The notes below the pieces were generated by a model. It was not told the DNA's origin. It saw nothing but the letters and a program-made list of their open reading frames with translations, and made no database searches. Below, one piece after another: positions 1 through 64,000 of a stretch of 64,000 nt of DNA. The DNA comes from an uncultured Chitinophaga sp. (GTDB taxonomy: Bacteria > Bacteroidota > Bacteroidia > Chitinophagales > Chitinophagaceae). Positions within the stretch are counted from its first letter, which is position 1. Every line of letters begins with the position of its first letter. The position numbers and the translations under genes were made by a program. Where the stretch lies: NCBI RefSeq assembly GCF_902168175.1, contig NZ_CABHOU010000025.1, forward strand, positions 558,001-622,000. Direction: 5' to 3'.

Positions 1-1
1 G

Positions 2-67
2 CAGGAAGATGAGAAAACTTCCGGCACCGTAGAAGGTGCAGTATGTACGCCAGAAGGCGATTGTTAG
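2..67 (+). CDS. C-terminal end of an unknown protein (partial)
   Basis: The second frame is open from the left edge and ends at a TAG at 65–67, giving 21 residues that finish ...CTPEGDC. A strong intrinsic terminator follows 16 bases later, which supports this being a real 3' end. The fragment is hydrophilic and acidic with two Cys in the last seven residues. It is too short to assign to a family. Confidence 0.5.
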   Translation, partial: QEDEKTSGTVEGAVCTPEGDC

Positions 68-83
68 ATTTATTTATACAAAT

Positions 84-116
84 AAAAAGGCCGGATGACT
101 TTCCGGCCTTTTTTTA
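84..116 (+). terminator. intrinsic terminator
   Basis: A G+C-rich hairpin (AAAGGCCGGA / TTCCGGCCTTT, about five-base loop) runs straight into a run of seven T. It closes the partial gene at the left edge. Confidence 0.85.
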
Positions 117-282
117 TTCCCCAACCTGTGTAACCCGCCAAGCATAAGGAAAAACATGCCACTTAAATTTTAACATTTTAAATCCGCGCAGTCATTACAC
201 AACGTAGATGATAATGGAAACACTATTCACAGTAACCTGATTATCTGAACATTCCCAATTATTAACTAAAAGCATTTTTCTT

Positions 283-978
283 ATGAACAAATTCCAAATA
301 CCTCCTGTCGAGGGGGCGGGGGGAGGCTTGTCTCCAAAAGGCATGCAGCGCCGGCAATTCCTGACAAAACTTGCTGGTGCAGCATCTGTAGCAGCGGTTG
401 TTTCAGGGTGTAGTAAAGATGATAATGATAACAGCGGCATTAACCTGGGTTCAGGCGATCCGGGCATTCTCAACTATGCGTATGCGTTAGAACAGTTGGA
501 AGCAGCATTTTACACGCAGGTAATACTCACGCCTTATACCGGCATTACCGCTGATGAGAAAGCGTTACTGACAGACATCAGAGACCATGAGATCGCACAC
601 CGTGAGTTCTTTAAAAATGCCTTAGGATCTAAAGCTATTGTTTCGCTGGAAGTAAATTTTTCTGCGATCGACTTTACCAGCAGAGCCAGCGTACTGGCCA
701 CCGCCAAAGCGTTTGAAGACCTGGGCGTATCGGCTTACAACGGTGCGGGCAAACTGATCACCGACGGCACCTACCTGTTACTGGCAGGCAAAATCGTGTC
801 TGTAGAAGCACGTCATGCCGCCTACATCCGCGACCTGATCAGCAACGGTAGTTTCGCTGACAGCACTGTAATAGACGCTAACGGCCTCGATAAAGCACAA
901 ACTCCAAAACAGGTATTAAGTGTTGCTTCGAAATTTCTTAAATCGAAGCTGAACGCCAATAACCTGCCTACTTCCTGA
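283..978 (+). CDS. ferritin-like domain protein, Tat/lipoprotein signal
   Basis: A 231-residue exported ferritin-like protein (Ferritin_2 type). A twin-arginine motif (RRQFLTK, about residues 23–29) is followed by a hydrophobic stretch and a lipobox-like VSGC with Cys43, so it is probably a Tat-exported lipoprotein. The helical domain carries likely di-metal ligands: LEQLEAAFY near residue 70, DHEIAH near 105, FEDLG near 150 and VEARHAA near 178. The next gene is a paralogue 16 bases downstream, so the two are very likely co-transcribed. A second in-frame ATG at 343 (MQRRQF) would give a more ordinary Tat leader. The family is common in Bacteroidota; its substrate is unknown to me. Confidence 0.85.
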   Translation: MNKFQIPPVEGAGGGLSPKGMQRRQFLTKLAGAASVAAVVSGCSKDDNDNSGINLGSGDPGILNYAYALEQLEAAFYTQVILTPYTGITADEKALLTDIRDHEIAHREFFKNALGSKAIVSLEVNFSAIDFTSRASVLATAKAFEDLGVSAYNGAGKLITDGTYLLLAGKIVSVEARHAAYIRDLISNGSFADSTVIDANGLDKAQTPKQVLSVASKFLKSKLNANNLPTS

Positions 979-994
979 TCTTAAAAAATTTGTT

Positions 995-1831
995 ATGAAT
1001 CTCTTTCAGATACTGAACGATATAGAAAAAGTAGACCCAGAGGTATACGACAAACTGGATAACCGCCGCTCGGTGATGAAACAGTTTGCTAAAATAAGTG
1101 GAAAACTCGCCCTGGCAGCAGTTCCCATTGCTTTCGGCGGCATGTTTAAAAAAGCATATGGACAAGGTACTACAGCTGTTGTAGACACCCTCCAGTTCGC
1201 GCTTACACTCGAATATTTAGAAGCCGCGTTTTATGTAAAAGCGGTGAGTACTGCGGGACTTATTCCTGCTGGCGCCCCTACTGCGGCCATTACTACGATA
1301 CGCGATCACGAAACCGCACACGTAAACTTCCTGAAAACAGCTATTACTTCGCTGGGCGCAACGCCGGTAACATCACCTACGTTCGACTTTAGCGGGGGTA
1401 ATGGTAGTAATAATGGTCCTTTTAAAACAGTATTTTCCGACTATGGTCTGTTCCTAGCTGTAGCCCAAACCTTTGAAGATACAGGTGTAAGAGCCTATAA
1501 AGGCCAGGCGGGTAACCTCATTTCTAATAATGATGTACTCACTGCCGCGTTAAACATTCACTCCGTAGAAGCGCGCCATGCCGCCCACATCAGGAGCATG
1601 CGTAAGGCTGCAGGTGCTGCCGTGAAACCATGGATCACACTGAACGACACAGGCGGTATTGGTACGGCTGTAGCAGCCAGCTACGCGGGTGAAGAACTGA
1701 CTACGCAGGCGACTATTAATATTGTGAACATCAACGGCATGTCTATCAGTGCGAATGCAGCTTCCGAAGCGTTTGACGAAGACCTGAGCAAGGCGGCCGT
1801 GTTGGCAATTGTAGATCCGTTTATTGCCTAG
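995..1831 (+). CDS. ferritin-like domain protein with Tat-like leader
   Basis: A 278-residue paralogue of the preceding gene. The N-terminus has about 22 soluble residues, then RRSVMKQ and a hydrophobic segment ending AYGQ, which reads as a Tat-type leader without a lipobox Cys. The ferritin-like core shows LEYLEAAFY, DHETAH, FEDTGVRAY and VEARHAAHIR, matching the ligand pattern of the first copy. It is longer at the C-terminus by an Ala/Thr/Asn-rich segment. The 16-base gap to the upstream gene and shared terminator at 1869–1894 indicate a two-gene operon. A role in periplasmic metal or redox chemistry is inferred from the fold only. Confidence 0.85.
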   Translation: MNLFQILNDIEKVDPEVYDKLDNRRSVMKQFAKISGKLALAAVPIAFGGMFKKAYGQGTTAVVDTLQFALTLEYLEAAFYVKAVSTAGLIPAGAPTAAITTIRDHETAHVNFLKTAITSLGATPVTSPTFDFSGGNGSNNGPFKTVFSDYGLFLAVAQTFEDTGVRAYKGQAGNLISNNDVLTAALNIHSVEARHAAHIRSMRKAAGAAVKPWITLNDTGGIGTAVAASYAGEELTTQATINIVNINGMSISANAASEAFDEDLSKAAVLAIVDPFIA

Positions 1832-1868
1832 ATAGAATGCGATGCCATAATTGAGTGGATGGTTTCAA

Positions 1869-1896
1869 AAAGCCAGGCTGTGAGGCCTGGCTTTAC
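1869..1896. terminator. bidirectional terminator
   Basis: The perfect stem AAAGCCAGGC / GCCTGGCTTT lies between two convergent genes, with A-rich and T-rich flanks. It can serve the ferritin-like operon (+) and the glycosyltransferase (−). Confidence 0.75.
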
Positions 1897-2946
1897 TTAT
1901 TTGCGGGAAATCAGTTCAGTGGCCATATCCACCAAACTTTGCCCCAGTACGCGGTGGTTATATTTTTCTGTGATAACCTTATACCCGTTCTCAGCCATCT
2001 GCTCTCTCAAAGCAACATCGGTTTTGAGTTTGAGTATTGCATCGGCCATGGCACTGGCATCTATACTGGTGAGTAGTATATCTTTGTTATCTGTAAATAT
2101 TTCGTGTATAGCGGGCGTATCTTTCGAAATAATCGCCTTTTTCACGGAAGCGTAATGGTAAATCTTATTAGGGATCACCAGGTCGGCCTTTAGGGTGTTG
2201 CCAAAAATACCCAGGCATACGTCGAAGCGGTTCATCTCCTTAGATAAATCTTCGTAATTAACCCAGCCCGCCAGCGATACGTTCGATAACCCGTACTCAG
2301 CTACCAGCTTTTTTATCTTTTCAAACTCGAAGCCTGAACCTATTAGACGGAATTCAATCTCTTCATGATGTTTGAGTACACGGGCGGCTTCTACGATCTG
2401 CGTAACACCCTGTAAGGGAATAAACCCGCCGTAAAACCCTACGATGAACTTACCTGCAGGCTTATCTTCTACCGGCATCGGGTAAAAAGAATCGGTATTT
2501 ACACCTACCGGCAGCACCTTCAGTTTATCCAGCGGTATTCCGAAAGTATCGTGAAAGTACTGCCTGTGGCAATTCGTATCACACACCACCAGGTCGGCCA
2601 TCTTCATGGAAATCTTATCTTTCAGGTAGTTTTTATAGGCGCGTGGAGAATAACGGCTCACCTTTTTATAATCAAAAACCTTGGTGAGATAACGGGAAAT
2701 AAGCGGATCGAAAATTACCGGTTTATCGGACAACAGCTTTACCAGCGGAACGTTTGTATGGGTAAACGATGGCATAAACACCACATCGGCGGCTTTAATG
2801 GCAGCTTTCATTTTGCTGAAGCCGAACGACTTCTCCCTGTAACTGTAAAAAGAAAGTTCGACACCCGGGATGGTATTCAAACCATCGATAAGCACCTGGG
2901 TCCTGTTATAAGAACGGTCGAATTTGCCGGCAAAAAGGATTTTCAT
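1897..2946 (-). CDS. glycosyltransferase family 4 protein
   Basis: A 349-residue cytoplasmic GT-B fold glycosyltransferase. The N-terminal half begins MKILFAGKFD and has the acceptor-side Rossmann pattern. The C-terminal half has the Glycos_transf_1 signature: VGFYGGFIPLQGV near residue 172, FRLIGSGFE near 205, and a nucleotide-sugar region with IPNKIYHYASVKKAII near 265 followed by HEIF. No signal peptide or membrane span is seen. It is divergent from a second GT4 gene with 127 bases between the starts, so both may act in surface polysaccharide or lipid glycosylation. Donor and acceptor cannot be told from sequence. Confidence 0.85.
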   Translation of the reverse strand: MKILFAGKFDRSYNRTQVLIDGLNTIPGVELSFYSYREKSFGFSKMKAAIKAADVVFMPSFTHTNVPLVKLLSDKPVIFDPLISRYLTKVFDYKKVSRYSPRAYKNYLKDKISMKMADLVVCDTNCHRQYFHDTFGIPLDKLKVLPVGVNTDSFYPMPVEDKPAGKFIVGFYGGFIPLQGVTQIVEAARVLKHHEEIEFRLIGSGFEFEKIKKLVAEYGLSNVSLAGWVNYEDLSKEMNRFDVCLGIFGNTLKADLVIPNKIYHYASVKKAIISKDTPAIHEIFTDNKDILLTSIDASAMADAILKLKTDVALREQMAENGYKVITEKYNHRVLGQSLVDMATELISRK

Positions 2947-3073
2947 TGTTGGTTGCAGGTATTAACTAATTTGTAGGTCATAGTTATGCTGATGCCCGCA
3001 AGATAGTTTTTTAAAAACACACTTATCTGAGAAAAATTTATTTCTTTGTGCCCGTAAAATCAATGTAAACGCC

Positions 3074-4138
3074 ATGTCGAAAGCGCCATTACGCATACTG
3101 GAAATGAATTTTGAACGTGGCTGGAGAGGCGGCGAACGGCAAACGTTGTATACCCTGCAGGGCTTTAGCAAAGCGGGGATGCAGGTAAGTATCCTTTGCC
3201 GTAAAGGGTTCCCGATGGAACAACGTGCAGGAGCCGAAGGCTTTAAAACCCACGGTTTTAAAAATGTACTCGGGGCGCTTGTTTACCTGGTGTTTAACGG
3301 GCACAAATACGATATCCTTCATACACAAACTTCGCACTTCCTCACCTATTGCGTACTGTCAAAACCTTTTCACCGCGCTAAAATTGTGTTTACCCGCCGG
3401 GTCGATTTTGTGCCAAAGGGACGTATGACATGGCTGAAATACAAGCTTACCGACAAAGTTGTAGCCATCAGCTCTGCGATCAAACGCATCGTGGAAACGT
3501 TCTCCGGCAAAGACGTTCCGCTGATATCAAGCGCTATTGTGGCCAAACAGTTAAACAAGGAACGTGCAAGGCAGATACTGGCCGAACATCATATTTCAGC
3601 AGGCAAAAAAATAGTGGGCACTACGGCTGCATTGGTACAACACAAAGATCCTTTAACCATGGTGGAAGCCGTTCGCCAGTTGGCCACCAAACGCAACGAC
3701 TTCGTATTCCTGCACTTCGGCAAAGGCAACCTGGAAGAAGCCGTGCAGCAAAAGATCAAAGAATATAAACTGGAAGAACAATACAAACTGATGGGCTTTT
3801 ACCCGGAAGTGGAAGATGTGTTTTCTGTACTGAACGTATTTGCCATGAGTTCTGAAGAAGAAGGCCTGGGCAGCAGCGTGCTGGATGCCTTTCTATATAA
3901 AGTACCCGCAGTATCTACCAACGCCGGCGGGTTAGTTGACCTAGTAGGCGAAGGCCGCGGCATTATGTGCGAAGTGAGGGACGCCAGTGGTCTGGCAGAA
4001 GGTATGAACGCCCTGTTAGAATCGCCCGAACTGCGCGGGCAGCTTACCGAAAAGGCTTACCAGTACGCAGTTACCGAACACAACATCGATCATCTTACGC
4101 AAAAGTACAAAGCCCTCTTCGCCTCCATGGGCCTTTAA
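3074..4138 (+). CDS. glycosyltransferase family 4 protein
   Basis: A 354-residue retaining GT-B glycosyltransferase. The N-terminus shows the GT4-type glycine-rich acceptor loop (GWRGGERQ, residues about 16–23). The C-terminal donor domain has VGTTAALVQHKDP near 182, FLHFGKGN near 218 and the E-x7-E region SSEEEGLGSSVLDAF near 260 with NAGGLVDLV following. It stands alone and is divergent from the GT4 gene at 1897–2946. The stop codon abuts the end of a convergent cupin gene. Substrate is not predictable. Confidence 0.87.
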   Translation: MSKAPLRILEMNFERGWRGGERQTLYTLQGFSKAGMQVSILCRKGFPMEQRAGAEGFKTHGFKNVLGALVYLVFNGHKYDILHTQTSHFLTYCVLSKPFHRAKIVFTRRVDFVPKGRMTWLKYKLTDKVVAISSAIKRIVETFSGKDVPLISSAIVAKQLNKERARQILAEHHISAGKKIVGTTAALVQHKDPLTMVEAVRQLATKRNDFVFLHFGKGNLEEAVQQKIKEYKLEEQYKLMGFYPEVEDVFSVLNVFAMSSEEEGLGSSVLDAFLYKVPAVSTNAGGLVDLVGEGRGIMCEVRDASGLAEGMNALLESPELRGQLTEKAYQYAVTEHNIDHLTQKYKALFASMGL

Positions 4139-4645
4139 CTAACGTGTCATTTCTGCAATAAGCGTTGCATGAGCGGGGTACTCCGCCGACAAAGCGGCCC
4201 TGTCTGCCAGTTCAAAATCTGCAAAATCGAAGCCCGGCGCTACCGTGCAACCCACCAGCGCGTAAGTGCCCTGTGCCGCTACCCTGGAGCCGAACCAGCT
4301 GCCTGCGGGAATTAACGCCTGAAATGAAGCACCCTCCTCCACATCGCGGCCCAACAAATGTATTTTTAGTTCACCGGTGGGTGTTATTTCATAAATGTGG
4401 AGCGTATCTCCCGCATAAAAATGCCACATTTCATCAGCGGCAATGCGGTGAAAAGCAGAGAAATCGCCCTTTTGCAGCAGGAAATAAATACCAGTGGCGG
4501 CATTACGCCCGCCATGAAAAGTAGCCGGCAACACCTGTTGCGGTAACGTAAGCGGCGCCCTGTAGGTTTCGCGGAAGGCACCGCCCTCCACATGTTGCTG
4601 TAAATCCAGTTTGTTTATCCAGTATGCTGCGGTGTTATTTTCCAT
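4139..4645 (-). CDS. cupin domain protein, DUF985 family
   Basis: A 168-residue single-domain cupin of the DUF985 type. Characteristic stretches are the N-terminal YWINKLDLQQHVEGGAFRE, then GIYFLLQKGDFSAFHR (about 72–87), DEMWHFYAGDTLHIYEI (about 91–107) and IPAGSWFGSRV (about 131–141). His and Glu residues of these strands could bind a metal. No signal peptide is visible. The gene ends exactly where the convergent glycosyltransferase ends. Biochemical activity of this family is not established as far as I know. Confidence 0.88.
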   Translation of the reverse strand: MENNTAAYWINKLDLQQHVEGGAFRETYRAPLTLPQQVLPATFHGGRNAATGIYFLLQKGDFSAFHRIAADEMWHFYAGDTLHIYEITPTGELKIHLLGRDVEEGASFQALIPAGSWFGSRVAAQGTYALVGCTVAPGFDFADFELADRAALSAEYPAHATLIAEMTR

Positions 4646-4795
4646 GGCATAAACTTAATAAATACTGTTATCAGGATAACGAATAATGTTGCACAAATAA
4701 TCATTGTCAGCAAAAACCAGCGAAACACCCCTTAATTTTGCAGGCCAGGTGGTATGCAAGAGGATACCGGGTAACCAATCAGCAACAGGACCTGT

Positions 4796-4803
4796 TACTT
4801 TTG
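4796..4803 (+). promoter_or_regulatory. Bacteroidota-type -7 promoter element
   Basis: TACTTTTG is an exact match to the Bacteroidota -7 consensus TAnnTTTG and lies 30 bases upstream of the FMN reductase start. No convincing -33 TTTG accompanies it. A second match (TAATTTTG, 4733–4740) lies further up. Confidence 0.5.
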
Positions 4804-4833
4804 CAGTAGAAAAATCTATCTAAAGCACTATAT

Positions 4834-5412
4834 ATGCTCAATCTTAAAATTATCGTAACGAGTACACGTCCCGGACGTAAAGGCATTATTTTCGGAAACT
4901 GGCTGCTGGAAGAGGCGAAGAAACTACCTGAGTTTAATGTTGAACTGGTAGACCTGGCGGAAATTAACCTGCCGCTAATGAATGAAGCCAACCATCCTGC
5001 CATGCGTAAATATGAACACCAGCATACGAAAGACTGGAGCGCCAAGATCGAAGAGGCCGATGCTTTTATTTTCGTAACACCTGAATACAACTACAGCTTT
5101 ACCGCTGCCTTCAAAAATGCGATCGATTACCTGCACAGTGAATGGAAACACAAGGCAGTGGGTATTTTCAGCTATGGCGGCATTTCCGCCGGCACCCGCG
5201 CCCAGCAAATGATGCGGCTGGTGCTGGCTTCTATGAGCATGACGGTGGTAAATGAAGCGGTAACCATCCCAATGTACACCCAGCACATCGACGAGGACAA
5301 TAATTTCTCGGCCACCGAGCAAATAGAGCGTACGACCAGTATCATGTTACAGTCGGTCGCTAAATGGGGCAGGCTGTTAAAAGCTATCAGGGAGGACGAA
5401 ACGAAGAAATAA
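4834..5412 (+). CDS. NADPH-dependent FMN reductase family protein
   Basis: A 192-residue flavodoxin-fold reductase. The phosphate-binding loop for FMN is STRPGRKG (about residues 10–17), and the family signature TPEYNYSFTAAFKNAIDYL lies near residues 82–100, followed by SYGGISAGTRA near 112. The protein is cytoplasmic, with no leader. It likely uses NAD(P)H to reduce FMN, quinones or other electrophiles. It is a single gene with its own -7 element and a strong terminator immediately after it. Confidence 0.9.
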   Translation: MLNLKIIVTSTRPGRKGIIFGNWLLEEAKKLPEFNVELVDLAEINLPLMNEANHPAMRKYEHQHTKDWSAKIEEADAFIFVTPEYNYSFTAAFKNAIDYLHSEWKHKAVGIFSYGGISAGTRAQQMMRLVLASMSMTVVNEAVTIPMYTQHIDEDNNFSATEQIERTTSIMLQSVAKWGRLLKAIREDETKK

Positions 5413-5418
5413 ACAGAA

Positions 5419-5449
5419 AGGCCCCGCAGCATTGCGGGGCCTCTTTTTA
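5419..5449 (+). terminator. intrinsic terminator
   Basis: Ten-base perfect stem AGGCCCCGCA / TGCGGGGCCT, four-base loop, then CTTTTT. It ends the FMN reductase gene; the convergent PepSY gene stops at its edge. Confidence 0.9.
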
Positions 5450-6610
5450 TATTGATGATTTTGCCAGCGCGGGCATTTTCTTTACCGGCTGCTTCTTTTT
5501 CGATTTATACTTTCGTCCCCACCAGATGTATATACCGGTAACGGGCATACTGGCGCAAATAAGACTGGCCAGGAACATGATGATCTTACCCGGCAGCCCG
5601 AATATGGCGCCCACGTGTATATCATAGTTCATCCGACGTAACTTATCACCAAACCCTTTGTCTGCATACTCCCCATTATAAAGGGCGTTTGCAGGAAACT
5701 GTTTCAGCGTATGCTGGTCGTACACATAGGTATCGGAGTTGTAATAAGTGCCGGGGCGGTGGTTAATTCCCGCTTCCAGCGTGCCTTTATCGTCTGCAGG
5801 CATGTAAAAGTAAACCCCCTCGTCCTTAGAGGCTTTCGCATACAGCTTTTGCCAAATAATATCTTCAGGATTGGTCACTTTACCGATCTGCGTAGTGTCA
5901 GACACCAGTACTTCTGCATCGGTCAGCGATTTACCGCCTGTGGTAACGAAATAAAGGGATTTACTGAACCATTCAAAACCCCATACCAGGCCGGTAAAGG
6001 CCAGCACGAAACCGATGGCCATCATATAAAACCCGAGTACGTTATGGAGGTCGTAGTTCAGCCGACGCCACTGCGCTTTCCATTTAACGGAGAAACGTTG
6101 TTTTGCCGCGCTCTTGTTTTTAGGCCACCACAATACTAATCCGGAAATGAGCATGATCACGAATACGAGTGTAGCGGTAGCCACTACCGGCTGACCAATG
6201 GCCGGTGGCAGCCACAGGTAAAAGTGCCCGTGCAGGATGAAGTGGAAAAAGTCCTCCTCCTCGCTCCACACCTTTTTCACCTCGCCGGTATACGGATCAA
6301 TAAACACCTGGTAATAATAGTCCGGATTCGCACCATAATACATCACTGTCGCACTTTTATCACGACCGGGATACGATATTGCGTTCGGCTTTTTGCCTGT
6401 CACCAACGGCCCGGCAATGGCTTTTAGCTTTGAAGGCGGCAAGGGTTTAACGTCTTCCCTCGTTTCGGTGGTCAGGTACGTGAAAGCCATCTTTTTGATC
6501 TCATGCTCGAAAGCCAGTATACAACCGGTGATGGCAATCACAAAAACAACTAACCCGGATGCAAACCCGAGCCAGAGATGTATTTTTCCTATTAACTTTT
6601 TAATGCTCAT
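5447..6610 (-). CDS. PepSY-associated transmembrane protein
   Basis: A 387-residue inner-membrane protein of the PepSY_TM (PiuB-like) family. Hydrophobic helices are at about residues 10–33, 130–160, 190–215 and 340–365. The first begins with the typical KIHLWLGFASGLVVF pattern, and a PepSY-like periplasmic domain lies between the first two helices. A conserved HxxxGxxxG-type region (HLWLGFASG; later HVGAIFGLPGK) is seen. Family members often accompany TonB-dependent siderophore receptors and may act in siderophore or flavin-linked reduction. No receptor is adjacent here, and 1.2 kb upstream is gene-poor. Confidence 0.88.
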   Translation of the reverse strand: MSIKKLIGKIHLWLGFASGLVVFVIAITGCILAFEHEIKKMAFTYLTTETREDVKPLPPSKLKAIAGPLVTGKKPNAISYPGRDKSATVMYYGANPDYYYQVFIDPYTGEVKKVWSEEEDFFHFILHGHFYLWLPPAIGQPVVATATLVFVIMLISGLVLWWPKNKSAAKQRFSVKWKAQWRRLNYDLHNVLGFYMMAIGFVLAFTGLVWGFEWFSKSLYFVTTGGKSLTDAEVLVSDTTQIGKVTNPEDIIWQKLYAKASKDEGVYFYMPADDKGTLEAGINHRPGTYYNSDTYVYDQHTLKQFPANALYNGEYADKGFGDKLRRMNYDIHVGAIFGLPGKIIMFLASLICASMPVTGIYIWWGRKYKSKKKQPVKKMPALAKSSI

Positions 6611-7242
6611 ATTAAACCATGTAGCTTAATGTCAAACGGCAGTTCCGTGAAATACGGGAACGATGGCAACATGATCCTGCGTAAGGTAAATAGTCTTCCA
6701 GGCCGGAAGAACCGGCCGGCTGGGTTGTTTACATTCACGTTGGTCGTATATCCGTAATAACTACCTGCAAAGGTGCTTCCTTAAAAACTCAGGCATTGAT
6801 CAAATCGGGAAAACGACTTACGCAAACGGGAAAAATTAGGCTGGGACAGGCGGAAGGGGTACTATTAAGCCCCCGTTGTGTCACTCTCTTCAGCAGCAGC
6901 TACAACACCGAACAGGGGAAGCCAGCGGGTTAAATAATATCATACTTTGGAGGGTACTGGCATCAAAAAAGCGGGAATTACTAATGTAACTATATAGAAA
7001 TCAATTATATAGTTATGACACTCTGTGTAAAAAATGCCACTAATTCATTCGAAATCAAGCAAATAAGCACATCAAGTCCGCCTCATATCCACCTCATATC
7101 CGCATCATCTCCCTTTATCCCGGTGTTATATTACCTTTATACTGGCTTTACATACATCTCATCCTCCTGTCTGGTACTTCCTTCCTTCAACATTACGCCG
7201 GCGAATCACCTGCTTCCCAACCTGTATCGTGCGGGCAAAAAA

Positions 7243-7272
7243 GAAGGAAGGGCAGACGCCCCTCCTTTTACC
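7243..7272 (+). terminator. possible weak terminator hairpin
   Basis: AAGGAAGGGC and GCCCCTCCTT pair with one mismatch around a four-base loop, followed by TTTTA. No annotated gene ends just upstream, so it may be a relic or belong to an unrecognised transcript. Confidence 0.3.
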
Positions 7273-7361
7273 CTACTTGTTATTGTTAACCGTTTTCATG
7301 TTCAACTTGCAATTTGAACATCAAACAACCAAAGTTCTCTTTACCTGTAGCATATTTGTTT

Positions 7362-7391
7362 GGGCAGCGCATCGCCTCCGATGCACTGCCC
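7362..7391. other. strong hairpin of unknown role
   Basis: GGGCAG-C-GCATCG / CGATGC-A-CTGCCC forms a 12-pair stem with one mismatch and a four-base loop. Neither side carries a T-run, so it is not a standard intrinsic terminator. It sits in the middle of the gene-poor region. Confidence 0.5.
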
Positions 7392-7817
7392 GGTAACGCG
7401 GTATGGTTCTACACGATGTACAATTAATGGTTAAGCTTAACGCTGACTATAGCCAATACGCCATGCAAAGCAAGCATATACAGGCATCCGCTTAAGGAAA
7501 CAGTAAAGCAATCAGCGTTCTGTTTCAGGGAAATAAATCAACATAAAGGAAAATACTTATGGCGCGACCGGGGAACAACTGGCTGCTAACCATGGCAAAC
7601 ACTGCTATACGAACAAATAAACCGGAGAAATATAATTGGGATTTTTGTTAATGGACAATGCCGTTGTACATCAACAGAATAAAATTATCGCATCACTTCA
7701 ACTAAAAAAAAATATTTTATGCTGATAATTGATTACATTATAGTAATACGTGTTACAACGTTTATGCGTTAACGACAACCGCATGCAGCTGTAGCTGCCG
7801 GATAAGAAATAGGTGCC

Positions 7818-8504
7818 TTATGCGATCTGCATCCCATCTGACAATGCGGTTTGCAAAGCCCGCCACCTGTGATAAGGCAACTCCTGCTCCGCTAAGCCCA
7901 TGAACACATTAAATACTTCGTTAGGCGCATTATTCTTAATGTCCGACATCCAGTTAACTACCTCAGCATCGTTGATGGCACGTAACATCCAGCGGCTTTC
8001 TTCTAACAGACTGTTTGGCGGCAAAGCGCTCAGTATCGCATGTTCCAGTTGTACGATCATCGCATCTGAATAGTGAATCCACAATACACCATTCAATACT
8101 TTTTCTTCCTTGTTCATGTGGTAAAGCGTGAAGGCGATCAGTTCATTAAAATCATAGAAGATGCGGTTACCGGCTTTTTTCCTGGCGCTATCATCTTTTG
8201 CAACACGCCAGTTGGCTATTTGTTCCAACAGGTCGTGGCGTTGTGCGTTAGCGGTTATATGTTCGCGTTTAAATTCTTCGGCCAGCGAAGCGTTGCAGGG
8301 TTGTAATGCGGGTATGATAAAACGGTCCTCAAGACCGTTATGCAAATCGAGGCAACGTAACAACTGCTCCAGTTCCAGCAAAGTATTTACCGCCTGATCG
8401 TCGCGGGCGAAATCGGTTTGCTGAATGAGCAGGGCAAGGTGATATAACATCGCCCTCATACCTTTATGCAGCTGGTTGAAAATATTATAACGTGCATTTT
8501 CCAT
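7818..8504 (-). CDS. hemerythrin-like (HHE) domain protein
   Basis: A 228-residue all-helical cytoplasmic protein resembling hemerythrin HHE cation-binding proteins. Candidate ligands recur on helices: LHKGMRAMLYH (residues 13–23), LHNGLEDRFIIPAL (about 55–68), REHITANAQRH (about 80–90) and LYHMNKEEKVL (about 132–142). The C-terminal 75 residues are not part of the core bundle. The likely role is a di-iron oxygen or redox sensor or store; function is inferred from the fold. It is a single gene with 102 bases to its upstream neighbour. Confidence 0.75.
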   Translation of the reverse strand: MENARYNIFNQLHKGMRAMLYHLALLIQQTDFARDDQAVNTLLELEQLLRCLDLHNGLEDRFIIPALQPCNASLAEEFKREHITANAQRHDLLEQIANWRVAKDDSARKKAGNRIFYDFNELIAFTLYHMNKEEKVLNGVLWIHYSDAMIVQLEHAILSALPPNSLLEESRWMLRAINDAEVVNWMSDIKNNAPNEVFNVFMGLAEQELPYHRWRALQTALSDGMQIA

Positions 8505-8606
8505 ATCGGCTTAAATATGTTACAATATTCCGTAGCATAAGCCGGTAGAAAAAGCCACGGTTGCATCAATTGTTAAATACAATGGCCCAATTGTAGATAA
8601 AGATAG

Positions 8607-8981
8607 TCAGAGCGCCAGGCGGAAATCCTTATCTGTAAAGAGTATAACAAAAGGCAGTACGCACACAATGAGTGAGTTATAATAATGATTAAACTCATGG
8701 TGAGCCATATGTGAGGTGAATGCGCCGATAGCAAAAGGCAACAGGAAAAGCACCGACGCATTTTTAAGATGCGGCACAAATAAACCGGCAATCAGTCCCA
8801 TCACTCCCAATACTTCTGCATACCCGATTACCAGTGTCCAGGTTTCATTAAAGCCCAATGATTTCATGCTTTCCATCATCGATGTTTTTTTGATTACTTT
8901 AAACAGACCGGCATATCCGAAAATATAAGTAAAGTATGCCAGGGCAGCGTAATGCACGATTGTTCTGATTTCCATTTTCAT
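8607..8981 (-). CDS. DoxX family membrane protein
   Basis: A 124-residue four-helix inner-membrane protein of the DoxX/DoxX-like type, with helices at about residues 10–28, 48–67, 73–90 and 97–117. It has the family features GYAGLFKVIKK and GYAEVLGVMGLIAGLFVP. The ATG at 8981 is chosen; a TTG one codon earlier and an ATG at 8975 are alternatives. It is divergent from an HxlR regulator with an 81-base shared control region, an arrangement typical of DoxX genes controlled by HxlR-type redox sensors. Confidence 0.85.
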   Translation of the reverse strand: MKMEIRTIVHYAALAYFTYIFGYAGLFKVIKKTSMMESMKSLGFNETWTLVIGYAEVLGVMGLIAGLFVPHLKNASVLFLLPFAIGAFTSHMAHHEFNHYYNSLIVCVLPFVILFTDKDFRLAL

Positions 8982-8992
8982 CAATTTTCTTT

Positions 8993-9024
8993 CAAAAGTA
9001 GAAGCGGGTGCATAACTTTACAAG
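8993..9024 (-). promoter_or_regulatory. promoter of the DoxX gene
   Basis: On the minus strand TACTTTTG (8993–9000) matches TAnnTTTG exactly, with TTG (9021–9023) 20 bases upstream as a -33 element. The predicted transcription start is only a few bases before the ATG. The element lies in the divergent region shared with the HxlR regulator. Confidence 0.6.
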
Positions 9025-9062
9025 AGCGGCGAAAATTGTTAAGAACGCACAAAAAAGTAAGT

Positions 9063-9428
9063 ATGCCACCCAAAGCCACTTCCACTAATGCACTGAATAA
9101 AAAAGAAATTGATGCCTCCTGCGGGGTGGCCTTTACCCTGTCGCTCATTGGCGGGCGCTGGAAACCGGCCATTTTATGGGCCTTACTGGATGGCAGAAAG
9201 CGATATAGTGAATTAAAAAGGACTATCCACCAGGTATCGGAACGTATGCTCACGGCCCAGTTGCGCGAGCTGGAAGAGCATGGCCTGATCAGCCGGCACG
9301 TATTTCCCGAGGTGCCCCCGAGGGTGGAATATGAGTTAACCGAGCTGGGATGGTCGATGAAAGGCCTGCTGCAACAGATATCAGACTGGGGCGATGTACA
9401 CCGGCAGCCCGAAACAGCACAACTTTGA
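9063..9428 (+). CDS. HxlR family transcriptional regulator
   Basis: A 121-residue winged-helix protein of the HxlR (HTH_20) family. Signature segments are GGRWKPAILWALLDG (residues about 29–43), RYSELKRTIHQVSERMLTAQLRELEEHGLI (about 46–75) and the wing with PRVEYELTELG (about 84–94). Cys20 lies just before the domain, matching the N-terminal Cys used by redox- or electrophile-sensing HxlR proteins. The ATG at 9063 (MPPKAT) is chosen because the family starts close to this point. It is divergent from DoxX and probably controls it. Confidence 0.9.
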   Translation: MPPKATSTNALNKKEIDASCGVAFTLSLIGGRWKPAILWALLDGRKRYSELKRTIHQVSERMLTAQLRELEEHGLISRHVFPEVPPRVEYELTELGWSMKGLLQQISDWGDVHRQPETAQL

Positions 9429-9536
9429 CAATACTTTAACAAGGCTCTTTCCCTTACCCATGCTGCATTCCAGTGCAGAACCCACCATCTTCCCCAAATA
9501 TTTTGGCCAACTGCACTATTGTGGGCCCCTGGGACG

Positions 9537-9544
9537 TAAATTTG
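9537..9544 (+). promoter_or_regulatory. -7 promoter element upstream of TetR–AarF operon
   Basis: TAAATTTG matches TAnnTTTG exactly, 62 bases before the TetR start. A TTG lies 15 bases upstream, closer than the usual spacing. Confidence 0.4.
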
Positions 9545-9605
9545 TATAAATCCGATTTATTAACCCGATCCCGTCCCTAAAAAACATTCTAAAACCGAAT
9601 TAATC

Positions 9606-10232
9606 ATGGAAAAAAGTGAGATCCGCGCCGCTTACGAGCAATACTGGCTGGAAAATGGGAAAGAACCCGTTTCGGTATTTGCCTTTGTGCAGCCCCTGAA
9701 CATTACAGAAGCAGCGTTTTACGATCATTACAGCTCGTTCGACGCCCTGGAAAACGACATCTGGCTGGGCATTTTTAATGGCACCCTGGCCAAATTACAA
9801 GGCGATGAAACCTATCGCGCATACACCTCCCAGGAAAAACTCCTGGCCTTTTACTTCATGTGGGTGCAGGACCTGAAAGAACACCGTAGTTACATCCTGC
9901 TGCAAAAGAGCCGATTCATGCTGCCCGGTGCCGAACTGCGCCAGCTGGAAATGTTCCGCAGGGCGTTTTACGACTACGCCTCCAGCCTTATCAAAGAAGG
10001 TTACCAGGGCGAACAGATCAAGGAAAGAAAATACATTTCCGATCAGTATGTACACGGCTTCTGGCTGCAGGCGCTGTTTGTTTTACGTTACTGGATAAAA
10101 GATACCAGCGAACGTTTCGAAATGACGGATGCCGCCATCGAGAAAGCGGTGAACCTGAGCTTCCAGCTGATACGCAGCAATACGCTCGATAGCCTGCTAG
10201 ACTTCGGTAAATTTATTCTCACCAGGAAATAG
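9606..10232 (+). CDS. TetR/AcrR family transcriptional regulator
   Basis: A 208-residue TetR-like regulator. The N-terminal helix-turn-helix is recognisable (residues about 5–50, with FAFVQPLNITEAAFYDHYSS placing the recognition helix near 30–44). It is followed by a long all-helical ligand-binding domain. It precedes an AarF/ABC1 kinase gene by 10 bases, so the two form an operon. This TetR–ABC1 kinase pairing recurs in Bacteroidota to my knowledge. The ligand is unknown; autoregulation is likely but no clear palindrome was found upstream. Confidence 0.82.
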   Translation: MEKSEIRAAYEQYWLENGKEPVSVFAFVQPLNITEAAFYDHYSSFDALENDIWLGIFNGTLAKLQGDETYRAYTSQEKLLAFYFMWVQDLKEHRSYILLQKSRFMLPGAELRQLEMFRRAFYDYASSLIKEGYQGEQIKERKYISDQYVHGFWLQALFVLRYWIKDTSERFEMTDAAIEKAVNLSFQLIRSNTLDSLLDFGKFILTRK

Positions 10233-10242
10233 CGCGAACGAT

Positions 10243-11535
10243 ATGAAGGAGCAAAATAATATCCCTACCGGTAAAGTGGAAAGGGCAGGTAAATTCGTGA
10301 CCACCGGGTTAAAAGTTGGCGGCAATTACATTAAACATTACACCCGCAAACTGCTGGACCCATCTACCACAAAGGAAGAACTGCACCAGGATAATGCGGA
10401 AGATATATACGATACTCTTAGCAACCTTAAAGGCAGCGCCCTGAAAGTAGCGCAAATGCTGAGTATGGACAAGGGCATGCTGCCCAAAGCGTACACCGAC
10501 AAGTTTACCATGTCGCAATACAGCGCCCCTCCCCTTTCGGGCCCGCTGGTGGTAAATACCTTCGTGAAAACACTGGGCAAATCGCCCTCTCAACTGTACG
10601 ACAGCTTCGAGATGAAAGCCAGCAATGCTGCCTCCATCGGCCAGGTACATAAAGCCACGAAAGACGGGAAAAAACTGGCCGTTAAAATCCAGTATCCTGG
10701 CGTAGCCAACAGCGTAAAGTCTGACCTCCGCATTGTAAAACCTTTTGCCGTGCGAATTGTAGGTATGAACGAGGTGGATATGGACAAATACTTCGACGAA
10801 ATTGAAACCAAACTACTCGAAGAAACAGACTACAAACTGGAACTACAACGCTCTGTAGAACTCTCCGAACTTTGTGCGCACATTCCCAACCTGGTATTCC
10901 CGAAATACTACCCGGATATGTCGTCCGACAGGATCATTACCATGGACTGGCTGGAGGGCAAACACCTGAAAGAGTTCCTGGAAACCAATCCTACACAGGA
11001 AGTACGTAACAAAATCGGCCAGGCGCTGTGGGACTTTTACCAGTTCCAGATGCATACACTTCGTAAAGTACATGCAGACCCGCACCCGGGCAACTTCTTA
11101 CTGCGCGAAGATGGTACAGTAGGCATTTTCGACTTTGGTTGCGTGAAGGAAATTGATGAACATTTTTACGTGAATTACTTCCTGCTCACCGACAAAGAAG
11201 TGTTGAAGGACGAGCAACGCAGAAGAGAAATTTACACTAACCTCGAAATGATACATCCGAGCGATAGCGAAAAAGAAATAGAGTTCTTTTCTGCCCTGTT
11301 CCAGAAGATGACCTCCCTGTTAACGTTACCGTTTACAGTAGATCGTTTCGACTTTGGCGACGAGGCTTATTTTGCAGAGATATATGCCTACATGGATTAC
11401 CTGTATAACCTGAAAGAAGTGCGCGAATCGAAGGTGGCAAGGGGAAGCAGGCATTCGTTGTACGTGAACAGGACCTACTTTGGGTTGTACTCCATTTTGA
11501 GCGATCTGAAGGCGGATGTAGTGACGAAGATGTAA
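10243..11535 (+). CDS. AarF/UbiB (ABC1) family protein kinase-like protein
   Basis: A 430-residue ABC1-family atypical kinase. Family hallmarks are the KxGQ-like N-terminal element NLKGSALKVAQMLSMD (about 62–77), the Ala-rich loop AASIGQVHKA (about 128–137) with KLAVKIQYPGV (about 143–153), the catalytic HADPHPGNFLL (about 280–290) and FDFGCVKEI (about 298–306). In other organisms such proteins support quinone biosynthesis or lipid homeostasis as ATPases or kinases. No membrane span is evident. The downstream hairpin terminator closes the operon. Confidence 0.9.
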   Translation: MKEQNNIPTGKVERAGKFVTTGLKVGGNYIKHYTRKLLDPSTTKEELHQDNAEDIYDTLSNLKGSALKVAQMLSMDKGMLPKAYTDKFTMSQYSAPPLSGPLVVNTFVKTLGKSPSQLYDSFEMKASNAASIGQVHKATKDGKKLAVKIQYPGVANSVKSDLRIVKPFAVRIVGMNEVDMDKYFDEIETKLLEETDYKLELQRSVELSELCAHIPNLVFPKYYPDMSSDRIITMDWLEGKHLKEFLETNPTQEVRNKIGQALWDFYQFQMHTLRKVHADPHPGNFLLREDGTVGIFDFGCVKEIDEHFYVNYFLLTDKEVLKDEQRRREIYTNLEMIHPSDSEKEIEFFSALFQKMTSLLTLPFTVDRFDFGDEAYFAEIYAYMDYLYNLKEVRESKVARGSRHSLYVNRTYFGLYSILSDLKADVVTKM

Positions 11536-11554
11536 AATACAGAACATAAGTAAT

Positions 11555-11592
11555 ATAGAAAGAGGCTGTTCAGACAGCCTCTTTCTATTTGA
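11555..11592. terminator. intrinsic terminator, 14-base stem
   Basis: ATAGAAAGAGGCTG and CAGCCTCTTTCTAT pair perfectly around a six-base loop, followed by TTT. It separates the convergent AarF and VOC genes and could act on both. Confidence 0.85.
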
Positions 11593-11613
11593 GTATATTG
11601 ACATTGCTGACAA

Positions 11614-12000
11614 CTATATCTTCGCCTCAAACCCCGGATTATAAATCACCCCGATAATATTACCCCAGGGATCTTTTACCATAGCCACCATAATATCGCC
11701 GCCCACCTCGCGTGGCGGGTCGTACGGCGTTGCGCCTGCGGTTATTAATGAATTGTAAGCGGCAGTAATATCAGGCACCCCCCAATAAGTTTCTACACCG
11801 CCACTGCCTGGCGCCAGTGCATCTGCGTCGTCCGCAGCGGGTTGCAGGCCCAGTTCGTAGCCGGCAATGTTAAAGCCGATATAAAACGGTTCGTCGAAAT
11901 AAGGTTCGGTTTCAAAAGCTTTACTGTACCAGGCCTTTGCTGCTGCCATATCTTTTACGCGGTATATAACGGTGCGCAGGCCCTGAAACTGACTACTCAT
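11614..12000 (-). CDS. VOC family (glyoxalase-like) protein
   Basis: A 128-residue vicinal oxygen chelate protein with two βαβββ modules: VIYRVKDMAAAKAWYSKAF at the start and GVPDITAAYNSLITAGA near 75, ending with VKDPWGNIIGVIYNP near 112–124. Such proteins cover glyoxalase, bleomycin-resistance and dioxygenase roles. The specific reaction cannot be assigned. It has no signal peptide and is monocistronic as far as seen. Confidence 0.88.
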   Translation of the reverse strand: MSSQFQGLRTVIYRVKDMAAAKAWYSKAFETEPYFDEPFYIGFNIAGYELGLQPAADDADALAPGSGGVETYWGVPDITAAYNSLITAGATPYDPPREVGGDIMVAMVKDPWGNIIGVIYNPGFEAKI

Positions 12001-12041
12001 AATCTGATCATTTAAAGGATGAAATTCCTTATCAACTTACA

Positions 12042-12081
12042 AAAAAACAGCCAGCCTGTAAAAAATTACCGGCTGGCTGCA
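12042..12081 (-). terminator. intrinsic terminator for YiaA/B gene
   Basis: CAGCCAGCC / GGCTGGCTG stem; on the minus strand it is followed by seven T. It lies just downstream of the YiaA/YiaB-type gene. Confidence 0.85.
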
Positions 12082-12103
12082 AACTTTTAAGGTAAGAAGA
12101 TAA

Positions 12104-12532
12104 TTAGTTGTCGTTAGATGCAACGGCTTTAGGAGCTTCGTCCTTAGCAGCCGCCTGCGCATCGCGGGTATTTTTTTGTACGGTAATAGCGCCAAATACG
12201 CTGAGCAGGAAGGCGAAGGCGTAAAAACCTTTTTCACTCGGCAACAGTGTGGCATTCCACAAACCGATGATGAGCAACACGATGGTGAGCAACATCGATA
12301 CCCAGCTGATGCCGTAATAAATATCCGTAACCGGCACTCCTTCGAGGCGGTCGCGCACACATTTTTGTACGGAAACTGCAGCAAAAAGGCCATACATCAA
12401 CACAGTGAAGTAATATCCTTTTTCATTTAACTGCATCGTAGCGTTGAAGAGGCCAATGTTAAAGCCGGCAATACCGGCGAATAATGCAACCCAGGAGGCG
12501 GCAACAAAGGCAACAGACGGTTTTTGTTTCAT
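12104..12532 (-). CDS. YiaA/YiaB family inner membrane protein
   Basis: A 142-residue membrane protein with two tandem YiaA/YiaB-like modules. Each has a pair of helices: about residues 8–30 and 38–55, then 70–92 and 98–115. The two modules share a pattern ([15 protein letters not shown] against [16 protein letters not shown]). The C-terminal 25 residues are a soluble Ala/Lys/Asp-rich tail. In E. coli these are small inner membrane proteins of unknown function. A terminator follows it. Confidence 0.85.
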
Positions 12533-12607
12533 GTTGTACGTTATAGGTGATAAATGTGACGGAAAAATAGATAAATTCTCCGTACTCCAACACCCATTAG
12601 GGAAACT

Positions 12608-13069
12608 TTAACTATTATGGCATAACCATGTATCCACGCTACGCATGGTTTCTGTTAAATATTCCTTCGCTTCTTCCACGAAACTAATACCACATTTAAA
12701 ATAACCAAGGCTGATGAGATGCAACTGGTTTTTAAGCTCGTTTTCAGACACAAAATCACTTTCGAGAAACGCGTGAAAGCGCGGGATATCGGAAGTACAA
12801 AGTTGTATGGCCTGAATATAAAAATCGTGCGTGGCGCGGGCATGAGAGGCCAGCAACATATCTTCCATTTCGGAGAGATATTGTCCGCCGGAGTTAAATA
12901 ACAATTGTGAAAAACCGCCCTGCGTAAGATTATACGTAAAGAAATCTGCCAGCATTAAAGTGTTTACCTGTTCGGGCACCTTTGCGGGGCGTTGGGTTTG
13001 CATGTACTGCCGCGTTTTATCGGCAAGGTCGTAAAGCTGCTGTTCTGGCTGTGGCTGAGCCGTTTCCAT
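12608..13069 (-). CDS. DMP19/DUF4375-like protein
   Basis: A protein of 153 residues from the ATG at 13069 (METAQP); an upstream ATG at 13111 would add 14 residues that look unlike the family. The core LADFFTYNLTQGGF-QLLFNSGG with following helices resembles DUF4375 (DMP19 family). The remainder is helical and acidic, with no membrane span. DMP19 homologues include DNA-mimic proteins, but many family members are uncharacterised, so function stays open. Confidence 0.65.
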   Translation of the reverse strand: METAQPQPEQQLYDLADKTRQYMQTQRPAKVPEQVNTLMLADFFTYNLTQGGFSQLLFNSGGQYLSEMEDMLLASHARATHDFYIQAIQLCTSDIPRFHAFLESDFVSENELKNQLHLISLGYFKCGISFVEEAKEYLTETMRSVDTWLCHNS

Positions 13070-13247
13070 ACCGTTCTTTTTTATGAAGATAGGGATATGC
13101 ACCGAAACCACCCATCTTTATTGATTGTTATACTGACACTTTTTAACGCTAAAAGCTTTGATTTATCTGAGTTTTCGTCTACATTTATTTCTACCGGCTA
13201 TTATTCCACGATTTATTTTCTGATGAGCTGATATAAACTAACTGAGG

Positions 13248-15944
13248 ATGAAAACAAACAATCCCCTATCTCGCCGCGCGTTCATGAAAAACTCGATGGT
13301 GCTTACAGCAGGACTACCCGTACTGTCGGCTTTCGGCAAAACGGGCTCCGATGTATTAGCTGCACCCGGCCCGCTCACTGTTCCATTACGCTGGCTCGAT
13401 AAACAGGCACCAGTTGCCGGCGGTGGCGTAACATGGGGTGTTCCATGGCCCAAAGGCATCATTAAAAAAGATGAATTTATATTGGAAGATGCGGACGGCA
13501 AAGCCATTCCGCAACAATCGTGGCCCCTGGCCTGGTGGCCCGACGGATCGCTGAAGTGGAGCGCACACGCCATCTCCCTGCAACAACAGCCGCCGGCACA
13601 ACTGCTGCTGAAACCAGGCAAACAAAAGTCTTTCACAAACACCATCAAAACAGAAAATAATGCCACTTCCATTCGTATAGACACTGGTGTTATACAATGC
13701 GAGCTGGCGAAAAAAGGAAATGTGCTGGTGAATTACATTCGCCACAACGGTCGTGATATAGCCACAGGCGGCAAGCTGGTACTTTTGAACAGCACCGATC
13801 CTGATGCAGCAGCCGTTACACGCAGCACATTCGAGGGCGATATCGAAAAGATAAGCCTGGAACAGAATGGCCCGTTACGCGCCGTGGTGAAGATAGAAGG
13901 TAAACATACCGGTGGAGGGCGTGCCTGGCTGCCTTTCATAGTTAGATTGTACTTCTACCAGGGTAGCGCCGCCATTCGCGTGATGCACACCATCGTATTC
14001 GACGGCGACGAGCAAAAGGATTTTATTACTGGATTAGGATTGCGGTTTACCGTGCCCTTAAAAGACGAACTGCACAACCGGCACGTCCGCTTCTGTGGCG
14101 AAAACCAGGGCGTATTTGCGGAAGCAGTACGTGGGCTTACCGGGTTGCGGCGCGACTCCGGCGAGGCCACCCGCGAAGCACAGGTAAACGGCAAAGCAAC
14201 ACCGGATGCAGCCACTTTTCCCGCCGCTGTTAAAGATCGCCTGCAATATATTCCAGCCTTTGGCGACTACACCCTTTCACAGATTACAGCCGATGGTTTC
14301 ACTATTCAGAAACGCACCGGTAAAGGATTTGGCTGGATAAGTTCTGCTTTCGGCAAACGCGCGGCCGGCCTGGCTTACCTGGGCACGCCCCAGGGAGGTA
14401 TCGCTTTAGGTATCCGCAACTTCTGGCAAAGTCACCCCGCCCAGTTAGACATCCGGAATGCGGCCACCGACAATGGCGAAATCACCGCCTGGCTCTGGGC
14501 GCCGGATGCTCCCGCAATGGACCTTCGCTTTTACCACGATGGTATGGGGCAGGATACATTCCCTAAACAACGTGAGGGACTGGAAATTACTTACGAAGAC
14601 TACGAACCCGGTTTTGGTACGGCCATGGGGGTAGCCCGCACCAGCGAACTACAACTTCATATATTACCTGCCACACCTGCCAACGCCGAGCTGGCAGCGA
14701 TTGCAAACACCATTCAGCAACCGCCCGTACTGTCCTTCTCTCCGGAACACTGGCGAAGGGCTGGCGTATTTGGCAGCTGCTGGAGCCTGCCGCCCACCAC
14801 ATCGCCTGCTACAGAAAGAGTAGAAAAGGAACTCGACTTCTTTTTTAACTATTACCACCAGCAGGTAGAACAGCGCCACTGGTACGGCTACTGGAACTAT
14901 GGCGATGTAATGCACAGCTACGATGCAGACAGGCATCAGTGGCGGTATGATGTTGGCGGCTTTGCCTGGGACAATTCCGAGTTAAGCACCGACATGTGGT
15001 TATGGTATTACTTCCTGCGCAGCGGCCGCGCCGATGTGTTCCGCATGGCCGAAGCCATGACCAGGCATACGGGTGAGGTAGATGTGCATCACCTCGGCCG
15101 CTTCGCCCCGCTGGGCTCCCGGCACAACGTGCAACACTGGGGCTGCAGTGCCAAGCAACTGCGCATCAGCACGGCTACCAACCGCCGCTTCTACTATTAC
15201 CTTACCGGCGACGAGCGTGTGGGTGACCTGATGCGCGAGCAGATAGACGCTGCCAAAACCCTGAGAGATATAGTACCAGGCAGGAAGATAGGCGCACCGC
15301 AAGGCAACCCGGAAGGCGATTACGCCACGGTTTCCTTTGGTACCGACTGGGGCTCGCTGGCGGCGGCCTGGCTTACGGAGTGGGAACGTACAGGCAATAC
15401 AGTAGCAAAAGACCGGCTGCTGAACAGCATGCAAACTATTGCCGCACAACCGAACGGCTTTTTTACCGGCGGGTCACAAATGGAACTGGCCACCGGTAAA
15501 TTCAAAATAAGTAATGCCTTTTCCGTATCGCACCTGAGCGCCGCTTTCGGACTGCCCGAAATATGCCTGGAGCTGATAGATGTAGTGAAGAACCCCGCGT
15601 TCGAGAAGGCCTGGCTGCAATACTGTACACTTTATAACGCCAGTGCTGAAGAGCAGCAGGCCGCACTGGGAAAGAGCCTTGGCAAACTGAACCTGCGGCA
15701 GGGCCATGCCCGCCTCACCGCTTTTGCCGCCAACCGTAAAAAAGACCCGGCACTGGCTGCAAGGGCCTGGAAGGAGTTTATTAATGCTCCCGGCGACCTC
15801 CGTAACACCACGCCTGCCGTTAAAAAGCTGGCAGGGCCGGAAGTGCTTAATCCAATAGATGAGGCAGAAGGAGTATCGACTAACGCCGTGGCGCAATGGG
15901 GGTTAACGGCAGTATTTATGCTGGAGTACCTACAGGCGCCTTAA
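13248..15944 (+). CDS. exo-rhamnogalacturonan lyase-like protein (PcRGLX/YetA type, PL26)
   Basis: An 898-residue secreted protein with a twin-arginine leader (RRAFMKN at residues 6–12, hydrophobic to about 30). Three regions fit the PcRGLX/YetA architecture. The N-terminal RIFT-like domain has VPLRWLD and TWGVPWPKGII near 45–75. The central β-sandwich spans about 150–500. The C-terminal α/α toroid starts near 520 with HWYGYWNYGDVMHSYD near 545 and GGFAWDNSE near 570. The family removes disaccharides from rhamnogalacturonan I. Neighbours include a secreted DUF6250 protein 500 bases on, but no SusC/SusD. The assignment rests on recalled family features. Confidence 0.78.
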   Translation: MKTNNPLSRRAFMKNSMVLTAGLPVLSAFGKTGSDVLAAPGPLTVPLRWLDKQAPVAGGGVTWGVPWPKGIIKKDEFILEDADGKAIPQQSWPLAWWPDGSLKWSAHAISLQQQPPAQLLLKPGKQKSFTNTIKTENNATSIRIDTGVIQCELAKKGNVLVNYIRHNGRDIATGGKLVLLNSTDPDAAAVTRSTFEGDIEKISLEQNGPLRAVVKIEGKHTGGGRAWLPFIVRLYFYQGSAAIRVMHTIVFDGDEQKDFITGLGLRFTVPLKDELHNRHVRFCGENQGVFAEAVRGLTGLRRDSGEATREAQVNGKATPDAATFPAAVKDRLQYIPAFGDYTLSQITADGFTIQKRTGKGFGWISSAFGKRAAGLAYLGTPQGGIALGIRNFWQSHPAQLDIRNAATDNGEITAWLWAPDAPAMDLRFYHDGMGQDTFPKQREGLEITYEDYEPGFGTAMGVARTSELQLHILPATPANAELAAIANTIQQPPVLSFSPEHWRRAGVFGSCWSLPPTTSPATERVEKELDFFFNYYHQQVEQRHWYGYWNYGDVMHSYDADRHQWRYDVGGFAWDNSELSTDMWLWYYFLRSGRADVFRMAEAMTRHTGEVDVHHLGRFAPLGSRHNVQHWGCSAKQLRISTATNRRFYYYLTGDERVGDLMREQIDAAKTLRDIVPGRKIGAPQGNPEGDYATVSFGTDWGSLAAAWLTEWERTGNTVAKDRLLNSMQTIAAQPNGFFTGGSQMELATGKFKISNAFSVSHLSAAFGLPEICLELIDVVKNPAFEKAWLQYCTLYNASAEEQQAALGKSLGKLNLRQGHARLTAFAANRKKDPALAARAWKEFINAPGDLRNTTPAVKKLAGPEVLNPIDEAEGVSTNAVAQWGLTAVFMLEYLQAP

Positions 15945-15950
15945 AATAAA

Positions 15951-15982
15951 AGCAGGACAACTTGCGGTTGTCCTGCTCTCTA
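15951..15982. terminator. intrinsic terminator
   Basis: Eleven-base perfect stem AGCAGGACAAC / GTTGTCCTGCT, five-base loop, between the lyase (+) and a small convergent ORF (−). A-rich sequence precedes it, so it could also act on the minus strand. Confidence 0.8.
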
Positions 15983-16004
15983 TCTTATATCAAAAAAATA
16001 CAAC

Positions 16005-16259
16005 TTAAAGGCTGCTATAACCTCGCCTTCTTGCGGGAATCCTGATGGGAGTCCCTTTTTCTTCTTTCACGTGGGACCTAAAGGCACCAGTCTGTAACTT
16101 TTGTTCTTTCTCTACGCCTACATTATTTTTAATGCCTGGCACTTCTATCGTTACAACTGCTGTTCTGCCATGTGGCTTAATGGTCGGAGCCTGACCGGGG
16201 ACATTCAATGCTTGCATAAAAAATAAGGTTTTAAAAGAATTCTGAAACTTATTAACCAT
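16005..16259 (-). CDS. small basic hypothetical protein
   Basis: An 84-residue ORF with no recognised domain. The N-terminal 15 residues are mildly hydrophobic; the rest is basic, with a C-terminal PARRRGYSSL. An ATG at 16217 (MQALNVPG) is an alternative start. An exact minus-strand -7 element lies 19 bases upstream (16278–16285), and a terminator sits at 15951–15977, so a real transcript is plausible. It is not conserved in any family I know. Confidence 0.5.
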   Translation of the reverse strand: MVNKFQNSFKTLFFMQALNVPGQAPTIKPHGRTAVVTIEVPGIKNNVGVEKEQKLQTGAFRSHVKEEKGTPIRIPARRRGYSSL

Positions 16260-16277
16260 TCACTACTTATAGTAGTA

Positions 16278-16285
16278 CAAATATA
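16278..16285 (-). promoter_or_regulatory. -7 promoter element for the small ORF
   Basis: TATATTTG on the minus strand matches TAnnTTTG exactly, placing a transcription start about 10–15 bases before the ATG at 16259. Confidence 0.5.
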
Positions 16286-16444
16286 AAGCCACTTAAACGA
16301 GTGCTGTTTTGTGCGGAAAAACCAAGAAAATCGGTGTCGGTTAATGGCTGGTCGGTACTGTTGAGTGGAAATCATTCCACATTTTAGGGTTGGTTATCTG
16401 CACATCACAAAGATACTTTTTTTCATAATAAGAAATTTGAACCG

Positions 16445-17113
16445 ATGTTGCGATACTTCACATTTTTCTTACTACTATTCGTAGTACTCACATCAGCAGC
16501 ACAACGCCGCGTTTTAAAGAAATATGATTTTAATCATACGCTTGACACTACAGTGTGGGTGGTGGAAATGGCGAACGTGGGTAACTCAGGTGTATACACC
16601 AAAAAAGGCAAACTTGTGCTGGATACAAAAGGTGGTGTAACGGTTTGGTACAAATACGCATTGACAGGCAGTTACAGGATTGAGTTCGAGCGTACGGTGT
16701 TAGTTAACGGAGGTGAAAACGACCGTTTATCCGACCTGAACGTGTTCTGGCAGGCTATTGACCCGCGCAACAGCAACCTGTTTACCCGTAAGGGCACTTT
16801 TGAAGAATACGATTCGCTGCGTATGTTTTATGTTGGTATGGGCGGTAATACTAACACCACTACACGCTTCCGGCGTTATGAGGGCGACGGGCGCAAAACT
16901 TTGTTAGCGGAAAAGAACGACCAGGCCCACCTGCTCAGGGCGAATAAAACCTATCGTATTGCTATTATAGTACAAAACGGCAGCACCAGTTTTTGGGTAG
17001 ACGGGCAATGCGTTTTCTCCGCCAAAGGCCAGCAGCAGGGCGATGGGCACTTCGGGTTCAGGAGTACCTGGTCGCGGCAGGAAATCAGTAATTTCAGGAT
17101 TCTTTATCTATGA
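16445..17113 (+). CDS. secreted DUF6250 domain protein
   Basis: A 222-residue protein with a clear signal peptide (hydrophobic residues 4–17, cleavage near SAA/QRR). The mature part looks like a concanavalin/laminin-type β-sandwich of the DUF6250 kind: DLNVFWQAIDP near 98–108, YVGMGGNTNTTTRFRRYEGDG near 127–147, and a final HFGFRSTWSRQEISNFRIL. DUF6250 proteins often occur with pectin or other polysaccharide lyases. Here the nearest upstream + gene is a rhamnogalacturonan lyase candidate. A carbohydrate-binding or lyase-like role is inferred. Confidence 0.75.
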   Translation: MLRYFTFFLLLFVVLTSAAQRRVLKKYDFNHTLDTTVWVVEMANVGNSGVYTKKGKLVLDTKGGVTVWYKYALTGSYRIEFERTVLVNGGENDRLSDLNVFWQAIDPRNSNLFTRKGTFEEYDSLRMFYVGMGGNTNTTTRFRRYEGDGRKTLLAEKNDQAHLLRANKTYRIAIIVQNGSTSFWVDGQCVFSAKGQQQGDGHFGFRSTWSRQEISNFRILYL

Positions 17114-17270
17114 GAATCTGACTCGCAAAAAAATAGTTCCATTTTCAGAAAATAACCTATTACCAACCACCGCTTTTCTACGACTATATATTTATACGCC
17201 ATCAGCCGTTCAAGACAAGCGGCTGGGTATCCCCTTCGGGAAGGCTCCTTCTGATCTCCAATTTCAGGGT

Positions 17271-17330
17271 CATTGTACCGGTTTTTGGGAACGATGGTAA
17301 TGGGAATTACATCGTGCCTGCGGTACAATG
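17271..17330. repeat. 60-base nested hairpin
   Basis: The outer arms CATTGTACCG / CGGTACAATG are perfect. An inner hairpin (17291–17315) pairs about ten bases with one bulge. It has no T-run, so it is not a simple terminator. Confidence 0.65.
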
Positions 17331-17357
17331 GCTCTTTTCTAACTGGCGGACCCTTTT

Positions 17358-17398
17358 TAAAATAAAATATCCACATATTAAATCCATATTTTATTTTA
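17358..17398. repeat. 13-base A/T-rich inverted repeat
   Basis: TAAAATAAAATAT (17358–17370) and its exact reverse complement (17386–17398) flank a 15-base loop. It lies about 110 bases upstream of the sigma factor start. Confidence 0.65.
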
Positions 17399-17506
17399 TT
17401 CCGTTAGTAATTGTATCCCATTACCATCAAACCCAAGTTTATTCTCCTAATCATTAGCGGGCAACGATTGATCAATTAGCTAACCGTGTAAAATTGTACG
17501 GCCGTT

Positions 17507-18052
17507 ATGAAGGAATTTGACAATAACCAACCTTTCCTTGAGTTTTTTGAAACCCTGGAACCTGCCCTAAGGGCCAAAGCCAAATCTATTCTCCGCCGCG
17601 ACCTTTACCTGGACGATGTGATACTGGAAGTAATGTTTCTAGGTATCCGGATTTCCTGCACCCCGTATTATAGTGAAATCGTCAACAAACCCGGATACTT
17701 CCTCCGTATAACCTACTGCAGGGCCATCGACTATCAAAGAAAAGAAAAACAAACAGAGGAGCTGACAGAAGAAGTTAAGGAGCGCCTCTGCCTGCCAGAC
17801 GAGGACAACGTTTTCCAGGAAGCACTTTCAGCAATCAAAGAACTGGGGCTGGATAAAGTGCTGCCACCACGCCGCTGGAGCATGTTTGAAATGTATTATG
17901 CCGAGGGGATGAGCCAGGACGAAATTGCCAACCATTTCGGAGATACCAGCAGACACACAGTGAAGACGCAAATTCACCTGGCCAGGCAGTTCGTGGTGGC
18001 GGAATTGAAAAAATGGGCAAAAAGTAAAATAATTGAGCCGGGCTATTACTAA
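17507..18052 (+). CDS. ECF-like RNA polymerase sigma factor
   Basis: A 181-residue sigma-70-like protein. Region 2 is compact (LRAKAKSILRRDLYLDDVILEVMFLGIRI, residues about 21–49; then KPGYFLRITYCRAIDYQRK near 64–82). Region 4 has a clear helix-turn-helix: MYYAEGMSQDEIANHFGDTSRHTVKTQIHLARQ near 128–160. The linker is acidic. A membrane protein resembling a cut-down anti-sigma factor follows 26 bases after the stop. The 5' region carries large inverted repeats that might regulate it. No TonB receptor or FecR sensor domain is adjacent. Confidence 0.8.
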   Translation: MKEFDNNQPFLEFFETLEPALRAKAKSILRRDLYLDDVILEVMFLGIRISCTPYYSEIVNKPGYFLRITYCRAIDYQRKEKQTEELTEEVKERLCLPDEDNVFQEALSAIKELGLDKVLPPRRWSMFEMYYAEGMSQDEIANHFGDTSRHTVKTQIHLARQFVVAELKKWAKSKIIEPGYY

Positions 18053-18078
18053 TCGCGTTATTGCTGCGTACTACTAAT

Positions 18079-18447
18079 ATGCAGGTAGATTTCGAACAAC
18101 TTTACCGCCTCACACTCGAGGAAATTGCGGGCACCATTTCCGATGCCGACCGCCAGCTACTGGAGTTAATTATATCCTCCAGCGAAGAAGCGGCCATGGC
18201 ATGGGCCCGGATACACGACGGGCTTGAAAATGGTGACAGACTAGTGCAAAAAGGCGCCGTAACCCGGCGGGACAGGCAAATACTCACCTGGGTAATCACG
18301 AAATTATCAAGACGAAAATGGCTGGCGCTTGGGGGCCTGGTGTTGTTTAAAGCCCTCTTGTTTTTTGCACTCGGCTGGTTCATATCTAAAAACAGCTCAA
18401 AACCGACTACAACAAGTGCCGAAGTACACATAGCCCAACACTCCTGA
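18079..18447 (+). CDS. short membrane protein, possible minimal anti-sigma factor
   Basis: A protein of 122 residues from the ATG at 18079; a TTG at 18061 is also in frame. The N-terminal 75 residues are soluble and helical, with a pattern (ISDADRQLLELIISSSEEAAMAWARI) reminiscent of the cytoplasmic segment of FecR-type anti-sigma factors. One membrane helix lies at about residues 80–102, followed by only about 20 periplasmic residues. The FecR sensory domain is absent. Co-transcription with the sigma factor is likely. The anti-sigma role is inferred from position and topology. Confidence 0.6.
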   Translation: MQVDFEQLYRLTLEEIAGTISDADRQLLELIISSSEEAAMAWARIHDGLENGDRLVQKGAVTRRDRQILTWVITKLSRRKWLALGGLVLFKALLFFALGWFISKNSSKPTTTSAEVHIAQHS

Positions 18448-18482
18448 TCGCCTGATCGCGCGATCCTACTAACAGACACAAA

Positions 18483-18512
18483 AAAGCCGGGCTACAACCC
18501 GGCTTTAGATTT
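18483..18512. terminator. bidirectional terminator
   Basis: AAAGCCGGG / CCCGGCTTT stem with six-base loop, T-rich on the plus side and a T-run on the minus side. It serves the sigma-factor operon (+) and the NIPSNAP gene (−). Confidence 0.85.
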
Positions 18513-19301
18513 TTATAGATCTGAGAAGGCTTCCGGCTTTAGCAGGAACTTATCTATATGCGATACATTATTTTTATAAGACTCGATGGCCGATAGCTTT
18601 TTCCAGTCCGGATCGGCACCAAAAGCTTTCCAGTGGGCCTCTCGCTCGGCATTGTTGTTAAAACTTGTCATGTACATCAGGTTAGGCATGTGGCTGCCGG
18701 CAATCACTTCGCCATAAAACACAGCATTGAATCCCAGCTTCTTAAAAATGCCTATCTCATCACCCTTATTGAACATATCTACCTTATTACGGAAATACTT
18801 TTCGGTAGGACCTTCGTAACTGCGTAACTCGTACACACGGTCGCTTTTAGGGGAGGTAAGCTGCGGCATAGCCATGGCCGGCATGCCTTCGAACGCCTGC
18901 AACAGTATAGATTCGAGGCGGGCGAAGGGCACATTTGTGTATTGCGCATCGAGGTAATCTTTACCGGCTTCGAGGTATGTTTTATCGGCAGCCAGTTGCG
19001 ATTCCAGTTTGGCAAACTGATCGGCGGTGCGGAAAGGGATCAGCACATACACACGCAGATCAGCTGTGTCCTGCGTTACCGGCTTAAATACGCCCACCTG
19101 TTTAATACCGGCGCGGTGCAGGGCAGGCAGATAAGCATCTTTTAAATATCCTGTTACCCTCTGTTCCTGCCCGGCAGTTTTAAGATGATAGATTTTGATC
19201 TGGTAAAACTGCCTGGCCGGGCCTTTATCGCCCGCCATTACCAAGCCAGCGCTCAGCATGCAGCAAAACAGCAGCAACCACGTGGATGTTCTCATTTTCA
19301 T
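18513..19301 (-). CDS. exported NIPSNAP family protein
   Basis: A 262-residue protein with a signal peptide (residues 1–23, ending GLVMA). Two NIPSNAP-like ferredoxin-fold domains are visible: RQFYQIKIYHLKTAGQEQRVTGYLKDAYLPAL from about 30, and VYELRSYEGPTEKYFRNKVDMF from about 162, each followed by a strand with a Phe/Tyr-rich region. Bacterial NIPSNAP proteins are common in Bacteroidota near sugar-degradation genes, but their role is not settled. It is monocistronic and ends at a bidirectional terminator. Confidence 0.88.
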   Translation of the reverse strand: MKMRTSTWLLLFCCMLSAGLVMAGDKGPARQFYQIKIYHLKTAGQEQRVTGYLKDAYLPALHRAGIKQVGVFKPVTQDTADLRVYVLIPFRTADQFAKLESQLAADKTYLEAGKDYLDAQYTNVPFARLESILLQAFEGMPAMAMPQLTSPKSDRVYELRSYEGPTEKYFRNKVDMFNKGDEIGIFKKLGFNAVFYGEVIAGSHMPNLMYMTSFNNNAEREAHWKAFGADPDWKKLSAIESYKNNVSHIDKFLLKPEAFSDL

Positions 19302-19406
19302 AAAATTGATAAAAAGGTGTGCTGAAAAATAGCGTAAAATTTCCGTGTATACCAGCCATTTATCAAAAAGCTTTCAAATACGGCCGCTGCCCCCTAACTT
19401 GCGGTT

Positions 19407-19673
19407 ATGAAGATAGCACAGGATAAATGGAAACACTTTTACGTAGGTATTGTGATGGGTATAGTGTTACAAGCCGCCGCCGCATGGCTGCTCCCCTCCC
19501 TGTTATGGGCAGTTATCGCTTCCCTGGCTGGTTCAATAGCCATTGCATATGGCTTCGAACTATTTTCGCTGTATACGGGTAAAGGCCATTATGAAGTAAT
19601 GGATGCCATAGCCTCTGTGCTGGGCGCCATACCGGGCATAGCGATGGCCTGGACTTACCAGTATTACGCGTAG
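19407..19673 (+). CDS. small membrane protein, DKWKHF motif (YfiM/DUF2279-like)
   Basis: An 88-residue protein with three hydrophobic stretches (about residues 13–30, 33–50 and 66–84). It begins with a DKWKHFYVGIVMG motif, typical of small putative membrane proteins of the YfiM/DUF2279 sort. A Glu/Asp-containing EVMDAIASVLGA segment precedes the last helix. Function is unknown. It stands alone, 67 bases before the S9 peptidase gene. Confidence 0.7.
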   Translation: MKIAQDKWKHFYVGIVMGIVLQAAAAWLLPSLLWAVIASLAGSIAIAYGFELFSLYTGKGHYEVMDAIASVLGAIPGIAMAWTYQYYA

Positions 19674-19740
19674 CCGCTTTTACACCATTTTTCGTTATCT
19701 TCCGTACCTGTCAACTTCCAAACCTGCCATAAACGTAACT

Positions 19741-22719
19741 ATGATCAAGAAAAAGACATTACTTTTTGTGCCACTACTATTGGCACAACTGGCCGTAATT
19801 GCGCAACCCGAGAGCGATACGGCTAAAACTCCCCGGCCTATGAGCTGGAAAGACATTCCCTCCTGGCGCGCGATTTCGCCTTACACCGTTACCCTTTCGC
19901 CGGACGGCAAATGGGTAGGTTATGCACTGTTGGCGCGCGAGGGCGATGGCGATCTCTATATTAAAAAAGTAAAAGACACGGCTCAGAAGGTATATGCCTT
20001 AGGCAGCCCTGCTTTCCCCTCTTTTAGTTTTTCGGAAGATGGGAAATGGCTGGCTTACAAAGAAGCTGTTCCTTTTAAAGAAAAGAAAGCGGCCGCCAAA
20101 ATACCTGGCAAACAACTGTTCGAAAAGTTGCACCTGGTGGAATTGTCGACGGGAAAGAAAACAACTTTCGAAAAATCAGGCAGCTTTGCCTTTAACGGCA
20201 AAACTGCCAGTCACCTCGCCATCAATGTTACCAAAGAACGCAGCGGCCCTCCCCGGCCCGACGAAGCACAGGGCAGCGATTTGCTGATCGTTGAATTATC
20301 GTCCGGCAAAAGCCAGAACATTGGTAACGTAAGCGAATTTGCATTCAACAAACAGGGTAACCTGCTGGCTTACACCATAGATGCTGCAGGCCAGGCAGGC
20401 AACGGTGTTTACCTGTATACACCAGCCAATCGCAGCACCTCGGTGTTGGATAACGACAAGGCCACTTATAAAAGCCTGGGCTGGACGAAAGACGGTGACG
20501 GCTTTGCCCTGTTGAAAATGGTGAAGGATGAAAAGTTCAAAAGCGATAAAGGAGCCGTGATCGGTGTAAAGAATTTTGCCGGCACGCCAACAGTTACGAT
20601 TTACGAAGCCGCAAAAGACTCCGTAGCGTTCCCGAAAGGCATGACCATCAGCGCTAACCGCAAACCTGTATGGGGTGAATCGCTGGACCGCCTGTACTTC
20701 GGTATTGCCGCGCTGGAGCCAGCTAAAAAGGATGCGCCTAAAACCGATACCGCTAAAAAAACACCACCCACCAAGCCTTCGAAAGAAGCTGAATTGGCCA
20801 GGATCGAAAAGCTGAGAGGTGATACCAGCATCAAATCGATCGACGACCTGAAGAAGGCACTCGCGAAACTGGATACCAGCAAAGGCCCGGCACCAGCAGC
20901 ACCGGCGGTTAACAAGGATGATATCGCGAAACCCGATATGGCCATCTGGCACGGTGGCGACAAACGCCTCCAGAGCCGCCAGCAGGTGCAGGCCATGGGT
21001 GATAAAAACTATACTTACGCTGCCGGTTACGACGTGGCGGACAAGAAATTTATCCGTTACAACGATAGCAGCATCCGCTCGGTAAATGCATTACCCAAAC
21101 AATTGTACGCTTATGCTTACGACGACCAGCCCTACGAACTGGACCAAAACCTCGATGGTCAGAACTATGCCGATGTGTATGTGATCGACCTGAAAACCGG
21201 TAGTAAAGAAAAGCTGTTCGAAAAGTTTTATGTACCGTCTTACAGCGCTATGCCAACCCCCTCGCCAGATGGGCTGAAATTCACTTATGGTAAAGACGGG
21301 CATTATTACGTGTACGACATCCCTTCGAAAACGAGCATCAACATCACCCAAAACATACCTACTTCTTTTGTAGATACTGATGATGATCACAACGTGAAGA
21401 AACCGCTTACCCCCGTTATCGGCTGGAGCAACGACAATAAATACGTGTTGATCCGCGACCTCTGGGATATATGGCAGATACCTGCAAACGGCAAAGGCAG
21501 TGCCGTTAACCTGACTGCTAACGGCCGTACTGAGAAAATACGTTACACCAACCGCTACTCAGTAGACCCGGATGAAAAAGGTATTGATCTTAAGAAACCC
21601 ATTTATGTAAGGCAATACGGTGAGTGGAACAAGAAAACCGGTATCGTACGTTTACAGGCCGGCAAATCCGGAGGCACTGTACTGGCCTGGGATGATGCTG
21701 CAATCAGCTCGCTCAGCAAAGCTAAAAATGCCGATGTATACATGTACGCGAAAGAAACGTTTAACACGCCTACCGAATTTTTCGCAGGCGACGAATTGTT
21801 GAAAAATGTTGAACAGGTTACAAAGAACACACCTGACGCCGCTAAATACACATGGAGCGCCGGTACCCAGCTCGTGGATTACGTTTCAGACAAAGGCGAC
21901 ACGCTGCAGGGAGCATTATTTTTACCTGCGGGTTATGTAAAAGGACAAAAATATCCTACCGTAGTATATTATTACGAGAAACTCTCCCAATCACGTAACA
22001 GCTACGCGGCGCCCGACTTTTCCGGCACCGGCTGGAACCCGAACATGTATACCAGCAACGGCTATGCTGTATTTATCCCGGATATCGTTTACAAAATGGA
22101 CGATCCCGGTATGAGCGCTGTTTGGTGCGTATTACCGGCTGTAAAAGCGGCTATTAAAACGGGTGTGATCGACGAGGAACATATCGGTATTCACGGGCAT
22201 AGCTGGGGTGGTTATCAAACTGCGTTCCTTGCCACTCAAACTAATATGTTTAAAGCGGCAGCAGCAGGTGCAGCACTTACGAACATGGTAAGCATGTACG
22301 ATCTTATTTACTGGAACAGTGGCGGCGGCAACATGTCTATCTTCGAAGCATCGCAGGGCCGTTTTACCGGTGCGCCCTGGGAAAACTGGGATTCGTACCT
22401 GCGCAACTCGCCCATCTATCATGTTAAAAAAGTAAACACGCCGCTGTTAATCCTGCATAATGATAAAGATGGCGCAGTAGACTTTACACAGGGCGTTGAG
22501 TTTTACAATGCGTTACGCCGTCTTAAAAAACCGGTAGTAATGGTGCAGTACAAAGGAGAGAACCATGGTCTGAGCAAACCGGAAAACAGGAAAGACTACA
22601 GTGTGAGAATGATGGAATTCTTCGACTACCACCTGAAAGGAAAACCAGCCCCACAGTGGCTTAAACAAGGCATCGACCACCTGAAGCTGGACGATGAACT
22701 GGAAGAGCGGAAATTTTGA
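19741..22719 (+). CDS. S9 family peptidase (prolyl oligopeptidase-like), exported
   Basis: A 992-residue serine peptidase. A signal peptide spans residues 1–21 (ending AVIAQ). An N-terminal β-propeller runs to about residue 690, with a Lys/Pro/Thr-rich insert near 325–400. The C-terminal α/β-hydrolase carries the triad: Ser821 in GHSWGGY, Asp near 909 in HNDKDGAVD, and His942 in ENHG. It is longer than typical DPP-type enzymes because of the propeller insert. Likely periplasmic or outer-membrane dipeptidyl or oligopeptidase activity. A strong terminator follows. Confidence 0.9.
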   Translation: MIKKKTLLFVPLLLAQLAVIAQPESDTAKTPRPMSWKDIPSWRAISPYTVTLSPDGKWVGYALLAREGDGDLYIKKVKDTAQKVYALGSPAFPSFSFSEDGKWLAYKEAVPFKEKKAAAKIPGKQLFEKLHLVELSTGKKTTFEKSGSFAFNGKTASHLAINVTKERSGPPRPDEAQGSDLLIVELSSGKSQNIGNVSEFAFNKQGNLLAYTIDAAGQAGNGVYLYTPANRSTSVLDNDKATYKSLGWTKDGDGFALLKMVKDEKFKSDKGAVIGVKNFAGTPTVTIYEAAKDSVAFPKGMTISANRKPVWGESLDRLYFGIAALEPAKKDAPKTDTAKKTPPTKPSKEAELARIEKLRGDTSIKSIDDLKKALAKLDTSKGPAPAAPAVNKDDIAKPDMAIWHGGDKRLQSRQQVQAMGDKNYTYAAGYDVADKKFIRYNDSSIRSVNALPKQLYAYAYDDQPYELDQNLDGQNYADVYVIDLKTGSKEKLFEKFYVPSYSAMPTPSPDGLKFTYGKDGHYYVYDIPSKTSINITQNIPTSFVDTDDDHNVKKPLTPVIGWSNDNKYVLIRDLWDIWQIPANGKGSAVNLTANGRTEKIRYTNRYSVDPDEKGIDLKKPIYVRQYGEWNKKTGIVRLQAGKSGGTVLAWDDAAISSLSKAKNADVYMYAKETFNTPTEFFAGDELLKNVEQVTKNTPDAAKYTWSAGTQLVDYVSDKGDTLQGALFLPAGYVKGQKYPTVVYYYEKLSQSRNSYAAPDFSGTGWNPNMYTSNGYAVFIPDIVYKMDDPGMSAVWCVLPAVKAAIKTGVIDEEHIGIHGHSWGGYQTAFLATQTNMFKAAAAGAALTNMVSMYDLIYWNSGGGNMSIFEASQGRFTGAPWENWDSYLRNSPIYHVKKVNTPLLILHNDKDGAVDFTQGVEFYNALRRLKKPVVMVQYKGENHGLSKPENRKDYSVRMMEFFDYHLKGKPAPQWLKQGIDHLKLDDELEERKF

Positions 22720-22737
22720 TTAGCATATCATCATAGT

Positions 22738-22772
22738 AAAAAAGAGCAGGCTTTAAGGCCTGCTCTTTTACT
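22738..22772 (+). terminator. intrinsic terminator
   Basis: Eleven-base perfect stem AAAGAGCAGGC / GCCTGCTCTTT with a six-base loop and T-rich tail, 19 bases after the S9 peptidase stop. Confidence 0.88.
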
Positions 22773-23103
22773 TTAAAAACATCTATACTCACTGCTTCCC
22801 TTCCTTTACTCTTTCCAACCCATCATGCAGTATCACTGCCGGGCATAAAGATGATACCGTTAAGAAACCGATGTGGCAACACACATCTATCCCCCTAAAA
22901 ATCACGTAATTATACGCGTTGTCGTTTCGAATTATTACCTACATTTGCAATTCAGAGCATTGGCAAATAACAGCAGCTTAGCAAAGAATAGCACCCCAAA
23001 TTATCTTCCTTGATTTAATACGTATATCGGACCTGTCTCCCCAAAAACTTACTACGGACAGGCGACGCTTGTTTTTTTTACGATAACCTCAAAACTCCAG
23101 CAC
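22773..23103. other. long leader/intergenic region before the duplicated protein
   Basis: No gene is seen in these 331 bases. A candidate promoter at 22919–22947 implies a leader of about 150 bases before the next gene. The leader contains two copies of a GGAC(C)TGTC / GGACAGGC-like element near 23030–23062, but no fold I can name. Confidence 0.5.
22919..22947 (+). promoter_or_regulatory. promoter with -33 TTG and -7 TACATTTG
   Basis: TTG (22919–22921) and TACATTTG (22940–22947) are spaced 18 bases apart, fitting the Bacteroidota housekeeping pattern. The next start codon is at 23104. Confidence 0.5.
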
Positions 23104-25308
23104 ATGGAAAAACTGAAGATCCCGAATCTTTCGGCGATACAACTGTCGGAATTGCTCAGTACACGGCAAACCTTCCTGCTGACCCGTTTTTACCTGAAAG
23201 CGGCAGCCCAGCAAAGCATTACGCATTGGGAAGAAATCACCTGCGTAGGTTACCACCCCGACAAAGGGAAACTGGAAGCCATTGTGAGCATCAAACAATC
23301 TGTTGGTTACAGCGGAGGCCTTTGCACCAACGGCTCTAAAGAGTACGTTCGTTTCTTCGTTGACTTTAAAGATGGCAGCGGCTTTCAGGACATGGGTTAC
23401 ACCAGCTTTAAAGTAGCCGACATTTCTGAAGTGCCCCCCGGCCCGCAGCACCCGCTGAAGTACATGACGCATTTGTTTATCGACGACGAAAAGTACCGTC
23501 GTTTCCTGAACTGCGACACCGCCGTGGTGCCCACCGTACGCGCCGTACTTCAGTGGAACAGCATCCCTTCTTCTAACCCCAACGACATTCCGTACTACGG
23601 TAATGTGCTGAATGCCGATATCCAGTTAAAGAGAAGAAGGCTTTTTATCTGGAAAGATATTTTTGATGCCCTGCAGGTAAAAGAGCTGCCGGACTTCCTC
23701 AAAAACATCAACCTGAAAGAAGAAGTAAAGATCCCCCTGCCTCCCCTTCCCCCCATTCAAACATTAGCCGCGGCTTATAAAAAAGCCCAGGTGCCCGATC
23801 ATCGTACTTTCTTTTCGGCCGTGGCGCCATCTATTAAAAATGGTACCAAGTTTAAGAGCCTGGTTAGTTACAACCTGTTCGATGTGCAAAAATTAAAGAT
23901 CGATGTAAAATCGATCGCCGACCTCTTACTAAAACCGGTAGACAAAGCCGATGTGCAGTTCGAAGAACTGATGTGCGTGGGTTTAAACACCCCGCTGGAT
24001 ACATTAGGCGCGGTGATCAAAATCAAAAAAAGCAGCGGCTTCAGCGGCGACCTCTGTACCCAGGGATCGCAGGAACACGTAGCATTTTGGGCCGACTGGG
24101 ATAACAATGGCAGCTTTGACCAGTACCTTGGCACCACCAGTATTACGGTGTACGACATTGGCAACATACCAGCCGGTGGCCTGCACTATAACGTAGACCT
24201 GCCCATCAATCTGACCTCGCGCATCAGGAGTTGCGTAACACCTAACGTCATCCGCATACGGGCCGTACTATCCTGGCAATCACTCCCATCTACCACCGAC
24301 CCCAATCAACTTAACACCTGGGGCAACCGTGTAGATGCAGTAGTACAGATCCGGCCTGCACAGGCAGCCCGCGTGGAAGCCGAACTTACCCACGTAGGCA
24401 GTGTAGACCGCGACCTGATAGACCCTGTAACCTTCCTCGTAAACTCCGACACCAGCAATCCAACCATGAACAATAACCGTCCGTACGGCGGCTGGGTTAG
24501 TTTCAACGGGATTATTAACAGGAGCGGGTTTAACGGCGTTATTAAATACAAGATCGAGTACAAGAAATTCGGCGCGTCCGATGCTACGTACGCCGCTGTT
24601 TCCACTTCAGAGTCCTTCTCCATGATCGACTTTACGCCCGATCCTAATCTTGAGTTTATTGACACGCAGGCACCTGCAGATGGTTGGTTCATCTATAAAG
24701 AGAACCCCGCTATCGGTTTGTATAATGAAACACATTACCTGGCAGGCTGGAGTACCGGTGGGTTAACAGACGGTATATATACCATCCGCTTTACGCACAC
24801 CGATGCGCTGGGCTTAGAGCAGGTAGCCGATACCTTCTCGCTGATCATCAACAACCAGCAAATGAGCATCAGCACCACTGCTAATACCTCGGTAGATCTT
24901 ACAAAGAGCCTCGACCTGGTGATAGACGGCGGCGACTGCCATTGTTACGATAAAACTGCGACCAACCACACCGTTAGTGGCCATCTACGGGCAGTGCATC
25001 CTTACTTTGCGGTATGGAGCCTCGACCTTCAGCCATCGTCGCACACCCATGGCACCGTGCCCAATCCATCACACCGTTACTACGACGCATTACCCAATGC
25101 AGGCGATGTAGGCAACCTGGGCATCAATAATGATGATGGCGATGAAAACGCCCCATGGAGTGTAGACGTAAGCGCGATGGATAATTGCGGTTATACTGTA
25201 AGCCTGGCTGCGCGTTCGCGTGTAATACTTAACAGCTCCACCACGTTCCCATGGTATGGGGTGAAGGCGGTAGGATTTTCTGTAACGGATAAATGTCCGA
25301 ACGTTTAA
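23104..25308 (+). CDS. large hypothetical protein with internal duplication
   Basis: A 734-residue protein that I do not recognise. Two copies of a β-rich domain are evident, at about residues 40–180 and 280–422. Shared features are a start with EE-(I/L)-x-CVG, then a G-(Y/F)-SG-x-LCT-x-GS-(K/Q)-E motif, a D-x-x-x-GSGF / NNGSF loop, and a repeat end with VxAVLxWxSxPS. A middle linker (200–280) is Pro/Lys-rich. The C-terminal 300 residues form another β-rich part with a Cys-containing GGDCHCYDKTATNH segment. There is no signal peptide or membrane span. It has its own promoter and terminator. Confidence 0.75.
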   Translation: MEKLKIPNLSAIQLSELLSTRQTFLLTRFYLKAAAQQSITHWEEITCVGYHPDKGKLEAIVSIKQSVGYSGGLCTNGSKEYVRFFVDFKDGSGFQDMGYTSFKVADISEVPPGPQHPLKYMTHLFIDDEKYRRFLNCDTAVVPTVRAVLQWNSIPSSNPNDIPYYGNVLNADIQLKRRRLFIWKDIFDALQVKELPDFLKNINLKEEVKIPLPPLPPIQTLAAAYKKAQVPDHRTFFSAVAPSIKNGTKFKSLVSYNLFDVQKLKIDVKSIADLLLKPVDKADVQFEELMCVGLNTPLDTLGAVIKIKKSSGFSGDLCTQGSQEHVAFWADWDNNGSFDQYLGTTSITVYDIGNIPAGGLHYNVDLPINLTSRIRSCVTPNVIRIRAVLSWQSLPSTTDPNQLNTWGNRVDAVVQIRPAQAARVEAELTHVGSVDRDLIDPVTFLVNSDTSNPTMNNNRPYGGWVSFNGIINRSGFNGVIKYKIEYKKFGASDATYAAVSTSESFSMIDFTPDPNLEFIDTQAPADGWFIYKENPAIGLYNETHYLAGWSTGGLTDGIYTIRFTHTDALGLEQVADTFSLIINNQQMSISTTANTSVDLTKSLDLVIDGGDCHCYDKTATNHTVSGHLRAVHPYFAVWSLDLQPSSHTHGTVPNPSHRYYDALPNAGDVGNLGINNDDGDENAPWSVDVSAMDNCGYTVSLAARSRVILNSSTTFPWYGVKAVGFSVTDKCPNV

Positions 25309-25333
25309 TTACTGTTAGCGATACATTTACCGG

Positions 25334-25368
25334 CCGGCAGCCTGACAGGAGCTGCCGGTTTTTTTGTG
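25334..25368 (+). terminator. intrinsic terminator
   Basis: CCGGCAGC / GCTGCCGG stem, nine-base loop, then seven T. It closes the duplicated-protein gene. Confidence 0.88.
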
Positions 25369-25534
25369 TTATAGTTTAAAGCCCGGTTGGTTGGGGTGTG
25401 GGAAAGCGAATATTCTCTTATAATGAGATGAATGCAGACAAAACAAGTTTAATGACTGGTTGAGGTATCTCAGCAAATTACCGGGATACCTCAACCTTAT
25501 AGTTAACTCCAAACGAATCTTTGAACCGCAATGG

Positions 25535-26062
25535 TTACTTACCATACACATTATAGAAATTATAATCCGTCATCGGCGCATCTGTAAAACCAAGCTGGCG
25601 ACCGATAGTAATTACCTGTCCACGGTGATAGGTGCCATGGTTAATTACCTGGATGATGTATTCGAAGTTCTGGAAGTCACATTCAAACCAGGGGTTTACG
25701 ATCAGGGTTTTATCTTCTATCTGGGTGGCAGACATGGTTGAAATATAGTCGGCCAGCTCCTCAGAGTTATCAATCAGTATATCCATTATTGCTGTTGCAG
25801 TACCTGTAAACTCCTGCGGTGCGGCAGGCTCTTCCCGTTTGAGCATGGCCAGCCAGTACACCTGTGTTTGCCAGATATGTACCAGCGTGAGTTTAATGCT
25901 TGGGAAGCTGGAGGCTACTTCCTGGTCAAGCAGTTCGGCCGGTTTGGTTTTAAGCCATTTAACCAGGGTGCTTACAGCCCAAAAGTTATAGTTCGCGTAG
26001 TTTTTCATAGCAGCGGCGATAGAAGCCTGACCAGTTGCGGGGGTAGTGAATTCCTGTACCAT
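25535..26062 (-). CDS. DinB family protein
   Basis: A 175-residue four-helix-bundle protein of the DinB/YfiT superfamily. The likely metal-binding His triad is represented by LTLVHIWQTQVYW (His near residue 62) and INHGTYHRGQV (His near 141 and 145). Members are metal-dependent transferases or thiol-linked enzymes, and this one's substrate is not predictable. It is cytoplasmic and monocistronic, divergent from the aldehyde dehydrogenase gene with 172 bases between. Confidence 0.87.
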   Translation of the reverse strand: MVQEFTTPATGQASIAAAMKNYANYNFWAVSTLVKWLKTKPAELLDQEVASSFPSIKLTLVHIWQTQVYWLAMLKREEPAAPQEFTGTATAIMDILIDNSEELADYISTMSATQIEDKTLIVNPWFECDFQNFEYIIQVINHGTYHRGQVITIGRQLGFTDAPMTDYNFYNVYGK

Positions 26063-26202
26063 AGTGTAGTGTTTTTGTTTGTTGATACAAAGAAACTAAC
26101 GGCTTGTGACAACAGTATGTCAGTAGGATTTAAGAAAATAATGAACTTTTGAACAAAGTAAACTTGGACTTTCCAACAAACCAGCCAGGCGGTGTTCCAA
26201 CC

Positions 26203-26210
26203 TACCTTTG
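26203..26210 (+). promoter_or_regulatory. -7 promoter element of aldehyde dehydrogenase
   Basis: TACCTTTG matches TAnnTTTG exactly, 25 bases before the ATG at 26235. No clear -33 element is seen, which would fit an activator-dependent promoter such as one served by the AraC gene downstream. Confidence 0.5.
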
Positions 26211-26234
26211 TTGTACAAACAAAAAAATAAACAC

Positions 26235-27650
26235 ATGAAAACGATAGATAAGATTTACATCAATGGTGCCTTCATTACACCACAGGGTACCGACACATTT
26301 GAACTCATCAGCCCAACTACCAATATGGTTATTGGCAAAGTGCGGCTGGGAAATGAAGAAGACACCCGTAATGCGATTGCTGCCGCGAAAGCTGCCCTGC
26401 CTGCCTTTTCAAAAACAAGTAAAGAAGAACGCATCCAGTACCTGCGCCAGTTACAGGAGGCGGTAGCGAAGAAAAAAGAGGAAATGATCAAGGTGATGAT
26501 AGCGGAATATGGCGGAACGTTACAGTTCAGCCGCATCAGCATCCAGTTTGCCATTGGCAACTTTTCAGAAGCCATCAAAACATTGCAGGACTTCGAGTTC
26601 GAGAGAATAGTTGGCAGTTCTAAAGTAAGGCTGGAGCCGGTTGGCGTGGCGGGAGTAATTACCCCCTGGAACGCAAACATCGGCTTTATTACCGGAAAAC
26701 TGGCCACGGCCATTGCAGCAGGTGTAACCACTGTTATTAAACCGAGTGAAATGAGTGCCCTGCAAACACAGGTGCTGCTGGAAGCTTTACACGAAGCGGG
26801 TTTGCCTGCCGGCGTATTTAATATTGTAAATGGACTGGGCCACGTAGTAGGTGCCGAACTTACGCGCCATCCCGATATTGCAAAAATATCTTTCACCGGC
26901 TCAACGGTAACCGGCAAAACCATCGCCCGCGGTGCGGTGGATACCATGAAACGTGTTACGCTGGAGCTGGGCGGCAAATCGCCCAATATATTGTTGGACG
27001 ATGCTGACCTGACGAAGGCTATTCCGTTAGCGGTGGCAGCAGCTTATACCAATAGTGGCCAGGCCTGCATAGCAGCCACCCGACTACTGGTGCCGGAAAA
27101 GCTGCTGAACGAAGTTAAAACACTGGTAAAAACAACCGTGGAGCAGCTGAAAGTGGGCGATCCTGCACAGGAAGACACCGTGGTTGGGCCTATGGTGAGT
27201 AAAAAGCAATGGGAAAGAGTACAGTCATATATTAAACTTGGATTGGAAGAAGGCGCAGAACTGCTTGTTGGTGGTGTTGGTCAGCCTGCGGGATTAGAAG
27301 CCGGCAACTTTGTAAAACCTACCGTGTTCGTGAACGTTCGTAATGATATGCGCATTGCCAGGGAAGAAATTTTCGGACCAGTGTTATCCATCATCAGTTA
27401 TAAAAATGAAGAAGAAGCACTACAAATAGCCAATGATACCGATTACGGTCTTTCCGGTTACGTGAGTTCCGGCAGTGAGGAAAGGGCGTTAAAAATAGCA
27501 GCACAGATCAATGCAGGGCGGGTAATGGTGAATGGGTTTAAACATGATCCGCAGGCTCCGTTCGGCGGGTTTAAACAATCAGGCATTGGAAGGGAGTTCG
27601 GGGTTTACGGACTACAGACTTTCCTGGAGCCTAAAACCATACTGCTTTAA
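26235..27650 (+). CDS. aldehyde dehydrogenase family protein
   Basis: A 471-residue NAD(P)-dependent aldehyde dehydrogenase. The ATG at 26235 (MKTIDKIYING) fits the family start. Visible motifs are VITPWNANIGF (about 143–153), FTGSTVTGK (about 217–225), the general base Glu in LELGGKSPNI (about 240–250), the catalytic Cys in NSGQACIAATR (about 273–283) and EEIFGPVLSI (about 377–386). It oxidises aldehydes to acids; the substrate is unknown. An AraC-type regulator follows 58 bases later on the same strand and may control it. Confidence 0.93.
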   Translation: MKTIDKIYINGAFITPQGTDTFELISPTTNMVIGKVRLGNEEDTRNAIAAAKAALPAFSKTSKEERIQYLRQLQEAVAKKKEEMIKVMIAEYGGTLQFSRISIQFAIGNFSEAIKTLQDFEFERIVGSSKVRLEPVGVAGVITPWNANIGFITGKLATAIAAGVTTVIKPSEMSALQTQVLLEALHEAGLPAGVFNIVNGLGHVVGAELTRHPDIAKISFTGSTVTGKTIARGAVDTMKRVTLELGGKSPNILLDDADLTKAIPLAVAAAYTNSGQACIAATRLLVPEKLLNEVKTLVKTTVEQLKVGDPAQEDTVVGPMVSKKQWERVQSYIKLGLEEGAELLVGGVGQPAGLEAGNFVKPTVFVNVRNDMRIAREEIFGPVLSIISYKNEEEALQIANDTDYGLSGYVSSGSEERALKIAAQINAGRVMVNGFKHDPQAPFGGFKQSGIGREFGVYGLQTFLEPKTILL

Positions 27651-27708
27651 GTTTTATCTTTATAATAGCCGGAAGTGCCTTCCACGCTTCCGGCTTTAAA
27701 TAATTGAT

Positions 27709-28515
27709 ATGAGTACAGAAAACAACCGCCCGGCCATTCAATATTCCTGCTACTTTTCGAGAAGCAGGGCCGGCGAGCAGTTTGTACCGGAACATGCGGT
27801 GAGTTATATATTATCGGGCAACATCGAAATAAACGATGGCGCCAGCAATTATGTTTTTAAAGAAGGCGACCTTTATTTTTGCCGCCGTAACAGCCTGGCC
27901 AAATTCACCAAACTTACCGGTGCCGGCGGCGAATTCCGTTCCATCTCCATCTTTTTTGACCAGGACGTACTACGCAGTTTTGCGCTGGAATATAATTATG
28001 GCCCCGGAAAAAATCTGCGGCCTCCCTCCTTTCTACCTATTGCCACCGATTCAGTATTGGGCAGTTACATGGAATCGTTAAAGGCTTATGAAGATGCGTT
28101 TAAAGGCCCGGGCGCAGAAAACCTGCTTGCAGTAAAGCGGAAAGAGGCGTTACTGCTACTTCTGCAAACCAGGCCTGAACTAAAAGATGTACTGTTCGAC
28201 TTATCCGAGCCAGGCAAAATTGACATTGAAGCCTTTATGCAGCAACACTACCACTTTAATGTGGAGATCAAAAAGTTTGCATACCTCACCGGCCGCAGCC
28301 TGTCGACCTTTAAACGCGACTTCGAAAAAGTATTTCATGAAACGCCAAGCCGCTGGCTGGTGAGTAAACGTTTGCAGGAAGCCTATCATCTTATTAAAGA
28401 CAAAGGCAAAATTGCATCCGACATTTATCTCGACCTTGGCTTCGAGGACCTGTCGCACTTTTCGTTCGCATTTAAGAAACAGTACGGCGTGGCACCATCG
28501 TTGCTTACGGCTTAA
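27709..28515 (+). CDS. AraC family transcriptional regulator
   Basis: A 268-residue regulator. An N-terminal cupin-like sensor domain (about residues 15–130, with PEHAVSYILSGNIEI and FKEGDLYFCRR) is joined to a C-terminal double helix-turn-helix. The latter has KKFAYLTGRSLSTFKRDFEKVF near 188–209, ETPSRWLVSKRL near 212–223 and DIYLDLGFEDLSHFSFAFKKQYG near 238–260. Its position next to aldehyde dehydrogenase suggests a local regulatory link. It overlaps the convergent IPT/kelch-like gene by 11 bases. Confidence 0.9.
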   Translation: MSTENNRPAIQYSCYFSRSRAGEQFVPEHAVSYILSGNIEINDGASNYVFKEGDLYFCRRNSLAKFTKLTGAGGEFRSISIFFDQDVLRSFALEYNYGPGKNLRPPSFLPIATDSVLGSYMESLKAYEDAFKGPGAENLLAVKRKEALLLLLQTRPELKDVLFDLSEPGKIDIEAFMQQHYHFNVEIKKFAYLTGRSLSTFKRDFEKVFHETPSRWLVSKRLQEAYHLIKDKGKIASDIYLDLGFEDLSHFSFAFKKQYGVAPSLLTA

Positions 28516-29944
28516 AGCGGAATTCGAATAACCTTCCGCTGCCCGTCCAGCCATAAGGTACGCCATCTACCACCTGCACAAAAGAGATTACCGTTGCCCC
28601 AGGCTTATCGAGTGCTACGCGCCAGGTGCCTCCATTAGCGTCAGGTGTATACTCCCACACCTTCGTGCTTACGACAAAGTAGGCTTTCCCATTTAATGCG
28701 AATGCTGGTGTGGAAAGGCCCACCAGTTGTTCGGGCATATCGGTCACACGTACGAACAAATTGGGGGCGGTGAAGCGGAACATCGCCTGGCGGAAACCGT
28801 TCAAATCCATCAGCGCGCGGCCTATATAAGCATTATCGCCAATTACCACCGCATTTGCGTGAGATATTTCGCGAAAATCGCCTGTGAGCGCCTCGTCCCA
28901 GGCACCGTTACCCGCAGTATTGAATTTATACAGCTTTTTGTTTACGCCACCGAAGCCCGTGTACAAAGTACTATTGAGTACAAACGAAAGCGAGAATGTA
29001 GTAGCGGTGGGCAGGTCGGGCAAAGTTTCCGCCGTATTGTTATCCGGGTTATAACGCCACCATTTGCCAGTAACATCATTAGCCAGGGCCGAACCGATGT
29101 ATACCTTGTTATTGAATACAGATGCCGTGGCATTTGTTTGCTCTGGTCCTAACATGCCATCGGGAAGAAAATCGAACACCCATTGTGGGTTGGCTGATCT
29201 GGGATCGCAAGTCATGAAACCAGCCTTGGTTTCGTTGATAGTAAGTTTGGTGAAGCCCCAGTACAACTTATTATTATAGGCGAAAGACGACCCGTTAATA
29301 AAAATAGCTGCAGGCGCTGCGTTAATCGTTTTTTCGATCCATTCGGCCACCGGCCCGGCAGAACTTACCGTAAATGATTCGGCCGATTGCAATACACTAT
29401 TATCTACCTGTACAAAGATCTTGTACGTATTAATATTGGTGAACGAGGGCGTTTTGAACTTTATTTCGGTATCGCTGTGGCTGACGAGCGGCATTGTACG
29501 GTTATCCACCTTCACGACAGGATCGTTGCCAAAGCCGGTGCCCGTTATCGTAACCACTGTGCCATATGGCCCCGTTAAGGGCGCAAAGCCGGTTAGTTTG
29601 GGGCCTGGTATATCTACCGTAAAATCAGTGGCAGAAGTGCCGGTTTGTTGCCCCACCGTCACCTTTAATTTCCCAGTTGTAGCACCTGCAGGTACTTTCA
29701 CTTTTAGTTGCGTGGCGCTATAGGTGATTACATTGGCTACCGTGGTGTTAAAGGTCACCCGGTTACCGTTTTCCTTAGTGCTGAAGTTTTTACCGGTGAT
29801 GGTTACTTCGGCATCAGGCAGACCGTGATCGGGTGTAAAGCTGGTAATTTCCGGAACAAGAACGGGTTGTTCGTTGCGTGGCTTATCGTCTTTTTTACAC
29901 GCGATGGCACACACCATAAGTAGGCTTGTGATAATCTTTCTCAT
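28505..29944 (-). CDS. IPT/TIG-domain lipoprotein with kelch-like C-terminus
   Basis: A protein of 479 residues from the ATG at 29944, with a lipoprotein signal (MRKIITSLLMVCAIAC, lipobox AIAC). Two IPT/TIG domains follow: PEITSFTPDHGLPDAEVTITG near 28–48 and TGFAPLTGPYGTVVTITGTGFG near 115–136. From about 200 on, kelch-like blade motifs recur (LPDLPTATTFSLSFVLNSTLY, DNAYIGRAL, LNGKAYFVV). It is probably a surface or periplasmic glycan-binding or adhesion protein. The last 11 bases overlap the end of the convergent AraC gene. Confidence 0.82.
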   Translation of the reverse strand: MRKIITSLLMVCAIACKKDDKPRNEQPVLVPEITSFTPDHGLPDAEVTITGKNFSTKENGNRVTFNTTVANVITYSATQLKVKVPAGATTGKLKVTVGQQTGTSATDFTVDIPGPKLTGFAPLTGPYGTVVTITGTGFGNDPVVKVDNRTMPLVSHSDTEIKFKTPSFTNINTYKIFVQVDNSVLQSAESFTVSSAGPVAEWIEKTINAAPAAIFINGSSFAYNNKLYWGFTKLTINETKAGFMTCDPRSANPQWVFDFLPDGMLGPEQTNATASVFNNKVYIGSALANDVTGKWWRYNPDNNTAETLPDLPTATTFSLSFVLNSTLYTGFGGVNKKLYKFNTAGNGAWDEALTGDFREISHANAVVIGDNAYIGRALMDLNGFRQAMFRFTAPNLFVRVTDMPEQLVGLSTPAFALNGKAYFVVSTKVWEYTPDANGGTWRVALDKPGATVISFVQVVDGVPYGWTGSGRLFEFRFKP

Positions 29945-30193
29945 TGTTAGCATGGTTTTTTGGGGTGCTTCCGGGGATTTCTCTGGCATCAATTTGCAAC
30001 CGTAAAACTACTTATAAGCGAAAGCAAATAGGCCCACTAAACTACCAATTGCTATAATTCATTTATGAAATGCTGCCTAGCAGACCTGAAATGAAATTGC
30101 CAATTGATGGTAACTGCCGCCCGGAACTACAGCCCTTTATTGCCTGATAATCAGAAATAATCGGTAAATTCCATCTACCAAAAACAATTTCCT

Positions 30194-30526
30194 ATGGGTA
30201 CATTTGTTATCACCAAAAGCAATGCCGACGGCCAGTTCTACTTTGCGCTAAAAGCCGGTAACCAGGAAAAGATTTTAAGCAGCGAGGGTTATACCACCAA
30301 GGCCTCCTGCATAAGCGGTACAGACGCTGTAAGGGTTAACGCCAAAGACTATAGCCGGTATGTGAAAGCAACCGCCAGTGACGGCCGCTATTACTTTACC
30401 CTCACGGCCGTCAACGGACAAACAATTGGTACCAGCCAAATGTATGAAGGTAGTTCGGGCAGGGAGACCGGCATTGCTTCTGTAAAAGCAAACGCCCCGG
30501 ATGCTGCGGTCGACGATCAGGCTTAA
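30194..30526 (+). CDS. YegP/DUF1508 family protein
   Basis: A 110-residue protein made of two DUF1508 repeats (about residues 1–50 and 55–102). Each has a DGQFYFALKAGN or DGRYYFTLTAVNG strand pair, a YTTKAS or YEGSSG turn, and an SVKANAP-type end. E. coli YegP is the small reference member; a molecular function is not established to my knowledge. A second DUF1508 protein sits inside the caspase operon at 37072–37398. It is followed 39 bases later by a YdeI-like gene. Confidence 0.88.
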   Translation: MGTFVITKSNADGQFYFALKAGNQEKILSSEGYTTKASCISGTDAVRVNAKDYSRYVKATASDGRYYFTLTAVNGQTIGTSQMYEGSSGRETGIASVKANAPDAAVDDQA

Positions 30527-30565
30527 CAAACATATCCACATAGAACATTAATAAATACGCCTTAC

Positions 30566-30940
30566 ATGGAAACAAATAAGGGGGTTGAGGCTTTTTATGC
30601 CAAAAACCGCCAGCAATGGCGGAAGTGGCTCGAAAAGAACAGTCAGACCAAGGCCGAAGTATGCCTGATCATCTACAGAAAAGGAATGGACACACCGGGC
30701 GTTACTTACGATGAAGCCGTGGAAGAAGCCCTCTGCTTCGGCTGGATAGATTCGCTATACAACAAACGCGACGACGAAAGCGGTTATCAGCGGTTTTCTC
30801 CACGTAAACCAGCCAGTAGCTGGAGCAAATCAAACATAGAACGGGTGGAAAGGATGATCAGCGAAGGGTTGATGACAGAATATGGTGAGCGCATGATCGA
30901 AATCGCGAAACAGAACGGGAAATGGGACGCCGCAAAATAA
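30566..30940 (+). CDS. YdeI/OmpD-associated family protein, short form
   Basis: A 124-residue protein whose sequence follows the N-terminal part of the YdeI family: WRKWLEKNSQTKAEVCLIIYRK, YDEAVEEALCFGWIDS near 47–62, and RKPASSWSKSNIERVERMI near 84–102. It stops after NGKWDAAK, where family members I recall continue for about 60 more residues. The next gene begins 12 bases after the stop, so no remnant of that domain is present. It may be a natural short form or an old deletion. Confidence 0.82.
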   Translation: METNKGVEAFYAKNRQQWRKWLEKNSQTKAEVCLIIYRKGMDTPGVTYDEAVEEALCFGWIDSLYNKRDDESGYQRFSPRKPASSWSKSNIERVERMISEGLMTEYGERMIEIAKQNGKWDAAK

Positions 30941-30952
30941 TTATATTAGCGC

Positions 30953-31303
30953 ATGACATTTGAAACGCATCATACTGAAATAGCCGAAATCACTTCGCCC
31001 GGCATCGTCATTAATCATGTAGAAGACGCCATAGACGTGATAGGCAATCTGTCATATCAGGGCTTCGATAAAATTATTATACACGAACGAAACCTTTTGA
31101 GCCAGTTCTTTGATTTGAAAACAGGTTTGGCGGGTGAGGTGTTGCAGAAGTTTTCGAACTACCGGGTACGCCTGGTAATTGTTGGCGACTTTTCATTGTA
31201 CACCAGCAAAAGCCTGAAGGATTTTATGTACGAAAGCAATAAGGGAAAGCAGGTGAACTTTGTGGGCAACACGGCAGAAGCACTGCACAGGCTCCAAGAT
31301 TAA
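30953..31303 (+). CDS. DUF4180 domain protein
   Basis: A 116-residue single-domain protein matching DUF4180: ITSPGIVINHVEDAIDVIGNLSYQGFDKIIIHERNL near 13–48, FFDLKTGLAGEVLQKFSNYRVRLVIVGDF near 52–80, and SLKDFMYESNKG near 87–98. Function is unknown. The short spacing to the YdeI-like gene (12 bases) and to YegP before it suggests a three-gene operon. Its last 4 bases overlap the end of a convergent small membrane protein gene. Confidence 0.85.
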   Translation: MTFETHHTEIAEITSPGIVINHVEDAIDVIGNLSYQGFDKIIIHERNLLSQFFDLKTGLAGEVLQKFSNYRVRLVIVGDFSLYTSKSLKDFMYESNKGKQVNFVGNTAEALHRLQD

Positions 31304-31578
31304 AAGTTTCTTATCGCCATAACAATCGTACAGATCAGCGTTATTACACCAATCATCAACAGCAGCCTGTTGCCGGATGCAGTTTGGATCAGGAAAAACA
31401 GGTTAAGCACTAATAAATATAACCCAACGCCTATCAGCGTATACATCTTAGTAAGATCGTAACCTCCTCCGCCAATACCGGAAGCCGCATCCAGCCGGTC
31501 CCTTATAAACATTACGTAAACCAGCAAGAGGATTGGCAGGGCCAGCAGAACAATTTTGATAATTTGGCTCGATTTCAT
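31300..31578 (-). CDS. small membrane protein, unknown
   Basis: A protein of 92 residues from the ATG at 31578 (MKSSQI). Three hydrophobic helices lie at about residues 5–22, 46–65 and 70–87, with a Gly-rich loop (SGIGGGGYD) between the first two. There is no recognised family. A longer upstream reading frame exists but has no membrane-protein character, so the internal ATG is preferred. Confidence 0.6.
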   Translation of the reverse strand: MKSSQIIKIVLLALPILLLVYVMFIRDRLDAASGIGGGGYDLTKMYTLIGVGLYLLVLNLFFLIQTASGNRLLLMIGVITLICTIVMAIRNF

Positions 31579-31754
31579 TAAACGGAAGATAGTAAAATTT
31601 GATTGGATCCGAGGTGTTCGCAAACACCAGGTATACGCTTTTACGGAAATGAAATTTCCTATAAACAGGGCGGTACTGTGTGGAACCGCTGCCGGAAAAT
31701 GATGCTGGTTATCCCGGGTACAACGAAGCTGGCGGCACATACATCGCTCATCCC

Positions 31755-31790
31755 ACTAAAAAAAGAACCGGACCCTTTTCCCGGGTCCGG
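31755..31790 (-). terminator. intrinsic terminator for the peroxiredoxin operon
   Basis: CCGGACCC / GGGTCCGG stem; on the minus strand it is followed by TTC and seven T. It lies just past the DUF2892 stop. Confidence 0.85.
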
Positions 31791-31817
31791 CCCTAACCGG
31801 TGAATTCGAAATATTTA

Positions 31818-32027
31818 TCAGGCTGAAACCTTTTCTGATTGCCGACCGAACAATTTGTTGATCAAGAGCTGACTAGGGCAAAAACCCATTAACGTTGCCA
31901 TTGTAAATCCCGCGGCAGGCAGGTATACCAGCCAGCTCACCACAGAAAAACCAGTGAAATAGATACCTGCCCAAACGAAGGCAGCCATAACACCGTACCA
32001 TACGCGTAGTGGCATTGAAGCTTTCAT
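31818..32027 (-). CDS. DUF2892/YgaP-like small membrane protein
   Basis: A protein of 69 residues from the ATG at 32027 (MKASMP). Two hydrophobic helices at about residues 9–26 and 29–50 form the YgaP-type DUF2892 unit, including GFCPSQLLINKLFG near the end. In other bacteria this unit often accompanies rhodanese or sulfur-redox proteins. Here it starts 7 bases after the peroxiredoxin stop, so it is probably translated from the same message. Confidence 0.78.
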   Translation of the reverse strand: MKASMPLRVWYGVMAAFVWAGIYFTGFSVVSWLVYLPAAGFTMATLMGFCPSQLLINKLFGRQSEKVSA

Positions 32028-32034
32028 AATCCGT

Positions 32035-32697
32035 TTATTTAGTGGGTTGAGGAATAATGCGGAGATAAGGCTTAACGGTTTTCCAGCCTTCCGGGTACTT
32101 CTCTTTAGCCTCTGCATCCAACACGGCCGGAACAATGATCACATCCTCACCATTCTGCCAGTTAACAGGGGTGGCTACTTTATGGGCAGCGGTTAACTGC
32201 ATAGAGTCAAGCACACGCAGAATTTCGTTGAAATTCCGGCCGGTGGTCATCGGGTAAGTTAACTGTAATTTGATTTTTTTATCGGGCCCAATTACAAATA
32301 CGGAACGTACTGTTTGATTGGTGGCGGCAGTTCTGCCTTCTGAGCTGCCTTCGTCCCCGGCGGGCAACATGTCATACAATTTTGCGATGGCCAGCGTGGG
32401 GTCGCCGATCATTGGGTAATTCACCGCAGCACCCTGGGTTTCTTCAATATCCTTTTCCCATTTCAGATGGCTATCTACAGGGTCTACACTCAGTCCGATA
32501 ATTTTGCAGTTACGTTTCGTAAACTCCGGCTGAATGCGGGCCATATAGCCCAATTCGGTGGTACAAACAGGTGTAAAATCTTTAGGATGCGAAAAAAGCA
32601 TCGCCCATCCATCACCAATCCATTCGTGAAAATTGATGGTGCCCTGGGTAGTGTCTGCAGTAAAGTCGGGTGCGGTGTTGTTTAATCTCAGGCTCAT
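32035..32697 (-). CDS. 1-Cys peroxiredoxin (Prx6 type)
   Basis: A 220-residue peroxiredoxin. The peroxidatic Cys45 lies in HPKDFTPVCTTELG, and the C-terminal extension with YPEGWKTVKPYLRIIPQP is typical of the Prx6/1-Cys subgroup. No resolving Cys is present elsewhere. It reduces peroxides in the cytoplasm. Two perfect GTAAC-N4-GTTAC palindromes lie upstream, next to a Crp/Fnr-type regulator gene, so activation by that regulator is likely. DUF2892 follows in the same operon. Confidence 0.93.
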   Translation of the reverse strand: MSLRLNNTAPDFTADTTQGTINFHEWIGDGWAMLFSHPKDFTPVCTTELGYMARIQPEFTKRNCKIIGLSVDPVDSHLKWEKDIEETQGAAVNYPMIGDPTLAIAKLYDMLPAGDEGSSEGRTAATNQTVRSVFVIGPDKKIKLQLTYPMTTGRNFNEILRVLDSMQLTAAHKVATPVNWQNGEDVIIVPAVLDAEAKEKYPEGWKTVKPYLRIIPQPTK

Positions 32698-32733
32698 AAT
32701 ATCTGTAGTTTTTGTGTGTTTAAATTAACACTA

Positions 32734-32741
32734 CAAATATC
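32734..32741 (-). promoter_or_regulatory. -7-like element of the peroxiredoxin promoter
   Basis: GATATTTG on the minus strand matches TAnnTTTG at all but the first base. A start about five bases downstream would put the nearer Crp/Fnr-type palindrome at about -41.5. Confidence 0.45.
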
Positions 32742-32763
32742 CGGCAGCCTGTTGCCAATTTCA

Positions 32764-32777
32764 GTAACAACGGTTAC
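32764..32777. promoter_or_regulatory. Crp/Fnr-type operator, proximal
   Basis: GTAAC-AACG-GTTAC is a perfect 5-4-5 palindrome between the Crp/Fnr gene and the peroxiredoxin gene. The half-site layout fits Fnr/Dnr-type regulators. Confidence 0.7.
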
Positions 32778-32785
32778 AAACGGTC

Positions 32786-32799
32786 GTAACAAATGTTAC
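32786..32799. promoter_or_regulatory. Crp/Fnr-type operator, distal
   Basis: GTAAC-AAAT-GTTAC is a second perfect palindrome of the same pattern, 22 bases (two helical turns) from the first. It overlaps the stop codon of the Crp/Fnr gene. Confidence 0.7.
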
Positions 32800-33440
32800 A
32801 AATCCTTCAGCAGCTTGATCTGTTTATTGTAAATGAGCAGTTTATTATCGTTCTCCAACTTCTTGAGCAGCCTGGAAATCACTACACGGTTAGTGCCCAG
32901 TTCATCGCCAATTTGCTGATGGGTAAGGTTAAGCACCGCAGATTTGGCGATAGCAGATTTATCTTTCAGATACTTAACAAGTCTTTCATCCAGCTTTTTA
33001 AAAGCCACCTCATCGATACACTTCACCATTTCCGTGAACCGGCTCATCATGTTAGACATCACGTATTTTTTCCAGGAAGGATACTTCGTCATCCATTCAT
33101 CCATCGCCTCCTGGGGCACGCAAAGCAGCACACTATCTTCCTCTGCCACGCCTTTGATAACACTTGCCTGGGCGAGCATGCAGCAGTTAAAAGTCATCGC
33201 GCAGCTTTCGCCCGATTTCACGTAGTACAACAGGAGCTCCTGCCCCTCGTCGTTAATACGGCTCACCTTCACCGTACCGCTCACGATCAGTGGTATCGCC
33301 CTTATTGTTTGTCCCATATTGATCATCACGTCGCCACTTTTCACTTCCATGATCATTGATTTTGTTTCAAATTCTGCCAGCAGTGCGGGCTCAAAGAAAT
33401 CTGAAAACGTATCTATATAGTTTACGGGTTGGGTAAGCAT
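32796..33440 (-). CDS. Crp/Fnr family transcriptional regulator
   Basis: A 214-residue regulator with an N-terminal cyclic-nucleotide-like β-barrel (about residues 25–115, including VKSGDVMINMGQTIRAIPLIVSGTVKV) and a C-terminal winged helix with LTHQQIGDELGTNRVVISRLLKKLE near 170–195. The sensor region has Cys residues (SCAMTFNCCML near 77–87) but no clear Fnr four-Cys iron–sulfur pattern. It lies directly upstream of the peroxiredoxin operon on the same strand and probably binds the palindromes between them. Confidence 0.9.
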   Translation of the reverse strand: MLTQPVNYIDTFSDFFEPALLAEFETKSMIMEVKSGDVMINMGQTIRAIPLIVSGTVKVSRINDEGQELLLYYVKSGESCAMTFNCCMLAQASVIKGVAEEDSVLLCVPQEAMDEWMTKYPSWKKYVMSNMMSRFTEMVKCIDEVAFKKLDERLVKYLKDKSAIAKSAVLNLTHQQIGDELGTNRVVISRLLKKLENDNKLLIYNKQIKLLKDL

Positions 33441-33622
33441 GTTAAATTATATTGAGTATGAAATAGGTTTTCAGGGAATACGGTTAATGGGAGGTGAATT
33501 TACGAAGTTATAGCGGAAATTCTAGGGGCCTTTATATCTTTAGCATATGGATAAGCAAATCACGCTTTTAATATCTGAAAAGATAGTCGGCGCCACTGTT
33601 GCTACGCCCTATATATAAAGAT

Positions 33623-33646
33623 GGGCTGCCGCAACCCTGGCAGCCC
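33623..33646. terminator. hairpin at the end of the caspase operon
   Basis: GGGCTGCC / GGCAGCCC stem with an eight-base loop, just past the last gene of the seven-gene operon. The minus-strand tail is only moderately T-rich. Confidence 0.55.
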
Positions 33647-33653
33647 GAATCAG

Positions 33654-34412
33654 TTAAGCTTTTTTCAATCTGAGCATCCCCCTAATCACATTTACTGCCT
33701 GCTCTGCTCCCGTTGGCCGTAGCTGTGCCTTTTCCCGTTCAGCAATGGTGTCCAGCGCAATCACCACTTTTATACTTTCGCCACTAGCCACCGACAAGCC
33801 AAATTCCTTTACATGAATGAGCTTTATCCCCTCCGGCAAATGATATTTCACGATAGCCTGCTGCGTGCTTACGGATACAATATCCTTATAATGGTACTCA
33901 CTGGTTTTTTCATAAAGTGCCCCATTGCGCATAAAATTGTAATGGCAGATGTAGGCACCGGTAAGCTGTTCCTGCATATGAAAAATCGTTACCTGGTATA
34001 TCGAAAAGCGGAGCATCTTGTCTTTACCCTTTCGAAACACCATTTCCTTCAGCGACACTCCCTCCAATTTCCAATATACAGGCGAGATGATGACAAGAGG
34101 CTCGCGTACTTCCTCTGTTCTATCCATCCCCAAACGTTCATACGATTGTTCAATAATTTTTTTTACATCTTCCTGCAACCAGTTATCCACTGTTTGGTCC
34201 GTTGGGGCATAGTGCCCTATTACTAACCAGTAAGCTAACGGGACACCCAAAAACAGCATCAGAAACAGAACGGAACCATCCATGCCTGCGGCGAATGAAT
34301 TACTCAGCAGGCCGAAAAGTAGCAGCGACAACACCATTACTAACCCAAGCGCCCTCAGTCTGAAAGCATAAAAATACAAGAGCAACTTTATGGATCTATT
34401 TTGAGCATTCAT
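33654..34412 (-). CDS. membrane protein of the caspase operon, unknown
   Basis: A protein of 252 residues from the ATG at 34412; a TTG at 34433 is an alternative. Two membrane helices lie at about residues 20–43 and 47–66. They are followed by a cytoplasmic or periplasmic mixed α/β region of about 180 residues with IISPVYWKLEGVSLKEMVFRK near 110 and a Tyr-rich strand segment. I recognise no family. It is the last gene of the tight minus-strand operon, with 29 bases after the vWA-like gene. Confidence 0.7.
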   Translation of the reverse strand: MNAQNRSIKLLLYFYAFRLRALGLVMVLSLLLFGLLSNSFAAGMDGSVLFLMLFLGVPLAYWLVIGHYAPTDQTVDNWLQEDVKKIIEQSYERLGMDRTEEVREPLVIISPVYWKLEGVSLKEMVFRKGKDKMLRFSIYQVTIFHMQEQLTGAYICHYNFMRNGALYEKTSEYHYKDIVSVSTQQAIVKYHLPEGIKLIHVKEFGLSVASGESIKVVIALDTIAEREKAQLRPTGAEQAVNVIRGMLRLKKA

Positions 34413-34441
34413 ATCAATAATGTTTTGTGACAAAAATTTTC

Positions 34442-35341
34442 TTATCCTTTCAAAAAACGTTCAACCTTCTGCATGGTCATTTCAGGTAAATCGCTGCTAA
34501 GTACCTTAAACCTCGCCACCTTCATTTCACCAAACCATTTTTCCATCACCTTTCGGATCACATCTTCATCATTTTTATTCCTGGCAGATGGGGAAACCTC
34601 CAGCACAAGCACCTCCAGTTGCTGCAAATCTGCCCGTGTACTAATCAGGCCAAAATCCTGCTTGTCCATTTCCGCAGCCCAGCTCTGATTATTCCGCAAT
34701 TTGTATTTATCAAAGAGATCAGGCAGAAGATAGGCATAACGATTGGCGGTTACATCCCTGGAGTCCTGGTGGTAGATATAACCGTCAGTGAAAACAACGA
34801 TGAGGTTACGGTATGCCTCATCTTCATCTACAGCAATCTCCTTAACATCATTCTTGAAAAAGCGCCAGATGTCGGATCCGGGCCAAACAGCCTGGCGGAC
34901 AGCGGTACGATAAATACTACTGATGTTTTCGGTAACCGTATGTCGAAGGTTGTCATAAATCACTTTCTTGCCTTTCGTATCCATTTTCGAAAGGTCTATA
35001 TTCAGGTTCTTCACCGCCTGGTTAATACCGGCATCCGGTGGGTTGGGATGAAAAATGATCCGCATTTTTCCTTTCGCCATAAAACTGCCTTTTTTTTCCA
35101 TCTGATCTAAAAAATACTTGGTGAAGTAACTGATCAGGATACTATCGCGGTCGATATGTGCTGGTACCGCGGAGTTCAGCTTCGGATCAATCCTATCGGA
35201 AAGGTCGAGGAGAATAGTGAGGTTTAGCTGTTTTTCAGTTTTAGACGCAGATGTGGGTGGTTTTTCGTCGGAAGTTTCGGGTGATGTCTGTCCGCAGCCA
35301 GCGCCTAATAGCCATAAGACTAAAAAAATAAAATGTTTCAT
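34442..35341 (-). CDS. vWA-like lipoprotein
   Basis: A 299-residue protein. The lipoprotein signal ends at GAGC with Cys16. The mature protein shows a von Willebrand A-like pattern: LTILLDLSDRI (Asp46-x-Ser48, a MIDAS-like start), then LIVVFTDGYIY near 185, and a long helix–strand alternation. It would be anchored in a membrane facing the periplasm or surface. Its start codon overlaps the stop of the coiled-coil membrane protein by one base (TAATG), so the two are translationally coupled. Confidence 0.75.
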   Translation of the reverse strand: MKHFIFLVLWLLGAGCGQTSPETSDEKPPTSASKTEKQLNLTILLDLSDRIDPKLNSAVPAHIDRDSILISYFTKYFLDQMEKKGSFMAKGKMRIIFHPNPPDAGINQAVKNLNIDLSKMDTKGKKVIYDNLRHTVTENISSIYRTAVRQAVWPGSDIWRFFKNDVKEIAVDEDEAYRNLIVVFTDGYIYHQDSRDVTANRYAYLLPDLFDKYKLRNNQSWAAEMDKQDFGLISTRADLQQLEVLVLEVSPSARNKNDEDVIRKVMEKWFGEMKVARFKVLSSDLPEMTMQKVERFLKG

Positions 35342-36576
35342 TAGTTATAGATTTCGGGATAATTGTAAATAGCATCGCGTACAAATTGATGCACCGTTTC
35401 TGAGGCGGCATCCATCCTGTCGGGACCTCCACCATTCTCTTTCATCCATGCCAGCCAGCCGGCCATAAAAGCAAAAGCGATCTGTTCAAATTCCTTTGGA
35501 ATGATGGTGCTGTGGATAGACTCATTCAGTTTTTTCACCCTGGTTTTGGTGATATCGATCTGGTGCGTCATCTTTTCTACTTCCAGGTTCAGCTCCAGGA
35601 TTTCGGCCTGTAGGTCTATGATCGTTTTCTCTTTCTCACGCAGTGCCACCTTTACTTTATCGAGTTTCCCGAAAGCGGCGAGTACAAAATCGAGTACAAA
35701 GCCCCATATCAGGTATACGATGAAACCGGCAAAAATGATGATCCAGAAATTGATCGAACTGATGGCGAGGCGGATCGAGTATTCTGGCAGATTGGCGCCA
35801 AAGCTGTTACTAGACTTAATCTCGTAAATTTTCTCTGTGATATCATAAGCTAGAAATGCATCGAAAAGAAAGGTCACAACTACTAACATTGCGATCTTCA
35901 AATACCGGGAGTACCCCTTTCCCTCCTGCATTTTATGTATAAGGTATCCTAGTCCCAGGAACACGAAGGGGATGGTGAGGATCAGCACCAATTCCATCAC
36001 CCCGTCCTTAAATGCTTTAGACAACGCCTGCGCATCGAAAATTGCATTTGCCACCCCAATCGCGCTCAGGGAGAATTCTTTAAAAAATGCAGAATAGGAA
36101 GCAGAACTATAAAAGGTAAAAAGGTAAACCGTTAAAAAAAGTAAAATGATCAAACCGATATAAAAGCTAGGTTTATCGCCAGAGTCGCCGATAATGTCCT
36201 GCGGATTTTTCCTGATGTGGGCTGCTTCTTCCTTACTGATTTCGATGCGCTGTTTCAAGGCGGGTACTTTTTCATCAACCACCATCCTGATCCTGTTCTC
36301 CCAGCGGGAAATATGTCCCTTCTGCTCTTCCAGCGACATTCTTATCGGCCGTTTCAGTTCTTCCTGTTTACCATGGTCATCTTTGATCTGGTCTTTAAAA
36401 GTGAAATACAATTTTTGGAGACATACTTTTAAACCCGCCAGGCTGCCTCCTAAAAGTCCGGCCTGCATATGCCCTTCTTCCTGCGGGTTACCTGGTTTGG
36501 ATGGCCGTTTTGCCGCGGAAGTCGGCAAAAGTTCTTTAAGGGCGAAAAGCCCCTTGGTTATTTTCGTTAAACTCAT
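35341..36576 (-). CDS. four-helix membrane protein with C-terminal coiled coil
   Basis: A 411-residue protein without a known family. The N-terminal 130 residues are soluble and charged, with a helical segment. Four membrane helices lie at about residues 138–158, 200–218, 226–247 and 270–297. A long heptad-rich coiled coil follows (about 302–355, KVKVALREKEKTIIDLQAEI and onward). The last 45 residues include a Trp/Met-rich FAFMAGWLAWMKENGGG. It is 3 bases after TerB and coupled to the vWA-like lipoprotein. It may be the scaffold of the system. Confidence 0.75.
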   Translation of the reverse strand: MSLTKITKGLFALKELLPTSAAKRPSKPGNPQEEGHMQAGLLGGSLAGLKVCLQKLYFTFKDQIKDDHGKQEELKRPIRMSLEEQKGHISRWENRIRMVVDEKVPALKQRIEISKEEAAHIRKNPQDIIGDSGDKPSFYIGLIILLFLTVYLFTFYSSASYSAFFKEFSLSAIGVANAIFDAQALSKAFKDGVMELVLILTIPFVFLGLGYLIHKMQEGKGYSRYLKIAMLVVVTFLFDAFLAYDITEKIYEIKSSNSFGANLPEYSIRLAISSINFWIIIFAGFIVYLIWGFVLDFVLAAFGKLDKVKVALREKEKTIIDLQAEILELNLEVEKMTHQIDITKTRVKKLNESIHSTIIPKEFEQIAFAFMAGWLAWMKENGGGPDRMDAASETVHQFVRDAIYNYPEIYN

Positions 36577-36579
36577 AAC

Positions 36580-36984
36580 TTAAAGATTATTTGATACAGT
36601 TAGCAGAATCGCTTCTTTAGGCGTTTTTTTGAAAGCCTCATCTAAGAGGTAATCGCAGATAGGGCCAACGTTCTGGTCTTCAAATCCGAAGCGGGAGCAG
36701 AATCGTTCCAGCGTTCCGCGCTCTTCAGGATCGAGGCGACCATCCGACCAGGCGATAAGACTAAGATCATAAAGACAATCTATCTTCTCCAACACTGACT
36801 GCGGAGGAAGAATGTCGACATTGCCAGATTGTAATAGCAATGCATCGATCTCTTCCCGGGTAATACCGCGATCCTGGCCAATGAGGTAGAGGGCCTCCAA
36901 TTCCTTGAGGCCTATATCAGCATCAGAAAGTGCCATTTGATAAAGATGGAGAAAATGATTTTTCAACTCGGGAGTAAGCGCCAT
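36580..36984 (-). CDS. TerB-like protein
   Basis: A protein of 134 residues from the ATG at 36984 (MALTPE); an ATG at 37005 adds seven residues. It is all-helical with a duplicated acidic TerB pattern: LYQMALSDADIGLKELEALYLIG near 14–36 and LSLIAWSDGRLDPEERGTLERF near 83–104, the D-x-D/E loops being likely metal sites. TerB-like domains accompany vWA, TerD and membrane modules in predicted membrane-associated defence complexes. It lies between DUF1508 and the coiled-coil membrane protein in the operon. Confidence 0.78.
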   Translation of the reverse strand: MALTPELKNHFLHLYQMALSDADIGLKELEALYLIGQDRGITREEIDALLLQSGNVDILPPQSVLEKIDCLYDLSLIAWSDGRLDPEERGTLERFCSRFGFEDQNVGPICDYLLDEAFKKTPKEAILLTVSNNL

Positions 36985-37071
36985 AAAAGCAATTTTTACG
37001 ATCATTAATTAAAAAAAAACAGGAAATGGACGTAGGGATAATAAACGGACAGACCTGGATAACAACATCTA

Positions 37072-37398
37072 TTAGCTCAAATCCAATATATTAGCGATTG
37101 GGGCATTCCGCTTAACAGCTTCAATACCTCGGTCCCGGCTGTATAAAGTTGCATAACTTTCGCTGCGGCCTATGACCAGGCCGTTTGCCGCACGCAGGTT
37201 AAAGCGGTAATTACCATCGGCATCCTTTCGCTCATAACGCTCGTCCAAAGGCGCGTTTCGTTTTACTGTTGCAATTCCATCACTGCAAGACTGGTTGGTA
37301 GAATATGTCTCGCTCGTTAATATGATCTCTCCGTTTGGAGCTTTTAGGTTGAAGCGAAACTGTGTAGTTTTTCTGATCTCAAATTTGGGATTGTTCAT
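37072..37398 (-). CDS. YegP/DUF1508 family protein in the caspase operon
   Basis: A 108-residue protein with two DUF1508 repeats: FRFNLKAPNGEIILTSETYST and YRFNLRAANGLVIGRSESYAT, each ending in a VKRNAP turn. It is close in design to the separate YegP at 30194–30526. Gaps to its operon neighbours are 18 bases (to TIR–FGE) and 87 bases (to TerB). Its presence with signalling and effector genes suggests a ligand- or peptide-binding accessory role, but that is inference. Confidence 0.88.
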   Translation of the reverse strand: MNNPKFEIRKTTQFRFNLKAPNGEIILTSETYSTNQSCSDGIATVKRNAPLDERYERKDADGNYRFNLRAANGLVIGRSESYATLYSRDRGIEAVKRNAPIANILDLS

Positions 37399-37416
37399 AT
37401 TTATCTATTTTGAAGG

Positions 37417-38511
37417 TTAATTTTTACTTTTCCATACCACACGGAAACCTGTACTCTCCGATCTGCTATCTGGCTCCTGCTTACCGCGAAATTTAACATC
37501 AAGTCCGTTTACCGGCTTAACCGTGCTGGTATATGCGCCACCTCTCACCACTTTATAGGTTATTGTTCCCCCATACCAGTCTTCGCACCACTCTCCAACA
37601 TTGCCCGTCATATCATACAAACCGAATTGGTTTGCTGATTTCCGTGCAACGTTATCGGGCTTTTTTCGGTTATAAACAGCGACTTTAGATGCGTTATTGC
37701 CCCCACTGTAATTTGTGTTGCCTCCCCCTGTGGCCGCATACTCCCATTCATGTTCTGAAGGTAATCGGCCACCCGACCATTTGCAGAAAGCATCCGCCTC
37801 ATACCATGTTACATTTCTCACAGGTCCGCCTTCGCGGGAGGAATACGGTTGCGGCGGGAATGTAATTTTCTGGTTATCACAAAAAGCCCTGAATTGAGCA
37901 ACTGTTACCTCAGTATTGCTGATGTAGAAAGAATCGATGCCGGAACTGTCCGTTGCAGGCATCACAATTAATACCTGTTCCAGCCGGCGAGCCGGGGTAA
38001 TATCTGTTTGCGTATCCCTCCAAAAGAAAGATGCAATGAGGCCCGCTATTAATGCTACCGACAGCATTGCCCAAACAGATCTTCGTTCCGCTTTCTTTTG
38101 AGGAATGATTTTTCGCGCAAGCATATCGGCTATTTCCGCCGGGTTATTATCCCAGTTTACAGATACCAGGTGTTTGGAGATACCATCGACAGGGGTACTA
38201 TCGAGGCGTAGCTGCAAAATATGTTGCCTGTTCCGTACCGGTTTCGCAATAGCCACCTGTCGTTCGATGTTCGACCAGTACTTTTGCACAAACACCCCGC
38301 TGGTAATCAATAACACAAACCTGGACCGCTTTCCATAGGCATCATTTGTGAGACTGATAATATGTTGTCCCCAACTTTCTGCCGCCCTTTCTTTATAATA
38401 ATAGTAACGGATATTGCGTTTCTTAAGCTCCGTGGCTATTTGTTCTGCAACGTGCAAATCCTCCTCCGCAACAGAGATCGCAACATCGTACTTATAATAG
38501 CGTGCTATCAT
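37417..38511 (-). CDS. TIR-like domain – transmembrane – FGE-sulfatase fusion
   Basis: A 364-residue three-part protein. Residues 5–135 form a TIR-like domain (YDVAISVAEED, then SGVFVQKYWSNIERQ with Glu83 at the position of the TIR NADase Glu). A single membrane helix spans about 146–163. Residues 178–364 form a formylglycine-generating-enzyme/SUMF1-like domain: SNTEVTVAQFRAFC, VTWYEADAFCKWSGGRLPSEHEWEYA, FGLYDMTGNVGEWCEDW and STGFRVVWK. The TIR part would be cytoplasmic and the FGE part periplasmic. It follows the caspase gene by 20 bases. Confidence 0.85.
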   Translation of the reverse strand: MIARYYKYDVAISVAEEDLHVAEQIATELKKRNIRYYYYKERAAESWGQHIISLTNDAYGKRSRFVLLITSGVFVQKYWSNIERQVAIAKPVRNRQHILQLRLDSTPVDGISKHLVSVNWDNNPAEIADMLARKIIPQKKAERRSVWAMLSVALIAGLIASFFWRDTQTDITPARRLEQVLIVMPATDSSGIDSFYISNTEVTVAQFRAFCDNQKITFPPQPYSSREGGPVRNVTWYEADAFCKWSGGRLPSEHEWEYAATGGGNTNYSGGNNASKVAVYNRKKPDNVARKSANQFGLYDMTGNVGEWCEDWYGGTITYKVVRGGAYTSTVKPVNGLDVKFRGKQEPDSRSESTGFRVVWKSKN

Positions 38512-38531
38512 TAGGTGTTTTTTGGGGAAGA

Positions 38532-39473
38532 CTAGATCCTGTTATTACTAAGGAGTTTCCAATAATAGATACCAAGCGGTGTTAACCGGCAACTTTTGTT
38601 TTTCATCGCAGCCCAATACATATACTCCTCTCCGACAGGTTCTACCAGGCCTATAAGCTGCAAACGCCGGAGCAACTTGAAAGTATTGATGTTTATTTCG
38701 TTGGGTTGTTCGGTCGTGTATTCATAGCTGGGATCTAAAGGAAACTCCGATTCCACCTTGGGGAAAACAGAGATCAGCTTACGCAGTTCCGGCAAAGGCA
38801 CAACAGGCGTTACTTTACGCAGGCAAACCGATCTTACAATATTCGATTTAAAAACCGGGCGTTGCGCCCAACTACCCAACGCCTTCTCTATATAACTATA
38901 AATACTGCCCACACTAATATCGCCGGCAATATCGGCCGCCCCGCCCTTAAGTGCTTCCAGTAATAAACTGGTAAATACACCGTGCCCGCCTACCTCTATT
39001 GATGATTCAGTAATTCTGCTCGAGGCTAATACCACCACTCCTTTTTCCAGAAAAGCCGCCGTATTTTCTGATATTGCCGGGGTTCCCATTGCGCCTGAAT
39101 GACAACAATCGAGGATCACGATCTTATGCCGCGCTTTTGACAAACTCACCATTTTTAGGACATCGTCCATTGAAATACCTTCGTCGTTCCGATTGAAATC
39201 AGGCGTCATGATATATCCCCCTGAATCCGTTACACAACCATGGCCCGAGAAATAAAAGAGGCTCATCTCGTCCTCGGCTTTAAATACATCCAATATCAGC
39301 GAGCGCAACGAACCCTTCGATTTAATATCTGTGCATAACATCACATCGAAATTCGGCGAGCCGTCCGCATTACTGTTCAGCAATTCGGCAACCTGGGTTG
39401 CGTCATTAACGCAGCCCATAAGCCTGGCGCTTCCTGGATAGTCGTTAATACCTACGACAAGTGCTTTCTTCAT
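38532..39473 (-). CDS. caspase family (peptidase C14) protein
   Basis: A 313-residue cytoplasmic cysteine protease. The p20-like core begins KKALVVGINDYPGSARLMGCVNDA. The catalytic His78 lies in YFSGHG and Cys124 in LDCCHSG, the metacaspase-type dyad. A region after residue 225 (about 90 residues) is helical and may be a winged-helix-like or target-recognition domain (NTFKLLRRLQLIGLVEPVG). It is the first gene of a seven-gene minus-strand operon and divergent from an acidic-tail protein. A role as a death effector or signalling protease is inferred. Confidence 0.9.
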   Translation of the reverse strand: MKKALVVGINDYPGSARLMGCVNDATQVAELLNSNADGSPNFDVMLCTDIKSKGSLRSLILDVFKAEDEMSLFYFSGHGCVTDSGGYIMTPDFNRNDEGISMDDVLKMVSLSKARHKIVILDCCHSGAMGTPAISENTAAFLEKGVVVLASSRITESSIEVGGHGVFTSLLLEALKGGAADIAGDISVGSIYSYIEKALGSWAQRPVFKSNIVRSVCLRKVTPVVPLPELRKLISVFPKVESEFPLDPSYEYTTEQPNEININTFKLLRRLQLIGLVEPVGEEYMYWAAMKNKSCRLTPLGIYYWKLLSNNRI

Positions 39474-39720
39474 TAAAAACTGTTTAAGGTGAGGGGCCTG
39501 TTTTTCTGTTTACGCAACAAAGGTGAGAATGTATGAGGTAGGAAAAAACCTGTATCAGAGGGGGAAAAATCCCCTTTTTCGAAACGTACCGGATATTCCC
39601 CTTAAGCCAGGGGGGATTTTTCCTGTATTCAAAGTCAGGTGATTTTTGTAGTCAAAATCATCGATAGTTTCGCTTCGTTAAATTCATTTAAACCTCATTC
39701 TTTGAACAAAAAACTACATT
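39474..39720. promoter_or_regulatory. divergent control region with inverted repeats
   Basis: These 247 bases separate the caspase operon from the divergent genes. A 12-base perfect inverted repeat GGAAAAATCCCC (39563–39574) / GGGGATTTTTCC (39612–39623) is seen. The first arm also sits in a local GGGGAAAAATCCCC palindrome followed by T5. A short CCTGTAT motif occurs twice (39549–39555, 39622–39628). Near-consensus -7 elements are CACCTTTG (−, 39518–39525) and GATTTTTG (+, 39641–39648). Confidence 0.6.
39563..39623. repeat. 12-base inverted repeat in the divergent region
   Basis: GGAAAAATCCCC (39563–39574) and GGGGATTTTTCC (39612–39623) are exact reverse complements, 37 bases apart. They could be paired operators or form a large hairpin. 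Confidence 0.65.
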
Positions 39721-40227
39721 ATGCAACGTTATGTAACAGCCAAGCCCCTTCCCTTTTTCTATGTTGGAAAACAGGTGTCTAACGACAGGATTACCCGCTT
39801 TAAAAATCAAAAGCACACACTGTTGAGCCAGGCACTGGGCAAGTCCGACACCAGGTCGATCTGGTACTCCAAAGAACATTTTGTAAAGCTGTTGGAAGAA
39901 ATCGAATTTGCCGGTGGCGATGGTGTCAGGATCTCAATGGGTATGTATGAAGAAGGGCACGAGTTTGCCGGACAATTATGCCTGTTATTTAACAGTACTC
40001 GCCCGGAAACCGTTGGGAATACACTTATTCATAGCACTGTTGTGCTGGAAAACGAACCGGACTTCGCTGAAAGGTCATCTTTGCCAAGGGAAATCATTCA
40101 ATTTCCTGGCGATGGCACGACCACAGACATCCGGGACTTCAATTTGGGTTCCCCTTGTCCACCCCGCTGTGAGGACGATGGAGATGGTGACGATGACGGG
40201 GAAGGCGGAGATGGCGGAGGTAATTAG
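39721..40227 (+). CDS. hypothetical protein with acidic Gly/Asp tail
   Basis: A 168-residue protein with no recognised domain. Residues 1–140 are mixed α/β and soluble (KPLPFFYVGKQVSNDRITRF; GVRISMGMYEEGHEFAGQLCLLF). After a PCPPRC motif near 144–149 the C-terminus is EDDGDGDDDGEGGDGGGN, an Asp/Gly-rich disordered tail. It is divergent from the caspase gene and 25 bases before a seven-helix membrane protein. It may be a regulated substrate or partner of the caspase operon; that is speculation. Confidence 0.65.
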   Translation: MQRYVTAKPLPFFYVGKQVSNDRITRFKNQKHTLLSQALGKSDTRSIWYSKEHFVKLLEEIEFAGGDGVRISMGMYEEGHEFAGQLCLLFNSTRPETVGNTLIHSTVVLENEPDFAERSSLPREIIQFPGDGTTTDIRDFNLGSPCPPRCEDDGDGDDDGEGGDGGGN

Positions 40228-40252
40228 TAAATAACATTTTGTAAATTAGAAG

Positions 40253-40939
40253 ATGCTGCATCACCTCCTGGGATATGAATATGCATATCTTCTTCCACTG
40301 TTGCTTAGCGCCATTTTTTGTCTGAAAATGTTCCGGCAAAAATGGCCTAAGCAATATCGGACTTTGGCCATACTTATCATTGTATCACTTGCAATAGAAG
40401 TTTTTGCCATTGCATGGAAATGGTATCTGTACGACATGTTCATTCCGGCTTATAAAAAGAGTAATCTTTGGATTTACAACGTGTTTGTTACTATCAGGCT
40501 TGCCATATTACTGGTGCTTTTTTTCCAGAGCATGGAGTCTAAAAAGATCAAAAAAGTAATATTACTTGGCGGGCCTCCAATAGTACTTTTCGGCCTTGTT
40601 AACTATATCAGTATACAGGGCCCTCACCAGTACAATACCTACAGTGTGATCTTCGCACATATTCCGATCATCGTTCTGTGTCTTTGCTACTTCAGGCAAT
40701 TATTAGGGGCAGATAAGATACTTGAACTGCACAAAGAACCTATGGTATGGCTGGTGTTAGGCACTTTTGTTTACCATGTTGCATCGCTGCCGTTCCTCAT
40801 TATGCTTAACTTTCTTAACATGAAAAGTTCGAACTTATCTATGCTTTTTCTCCCAATAAACGACACACTCAATCTCATAATGTGTTCTTCCTATCTAATT
40901 AGTTCAATATGCAACCCACAACAGACTCCACAGCGCTAA
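40253..40939 (+). CDS. seven-helix membrane protein
   Basis: A 228-residue inner-membrane protein with seven hydrophobic segments (about residues 8–27, 38–58, 72–93, 101–120, 127–148, 164–187 and 196–216) and short loops. There is no recognised family. Its last 31 bases overlap the start of the histidine kinase gene, so translation is coupled and the protein may be the sensory input for the kinase, which itself has only one membrane helix. Confidence 0.7.
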   Translation: MLHHLLGYEYAYLLPLLLSAIFCLKMFRQKWPKQYRTLAILIIVSLAIEVFAIAWKWYLYDMFIPAYKKSNLWIYNVFVTIRLAILLVLFFQSMESKKIKKVILLGGPPIVLFGLVNYISIQGPHQYNTYSVIFAHIPIIVLCLCYFRQLLGADKILELHKEPMVWLVLGTFVYHVASLPFLIMLNFLNMKSSNLSMLFLPINDTLNLIMCSSYLISSICNPQQTPQR

Positions 40940-41730
40940 CGATTATCGTATCTACCCTCACATTATTATCCCTTTGTATAGCGATTATATGTTTCCTTTT
41001 TCTCTACCAGCGAAAAAGGTTTCGACATCAACATGAGCTGATGGAAGTTCGGGAAGCCTACAATCAAGCGTTGTTTGAATCAAAATTCGCGATCCAGGAG
41101 CAAACCCTGGACCATATTTCGAAGGAACTGCATGCCAATTTCAGCCATCTCGTTTCACTTATCAATATTAATCTTTCCGAAATATTACCACAGATACCCG
41201 ATAACCAAAGAGAGAACGTGATTGAAACAAAATCGCTGGCCAAGCAATTAATGAGCGATCTGAAGGCATTAAGCGCTAATCTGAACACAGACCATATTAT
41301 TCATATCGGAGTTGGCAAGGCGCTTGAGAACGAACTAAACCGGCTTTCAAAAACAAAAAAATACAAGATAACCTTCATCGTTACCGGCGACGCATATAGA
41401 TTATCAGCTGAACATGAAATAATACTCTTCCGACTCTGCCAGGAAGTGCTTAACAATGTGGTAAAGTATTCCAAAGCCTCTGCAGTTTCGGCCACTCTCG
41501 CCTTTTCCAACGATCACTTTTCATTGACTATTTCCGACAATGGAATTGGCTTTAATGTAGAACGTGCATTGAATCAAAGTGGAGATAAGCAGAGTACAGG
41601 TTTATTGAATATGCAGAAACGGGCCTCCCTGATAAATGCAAAATTCAGCATCCTTAGCCAGGTAGGAAAAGGTACGTTGGTGACCATTGATACCCCTAAC
41701 CCGGAAATACAAAAAACATCCATTTTATGA
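40909..41730 (+). CDS. sensor histidine kinase (NarX/DesK-like)
   Basis: A 273-residue kinase. One membrane helix (residues 9–33) is followed directly by a HisKA_3-like dimerisation helix with His75 in ISKELHANF, and a C-terminal HATPase domain: N box QEVLNNVVKYSKA near 182–194, G1 DNGIGFN near 213–219, and G2 STGLLNMQKRA near 230–240. There is no periplasmic sensor domain. It overlaps the upstream membrane gene by 31 bases and the response regulator gene by 4 bases, which makes a coupled trio. Confidence 0.88.
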   Translation: MQPTTDSTALTIIVSTLTLLSLCIAIICFLFLYQRKRFRHQHELMEVREAYNQALFESKFAIQEQTLDHISKELHANFSHLVSLININLSEILPQIPDNQRENVIETKSLAKQLMSDLKALSANLNTDHIIHIGVGKALENELNRLSKTKKYKITFIVTGDAYRLSAEHEIILFRLCQEVLNNVVKYSKASAVSATLAFSNDHFSLTISDNGIGFNVERALNQSGDKQSTGLLNMQKRASLINAKFSILSQVGKGTLVTIDTPNPEIQKTSIL

Positions 41731-42395
41731 GAACAGGCAACACAAAGCTAAATATTGCAGTAGTCGATGATCATAACTTATTTCGTAAGGGGTTGATCAA
41801 ACTAATTATGTTGGGAGATACTAAAAACAAATACAACATTTTATTTGAAGCGGAAAATGGCATCGACCTCCAAGGAAAAATGATGCAACCCCCATTTCCC
41901 CATATTATTTTGATGGACATTGACATGCCCGATGCCGATGGATTTGAGGCGGTGGAATGGTTACAACGCACCCACCCCGACATCAAAGTACTGGTAATCT
42001 CTATGGTGGAGGCCGAAGCATCCATTTTGCGGATGCTCCGGCTTGGCGTAAAGGGCTATCTTTCAAAAGATATTGAAGTAGAAGATATGCATATGGCGTT
42101 GGAAGCAATTGCCAACAATGGGTTTTATTATTCAGATGTAGCGGCAGAAATACTAAATCAAAATTTAAGTAAATCCGGTAAAACGGAAAGCACTTCTATA
42201 TATCTATCTGAAAATGAGCGTGAGTTCCTAAAGCTTGCTACCACAGACATGACCTATCAGCAAATAGCCGACAAAATGCACTTAAGCTTTAAAACAATTG
42301 ACGGTTACAGAGAGGATTTGTTTAAGCGCCTGCATGTGAAAAACAGAGTAACGCTGGCACTTTATGCGGTGAAGCATGGTATTGTTACGTTGTGA
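41727..42395 (+). CDS. LuxR/NarL-family response regulator
   Basis: A 222-residue two-domain regulator. The receiver has the acidic pair Asp14/Asp15, the phosphorylation site Asp64 in LMDIDMPDADG, and Lys near 115 in KGYLSKDI. The C-terminal LuxR-type HTH runs LSENEREFLKLATTDMTYQQIADKMHLSFKTIDGYREDLF near 155–195. It is the last gene of the trio and overlaps the kinase by ATGA. It may regulate the nearby divergent caspase operon or the acidic-tail gene; no binding site can be assigned. Confidence 0.9.
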   Translation: MRTGNTKLNIAVVDDHNLFRKGLIKLIMLGDTKNKYNILFEAENGIDLQGKMMQPPFPHIILMDIDMPDADGFEAVEWLQRTHPDIKVLVISMVEAEASILRMLRLGVKGYLSKDIEVEDMHMALEAIANNGFYYSDVAAEILNQNLSKSGKTESTSIYLSENEREFLKLATTDMTYQQIADKMHLSFKTIDGYREDLFKRLHVKNRVTLALYAVKHGIVTL

Positions 42396-42464
42396 TGGAG
42401 GAGTGGGATGAGGTTAGCTTATGCTGTACTTATTGATATCCTTTGTACATTTAGATTATCTATT

Positions 42465-42878
42465 ATGAAAACAGTCACCTTATACCGCCCCATAGGATTA
42501 CAAGAGTTTTTACTAATTGCGAATGCTAAATTTAAAGCCTTCCCTCCAAGGCTATCCTGGCAACCGATCTTTTACCCGGTATTAAATCAACAATATGCTG
42601 AGCAAATTGCCTTTGAATGGAATACGAAAGATAGCGGCTCCGGCTATTGTGGTATCATCACACGTTTCATCATCAGCGAGTCATTATACCAGAAATATGA
42701 AGTGCAGAACGTAGGTGGCGATATTCACAATGAATTATGGGTACCGGCTGAGGAGTTGGATGCTTTCAACAATGATTTACAGGGGGATATAGAAATTCTT
42801 AAAACATTCCTGGGAGAAGAGTATGTTGCGCCGGCGGATTTAGTTTTGGCAAAGATGATAGCGGATCTGGCTCGATGA
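42465..42878 (+). CDS. hypothetical protein, 'ADP-ribosylation/crystallin J1'-named family
   Basis: A protein of 137 residues from the ATG at 42465 (MKTVTLYRPIGLQE). The pattern FPPRLSWQPIFYPVLNQQYAEQIAFEWNTKD (about 26–56) and VGGDIHNELWVPAEELDAFN (about 88–107) belongs to a family often labelled ADP-ribosylation/crystallin J1 in databases. That label rests on weak grounds, so I give no function. It is cytoplasmic, with no signal or membrane span. A hairpin terminator shared with the tRNA follows. Confidence 0.68.
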   Translation: MKTVTLYRPIGLQEFLLIANAKFKAFPPRLSWQPIFYPVLNQQYAEQIAFEWNTKDSGSGYCGIITRFIISESLYQKYEVQNVGGDIHNELWVPAEELDAFNNDLQGDIEILKTFLGEEYVAPADLVLAKMIADLAR

Positions 42879-42932
42879 TTAAGATGTAGATGGGATCCGT
42901 TCTGTAGCTTTTTTTACATTGCATTCAAAAAC

Positions 42933-42966
42933 AAAAGGCTTCCAGAATATCTGAAAGCCTTTTACC
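42933..42966. terminator. bidirectional terminator
   Basis: AAAAGGCTT-c-CAGA / TCTGAAAGCCTTTT pairs over 14 bases with one mismatch. It ends the 42465 gene (+) and the tRNA (−), where the tail is T-rich. Confidence 0.75.
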
Positions 42967-42969
42967 GTG

Positions 42970-43043
42970 TAGCGAGATCGGGAGTTGAACCCGAGACCTT
43001 TGGGTTATGAATCCAACGCTCTAACCACCTGAGCTACCTCGCC
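42970..43043 (-). tRNA. tRNA with CAT anticodon (probably tRNA-Met)
   Basis: A 74-base cloverleaf on the minus strand. The acceptor arm GGCGAGG / TCTCGCT includes G·U pairs at both ends. The D arm is GCTC/GAGC, the anticodon arm TTGGA-TTCATAA-CCCAA has an A·C mismatch closing the loop, and the T arm is TCGGG-TTCAACT-CCCGA. The anticodon CAT means elongator Met or, if C34 is modified, Ile2. The acceptor end is not of the initiator type. CCA is not encoded. Confidence 0.92.
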
Positions 43044-43109
43044 ATTTCCCCTTAAGGGAGTGCAAAGATAAAGGCAAAAATTTATAAATCAAAAGAGATT
43101 TTTGAAAAG

Positions 43110-45215
43110 TTAATAATTCAGTATCTCACGGATCAATGCTGTTACCTTTTCGGCGTTGGGTAACATCTGTTTTTCGAGCTCCATATTTAGTGGTACTGCC
43201 GGTAAATCCTGCGCGCCGAAGGTGTAAACGGGTGCGTCCAGTTGGCGGAAACAGATTTGCTGGATGCGGGCGGCCAGGGATTGAGCGAATGAGTTGTTGA
43301 GTTGCTCTTCTGTAAGTACCAGGCATTTCCCATGTTTCTTCACGGTTTCAAATACCAGCGCTTCGTCTAGTGGGAACAGTGTTCGGAGATCCACTATTTC
43401 TATACTGCCGGGAAAATGGGCGGCGGCGGCTTTGGCCCAATACACACCCATGCCGTAAGTAATGATGCACATTGAATTTCCATTCTGCATTTCCGCGGGC
43501 GAAGCTGCTAATACCACGTTTCCTTTCCCAAGAGGAATTATATAGTCTGCATCCGGCTCTATTGTCATAGCGTCCTGGGTGCCGGGGACTTTGCTCCAAT
43601 AAAGACCCTTATGCTCCAGCATGATCACAGGGTTGGGATCGAGGAAGGCGGCTTTCATGAGACCTTTCATATCGGCCGCGTTGGAAGGATAAACGACTTT
43701 GATACCTTTGATGCTCAGCAGCGTTGTTTCCACGCAACCTGAGTGATAAGGGCCACCGCCGCCGTAGGCACCAATGGGCACGCGGATAAGGGTTTGCACG
43801 GGAAACTTGCCGGCGGTGAGGTAACAGGATTTGGACACTTCGCACACCAACTGGTTAAAACCCGGATAGATGTAATCTGCGAACTGTACCTCTACGATCG
43901 GCTTCGCCCCTACTGCGGATAGTCCTACGGTACTGCCTATAATATATGCTTCCTGGATGGCGGTGTTGTACACGCGCTGCGCGCCGAATTTGTCGCCAAG
44001 CGTAGCAGCTTCCCTGAATACGCCTCCTAAACGTGCGCCCACATCCTGTCCGTACAAGATAGCCTCCGGATACTGTTGCATAATTTCTTCTACTGCGTGA
44101 AGTGCCGCATCCACCATCACCACTTTCGCTGCCCCTGCTGGCTTACGAACTCCTTTTTCGGCTGTTACAGGTGTTGGAGCAAATACATGATCACGCACCG
44201 TACCTACGTCCGGATCGTCGGCGAGGCGGGCCATTTCAAATTGAGACGCAATATATTTAACTGTTTCTGCCTGAATATCGGCCAGTACACTTTCCTGTAC
44301 ATCCTTTTCCAGCAAACGGTGATAAAGCCGGCGGAAAGGGTCATTTTGGGCGTGTGAGGCAAGGTTGTCGGGGCTTCTGTACCATTCTTTACGAACGCCT
44401 GAAGTATGGTGGCCAAGTAATGGCACTTTTGCATGCACGAGTATCGGTTTTCGCTCGGCACGAACATATTCGATGGCGGTTTGCATGGCGTGGTAGCTTT
44501 CTTCGAAATCGCTGCCATCTACCCTTAACCTTTCCATTCCTTTGAAACCTGCTGCGTATTCATATGCGTCCATCGCGCGGGCTTCCGCTCCGGTTACAGA
44601 AATCCCCCAGTCATTATCCTGCACCAGGTAGATAACAGGCAATTGCTTCAATACGGCGAACTGCCACGCTTCGCTCACCTCTCCTTCTGTAACGCTGCCG
44701 TCTCCTAAGGAACATAATACCACAGGCCGCTCTTCTCCCACCATCAACCCACTATTTTCCAAATATTGGACCCCCTGTGCCATACCCGTAGCGGGAATTA
44801 CCTGCATTCCTGTAGCACTGCTCTGGTGTGGGATCTGCGGTTTATCAGCCTGCCGACTCGACGGATGGCAATAATACGAACGGCCGGCGCTGAACGGATC
44901 GTCTTTTTTGGCGAGTAGTTGCAGCATGAGTTCGTAAGGGGTAAATCCCATAGCCAGCATCATACTATCGTCGCGGTAATATGGACTAACATAATCGCAG
45001 GGTTTCATTAAAAGCCCGACCGCTATCTGGATAGCTTCGTGGCCGCGGGAGGTAGAATGAACGTATTTACAAATAGTGCGGTTGGCCTCATACTTTTCTG
45101 TCATAGCCGAAGCCATGCACATAAGCCGGTAAGCGCGAAGTAATAAAGCCTTCTCGCGGTCGTGGCGGCGATGCGCCGCTTTCAAAGTTGGAGTGCTTAT
45201 ACTATCTTTAATCAC
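43110..45215 (-). CDS. 2-oxoacid dehydrogenase E1, fused alpha and beta subunits
   Basis: A 701-residue thiamine diphosphate enzyme. The N-terminal half (to about 340) is the E1α domain with the ThDP motif GDGSVTEGEVSEAW near 172–185 and the following N in QDNDWGISV. The C-terminal half (from about 370) is E1β, with GQDVGARLGGVFREA, EVQFADYIYPGFNQLV and IRVPIGAYGGGGPYHSG. The likely reaction is oxidative decarboxylation of branched-chain 2-oxoacids. A MarR-type regulator is divergent, with a palindromic operator between them. Confidence 0.92.
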   Translation of the reverse strand: MIKDSISTPTLKAAHRRHDREKALLLRAYRLMCMASAMTEKYEANRTICKYVHSTSRGHEAIQIAVGLLMKPCDYVSPYYRDDSMMLAMGFTPYELMLQLLAKKDDPFSAGRSYYCHPSSRQADKPQIPHQSSATGMQVIPATGMAQGVQYLENSGLMVGEERPVVLCSLGDGSVTEGEVSEAWQFAVLKQLPVIYLVQDNDWGISVTGAEARAMDAYEYAAGFKGMERLRVDGSDFEESYHAMQTAIEYVRAERKPILVHAKVPLLGHHTSGVRKEWYRSPDNLASHAQNDPFRRLYHRLLEKDVQESVLADIQAETVKYIASQFEMARLADDPDVGTVRDHVFAPTPVTAEKGVRKPAGAAKVVMVDAALHAVEEIMQQYPEAILYGQDVGARLGGVFREAATLGDKFGAQRVYNTAIQEAYIIGSTVGLSAVGAKPIVEVQFADYIYPGFNQLVCEVSKSCYLTAGKFPVQTLIRVPIGAYGGGGPYHSGCVETTLLSIKGIKVVYPSNAADMKGLMKAAFLDPNPVIMLEHKGLYWSKVPGTQDAMTIEPDADYIIPLGKGNVVLAASPAEMQNGNSMCIITYGMGVYWAKAAAAHFPGSIEIVDLRTLFPLDEALVFETVKKHGKCLVLTEEQLNNSFAQSLAARIQQICFRQLDAPVYTFGAQDLPAVPLNMELEKQMLPNAEKVTALIREILNY

Positions 45216-45249
45216 TGTAAGACTGTTTTGGTGGAATCAGTAACAAAAA

Positions 45250-45271
45250 AATAGTTGTCTTAGCAACTATT
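45250..45271. promoter_or_regulatory. MarR-type operator
   Basis: AATAGTTG-tcttag-CAACTATT is a perfect 8-6-8 palindrome in the divergent region between the E1 and MarR genes. It sits at the predicted start of the E1 transcript, as expected for repression. Confidence 0.75.
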
Positions 45272-45278
45272 GCTACTA

Positions 45279-45286
45279 CAAACATA
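45279..45286 (-). promoter_or_regulatory. -7 promoter element of the E1 gene
   Basis: TATGTTTG on the minus strand is an exact TAnnTTTG match, seven bases upstream of the palindrome's edge. Confidence 0.55.
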
Positions 45287-45292
45287 AGCAAT

Positions 45293-45730
45293 ATGCCCGA
45301 TACTTTTGTCAGTAATCCATCTTTTTTTAAGCTGGATGCGACCCTGAAAAAGCTGCGTAACTATTGGCAGAAAACCTTCGATGATCAGAAAAAGGACATC
45401 ACGGTAGACCAATGGCTGCTGCTGGAAAACATTTATAAGTTTAAACGAATTACGCACAATGAGCTTGCGCGCGAAGCGGCGAAGGATATTACCACGGTAT
45501 CGCGGATCATTGAACTGCTTGTAAAAAAGGAGTTAGTGGAGAGAGAAGTATCGAAGGAAGACCGAAGGAAGGTGTTTCTTACGCTCACAGAAGCCGGGGT
45601 GAGCAAATACAAGGACGTGAGGCCAATTGTACTGGATATGCGTAAAATTGGATGGAAAGATCTTACTGAGGATGATTATAAAGAACTAACCAGGATACTG
45701 GATGCTATTTATGCAAATGTTCCGACCTGA
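45293..45730 (+). CDS. MarR family transcriptional regulator
   Basis: A 145-residue winged-helix regulator. Core motifs are VDQWLLLENIYKFKRITHNELAREAAKDITTVSRIIELLVKKELVEREVSKEDRRKVFLTLTEAG (about residues 38–103), including the DxR wing signature in SKEDRRKVF. The flanking helices form the dimer interface. It is divergent from the E1 gene, with a perfect palindrome in the 77-base gap, so it probably represses E1 and itself. The effector is unknown, possibly an acyl-CoA or oxoacid. Confidence 0.92.
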   Translation: MPDTFVSNPSFFKLDATLKKLRNYWQKTFDDQKKDITVDQWLLLENIYKFKRITHNELAREAAKDITTVSRIIELLVKKELVEREVSKEDRRKVFLTLTEAGVSKYKDVRPIVLDMRKIGWKDLTEDDYKELTRILDAIYANVPT

Positions 45731-45742
45731 GTAAAACGATAA

Positions 45743-45785
45743 AAAGGGAGAGAGCATTGTGCATGTTCTTCTCTCCCTTTCTACA
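45743..45785. terminator. intrinsic terminator
   Basis: AAAGGGAGAGA / TCTCTCCCTTT stem with an inner GCA/TGC pairing, followed by CT-rich sequence, between convergent MarR and FAH-family genes. Confidence 0.75.
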
Positions 45786-45790
45786 TGATG

Positions 45791-46402
45791 CTATTTGATC
45801 ATAAATTCCAGCAAGCTGTCGTTTTCGATAAAAGCCTCAAGTTTATCGCCTATTTGTACTGGTCCAACACCTTCGGGCGTACCAGTAAAAATGAGATCTC
45901 CAATGTTGAGTGTAAAGAACCTTGAAATGTAAGCTACCAGTTGATCGAATGAGAAAAGGAGATCTTTCGTATTTCCTTGTTGTGCAATTTCCTTGTTTTT
46001 GTAAAGGCAGAAATTGATATCATTCTTTTCAGTGGTTTGCTCTAATGGAATAAATTTACCTACTACCGCCGAGTTGTCGAAGGCTTTGGCAATTTCCCAG
46101 GGGAGCCCCTTTGCTTTTTGTTTTTCCTGCAAATCGCGGGCTGTGAAATCAATACCTACAGATATAGCATCATAATACCGGGATGCGAATTTTTCCTGGA
46201 TATGCTTCCCATTTTTGGAAACGCGTAAAACCAGTTCGCATTCAAAATGAAGATTGTCCGTAAACTCCGGATAGTAAAATGGATGGTTATTTTGCAATAA
46301 AGCATTCTTGGGTTTCATGAAAATCACGGGCTCGGATGGCACTTCGTTCTTTAATTCTTCTGCATGTTTGGCATAGTTTCTTCCAACGCAGATAATTTTC
46401 AT
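45791..46402 (-). CDS. fumarylacetoacetate hydrolase (FAH) family protein
   Basis: A 203-residue protein of the small FAH family. Key segments are ICVGRNYAKHAEEL at the start, PVIFMKPKNALLQN near 25–38, the metal-binding FECELVLRVSKNGKHI near 53–68, VGIDFTARDLQ near 82–92, and IFTGTPEGVGPVQIGD near 170–185. It likely hydrolyses or decarboxylates a β-diketone or oxaloacetate-like substrate. It is a single gene, about 200 bases from pth. Confidence 0.92.
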   Translation of the reverse strand: MKIICVGRNYAKHAEELKNEVPSEPVIFMKPKNALLQNNHPFYYPEFTDNLHFECELVLRVSKNGKHIQEKFASRYYDAISVGIDFTARDLQEKQKAKGLPWEIAKAFDNSAVVGKFIPLEQTTEKNDINFCLYKNKEIAQQGNTKDLLFSFDQLVAYISRFFTLNIGDLIFTGTPEGVGPVQIGDKLEAFIENDSLLEFMIK

Positions 46403-46601
46403 AATGCGTATTTTGTAAGGTTAATAAAGCCTATGGTTAAATCCATAGTCCATCTTTAATGTACCATTCTGTGCGCTAAAACCCACCCTCGCTCAAAAGC
46501 GCGGACCGGATCATTATACTGTCAATGAAACATCTATCATGGTCTATAGTGGTTAAGGTTGGGGGAACCTTTAAGCATGAAATATACAATTTCCTCACGA
46601 A

Positions 46602-47171
46602 TCAAAAAGTGAGGTTATTGTAATTATTCATAGTTCGTTGTGTTCCAAGGGCTGCAAAGCTCTCAATGATTTCGCAGCTCTTATCTATTTTCTGTAAAAC
46701 GAGTGGCATTTCATCATTTTTCCACTTTCCCAACACAAAATCTACCTGGCGTCCTTTGGGATAATTATTGCCGATACCAAACCTCAGCCTGGGGTATTGA
46801 TTGGTGCCCAATACTTCCTGAATACTTTTGAGGCCATTGTGTCCGGCGTCGCTACCACCGGGGCGAATACGTATTGCTTCGAGGGGCAGGGCCAGATCGT
46901 CCACAATCACAAAAATGTTCTCTACAGGAATCTTCTCCTTGTCCATCCAGTATTTAACTGCTTTCCCGCTTAAGTTCATGTAGGTGGTAGGCTTAATAAG
47001 CAAAAACGTTTTGCCTTTCCATTTACATTCAGCGATATCGGCAAGCCTGTCCAGATTAAAAGAAACGCTGTGCTTACGGGCGAATGCATCTACCACATCG
47101 AAACCGATATTGTGACGAGTGTTCGCATACTCCATGCCAATGTTTCCTAATCCAACAATTAAATACTTCAT
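46602..47171 (-). CDS. pth: peptidyl-tRNA hydrolase
   Basis: A protein of 189 residues from the ATG at 47171 (MKYLIVGLGNIG). It recycles peptidyl-tRNA. Catalytic His lies in NTRHNIGFDVVD (about residue 20), with Asn10 in GLGN, Asn68-region YMNLSGKAV and Asp93-region VIVDDLALP, and GGSDAGHNGLKSI near 105–117. The gene lies in the order prs–rplY–pth, common in Bacteroidota. A rho-independent terminator precedes it. Confidence 0.95.
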   Translation of the reverse strand: MKYLIVGLGNIGMEYANTRHNIGFDVVDAFARKHSVSFNLDRLADIAECKWKGKTFLLIKPTTYMNLSGKAVKYWMDKEKIPVENIFVIVDDLALPLEAIRIRPGGSDAGHNGLKSIQEVLGTNQYPRLRFGIGNNYPKGRQVDFVLGKWKNDEMPLVLQKIDKSCEIIESFAALGTQRTMNNYNNLTF

Positions 47172-47199
47172 AAACAGGTCTTCGTAATCTGCTATCAAA

Positions 47200-47235
47200 A
47201 ATAAAAAGCCCGGCGAACAATATAGCCGGGCTTAA
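47200..47235 (-). terminator. intrinsic terminator after rplY
   Basis: AAGCCCGGC / GCCGGGCTT stem, ten-base loop; on the minus strand a T-rich tail follows. It lies between rplY and pth. Confidence 0.85.
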
Positions 47236-47255
47236 AATATAAATATTTTATCAAT

Positions 47256-47846
47256 TTATTTTTTCTTGGTATCCTTATCAGCAGCCGCTTCTTCCTGACG
47301 CAGCTGACGGGTCATCACCACAGAAGCTACAGGGATACGGGGAGAGTTGAGGATTTCCACGTTCTCGAGTTTGATATCTTCAACACGGATGTTGGCGTTC
47401 AGTTCGAGGTTATCGATGCTAACTTCGATGTTTTCGCGGAGGTACTGAGGCGTAGTTTTCACTTTCACAGCAGCCATTTTAGTAACCAGTTTACCACCAG
47501 CTTTAACACCTGGAGACTGACCTACGAATTTCAGCGGCAGGGTAGCTACAATAGCTTTGCCTTCGATGAGTTCCAGGAAGTCGATGTGTGTCAGCTCGTC
47601 GGTAACGGTATCAAACTGCATATCCTTCAGGATACACTTGTAAGTTTTGCCGTCAACTTTGATTTCAGCGATCTGGAAATCAGCGGTGTAAACGAGTGGT
47701 TTGAAAGCGGTCGCCGGAGCTGCAACGCTCACGGTTTCTGCACCCCCGTAAATAACACAAGGCACTTGTCCCTCAGAACGAATCGCGCGGGTGGCTTTTT
47801 TGCCGTATTCGCTCCTGAGAGTTCCTTCGATGGTTATTGTTTTCAT
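47256..47846 (-). CDS. rplY: 50S ribosomal protein L25/general stress protein Ctc
   Basis: A 196-residue two-domain L25 of the long (Ctc/TL5) type. The N-terminal 5S rRNA-binding β-barrel starts ITIEGTLRSEYGKKATRAIRSEGQVPCVIYGG. The C-terminal TL5 β-domain covers about residues 95–180, ending in an acidic/lysine tail. It follows prs by 42 bases on the minus strand and is probably co-transcribed with it. Confidence 0.95.
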   Translation of the reverse strand: MKTITIEGTLRSEYGKKATRAIRSEGQVPCVIYGGAETVSVAAPATAFKPLVYTADFQIAEIKVDGKTYKCILKDMQFDTVTDELTHIDFLELIEGKAIVATLPLKFVGQSPGVKAGGKLVTKMAAVKVKTTPQYLRENIEVSIDNLELNANIRVEDIKLENVEILNSPRIPVASVVMTRQLRQEEAAADKDTKKK

Positions 47847-47888
47847 TGTTTAAACATTTATGTTTTAAAATAAATCCGTTGTTGATGA

Positions 47889-48836
47889 TCAACCTTTCCG
47901 CTGACTGTGAACGAACAGGCTGGTGATCGATCTGTTTTCGTGCATGTTGCGGATGGCTACTGCGAAAAGTTCGGCAACACTGATCTGTTTGATCTTAGCG
48001 CACTCCTGTTTCAACGCGATGGTATCACATACCACCAGCTCGTCCAGCACAGAATTTTCGATATTTTCGTAAGCTTTACCACTTAATACCGGGTGCGTAC
48101 AGAAAGCCCTGATGCTTCTTGCTCCTTTCTCCATCAGCAATGCTGCTGATTTTGTAAGCGTACCTGCTGTATCTATGATATCGTCTATTAACACAATATC
48201 TTTGCCTGTAACATCCCCTATAACCACCATGGAAGCGATTTCATTCGCCCTCTTACGGTGTTTGTCGCAGATTACCATTTCGGCGTTAAAGTAGGACGCT
48301 ACCTCCCTAACCCTATTGGTACTACCCACGTCGGGGGACGCAAAGGTAAGATTTTCCAGCTTCAGATTCTCTATGTAGGGGATAAAAATCGCCGAACTAT
48401 CCAGGTGATCTACCGGGATATCGAAGAAACCCTGGATTTGCGGAGCATGCAAGTCCATGGTAATCACCCTGTTAGCTCCAGCGGTCGTAAGCAGGTTGGC
48501 TACTAACTTAGAGCCAATTGCTACACGCGGTTTATCCTTCCTGTCTTGCCGGGCAAACCCAAAATAGGGAATTACGGCAGTGATATAGCCCGCAGAAGCA
48601 CGCTTCGCAGCATCTATCATCATGAGCAGCTCCATCAGGTTATCTGTGGGAGCGTTTGTGCTCTGAACAAGAAAAACATAGTCTCCACGAATACTTTCGA
48701 GGAAAACCGGCTGAAATTCACCGTCGCTGAATTTCTGGATGTTAACTTTACCAAGACCGTTACCGTACCTGGCGGCAATCTTCGCGGCCAGAGCCGGATT
48801 GCTGTTTCCTGTGAAGATTTTGACAGATGGATTCAT
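47889..48836 (-). CDS. prs: ribose-phosphate pyrophosphokinase
   Basis: A 315-residue class I PRPP synthetase. Motifs seen are KIFTGNSNPALAAKIA near the start, YFGFARQDRKDKPRVAI near 96–112, MDLHAPQIQGFFDIPVDHL near 130–148, and the PRPP-binding VLIDDIIDTAGTL near 220–232. It makes PRPP from ribose 5-phosphate and ATP for nucleotide synthesis. It heads the prs–rplY–pth gene group. Confidence 0.96.
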   Translation of the reverse strand: MNPSVKIFTGNSNPALAAKIAARYGNGLGKVNIQKFSDGEFQPVFLESIRGDYVFLVQSTNAPTDNLMELLMMIDAAKRASAGYITAVIPYFGFARQDRKDKPRVAIGSKLVANLLTTAGANRVITMDLHAPQIQGFFDIPVDHLDSSAIFIPYIENLKLENLTFASPDVGSTNRVREVASYFNAEMVICDKHRKRANEIASMVVIGDVTGKDIVLIDDIIDTAGTLTKSAALLMEKGARSIRAFCTHPVLSGKAYENIENSVLDELVVCDTIALKQECAKIKQISVAELFAVAIRNMHENRSITSLFVHSQRKG

Positions 48837-48976
48837 AATGGAAAAGAAGTTGCGAAATTATGACTTTTCAGGCCATCTCGCCCATTTTTTTTTTGAATAC
48901 TAAATAAAGGGAGATAAGAAAGAGAAGAATTGCTAAATTTATTAGCAAATTGTATATTCGTGGAAATTTGGAGAAG

Positions 48977-49696
48977 ATGAATGTTAACCTGAAAGAACAA
49001 AGGAATCAAGGCCAAACCGCACCCATCAAAGACTGGGCACCGAACGACCGGCCACGGGAAAAGCTGCTTACACAGGGGCCACAGGTGCTTAGCGATGCCG
49101 AACTGCTTGCTATTTTGCTTGGCACAGGATCGGCACAGAAATCTGCAGTAGATACAGGACGGGAGTTACTATTACAGGCAAAGAACAGCCTTCATGAACT
49201 AGGCAAACGCGATGTTCAGTCCCTAAAAGATGTGAAAGGCATCGGAGATGCCAAGGCTGTTACGATTGCTGCCGCCCTCGAGCTGGGCCGGCGGCGGGCG
49301 GGCGAACAAGGCGAAGAAACGCGGGCACTTACCTGTAGCAAAGATGCCGTAAAAATTCTACGGCCACTTATTGGCGACCGGCATACTGAACACTTGTATG
49401 TACTGTTTCTGAGTCGCAGCAATAAACTTTTACATCACGCCTGCATCAGTCACGGCGGTACAACCAGCGCTATAGTAGATCCCAAAGTGATTTTTGGGCA
49501 GGCCCTTCTATACAAGGCCGGCAAAATCATGCTGGGGCACAATCACCCGTCCGGCAACCTTACTCCTAGCCAGTCGGACCTGGTAGTTACCCGTAAAATA
49601 AAAGCTGCCGGGGAACTTCTTGAGATAGATTTACTGGATCATATCATACTTTCGGATGAGGGATATTATAGCTTCATGGAGCATGGGGATTTGTAG
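48977..49696 (+). CDS. radC: RadC family (JAB domain) protein
   Basis: A protein of 239 residues from the ATG at 48977. The N-terminal UPF0758 region has DRPREKLLTQGPQVLSDAELLAILLGTG, with a helix-hairpin-helix near KDVKGIGDAKAVTIAAALELG. The C-terminal JAB/MPN domain has the metal motif HNHPSGNLTPSQSD near 193–206. Despite the name, a direct role in repair is doubtful. It is divergent from prs with 140 bases between. Confidence 0.93.
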   Translation: MNVNLKEQRNQGQTAPIKDWAPNDRPREKLLTQGPQVLSDAELLAILLGTGSAQKSAVDTGRELLLQAKNSLHELGKRDVQSLKDVKGIGDAKAVTIAAALELGRRRAGEQGEETRALTCSKDAVKILRPLIGDRHTEHLYVLFLSRSNKLLHHACISHGGTTSAIVDPKVIFGQALLYKAGKIMLGHNHPSGNLTPSQSDLVVTRKIKAAGELLEIDLLDHIILSDEGYYSFMEHGDL

Positions 49697-49855
49697 CGGA
49701 CGCATATTTACGCGGGGGAATAGCTGGGGAATAATGCCCTTTTTGACCCAACCTGGAAGTTTTTAGTATCGTCGCCAGGCTGAAATGAGATATCTGCAAA
49801 ACGAAAGAAACGGCATACCCAAGGGCCGCCGCTTCCTTTTATTTAACAGGAAGAA

Positions 49856-50839
49856 CTAGTTTTCAGTCTGTCCTTTCCCGATCTTCTGTAAAATCTGGTG
49901 AGCAACTTCCAACGCCTGGAAACCGTCGATAACGTTTACCGGAACTGGCTTCTGCAGTAGTATACTATCCCGAAAAAGCTCCAGTTCCATCCTTATCGCG
50001 TTTACCTGCTTAATTTCAGGGTTCTGTATAGCGATCGTTTTGGGGCCGTCGTTGGTAGCGATATCGAGGGTAAACAAACCTTCGTCTGCGGGCGTTTTCA
50101 GTTTAATGATCTCTGTTTTCTTGTCCAGGAAGTCGATACCGATGTACGCATCTTTCTGGAAAAGACGCATTTTGCGCATTTTTTTAAGAGAAATGCGGCT
50201 GGAGGTCAGATTGGCTACGCAGCCATTGTGAAACTCGATACGAACGTTGGCGATGTCAGGCGTATCGCTCATTACCGCTACTCCGCTTGCAGAAATGCGG
50301 CTGATCGACGATTTAACGATACTCAGTACGATATCGATATCGTGGATCATCAGGTCGAGGATTACACTCACATCGGTACCACGGGGATTGAACTCGGCCA
50401 AACGGTGTACTTCAATGAACATCGGTTTAAGGTCGTACTCTTTCAGCGCAAGGAAGGCGGGATTAAACCGCTCCACGTGCCCTACCTGGAATTTGATATT
50501 GGCTTCTTCCACCAACTTCACGAGGGTTTTACCTTCGTCAATGGTGTTGGTCATCGGCTTTTCAACAAACACATGTTTGCCGTTGCGGATAGCGAGTTGG
50601 CACAGCTCAAAGTGGAGGGTGGTAGGAGCTACAATGTCAATTGCATCTACAGCCATAATCAGCTCTTCTGCACTCTCATACCTGCGCAGGGTTGGATAAA
50701 GTTCATGCACACCTGCGGCGTTAGCATCGCTGGGGTCATAGAAGCCCGCCACTTCCACATTTAACATCGTGGAAAGTTGCGAAAGATGAATTTTGCCTAA
50801 GTGCCCTACGCCAAACAAACCTATTTTGAGCGTTGTCAT
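49856..50839 (-). CDS. Gfo/Idh/MocA family oxidoreductase
   Basis: A 327-residue NAD(P)-dependent dehydrogenase. The N-terminal Rossmann fold starts GLFGVGHLGKIHLSQL, with the family EKP motif in HVFVEKPMTN near 90–99. The C-terminal α/β domain includes HDIDIVLSIVKSS near 168–180, with the catalytic His region. It probably oxidises a sugar or cyclitol, as in surface-sugar biosynthesis. It stands alone. Confidence 0.92.
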   Translation of the reverse strand: MTTLKIGLFGVGHLGKIHLSQLSTMLNVEVAGFYDPSDANAAGVHELYPTLRRYESAEELIMAVDAIDIVAPTTLHFELCQLAIRNGKHVFVEKPMTNTIDEGKTLVKLVEEANIKFQVGHVERFNPAFLALKEYDLKPMFIEVHRLAEFNPRGTDVSVILDLMIHDIDIVLSIVKSSISRISASGVAVMSDTPDIANVRIEFHNGCVANLTSSRISLKKMRKMRLFQKDAYIGIDFLDKKTEIIKLKTPADEGLFTLDIATNDGPKTIAIQNPEIKQVNAIRMELELFRDSILLQKPVPVNVIDGFQALEVAHQILQKIGKGQTEN

Positions 50840-51151
50840 TGGATCAGTTTTGATAATATGCCTGGATACGATAAAATAATAGTTTGCAAAGTAATGGTGT
50901 TATTACTTAACAATAAAGAAAAATATTATACAGGAACATAATCCGGCAAAACCGGGTGGGTCGCTATAGAAACATGTTCTCTTAAAAGAGATCAAAATAG
51001 TTACATTTCCCAATTCCCATACATCCTGAAATCCCCTAGCCATATCCCCAACCGGATTTACGGTTTTGGGCCTGAGTTGCGGAGAATTTACATTTTCAAT
51101 ATGTTTCCTCATTTCTCCCTATCTTATCGTCGCACATCAACTACCACGTAC
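50840..51151. other. intergenic region, nothing firm
   Basis: These 312 bases separate two divergent genes. A near-match to a minus-strand -7 element (CAAAGTAA, 50886–50893) and A/T-rich sequence are present, but no hairpin or ORF I can support. The in-frame ATG at 51077 would extend the next gene by 25 residues. Confidence 0.4.
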
Positions 51152-52594
51152 ATGCAAAGCGCTATAACGATCCTTCGAGGGCGACTTCTCACATCCCTTA
51201 TCCTCATTTTCCTCACCTTACCTGCTACGGCACAAATAAATGTGCATGAGGGCAAGCGATACCTGCAAACAGAGAAAGGCCAGCCTTTCTTCTGGCTGGC
51301 GGACACTGACTGGGAATTGTTCCACCGCCTCGACCGCGAGGAAATAGCAACAGTGATCACCACCCGTAGTCAGCAAGGATTCAACATCCTGCAGTGCGTA
51401 GTCCTGGCCGAAGAGGATGGCCTGCGACAACCCAACCGCCATGGCGACAAACCTTTTAAATCAGACAACCCGCTGGAGTGGGACACCACGCATGGCAATA
51501 ACCCTACCGACCAGGCGCAATACGATTACTGGGACCATATCGACTATACGATACAACTTGCGGCGAAAAAAGGCCTTTACATCGCACTGCTACCCACATG
51601 GGGCGACAAAGTAGCACACCTGTGGGGTGTGGGGCCGATTATATTCACGGCCGAAAATGCAGGTCCTTATGGCCAGATGCTGGCAAAGCGATTCGGAAAG
51701 TATCGTAACATTATTTGGGTGCTGGGTGGCGACCGGCCCGCTATTTATACTGGCAAGGACAACAAAAAATATGACGACCGCCCAATTTGGAGGGCGATGG
51801 CCGCCGGTATACGCGAGGCAGAAAATGGCAACCGCCACTTTATGACCTACCACATTTCGGGGGATATAACGCAAACCACCTCACAACAACTGGCCAACGA
51901 AGACTGGATAGAAATGAACACGATGCAGTCGGGCCACGGCTCACGCGAAACAAAGATCTGGGAGTTCATAGCCCGCGACCTTGCCACAAAACCCACCAAA
52001 CCAACTGCCGATCTGGAACCATGTTATGAAGATCACCCGGTAAATCCCTGGGACGGAAAATGGACACGGGCCAGGGGCTATTTTTCCGATTACGATGTTC
52101 GGGTGAGGATGTACCGGAGTGTATTTGCCGGCGCTTGCGGAGTTACTTACGGTCATCACCAGATTTGGCAATTCTTAGATACTTCGCGGTACAAACCGGT
52201 TAATATAGGCGACACGATCATTGGCTGGAGAAAAGCACTCCGTTCGCCAGGTGCATTCCAGGTGCGTTTCCTGAAAGAGCTGATGATGAGCCGACCTTAC
52301 TTCTCCCGCATACCGGACCCGTTACTTGTAGTGAACAATGGCAATGACTGGACCAATTACATTACTGCCACCCGCGACTACGAGGGCAGCTATGCATTTA
52401 TACACCTTCCTGAAGCTACTCCCGTAACTTTAAATATGGCTTTACTAAAAGGGAACCGTAAAAAGGCCTGGTGGTTCAACCCTGCGAATGGCAGAAAAAC
52501 GAAGGCTTTGGTAAGTAACCACACTGAGAACAGCACCTTTACACCTCCTGCAGGCGGGCGCGACTGGGTGCTGATAGTTGATGCAGAACTATAG
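51152..52594 (+). CDS. DUF4038/GH140-like glycoside hydrolase, secreted
   Basis: A protein of 480 residues from the ATG at 51152, with a signal peptide (hydrophobic 10–25, ending ATAQ). The (β/α)8-barrel has the DUF4038 hallmarks: GQPFFWLADTDWELFHRLDREE near 43–64, LPTWGDK near 148–154, IWVLGGDRPA near 187–196 and GVTYGHHQIWQF near 330–341. A C-terminal putative collagen-binding-like domain follows (WWFNPANGRKTKA). GH140 members are apiosidases acting on rhamnogalacturonan II, which fits the pectin genes at 13–17 kb. Confidence 0.85.
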   Translation: MQSAITILRGRLLTSLILIFLTLPATAQINVHEGKRYLQTEKGQPFFWLADTDWELFHRLDREEIATVITTRSQQGFNILQCVVLAEEDGLRQPNRHGDKPFKSDNPLEWDTTHGNNPTDQAQYDYWDHIDYTIQLAAKKGLYIALLPTWGDKVAHLWGVGPIIFTAENAGPYGQMLAKRFGKYRNIIWVLGGDRPAIYTGKDNKKYDDRPIWRAMAAGIREAENGNRHFMTYHISGDITQTTSQQLANEDWIEMNTMQSGHGSRETKIWEFIARDLATKPTKPTADLEPCYEDHPVNPWDGKWTRARGYFSDYDVRVRMYRSVFAGACGVTYGHHQIWQFLDTSRYKPVNIGDTIIGWRKALRSPGAFQVRFLKELMMSRPYFSRIPDPLLVVNNGNDWTNYITATRDYEGSYAFIHLPEATPVTLNMALLKGNRKKAWWFNPANGRKTKALVSNHTENSTFTPPAGGRDWVLIVDAEL

Positions 52595-52745
52595 AATGTG
52601 AAGTTTTGATGGCTTTCCGTGCGTTATTGTTGCGTTCGGAGTAATCAGAATATAGGTTTTTGCTTTAATCTGGCTCCTTCCTCTATTGCCCAATGTTGCT
52701 ACTGCAGCTGAAGGGAGTGACACAACGGCGGCCAAATAGTAGTAC

Positions 52746-53429
52746 CTACGCCTGCTCCCCCATCAATGCTTCTGCCACTACAAGATCTTCGGGGCGGGTG
52801 ATTTTGAGGTTACGCTCCTCGCCTTCTACGAGGTGTACTTTATGGCCAAGCCGCTCCACAACAGTCGCCTCGTCCGTAAACAGCGGATCGTAGGGCAAGT
52901 CGAAGGCGGGCAGCAGGATGTTGGAAAGGAAGGTTTGCGGGGTTTGAATGATGCGGAAACGGGAACGGTCGGCGGCGGTGTTACCATCGGCATGCACTTC
53001 ACGGATACTATCTTTGAGATCGATGGCGGGAACGGCACTGCCGAACTGCAAGGCTCCATCGTGGCAACGGCGGATCAAATCGCCGGAAACCAGGGGCCGA
53101 ACACCGTCATGTACAAATACGACTGAAGGTGCTGTTACTTCAGCCAGGCCGTTCTTTACGGACTGGAAGCGGGTATCGCCACCATTAACCACTTTCATCA
53201 GGGGAAAATGATCGAAAAGACGGATTACCTTTTCGGCGTAAGCGCGGTGTGCTTCGGGGAGTACCAATACAATTTTCATATCACCGTATGCCTGCGAAAA
53301 AGCGGTAAGCGTGTGCTGCAATACAGGTTTGCCATGCAACTCGAGGAACTGCTTGGGGATGGAAGTGCCCATCCGCTGGCCTGAACCGCCTGCTACAACG
53401 ATGGCTATTTTCTGGTAAACGAGTGTCAT
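52746..53429 (-). CDS. ispD: 2-C-methyl-D-erythritol 4-phosphate cytidylyltransferase
   Basis: A 227-residue enzyme of the MEP isoprenoid pathway. The nucleotide-binding start AGGSGQRMGTSIPKQFLELHGKPVLQHTL (about 14–42) is diagnostic, with VHDGVRPLVS near 105–114, DLKDSIRE near 142 and FTDEATVVERLG near 185–196. It forms CDP-methylerythritol from MEP and CTP in the cytoplasm. It is downstream of queA on the same strand, separated by a terminator. Confidence 0.94.
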   Translation of the reverse strand: MTLVYQKIAIVVAGGSGQRMGTSIPKQFLELHGKPVLQHTLTAFSQAYGDMKIVLVLPEAHRAYAEKVIRLFDHFPLMKVVNGGDTRFQSVKNGLAEVTAPSVVFVHDGVRPLVSGDLIRRCHDGALQFGSAVPAIDLKDSIREVHADGNTAADRSRFRIIQTPQTFLSNILLPAFDLPYDPLFTDEATVVERLGHKVHLVEGEERNLKITRPEDLVVAEALMGEQA

Positions 53430-53439
53430 GGAGCTAATT

Positions 53440-53473
53440 TAGGAATAAAAAAAGTCCCGCACGGGCGGGACTT
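53440..53473 (-). terminator. intrinsic terminator after queA
   Basis: AAGTCCCGC / GCGGGACTT stem with a four-base loop; on the minus strand seven T follow. It lies between queA and ispD. Confidence 0.9.
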
Positions 53474-53494
53474 AGCATATTGACGGTCTGAATA

Positions 53495-54544
53495 TCAAAT
53501 TATCAGCATGGCATCGCCGTAGCTGAAGAAACGGTATTTCTCTTTAATTGCCTGCTGGTAAGCTTCCATTACCAGGTCGTACCCTGCAAAAGCACAAACC
53601 ATGATCAACAGGCTGGTTTTTGGCAGGTGGAAGTTAGTAACCAGTGCGTTAGGGATAGAAAAGTCGTAAGGAGGATGGATAAATGTGTTAGTCCAACCTT
53701 CTGCCGCTTTCAGATGATCCTGGGCGGTGGTAGAAGATTCCACGGCACGAACAGTAGTAGTACCGATCGCGCACACTTTACGGTTCTCTTCTTTTGCTTT
53801 ATTTACAATCTTCACCGCATACTCATCGATGTGGAAATATTCCGCATCCATTTTGTGCTTGCTCAGGTCTTCTACCTCAATAGGGCGGAAAGTACCAAGA
53901 CCAGTGTGAAGGGTTACTTCGGCGAACTTAACACCTTTGATCTCGAGGCGTTTGATCAGCTCACGGCTGAAATGCAAACCCGCAGTAGGAGCAGCAACAG
54001 CACCTTCGTATTTAGCGTAAACTGTCTGGTAACGTTCTTTATCTTCTTCTTCAGGCTTGCGTTTAATGTATTTAGGAAGGGGCGTTTCACCAAGACTGTC
54101 GAGTACTTGTTTGAACTCTTCATCGTTACCTTCGAACAGGAAACGGATGGTACGGCCACGGGAAGTAGTGTTATCTATCACTTCTGCCACCAGCGATTCG
54201 TCATCTCCAAAATACAATTTGTTACCTACCCTGATCTTTCTTGCGGGATCAACGATCACGTCCCAAAGGCGGTTGAGCTTGTTGAGTTCACGTAACAGGA
54301 ACACCTCGATCTTAGCACCAGTTTTTTCCTTGCGGCCATACAGTCTTGCGGGAAAAACCTTAGTGTTATTAACGACCATTACGTCTTTGTCGTTAAAGTA
54401 ACCGATAATGTCTTTGAAAAGTTTATGCTCAATTTTGCCTGTTGCGCGGTTAACGATCATCAAACGTGATTCGTCTCTGGTCTTAGAAGGATGCTGTGCA
54501 ATCAGATTTAAAGGAAGGTCGAACTTGAACTGTGATAGTTTCAT
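53495..54544 (-). CDS. queA: S-adenosylmethionine:tRNA ribosyltransferase-isomerase
   Basis: A 349-residue enzyme of queuosine synthesis. It transfers the ribosyl part of SAM to preQ1 in tRNA. Diagnostic segments are [26 protein letters not shown] at the start, [18 protein letters not shown] near 170–187, [12 protein letters not shown] near 204–215 and [12 protein letters not shown] near 258–269. It is minus strand, with ispD next after a terminator. Confidence 0.95.
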
Positions 54545-54608
54545 ATTACGGTATGAATATAATTTAGGTGGGCGAAGGTACGCATAATATTAACAACGGC
54601 AAAAAATA

Positions 54609-56360
54609 TCAGGAGGCCGCCATACCTGGTATGGAAGCGATGAGCTTCTGGGTATAAGGCGAGGCCGGGTGGCGGTACACCTGTTCTGACGGACCGATTT
54701 CCTCAATTTTCCCTTTGTTCATTACCATCATCCTGTCGCTCATGAAGTTAACAACAGACAGGTTATGGGAGATAAAGATGTAGGTAAAGTTAAATTCCTC
54801 GCGTAATTCCATCAGCAAATTGAGTACTTGAGCCTGTATACTTACGTCCAGGGCAGATACAGATTCGTCGCAGATGATGAACTCGGGATGCAGGGCCAGG
54901 GTGCGGGCAATAACGATGCGCTGACGCTGACCACCGGAAAACTCGTGTGGATAACGATCGAAATGTTCCGGGCGCAACTGGACCTTATCCAGCAACAGGC
55001 GCGCCTGCTCGCGGCGGGCCTTATCGTTGCCGTGCAAACCATGCACCTTCATTGGCTCCATAATAGCCTGCCCCACAGTTAAACGTGGATTGAGAGAGGA
55101 ATAAGGGTCCTGGAAGATGATCTGGATATTACGCCGTGCATCGCGCAGTTCAGCGGGTGAAAAGCGGCAGAGGTCTTTGCCTTTGTAAAGGATGCTACCA
55201 TCTGTAGGCTCTATCAGGCGAAGCAGCGTGCGACTAAGGGTCGTTTTACCACAACCCGACTCTCCTACCAGTCCGAGGGTTTCGCCTTCCATTACGTCAA
55301 AGCTCACATCGTCCACGGCTTTTGCCCAGGACTCCACTTTTCCGAATATATTTTTCTTAACGGGAAACCATGTTTTAAGCCCCTTCACCTCCAGCAATGG
55401 AGAACTTTTTTGCAGTTGTAGCTCTCTCTGCTGCTGCGTTAGCGGGTCTAGTACGAGGGAGTTGACGAATGCTGATACGTTGGTAGCCCTTTCCGTAATA
55501 GCGCCATCAGGAGTGATCTCCATAAAGTCGCGTATCATGGGCAGCCGGCGGAGGCGTTGCACCAATGGCGGCCGGCATGCCAGCAGGCCTTTAGTATAGG
55601 GGTGTTGGGGGTGATGGAATACGTCGTTCACCGGGCCCTGTTCTACGATATTTCCTTTATACATGACCGTTACCCTGTCTGCCAGGTCTGCAATTACGCC
55701 GAGGTCGTGGGTAATGAACACAATGCTCATATCCATTTCGGCCTGTAACTCCTTTAACAGTTCGAGGATGGTCTTTTGTACGGTGACATCCAGTGCGGTA
55801 GTAGGTTCGTCGGCAATGAGCAGTTTAGGTTTACAACTGATGGCCATAGCAATCATAACCCGTTGCTTTTGGCCGCCAGATAACTCGTGTGGATAACGCC
55901 CCCAAATCTGTTCTGGCGATGGCAGTTTTACTTTTTGGAATAGTGCGATGGTTTGGGCCTTTGCTTCTTTTGCCGACACTTTTTTGTGCAGCCTGATAGC
56001 TTCGGCCACCTGTGAACCGCAGGTGAACAGTGGGTTCAGAGAGGTCATGGGTTCCTGAAAGATCATACCGATCTCATGACCCCTAAAACTCCTCATCTCT
56101 TTTTCCGGCAACGCCAGCAGATCGATTGGCTGCTGCTTTCCGTACCAGGTAATGCTGCCACCGGCAATGCGGCCGGGCGACTGTATAAGGCGCATCAACG
56201 TAAGTGCTGTTACCGACTTGCCGGAGCCACTTTCGCCTACAATACCCAGTATTTCCCCCTTATTTACAGTAAGGGAAATGCTGTTTACAGCGGTAACTGT
56301 ACCGGATTCTCCGGTAAAATCGACCCGCAGGTTATTGATGACGGTTAACGGTGTTGGCAT
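54609..56360 (-). CDS. dual-ATPase peptide/glutathione-type ABC transporter protein
   Basis: A 583-residue fusion of two oligopeptide-type ATPase domains (DppD–DppF or GsiA/YejF arrangement). The first has Walker [13 protein letters not shown] near 40–51, LSGGQKQR near 162 and ADEPTTALD near 182. The second has [15 protein letters not shown] near 370–384, FSGGQRQR near 485 and CDESVSALD near 505. Each is followed by the oligopeptide C-terminal extension. No permease or binding-protein gene is adjacent. Its start overlaps the AMP nucleosidase stop by one base. Confidence 0.93.
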
Positions 56361-57130
56361 TAAAACCGGAGGTGCTTTACGGTGAGGTGACTGTTAATAA
56401 GGTTATTGAGCGAGTCGATACCCACTTTCAGGTGGCGTTCTACGTAGTCCTTCGTCACCTTTTTATCGCTTTCCTCTGTCTTCACACCTTCCGGCACCAT
56501 GGGTTGGTCGGATACCAGGAGTAAAGCGCCGGTAGGGATCTTGTTATAAAATCCAACGGAAAAGATCGTTGCCGTTTCCATATCGATGGCCATAGCGCGG
56601 ATGCGTTCGAGGTATTTTTTGAACTCCAGATCGTGTTCCCATACGCGACGGTTGGTACTGTAACAGGTGCCCGTCCAGTAATCGCAGCCATACTCCCGGA
56701 TGGTGGTAGAAATCGCTTTCTGTAATGCGAAGGCGGGCAGGGCCGGCACTTCGGGAGGAAAATAATCGTTAGAAGTACCCTCGCCGCGGATAGCCGCTAT
56801 AGGCAGTATCAGGTCGCCAATATTGCTCTTCTTTTTTAGTCCGCCGCATTTACCGAGGAACAACACAGCTTTGGGTGAAATGGCACTCAGTAAGTCCATA
56901 ACAGTAGCTGCTCCGGGGCTGCCCATACCAAAGTTGATGAGTGTAATATCGTTTGCTGTAACGGATTGCATGGGCCTGTCGGTACCGATAATTTCGGCAT
57001 TGTTCCATTCAGCGAACAATTTGACGTAGTTGGAAAAATTGGTGAGCAGGATATGCGAGCCGAAGTCTTCCAGTTTTTGGCCTGTGTAGCGGGGAAGCCA
57101 GTTAGATACAATTTCTTCTTTTGTCTTCAT
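56360..57130 (-). CDS. AMP nucleosidase
   Basis: A protein of 256 residues from the ATG at 57130 (MKTKEE); a TTG at 57142 is also in frame. It belongs to the nucleoside phosphorylase-like fold of the short Bacteroidota AMP nucleosidases: ITLINFGMGSPGAATVMDLLSAISPKAVLFLGKCGGLK near 60–100, and the catalytic IDMETATIFSVGFYNKIPTGALLLVSD near 182–208. It cleaves AMP to adenine and ribose 5-phosphate. Coupled to the ABC ATPase gene by a TAATG overlap. Confidence 0.88.
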   Translation of the reverse strand: MKTKEEIVSNWLPRYTGQKLEDFGSHILLTNFSNYVKLFAEWNNAEIIGTDRPMQSVTANDITLINFGMGSPGAATVMDLLSAISPKAVLFLGKCGGLKKKSNIGDLILPIAAIRGEGTSNDYFPPEVPALPAFALQKAISTTIREYGCDYWTGTCYSTNRRVWEHDLEFKKYLERIRAMAIDMETATIFSVGFYNKIPTGALLLVSDQPMVPEGVKTEESDKKVTKDYVERHLKVGIDSLNNLINSHLTVKHLRF

Positions 57131-57156
57131 AGCTTTTGACAAGTAAATATAATGTT

Positions 57157-57190
57157 TTTGGGCGAATAAGGACAGCGTTGCCTAGTTTTG
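57157..57190 (+). promoter_or_regulatory. promoter of the HsdR-N-like gene, possibly leaderless
   Basis: TTTG (57157–57160) and TAGTTTTG (57183–57190) match the -33 and -7 consensus, with 22 bases between. The ATG is at 57195, so the predicted start of transcription falls on or next to the start codon. Confidence 0.55.
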
Positions 57191-57194
57191 CACT

Positions 57195-57638
57195 ATGATC
57201 GCCATCGAATTTCCCCCACCGGACTTTAAGGTTATTAACGAGGGTAGTGTGCAAATGATATTTGACGCATACCGTAAGAAGTATGTGGTGCTTACCCCTG
57301 AGGAGTGGGTGAGGCAGAACTTTTTAAACTACCTGGTAAAGTCGCACCAGTATCCATCGTCGCTGATGGGGGTGGAAAAGGAAATACACCTCGGAGAATT
57401 GAAGAAGCGTTGCGATATCGTGATCTACAACCGCGAGAGTAAGCCCTGGATGATCGTGGAGTGCAAAGAGATGGACGTGGCGTTGAACATGAATGTGCTG
57501 GAGCAGATTGTGCGGTACAATATGGCTTTGCCTGTTCCATTCCTTGTCATAACTAACGGCATCAATACTTTTTGTTGCAGGTTGAAAGGGAGAGATAATG
57601 CACCGGAGTTTATGACGGCGTTGCCGGCGTTTGGGTAG
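57195..57638 (+). CDS. type I restriction enzyme R N-terminal-like protein (HSDR_N)
   Basis: A 147-residue single-domain protein of the HSDR_N_2 kind. The PD-(D/E)xK nuclease-like core is seen in PEEWVRQNFLNYL near 35–47, RCDIVIYN near 74–81 (Asp) and PWMIVECKEM near 86–95 (ExK), followed by LEQIVRYNMALPVPFLVITNG. It stands without methylase, specificity or helicase genes. Solitary copies are conserved in Bacteroidota to my knowledge. Nuclease activity is possible but unproven. Confidence 0.85.
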   Translation: MIAIEFPPPDFKVINEGSVQMIFDAYRKKYVVLTPEEWVRQNFLNYLVKSHQYPSSLMGVEKEIHLGELKKRCDIVIYNRESKPWMIVECKEMDVALNMNVLEQIVRYNMALPVPFLVITNGINTFCCRLKGRDNAPEFMTALPAFG

Positions 57639-57698
57639 CGGTGTATACACCGAATATATAACCAGCGGGCAGGCGGTGTATACTGATCGTATCCACTT

Positions 57699-57930
57699 AA
57701 AATAGTTAGGGAAGATGTGGGTGCAGGAGATCGACTCTTACGGGCATGAATAGGATTATCTAAAATAGTTTTTCAGGGAGATAGGGGTTGTCAGGAATCG
57801 ACTCCACGCGTGTGACCAGGATTACGCATCAACCTTAATAATCTACAATAGTTTTTCAGGGGAGATGCGGCTTGTCGGAGAGCAACTCTTACGCGTATTG
57901 ACCAGGATCACACTTCAAATTAATCTCAAC
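57699..57930. repeat. three imperfect direct repeats
   Basis: Copies begin at 57699, 57762 and 57845, each with (A/C)AATAGTT, an AGGG-AGAT block, a CGACTC or CAACTC block, ACGCGT or ACGGGC, and ACCAGGAT or ATAGGAT. Copies 2 and 3 are closest over about 75 bases; copy 1 is shorter and more diverged. Confidence 0.6.
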
Positions 57931-57988
57931 CCTTACGCATAAGCAGAACCAGAGCGGTGTATCACCACACCAGCAAACATCCGCAACA

Positions 57989-58020
57989 TAAAAAAAGCGC
58001 AGGCCACCGCCCGCGCTTCT
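57989..58020 (-). terminator. intrinsic terminator of the PKD gene
   Basis: AAGCGC-A-GGC / GCC-C-GCGCTT stem with one mismatch; on the minus strand a T-run follows. Confidence 0.8.
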
Positions 58021-58041
58021 TAATTTATCAACCTGAATAAT

Positions 58042-61000
58042 TTACCTCACCAACATAATCACTCCTTTATACTCGAACAACGTTTTCTCCTCACACTCCG
58101 CCTCTATGAAATACAGGTAAGCGCCCGACTCCGCCTTTCTGCCATGCCACGTACCATCCCAACCCACGCTGCGGTCGTTCACCTGGAAACGCTGACGCTC
58201 GTACATCAGGTTGCCCCAACGATTGTAAATACGCATCGAACGGATTTCGCGGATGCCACTGCCTTTTGGAAAGAAAAGATCATTAACACCATCGGCATTC
58301 GGCGTGAAAGCGGAAGGAATGAACACCGCACCCTGGTTACAGACCAGTTGTACCAGCACATCATCTGTGGCTTTGCAGCCGTAGGCATTTTCCACTGTGA
58401 TGGTGTAAACGGTAGATTTATTCAGCAATACCTGCGGGTTCAGACAAGTGCTGCAATCGAGGTACTGGCTCGGCGTCCAGTTAAGTTTGGCGATATCGTT
58501 ACTGGTTTGCGGTGTTAATGTTACCGCTGCCCCGCCAGGCGTAATAATATCCGGACCAGCATTTACCGTTGGCCTGCGCTGCACCGTTACACTTAGTTCT
58601 TCTTCATCGCTAAAGCAGCCATCATTATCCGAACCGGTAACCTTGTAGGTATATATACCAGCATCTACCGGCCTGGCAATAGGATCAGGGGATGTTGGAT
58701 CATTTAAATCATCGCCCGTCCATATGTAATGATCGGCACCGGTGGCATGCAGCAACAACGGATCACCAATACAAAAATCTGTTACCGGTTTAATTGATAC
58801 CGTGAGTGGGCGCACCACACGCACCGTCACCTCGTCCGTATCCTCACAACCATAACCATTGGTTACAGTTACCCTGTAAGTAGTCGTGTTTTCGGGATTA
58901 GCTACAGGCGTTGCGATGGCAGCATTATTTAACGAAGCCGCATTGTCCCACAGGTAACCCGTTCCACCCACTGCTGTTAACGAAACACTTTCCCCCAAAC
59001 AGATATAACTGGCCGATGCGCTCACCTTAACAACGGGTAACGGTAAAATATTGATGGCATGATCGGCAGTGTCCATACAGCCATTATCGCTGGTTACAAT
59101 CAAACGCACATCGTGGTTCCCCGCCACTGTAAACCGCTGTGCCTGCGGTGTTGCCACCGAACCGGAACCCTCAGTACCAAAAGTCCAGTTCCACTTAGTA
59201 GTGCTTTGGTCGGCTTTCGTTAGTACTGAAACGAAAAGCACATCTTCTTCTGCACAGGCCTCCAGAGGACCAGTAAAGCTGACTACAGGTTTTTGCAATA
59301 CTTTCAGCGGTTGGGTAACGGTTTGCTCACAACCAAACGCGGTAAGCACATGTAATTTCACTTCGGGGCTACCAGGTTTGTTGCCGTACAAAACTGGCGT
59401 AGGTGTACCTTCTCCAGTCATTGTAAGTCCATCCCCCAGCGTCCAGGTGTATACACCGGGCATGTTTTGCTGATCAATAGAAAAACTATTATAATCTACT
59501 TCAAGGTAAAACCATCCGCTATCGCATACCGAAATAGGTCCGGTACTAAGTTTCAGATCGAGGTTATCAATAATGATCGGATCGTCGAGGTAAGCCACGC
59601 CCTTACAACCGGAACCATCGCCGAGAATCAGGCGGGGATTGTATATACCTGCATTTCTAAAGGTATGGGCGATCGACTTGTCTGTCGTTTCTTTCACCTG
59701 GCCATCCGTAAAATCCCAGGAATAACCGGTTACATTACTGGCCTGCACATTAAACGTAATTTCTTTCGTTAAACACCCGCCGGGTGCCGAAGCGGTAATA
59801 CTTCCTTTAGGCCCCTTAATTTCAATCGTTATTTCCTTTTCATCTGTATTACCCGCCTGTCCTGTTACCGACATCTTAATTTTATACACGCCAGAATATA
59901 TGTAAGTATGTTCAGGCGAAAACTCCCGTGATGTACCACCATCTCCAAAATCCCAGAATACTTCCTTCGCATTTAAGGACTTATCCCCGAAGAAATACTT
60001 TACGGGCGGGCAGCCTGAAGTTGGATTTACATACGCTGATGTATAGATAAAATCGGCACTTACATCAGATACTTTAATCTGCTTCTGCAATGTATCAGTA
60101 CAGCCATTACCATCTTTTACGGTGAGCGTAACGTTGTATATACCTTTAACCGTGTAAGTGTGTGGAGCAGGATCTTTTACAATAGATGTACTCCCATCGC
60201 CAAAATCCCATTTATAAGTTACCGGGGCTGTGCTTAATGAAACATCGGTGGTATTACCAATATTGGCCTTCATACCGGGACCAACTATCACCGGTGCTGT
60301 AAAATCTGCATTCGGACCTTTGATGACGACCTGCCCGAATTTGGTAGCACTATGGTAACAACCCGTTTCATCGGTGACCCGCATCGTAACGGTGTAATAA
60401 GCGGCACTGTCATAAATATGCGAAAACGGGCCGGCGTTTGCGTACGTCTGCTCTTTGGAGCCATCGCCATAGTTAAATGTCCACGTTTTAAGCGGCGCAC
60501 TATACTTTGTATCGGTGGCATCTGTAAAAATCATCGGTGTGCCATGACATATGTTGGCGTTACTAAAAGAGAAATCAGCAACAGGGCCGGTTACGGCTAC
60601 TTTAATTTCATGGGAGCTGTCTATACACCCTACTTCATTGTAGGCGTATGTTTTCAGTATCGCTGTACCAGGGTCCAGGTTGGAATACACTTTGGTGGCG
60701 TTACGATAATTGTTATCGTACGAGCCATTTCCGTTATACAGCCAACTGTACAAGTCACGCACTACACTTGGGTCGTTTGCCGCTACGAGGGTCACTACAT
60801 CATTGCGACAGATGGTAGATTTATCGGCGGTGACTACGATCGGGCTGGCAGCAATAATCTTTACTACTTTGGTTAGGGAGCTGGTACAGGTGCCATCGGA
60901 AACAGTCATCGTAATATTGTAGTTCCCATTTTGCGCGTACACATGCGAAACAACGGGTACGGCCGGCGGCGTGTTGTAGTCGATTGTTTGTCCATCTCCA

Positions 61001-62949
61001 AAATCCCATTTATAACTGGTGGCACCAAGTGTTGCATCGGTAATCTTCACCTCCATCCTCTTGTCGCAGTCCACCGAGCCGATGTTGAACTTCGGATACG
61101 GCGCCAATACCGTTACCGTTTGCTGGGCAATTTCGTAACAGGTTTCATTAAACAGCATGAGCGTTACCACAAAATCACCCGGACCGTCCGCAAAGCTATG
61201 TCCCTGATCTGCCAGTCCTGCTCCGGTACTCGTACCATCCCCCCAGTCCCATGAGCGGTGGGTGAAAGGAGGCAACGAAATATCTTTAAACAGTGCCGGA
61301 TTGTTACCACATACCTTTAAAGGCGCTGTAAACACAGGTTTGGGCGTTTTATAAATATCGATCGTTCTAAAATAACTGATGGTTCCGGTACATCCGTCCT
61401 GCGTAGTGTATTTCAGGGTGATGGGGTACTTGCCTTCTAACGGATAAGTATGTACGGGCGATGGATCGTTGGATAAAGGCGAACCATCGCCAAAATCCCA
61501 CTCAAAACTGGTGATAATATCGCCTGTGGTAGATGTATAGCCGAACGACACATTGGCCCCTTCGCAATATTTATTGAAAGGTTCCGAGGCTACTATCTCT
61601 ATTCTGGGTTCTGAGATATTAATTGTTTTATTATTCTGCGATGCAGAGCAACCGTCCGCATTGGTCACCTTAAGCGTTGGATAATACACGCCTGCTGCGT
61701 TAAAGGTAAATGTTGGCTCCTTATCCACAGAAGTTTCACCCGCCCCCGAACTCCATTGCCATTTAGTGGCACCGGGGGTATTATCAGTAAACTTTATAGT
61801 AATAGGCAGCGTACAATAAGGTTTGTTTTCTATCACATAATCGGCCACTGGTACCGGGTTTACCTGTATCTCCTTTTGCACTTTCGCCTCACAGGCACCA
61901 AATAATGCACTTAGGGTGATGGTGTGCTTACCGGGGCTATACATCAACGTAGTAAGATCATTACTGGTACTCACTATATATTCGTCCACCATCCAGTTAA
62001 CAGATGTAGCGACAGGACTCAATACGGCCGTCGTAGTTAGCAGATCGTTCTGGCAAATAGTAGGCGGAATAGAGAAATCAGCACTAAAATTAGCTACATT
62101 AATTTGTACCGGAAATGTTTTACTGGCCTTACAACCAATACTGTTGGTGACATCCAGCTTCATCGTATAACTTCCTTTAGTGGCGTAGGAGTGATTGAGC
62201 GGCTGCTCCAGGGTACTGGTTGTACCATCTCCAAAATCCCAAACGTAGCTGAGGTCGGGGCCGGTAAGCAGGTTGGTAACAGGTACAGTTCCCGGTGCAG
62301 CGCATAAATAAGTGCTGGCCACGGTAAAATCTGCTTTTAGTTCCGGCGATACGGTAATAGCCTTACTGATTGTTTTAACATTAGAGCAACCTCGATTAGT
62401 GGTTACCGTGAGGCTCACGTTATACGACTGCGCATAATTATAAGTATGTGAAGGGTTAGCGCCGGAGCCGGCCGCCCCATCGCCGAAATCCCAGGCATAA
62501 CTAACAATAGCCCCATCGCCCGGGGCGGACTTATCGGCAAAGTTAACGCCTAAGGGCACGCAGCCTTGCGATACATCGAAGCTAAAGTCCGCTACCGGGT
62601 TCTTATACACGGTAATTGTTTTAACTGCTTCGCTGGTGGTGCCGGAGGCTCCTTTTGCCACCAGCTTAACGGTGTATACACCTGGATTGGGAAAACTTGC
62701 GCCGGCAGTGCCCATAAGGTCGGACGTAACGCCGTTCCCGAAATCCCAGCTTACGCTGGTAGCGCCCACTGATGTATTTTTAAAACTTACCACAAGCGGC
62801 GCACAACCACTGGCCACAGAGCCAGGAGAGAGGTCGAATGCCGCAGTTACCTGGGCATACGCGCCGCTGGTGAATAACAAAGCGAATAAAGCCAACCAAA
62901 CCACTCTGCCAATCAGGTTCAAATAGGGTACAGTGTATTTCACGGTCAA
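58042..62949 (-). CDS. giant PKD-repeat protein with T9SS type B C-terminal domain
   Basis: A 1635-residue secreted protein. A signal peptide lies at about residues 10–33 (ending AYAQ). About fourteen PKD domains follow, each marked by a (Y/W)xWDFGDG-type motif (for example near residues 65, 150, 235, 495, 650 and 960). Three Ig-like segments precede a gliding/T9SS type B sorting domain from about 1545 (IPSAFTPNADGVNDLF, MRIYNRWGNLMYE, YKGVIMLVR). It should be exported by T9SS and act at the cell surface, likely in adhesion or gliding. The start codon is TTG (62949) or GTG (62943). Confidence 0.9.
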   Translation of the reverse strand: MTVKYTVPYLNLIGRVVWLALFALLFTSGAYAQVTAAFDLSPGSVASGCAPLVVSFKNTSVGATSVSWDFGNGVTSDLMGTAGASFPNPGVYTVKLVAKGASGTTSEAVKTITVYKNPVADFSFDVSQGCVPLGVNFADKSAPGDGAIVSYAWDFGDGAAGSGANPSHTYNYAQSYNVSLTVTTNRGCSNVKTISKAITVSPELKADFTVASTYLCAAPGTVPVTNLLTGPDLSYVWDFGDGTTSTLEQPLNHSYATKGSYTMKLDVTNSIGCKASKTFPVQINVANFSADFSIPPTICQNDLLTTTAVLSPVATSVNWMVDEYIVSTSNDLTTLMYSPGKHTITLSALFGACEAKVQKEIQVNPVPVADYVIENKPYCTLPITIKFTDNTPGATKWQWSSGAGETSVDKEPTFTFNAAGVYYPTLKVTNADGCSASQNNKTINISEPRIEIVASEPFNKYCEGANVSFGYTSTTGDIITSFEWDFGDGSPLSNDPSPVHTYPLEGKYPITLKYTTQDGCTGTISYFRTIDIYKTPKPVFTAPLKVCGNNPALFKDISLPPFTHRSWDWGDGTSTGAGLADQGHSFADGPGDFVVTLMLFNETCYEIAQQTVTVLAPYPKFNIGSVDCDKRMEVKITDATLGATSYKWDFGDGQTIDYNTPPAVPVVSHVYAQNGNYNITMTVSDGTCTSSLTKVVKIIAASPIVVTADKSTICRNDVVTLVAANDPSVVRDLYSWLYNGNGSYDNNYRNATKVYSNLDPGTAILKTYAYNEVGCIDSSHEIKVAVTGPVADFSFSNANICHGTPMIFTDATDTKYSAPLKTWTFNYGDGSKEQTYANAGPFSHIYDSAAYYTVTMRVTDETGCYHSATKFGQVVIKGPNADFTAPVIVGPGMKANIGNTTDVSLSTAPVTYKWDFGDGSTSIVKDPAPHTYTVKGIYNVTLTVKDGNGCTDTLQKQIKVSDVSADFIYTSAYVNPTSGCPPVKYFFGDKSLNAKEVFWDFGDGGTSREFSPEHTYIYSGVYKIKMSVTGQAGNTDEKEITIEIKGPKGSITASAPGGCLTKEITFNVQASNVTGYSWDFTDGQVKETTDKSIAHTFRNAGIYNPRLILGDGSGCKGVAYLDDPIIIDNLDLKLSTGPISVCDSGWFYLEVDYNSFSIDQQNMPGVYTWTLGDGLTMTGEGTPTPVLYGNKPGSPEVKLHVLTAFGCEQTVTQPLKVLQKPVVSFTGPLEACAEEDVLFVSVLTKADQSTTKWNWTFGTEGSGSVATPQAQRFTVAGNHDVRLIVTSDNGCMDTADHAINILPLPVVKVSASASYICLGESVSLTAVGGTGYLWDNAASLNNAAIATPVANPENTTTYRVTVTNGYGCEDTDEVTVRVVRPLTVSIKPVTDFCIGDPLLLHATGADHYIWTGDDLNDPTSPDPIARPVDAGIYTYKVTGSDNDGCFSDEEELSVTVQRRPTVNAGPDIITPGGAAVTLTPQTSNDIAKLNWTPSQYLDCSTCLNPQVLLNKSTVYTITVENAYGCKATDDVLVQLVCNQGAVFIPSAFTPNADGVNDLFFPKGSGIREIRSMRIYNRWGNLMYERQRFQVNDRSVGWDGTWHGRKAESGAYLYFIEAECEEKTLFEYKGVIMLVR

Positions 62950-63127
62950 TAGGATATCCGGTAAAAATACTATTTAACTATCATATGATATTTTTATTAA
63001 CATTAATAATGGGATTAATATTGTGTTACGTGTTGATAGGGATTGAGTACCAGGAGGATAATATTGCCTTGATATGCAAAGGAGGCTTCAGACTGGCCTA
63101 AGTGCTCCTCTCTTAAAAGCAAAACAG

Positions 63128-63155
63128 TCCCACCAACTGGCAGGACTGCTTTAAA
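63128..63155 (-). terminator. terminator of the glutamate dehydrogenase gene
   Basis: CAGTCC / GGACTG stem with a 12-base loop, about 20–45 bases past the stop; on the minus strand TTTTGCTTTT follows. Confidence 0.6.
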
Positions 63156-63173
63156 TCGATATACAGTAAAATA

Positions 63174-64000
63174 TTATGGGAAGATACCGAGTTGCTCGTA
63201 CGCCACACCAACTTTGTTGATCGCGCATACATAAGCTGCGGTACGCATGTCTTTGATATCTTTATTAGCGACCATCACGTCGCGCACTTCGTGCAGCGCG
63301 GCGATCATGGTTTCTTCGAGGCCGGAGTATACCAAATCCACCTCATCGGCACCATGGGCAATGAACTTACGTTCTTTATCCGACACCTTCCGGCCTGTCA
63401 TTTCTTCAATAACGCTCAGGATGTGGAAGTTCATATTCTCATCGAAGCGTTTGCCCAGCCTTCCGTAACGTACGTGGCTCAGGTTTTTCAGCCATTCGAA
63501 GTACGAAACAGTAACACCGCCTGCGTTCAGGAACATGTCCGGAACAACGATCACACCTTTCGCATTCAGAATTTCGTCGGCTTCGGGAGTGAGAGGGCCG
63601 TTAGCCGCTTCACCAATGATCTTCGCTTTTATGTTTGCTGCGTTACCACCATGGATAACGTTTTCGAGTGCAGCCGGGATCAGGATATCGCAATCCTGCT
63701 CAAGACCGTCCGTGTTTTTAGCCAGGTTCTGAGCGCCCGGGAAGTTGATGATAGAGCCGGTATCGTTGCGGTGCTTCAATACTTCGTCAGGATTGAGGCC
63801 AGCCGGGTTGTAGATAGCGCCATCCCATTCGATGAGACATACTACGATGGCACCTGCTTCGTGGAAGTATTTGGCAGCGTGGTAACCCACGTTACCCATA
63901 CCCTGAACGATTACACGTTTACCTTCGATACCTGCTTCCAGACCCAGTTTCTCCATATCTTCCTTTACGTTGCACAGTTCGCGCAAACCGTAGAATACAC
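63174..64000 (-). CDS. glutamate dehydrogenase (C-terminal part, runs off the window)
   Basis: 275 codons are visible and the frame stays open to the right edge (reading VFYGLRELCNVKED at the start of the visible part), so the N-terminal catalytic part lies outside. The NAD(P)-binding domain has IVQGMGNVGYHAAKYFHEAGAI near the start of the Rossmann fold. The end carries FIAHGADEVDLVYSGLEETM. It belongs to the Glu/Leu/Phe/Val dehydrogenase family and likely interconverts glutamate and 2-oxoglutarate. Confidence 0.92.
   Translation of the reverse strand, partial: VFYGLRELCNVKEDMEKLGLEAGIEGKRVIVQGMGNVGYHAAKYFHEAGAIVVCLIEWDGAIYNPAGLNPDEVLKHRNDTGSIINFPGAQNLAKNTDGLEQDCDILIPAALENVIHGGNAANIKAKIIGEAANGPLTPEADEILNAKGVIVVPDMFLNAGGVTVSYFEWLKNLSHVRYGRLGKRFDENMNFHILSVIEEMTGRKVSDKERKFIAHGADEVDLVYSGLEETMIAALHEVRDVMVANKDIKDMRTAAYVCAINKVGVAYEQLGIFP

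Follow-up and report, generated by a model that had tools for sequence, protein, structure and literature searches.

A TIR protein with one predicted membrane helix and an FGE-like domain is encoded beside a caspase-like protease and opposite a two-component module in Chitinophaga

The stretch of DNA analyzed here (hereafter, the window) comprises 64,000 nucleotides from an uncultured Chitinophaga sp. and carries on its minus strand an open reading frame (37417 to 38511) that starts with ATG and encodes a protein of 364 residues. Three parts could be delineated in this protein, namely, a TIR_2 domain (residues 10 to 123; 38143 to 38484, minus strand; Pfam E = 4.1e-9, above the curated cut-off), a single predicted transmembrane helix with a K/R-rich N-terminal flank (residues 145 to 163; 38023 to 38079, minus strand), and an FGE/SUMF1-like domain of the C-type-lectin fold (FGE-sulfatase match at residues 192 to 360, E = 2.1e-36, above the curated cut-off; 37432 to 37938, minus strand). 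The hydrophobic segment that forms the predicted helix has a Kyte-Doolittle mean of 2.09 and is the only one of its kind in the protein. A single such segment occupies the equivalent place in all seven sequences compared, that is, the window protein and six full-length orthologues that share its layout at 36 to 58% identity. Since this layout (hereafter, TIR-TM-FGE) is common to the orthologues and sits inside a conserved gene order, the sequence comparison confirms that it is more than a chance arrangement. The open reading frame, Pfam, hydropathy, and orthologues therefore bear out an earlier sequence-only reading of this DNA, which had reported a TIR domain, one membrane helix, and an FGE-sulfatase domain in one protein.

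The gene lies 20 bp downstream of, and on the same strand as, a gene encoding a caspase-like protease with a conserved C-terminal domain (38532 to 39473, minus strand; Peptidase_C14, E = 4.7e-20), and is followed by a gene for a DUF1508 protein in which two stretches match the Pfam family (37072 to 37398, minus strand). Facing this operon is a plus-strand module of four genes, recognized by comparison of loci and, for the last two, by Pfam or a domain scan as well. It encodes a 168-residue protein with a PCPPRC motif (39721 to 40227), which matched no Pfam family above cut-off; a membrane protein with five predicted helices (40253 to 40939); a histidine kinase with a HATPase_c domain and one N-terminal helix (40909 to 41730); and a response regulator with receiver and LuxR-type HTH domains (41727 to 42395). 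The order caspase, TIR-TM-FGE, DUF1508, facing the four-gene module, is found in all seven TIR-TM-FGE loci, with a gap of 5 to 29 bp between the caspase and TIR genes. In four of the seven, three further minus-strand genes come next, encoding a TerB-like protein that scores under the Pfam cut-off (36580 to 37005), a membrane protein with four predicted helices (35341 to 36576), and a putative lipoprotein with an LGAGC lipobox read by eye (34442 to 35341). Farther along the window, positions 58042 to 62949 encode a 1635-residue PKD-repeat protein with a CHU_C type IX secretion signal domain.

Across the seven TIR-TM-FGE proteins, TIR_2 matches at E < 0.01 in every case and above the Pfam cut-off of 28 bits in five, the other two, from loci L114 and L115, scoring 27.0 and 19.3 bits. 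Residues 5 to 129 of the window protein also match the NCBIfam model Retron_TIR (E = 1.3e-12), far under its whole-protein cut-off, and the architecture differs from that of retron-TIR defence proteins. Trp79 and Glu83 (codon 38263 to 38265) are invariant in all seven sequences and match the positions of the W-x-x-x-E motif in AbTIR (8g83/7uwg) and BtTir (7uxr), so that Glu83 does occupy the place of the catalytic Glu of TIR NADases, as the earlier reading had it. This conservation suggests that the domain may be an active NADase.

Structure prediction, proposed in that reading as a check of the TIR fold, gave a divided answer. A full-length AF2 model built from nine sequences reached a mean pLDDT of only 48.8, with an unreliable FGE half and a TIR half of alternating strands and helices. 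Its best Foldseek matches were the TIR domains of BtpA, PdTIR, and BtTir (target TM 0.45 to 0.61), with PurE chains interspersed. In contrast, a TIR-only model from two sequences (pLDDT 65.8) came closer to other alpha/beta folds: anticodon-binding and related alpha/beta folds ranked first, TIRs appeared at ranks 4, 7, 23, 35, and 37, and VIA-align returned mostly aminoacyl-tRNA-synthetase-type domains (Z about 10), with no TIR among its best 50 rows. With the two models at odds, the TIR assignment rests on sequence.

The name and strong score of the Pfam match could suggest that the C-terminal half is an ordinary sulfatase-maturing FGE, merely tethered by a non-enzymatic TIR domain. This is very improbable, and a role as a maturing enzyme was rejected, because the C-x4-C Cys pair of solved bacterial FGE is absent from all seven TIR-TM-FGE sequences; one orthologue has a Cys further along, off the pair position. 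We take this pair to be the copper site, and its loss, looked for at the suggestion of the earlier reading, fits a non-catalytic FGE. Furthermore, the gene is tied to a caspase gene, and no sulfatase was found among the nine neighbouring proteins and seven further window proteins scanned, which agrees for these sixteen with the claim that no sulfatase is near. Among solved proteins, the Treponema variable protein 2y3c gives the domain its best sequence match (E = 2.2e-16). With the catalytic Cys pair absent throughout, the FGE domain is probably a binding fold. The diversity-generating proteins that had been offered as an example of such use found no counterpart here: the genome has no RVT_1 match at E 0.001 and no second copy of the FGE DNA, and a DGR-diversified FGE was rejected on these two grounds.

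The TIR domain is predicted to be cytoplasmic and the FGE domain periplasmic. The K/R count of the N-terminal flank of the helix equals or exceeds that of the C-terminal flank in all seven sequences. Net charge around the helix favours the TIR-inside orientation in five, ties in the protein of locus L032, and is reversed in that of L112, and for this reason the orientation stays a prediction. The domains and the single helix of the receptor layout proposed earlier thus hold, and its sidedness is predicted, with L112 against it.

Among the matches listed, full-length TIR-TM-FGE proteins occur in at least 6 of 394 family genomes, the window's own included; Chitinophaga japonensis DSM 13484 (L032) is a seventh carrier. 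The TIR-TM-FGE protein is the sole TIR_2 protein of its genome, where a search for ThsB_TIR found none and PF03781 gave seven match rows. A profile of the seven TIR domains aligned with one of seven TIRs from other TIR-caspase loci at an hhalign probability of 99.1 (E = 4.5e-19), with the Glu column in common. No profile match was obtained to the small ThsB-like TIRs upstream of plasmid caspases, and pairwise BLAST against both TIRs of locus L149 returned nothing; close kinship with these small TIRs was rejected on these results. On viral contigs, the TIR query found one partial relative and the TIR profile none.

The caspase belongs to a broader family. Sixteen chosen members align end to end, show 40 to 53% identity to the window's, and keep His78 and Cys124 invariant (16/16). 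Of 394 family genomes, 17 were matched by a profile of the caspase C-terminal domain, as were 5 of 395 phylum genomes; with the window's own genome counted in both, this gives 22 loci in 21 genomes. Seven of these loci had themselves contributed rows to the profile. In 20 of the 22 loci, TIR_2 is found no more than 5.5 kb from the caspase, versus 0.19 expected from TIR_2 counts; the nearest one is 3.7 to 5.0 kb away in five of these 20. In the remaining two loci, from genomes G302 and G512, the gene directly upstream of the caspase encodes a ThsB-like TIR, which brings the loci with a TIR gene within 5.5 kb to 22 of 22, the 7 profile seeds included. Among the 15 non-seed loci, the partner is TIR_2 in 13 and a ThsB-like TIR in 2.

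The pairing extends to plasmids and a virus-like contig. On plasmids, 114 records match the caspase, 45 of them over at least 80% of its length, and a TIR gene lies directly upstream in all 10 records viewed out of 15 listed (8 annotated as TIR, and 2 unnamed ones with ThsB_TIR matches). Virus-like contig L217 carries the caspase followed by a ThsB_TIR gene. In genome G114 (L149), the module faces a ThsB-type TIR gene (PADLOC E = 1.6e-45), a second ThsB-like TIR gene, and the caspase. Taken together, these sequence comparisons make the TIR-caspase gene pairing well supported. Several further associations were seen around relatives of these genes. Behind the TIR-caspase genes of L149, an 89-residue protein (12432 to 12701) is weakly Cas2-like (PADLOC E = 0.014). 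In genome G212, two additional members of the caspase family have TIR-NB-ARC and Roc-TIR proteins encoded nearby (L200, 12984 to 16580; L201, 5948 to 8929). On the E. coli ET210 chromosome (L244), a TIR gene directly upstream of a caspase-family gene has DNA methyltransferase and restriction subunit genes nearby.

The adjoining genes and the conserved W79 and E83 would also suit a system in which the TIR itself kills: clustered TIR-TM-FGE proteins would deplete NAD+, and the caspase, rather than being activated by a messenger, would act on the TIR or a partner, for example by freeing the TIR from the membrane. Passages of PMC12847820 indicate that some TIR NADases do deplete NAD+ directly. However, one caspase family pairs with very different TIRs, small ThsB-like ones included, and a common diffusible signal fits such varied partners better than a specific cleavage partnership does. 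We therefore regard killing by the TIR itself as unlikely.

The distribution of the two-component module was examined in 23 loci, namely, the 22 caspase-family loci plus L032; because these loci are kin to each other, the counts drawn from them lack independence. In 14 loci (the seven TIR-TM-FGE loci, L149, L191, and L194 to L198), the caspase has kinase and regulator genes facing it. The module membrane protein was recognized in all 14, and the first protein by profile in 10; in L194, L196, and L197 it was recognized by place, size, and a PCPxxC motif alone, and in L195 none was seen. In L198, a gene of no recognized identity follows the regulator gene.

What varies among these loci is the domain beyond the membrane segment. 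In 12 of the 14 module loci, a TIR or SEFIR domain is joined to a hydrophobic segment and a further domain, which is FGE in seven, WG repeats in two (L194 and L198), and DUF3761-like in three (L195 to L197). The N-terminal domain of the WG-type proteins best fits bSEFIR (PADLOC, NCBIfam), matching at 2e-53 in L194 and 2.7e-43 in L198, with an architecture that differs from that of bSEFIR. The DUF3761-like assignment falls short of the Pfam cut-off for L195 and L197, and for L196 it is based solely on a CSHHGGV motif. Ten of the 12 proteins have a clear helix (19-residue mean of at least 2.0), the helix being weak in L195 (1.30) and L196 (1.52). Gene placement is variable as well: the TIR gene comes after the regulator gene in L195 to L197, and in L198 four genes separate it from the caspase, at a distance of about 4.9 kb. 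L194 (10627 to 14387) and L198 (5366 to 9168) share a run of four similar-sized genes with signal-like N-termini near the caspase and TIR genes. None of the nine loci without a kinase or regulator match in the available stretch had the TIR-helix-outer-domain layout among the 12 TIR proteins checked; of these stretches, L192 is a 4.7-kb contig, too short to judge, and L193 and L199 span 12 to 13 kb. A hydrophobic stretch does occur at the N terminus of an L193 TIR, and one of the L204 TIRs reaches 1.72 within its domain.

Between the divergent operons of the window lies an element, GGAAAAAACCTGTA..GGGGAAAAATCCCCTTTTT..GGGGATTTTTCCTGTATT (39541 to 39629, no strand assigned), which comparison of intergenic regions makes a candidate regulator site. 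With small variations it is recognizable in 8 of the 12 intergenic regions extracted (the seven TIR-TM-FGE loci and L191) and was not recognized in L149, L194, L196, or L198. It was also absent from all 18 caspase-free copies of the module searched, and may therefore be a feature of the caspase locus and not of the regulator family. On its own, the core is not rare, with 5 genome matches at no more than one mismatch versus 4 for the reversed pattern, and has one exact copy elsewhere in the genome. Three overlapping terminator-like hits at 39595 to 39617 fall inside the element, so that an RNA hairpin may make up part of it. A search for sigma-70-type promoters in the intergenic region found none, a weak test for this phylum. 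The intergenic regions of L194, L196, and L198 contain palindromes of the ATACCTA..TAGGTAT type between caspase and module, perfect in L194 and L196 and unlike the window's element; these are perhaps the site of a second regulator class.

A facing kinase-regulator module in 14 of 23 loci, together with an intergenic element in 8 of 12 regions, would also suit an envelope-stress or developmental programmed-death module in which the two-component system is the real sensor, the TIR and caspase are its output, and phage immunity is not involved. Relatives of the module point the same way. Relatives of its first protein occur in 61 of 244 family genomes, and module relatives away from any caspase were seen (L150 to L168), those of L155 having comEC- and purH-type genes as neighbours; the module alone is consequently no proof of immunity. 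On the other hand, the patchy occurrence of the caspase (in 17 of the 394 family genomes and in 5 of the 395 from the phylum, with the window's own genome in each count), its relatives on plasmids and a virus-like contig, and its changing TIR partners are all typical of defence genes. On balance, we consider a programmed-death module rather unlikely.

We give about an even chance to a receptor-type TIR-caspase system, in which killing by the caspase would follow from a signal that the TIR derives from NAD once an outer domain has sensed a cue at the envelope. In such a system, the TIR-helix-FGE protein would span the inner membrane with its TIR inside and its FGE fold in the periplasm, where the latter could bind an envelope cue, candidates being a phage part, a glycan, or envelope damage. 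Binding would gather the TIR domains and turn on their NADase through Glu83. The resulting NAD+-derived nucleotide would activate the adjoining caspase, perhaps via its conserved C-terminal domain, and the activated caspase would degrade cell proteins so that the cell is killed or arrested. The facing two-component module would sense a related signal and set the expression of both operons from their common intergenic region. The sequence-only reading had reached part of this picture, as its receptor layout, Glu position, and non-catalytic FGE find support in the sequence; it overlooked the neighbouring caspase, the facing module, and the variety of outer domains.

Type IV Thoeris, reportedly described by Rousset et al. 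in 2025, consists of a TIR plus a caspase-like protease. Passages of PMC12847820 and PMC13373217 likewise give TIR and caspase-like protease as its components. Compared by description, the TIR-caspase pairing found here appears to resemble it, in that TIR and caspase genes stand together, the caspase has a His/Cys dyad, and homologous plasmid caspases lie directly behind a small TIR gene. Unlike type IV Thoeris, the TIR described here is fused to a membrane helix and FGE, its gene lies downstream of the caspase gene, and opposite the operon stands a two-component module. In type IV Thoeris, the TIR reportedly makes N7-cADPR, which activates the caspase, and the system protects against phage, whereas a messenger and an anti-phage role are what we infer here. 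No Thoeris model of NCBIfam, a set that may lack one for type IV, matched the window caspase.

Other conflict systems share single elements with this locus. FGE (FGS) domains are proposed in passages of PMC8195603 and PMC7159879 to be lectin-like invader sensors, and in a passage of PMC10907252 some C-type-lectin sensors are predicted to be periplasmic. The FGS/FGE conflict systems, as those same passages of PMC7159879 and PMC8195603 present them, also have an FGE fold, a candidate lectin-like sensor, that is linked to TIR or caspase effectors. In contrast to these systems, scans of the neighbouring proteins revealed no NTPase or EAD here, the genome has no reverse transcriptase match, and the FGE is predicted to be periplasmic on a single-span TIR protein. 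The EACC1-caspase two-gene systems, as excerpted from PMC7159879, similarly pair a membrane-spanning component with a caspase. The sole NCBIfam match of the window caspase is caspase_w_EACC1, but at 107.6 bits it falls under the cut-off of 140, and its partner is a TIR protein; an EACC1 system was rejected on this score. Metacaspase-FGE fusions were listed in 2012, and a passage of PMC3501461 shows a cyanobacterial variant with two membrane helices between the caspase and FGE. Caspase and FGE are used together there as well; here, by contrast, they are separate proteins, with FGE fused to TIR. In the open-licence literature searched, FGE-sulfatase and TIR were met together in passages of PMC3501461 alone, and no transmembrane TIR-FGE combination, periplasm-sensing Thoeris TIR, or DUF1508-TIR link was met.

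Toll-like receptors consist of an outer domain of leucine-rich repeats, one helix, and a cytoplasmic TIR. The protein described here is like them in having an outer domain, a single helix, and a TIR predicted to be cytoplasmic, and unlike them in its N-terminal TIR (opposite topology) and in its FGE rather than leucine-rich-repeat outer domain; the likeness is one of layout, and descent is not claimed. On these terms, the locus resembles an alarm of Toll-receptor style that is connected to a cell-death protease. TIR-caspase pairing is already known, and what we rate as new is a membrane-spanning TIR whose outer domain varies and to which a two-component module is linked; no description of this combination was met in the open-licence literature searched, a scope that leaves most subscription journals outside.

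Known bacterial TIR defences are mostly cytoplasmic, with a trigger inside the cell. More tentatively, and at somewhat less than an even chance, the loci described here may represent a class of bacterial TIR/SEFIR receptors that span the membrane, bear an exchangeable outer domain (FGE, WG repeats, or DUF3761-like), and would, each with its own two-component system, pass envelope cues through an NAD-derived messenger to a caspase. Such a class would parallel Toll-receptor-to-caspase signalling by convergence and would add a receptor branch to TIR-caspase (Thoeris-like) immunity. If this is true, sensing would take place at the envelope while a phage enters or even earlier, and Toll-type receptor logic would become testable in bacteria, with the FGE, WG, and DUF3761-like domains offering a natural series for ligand finding by domain exchange.
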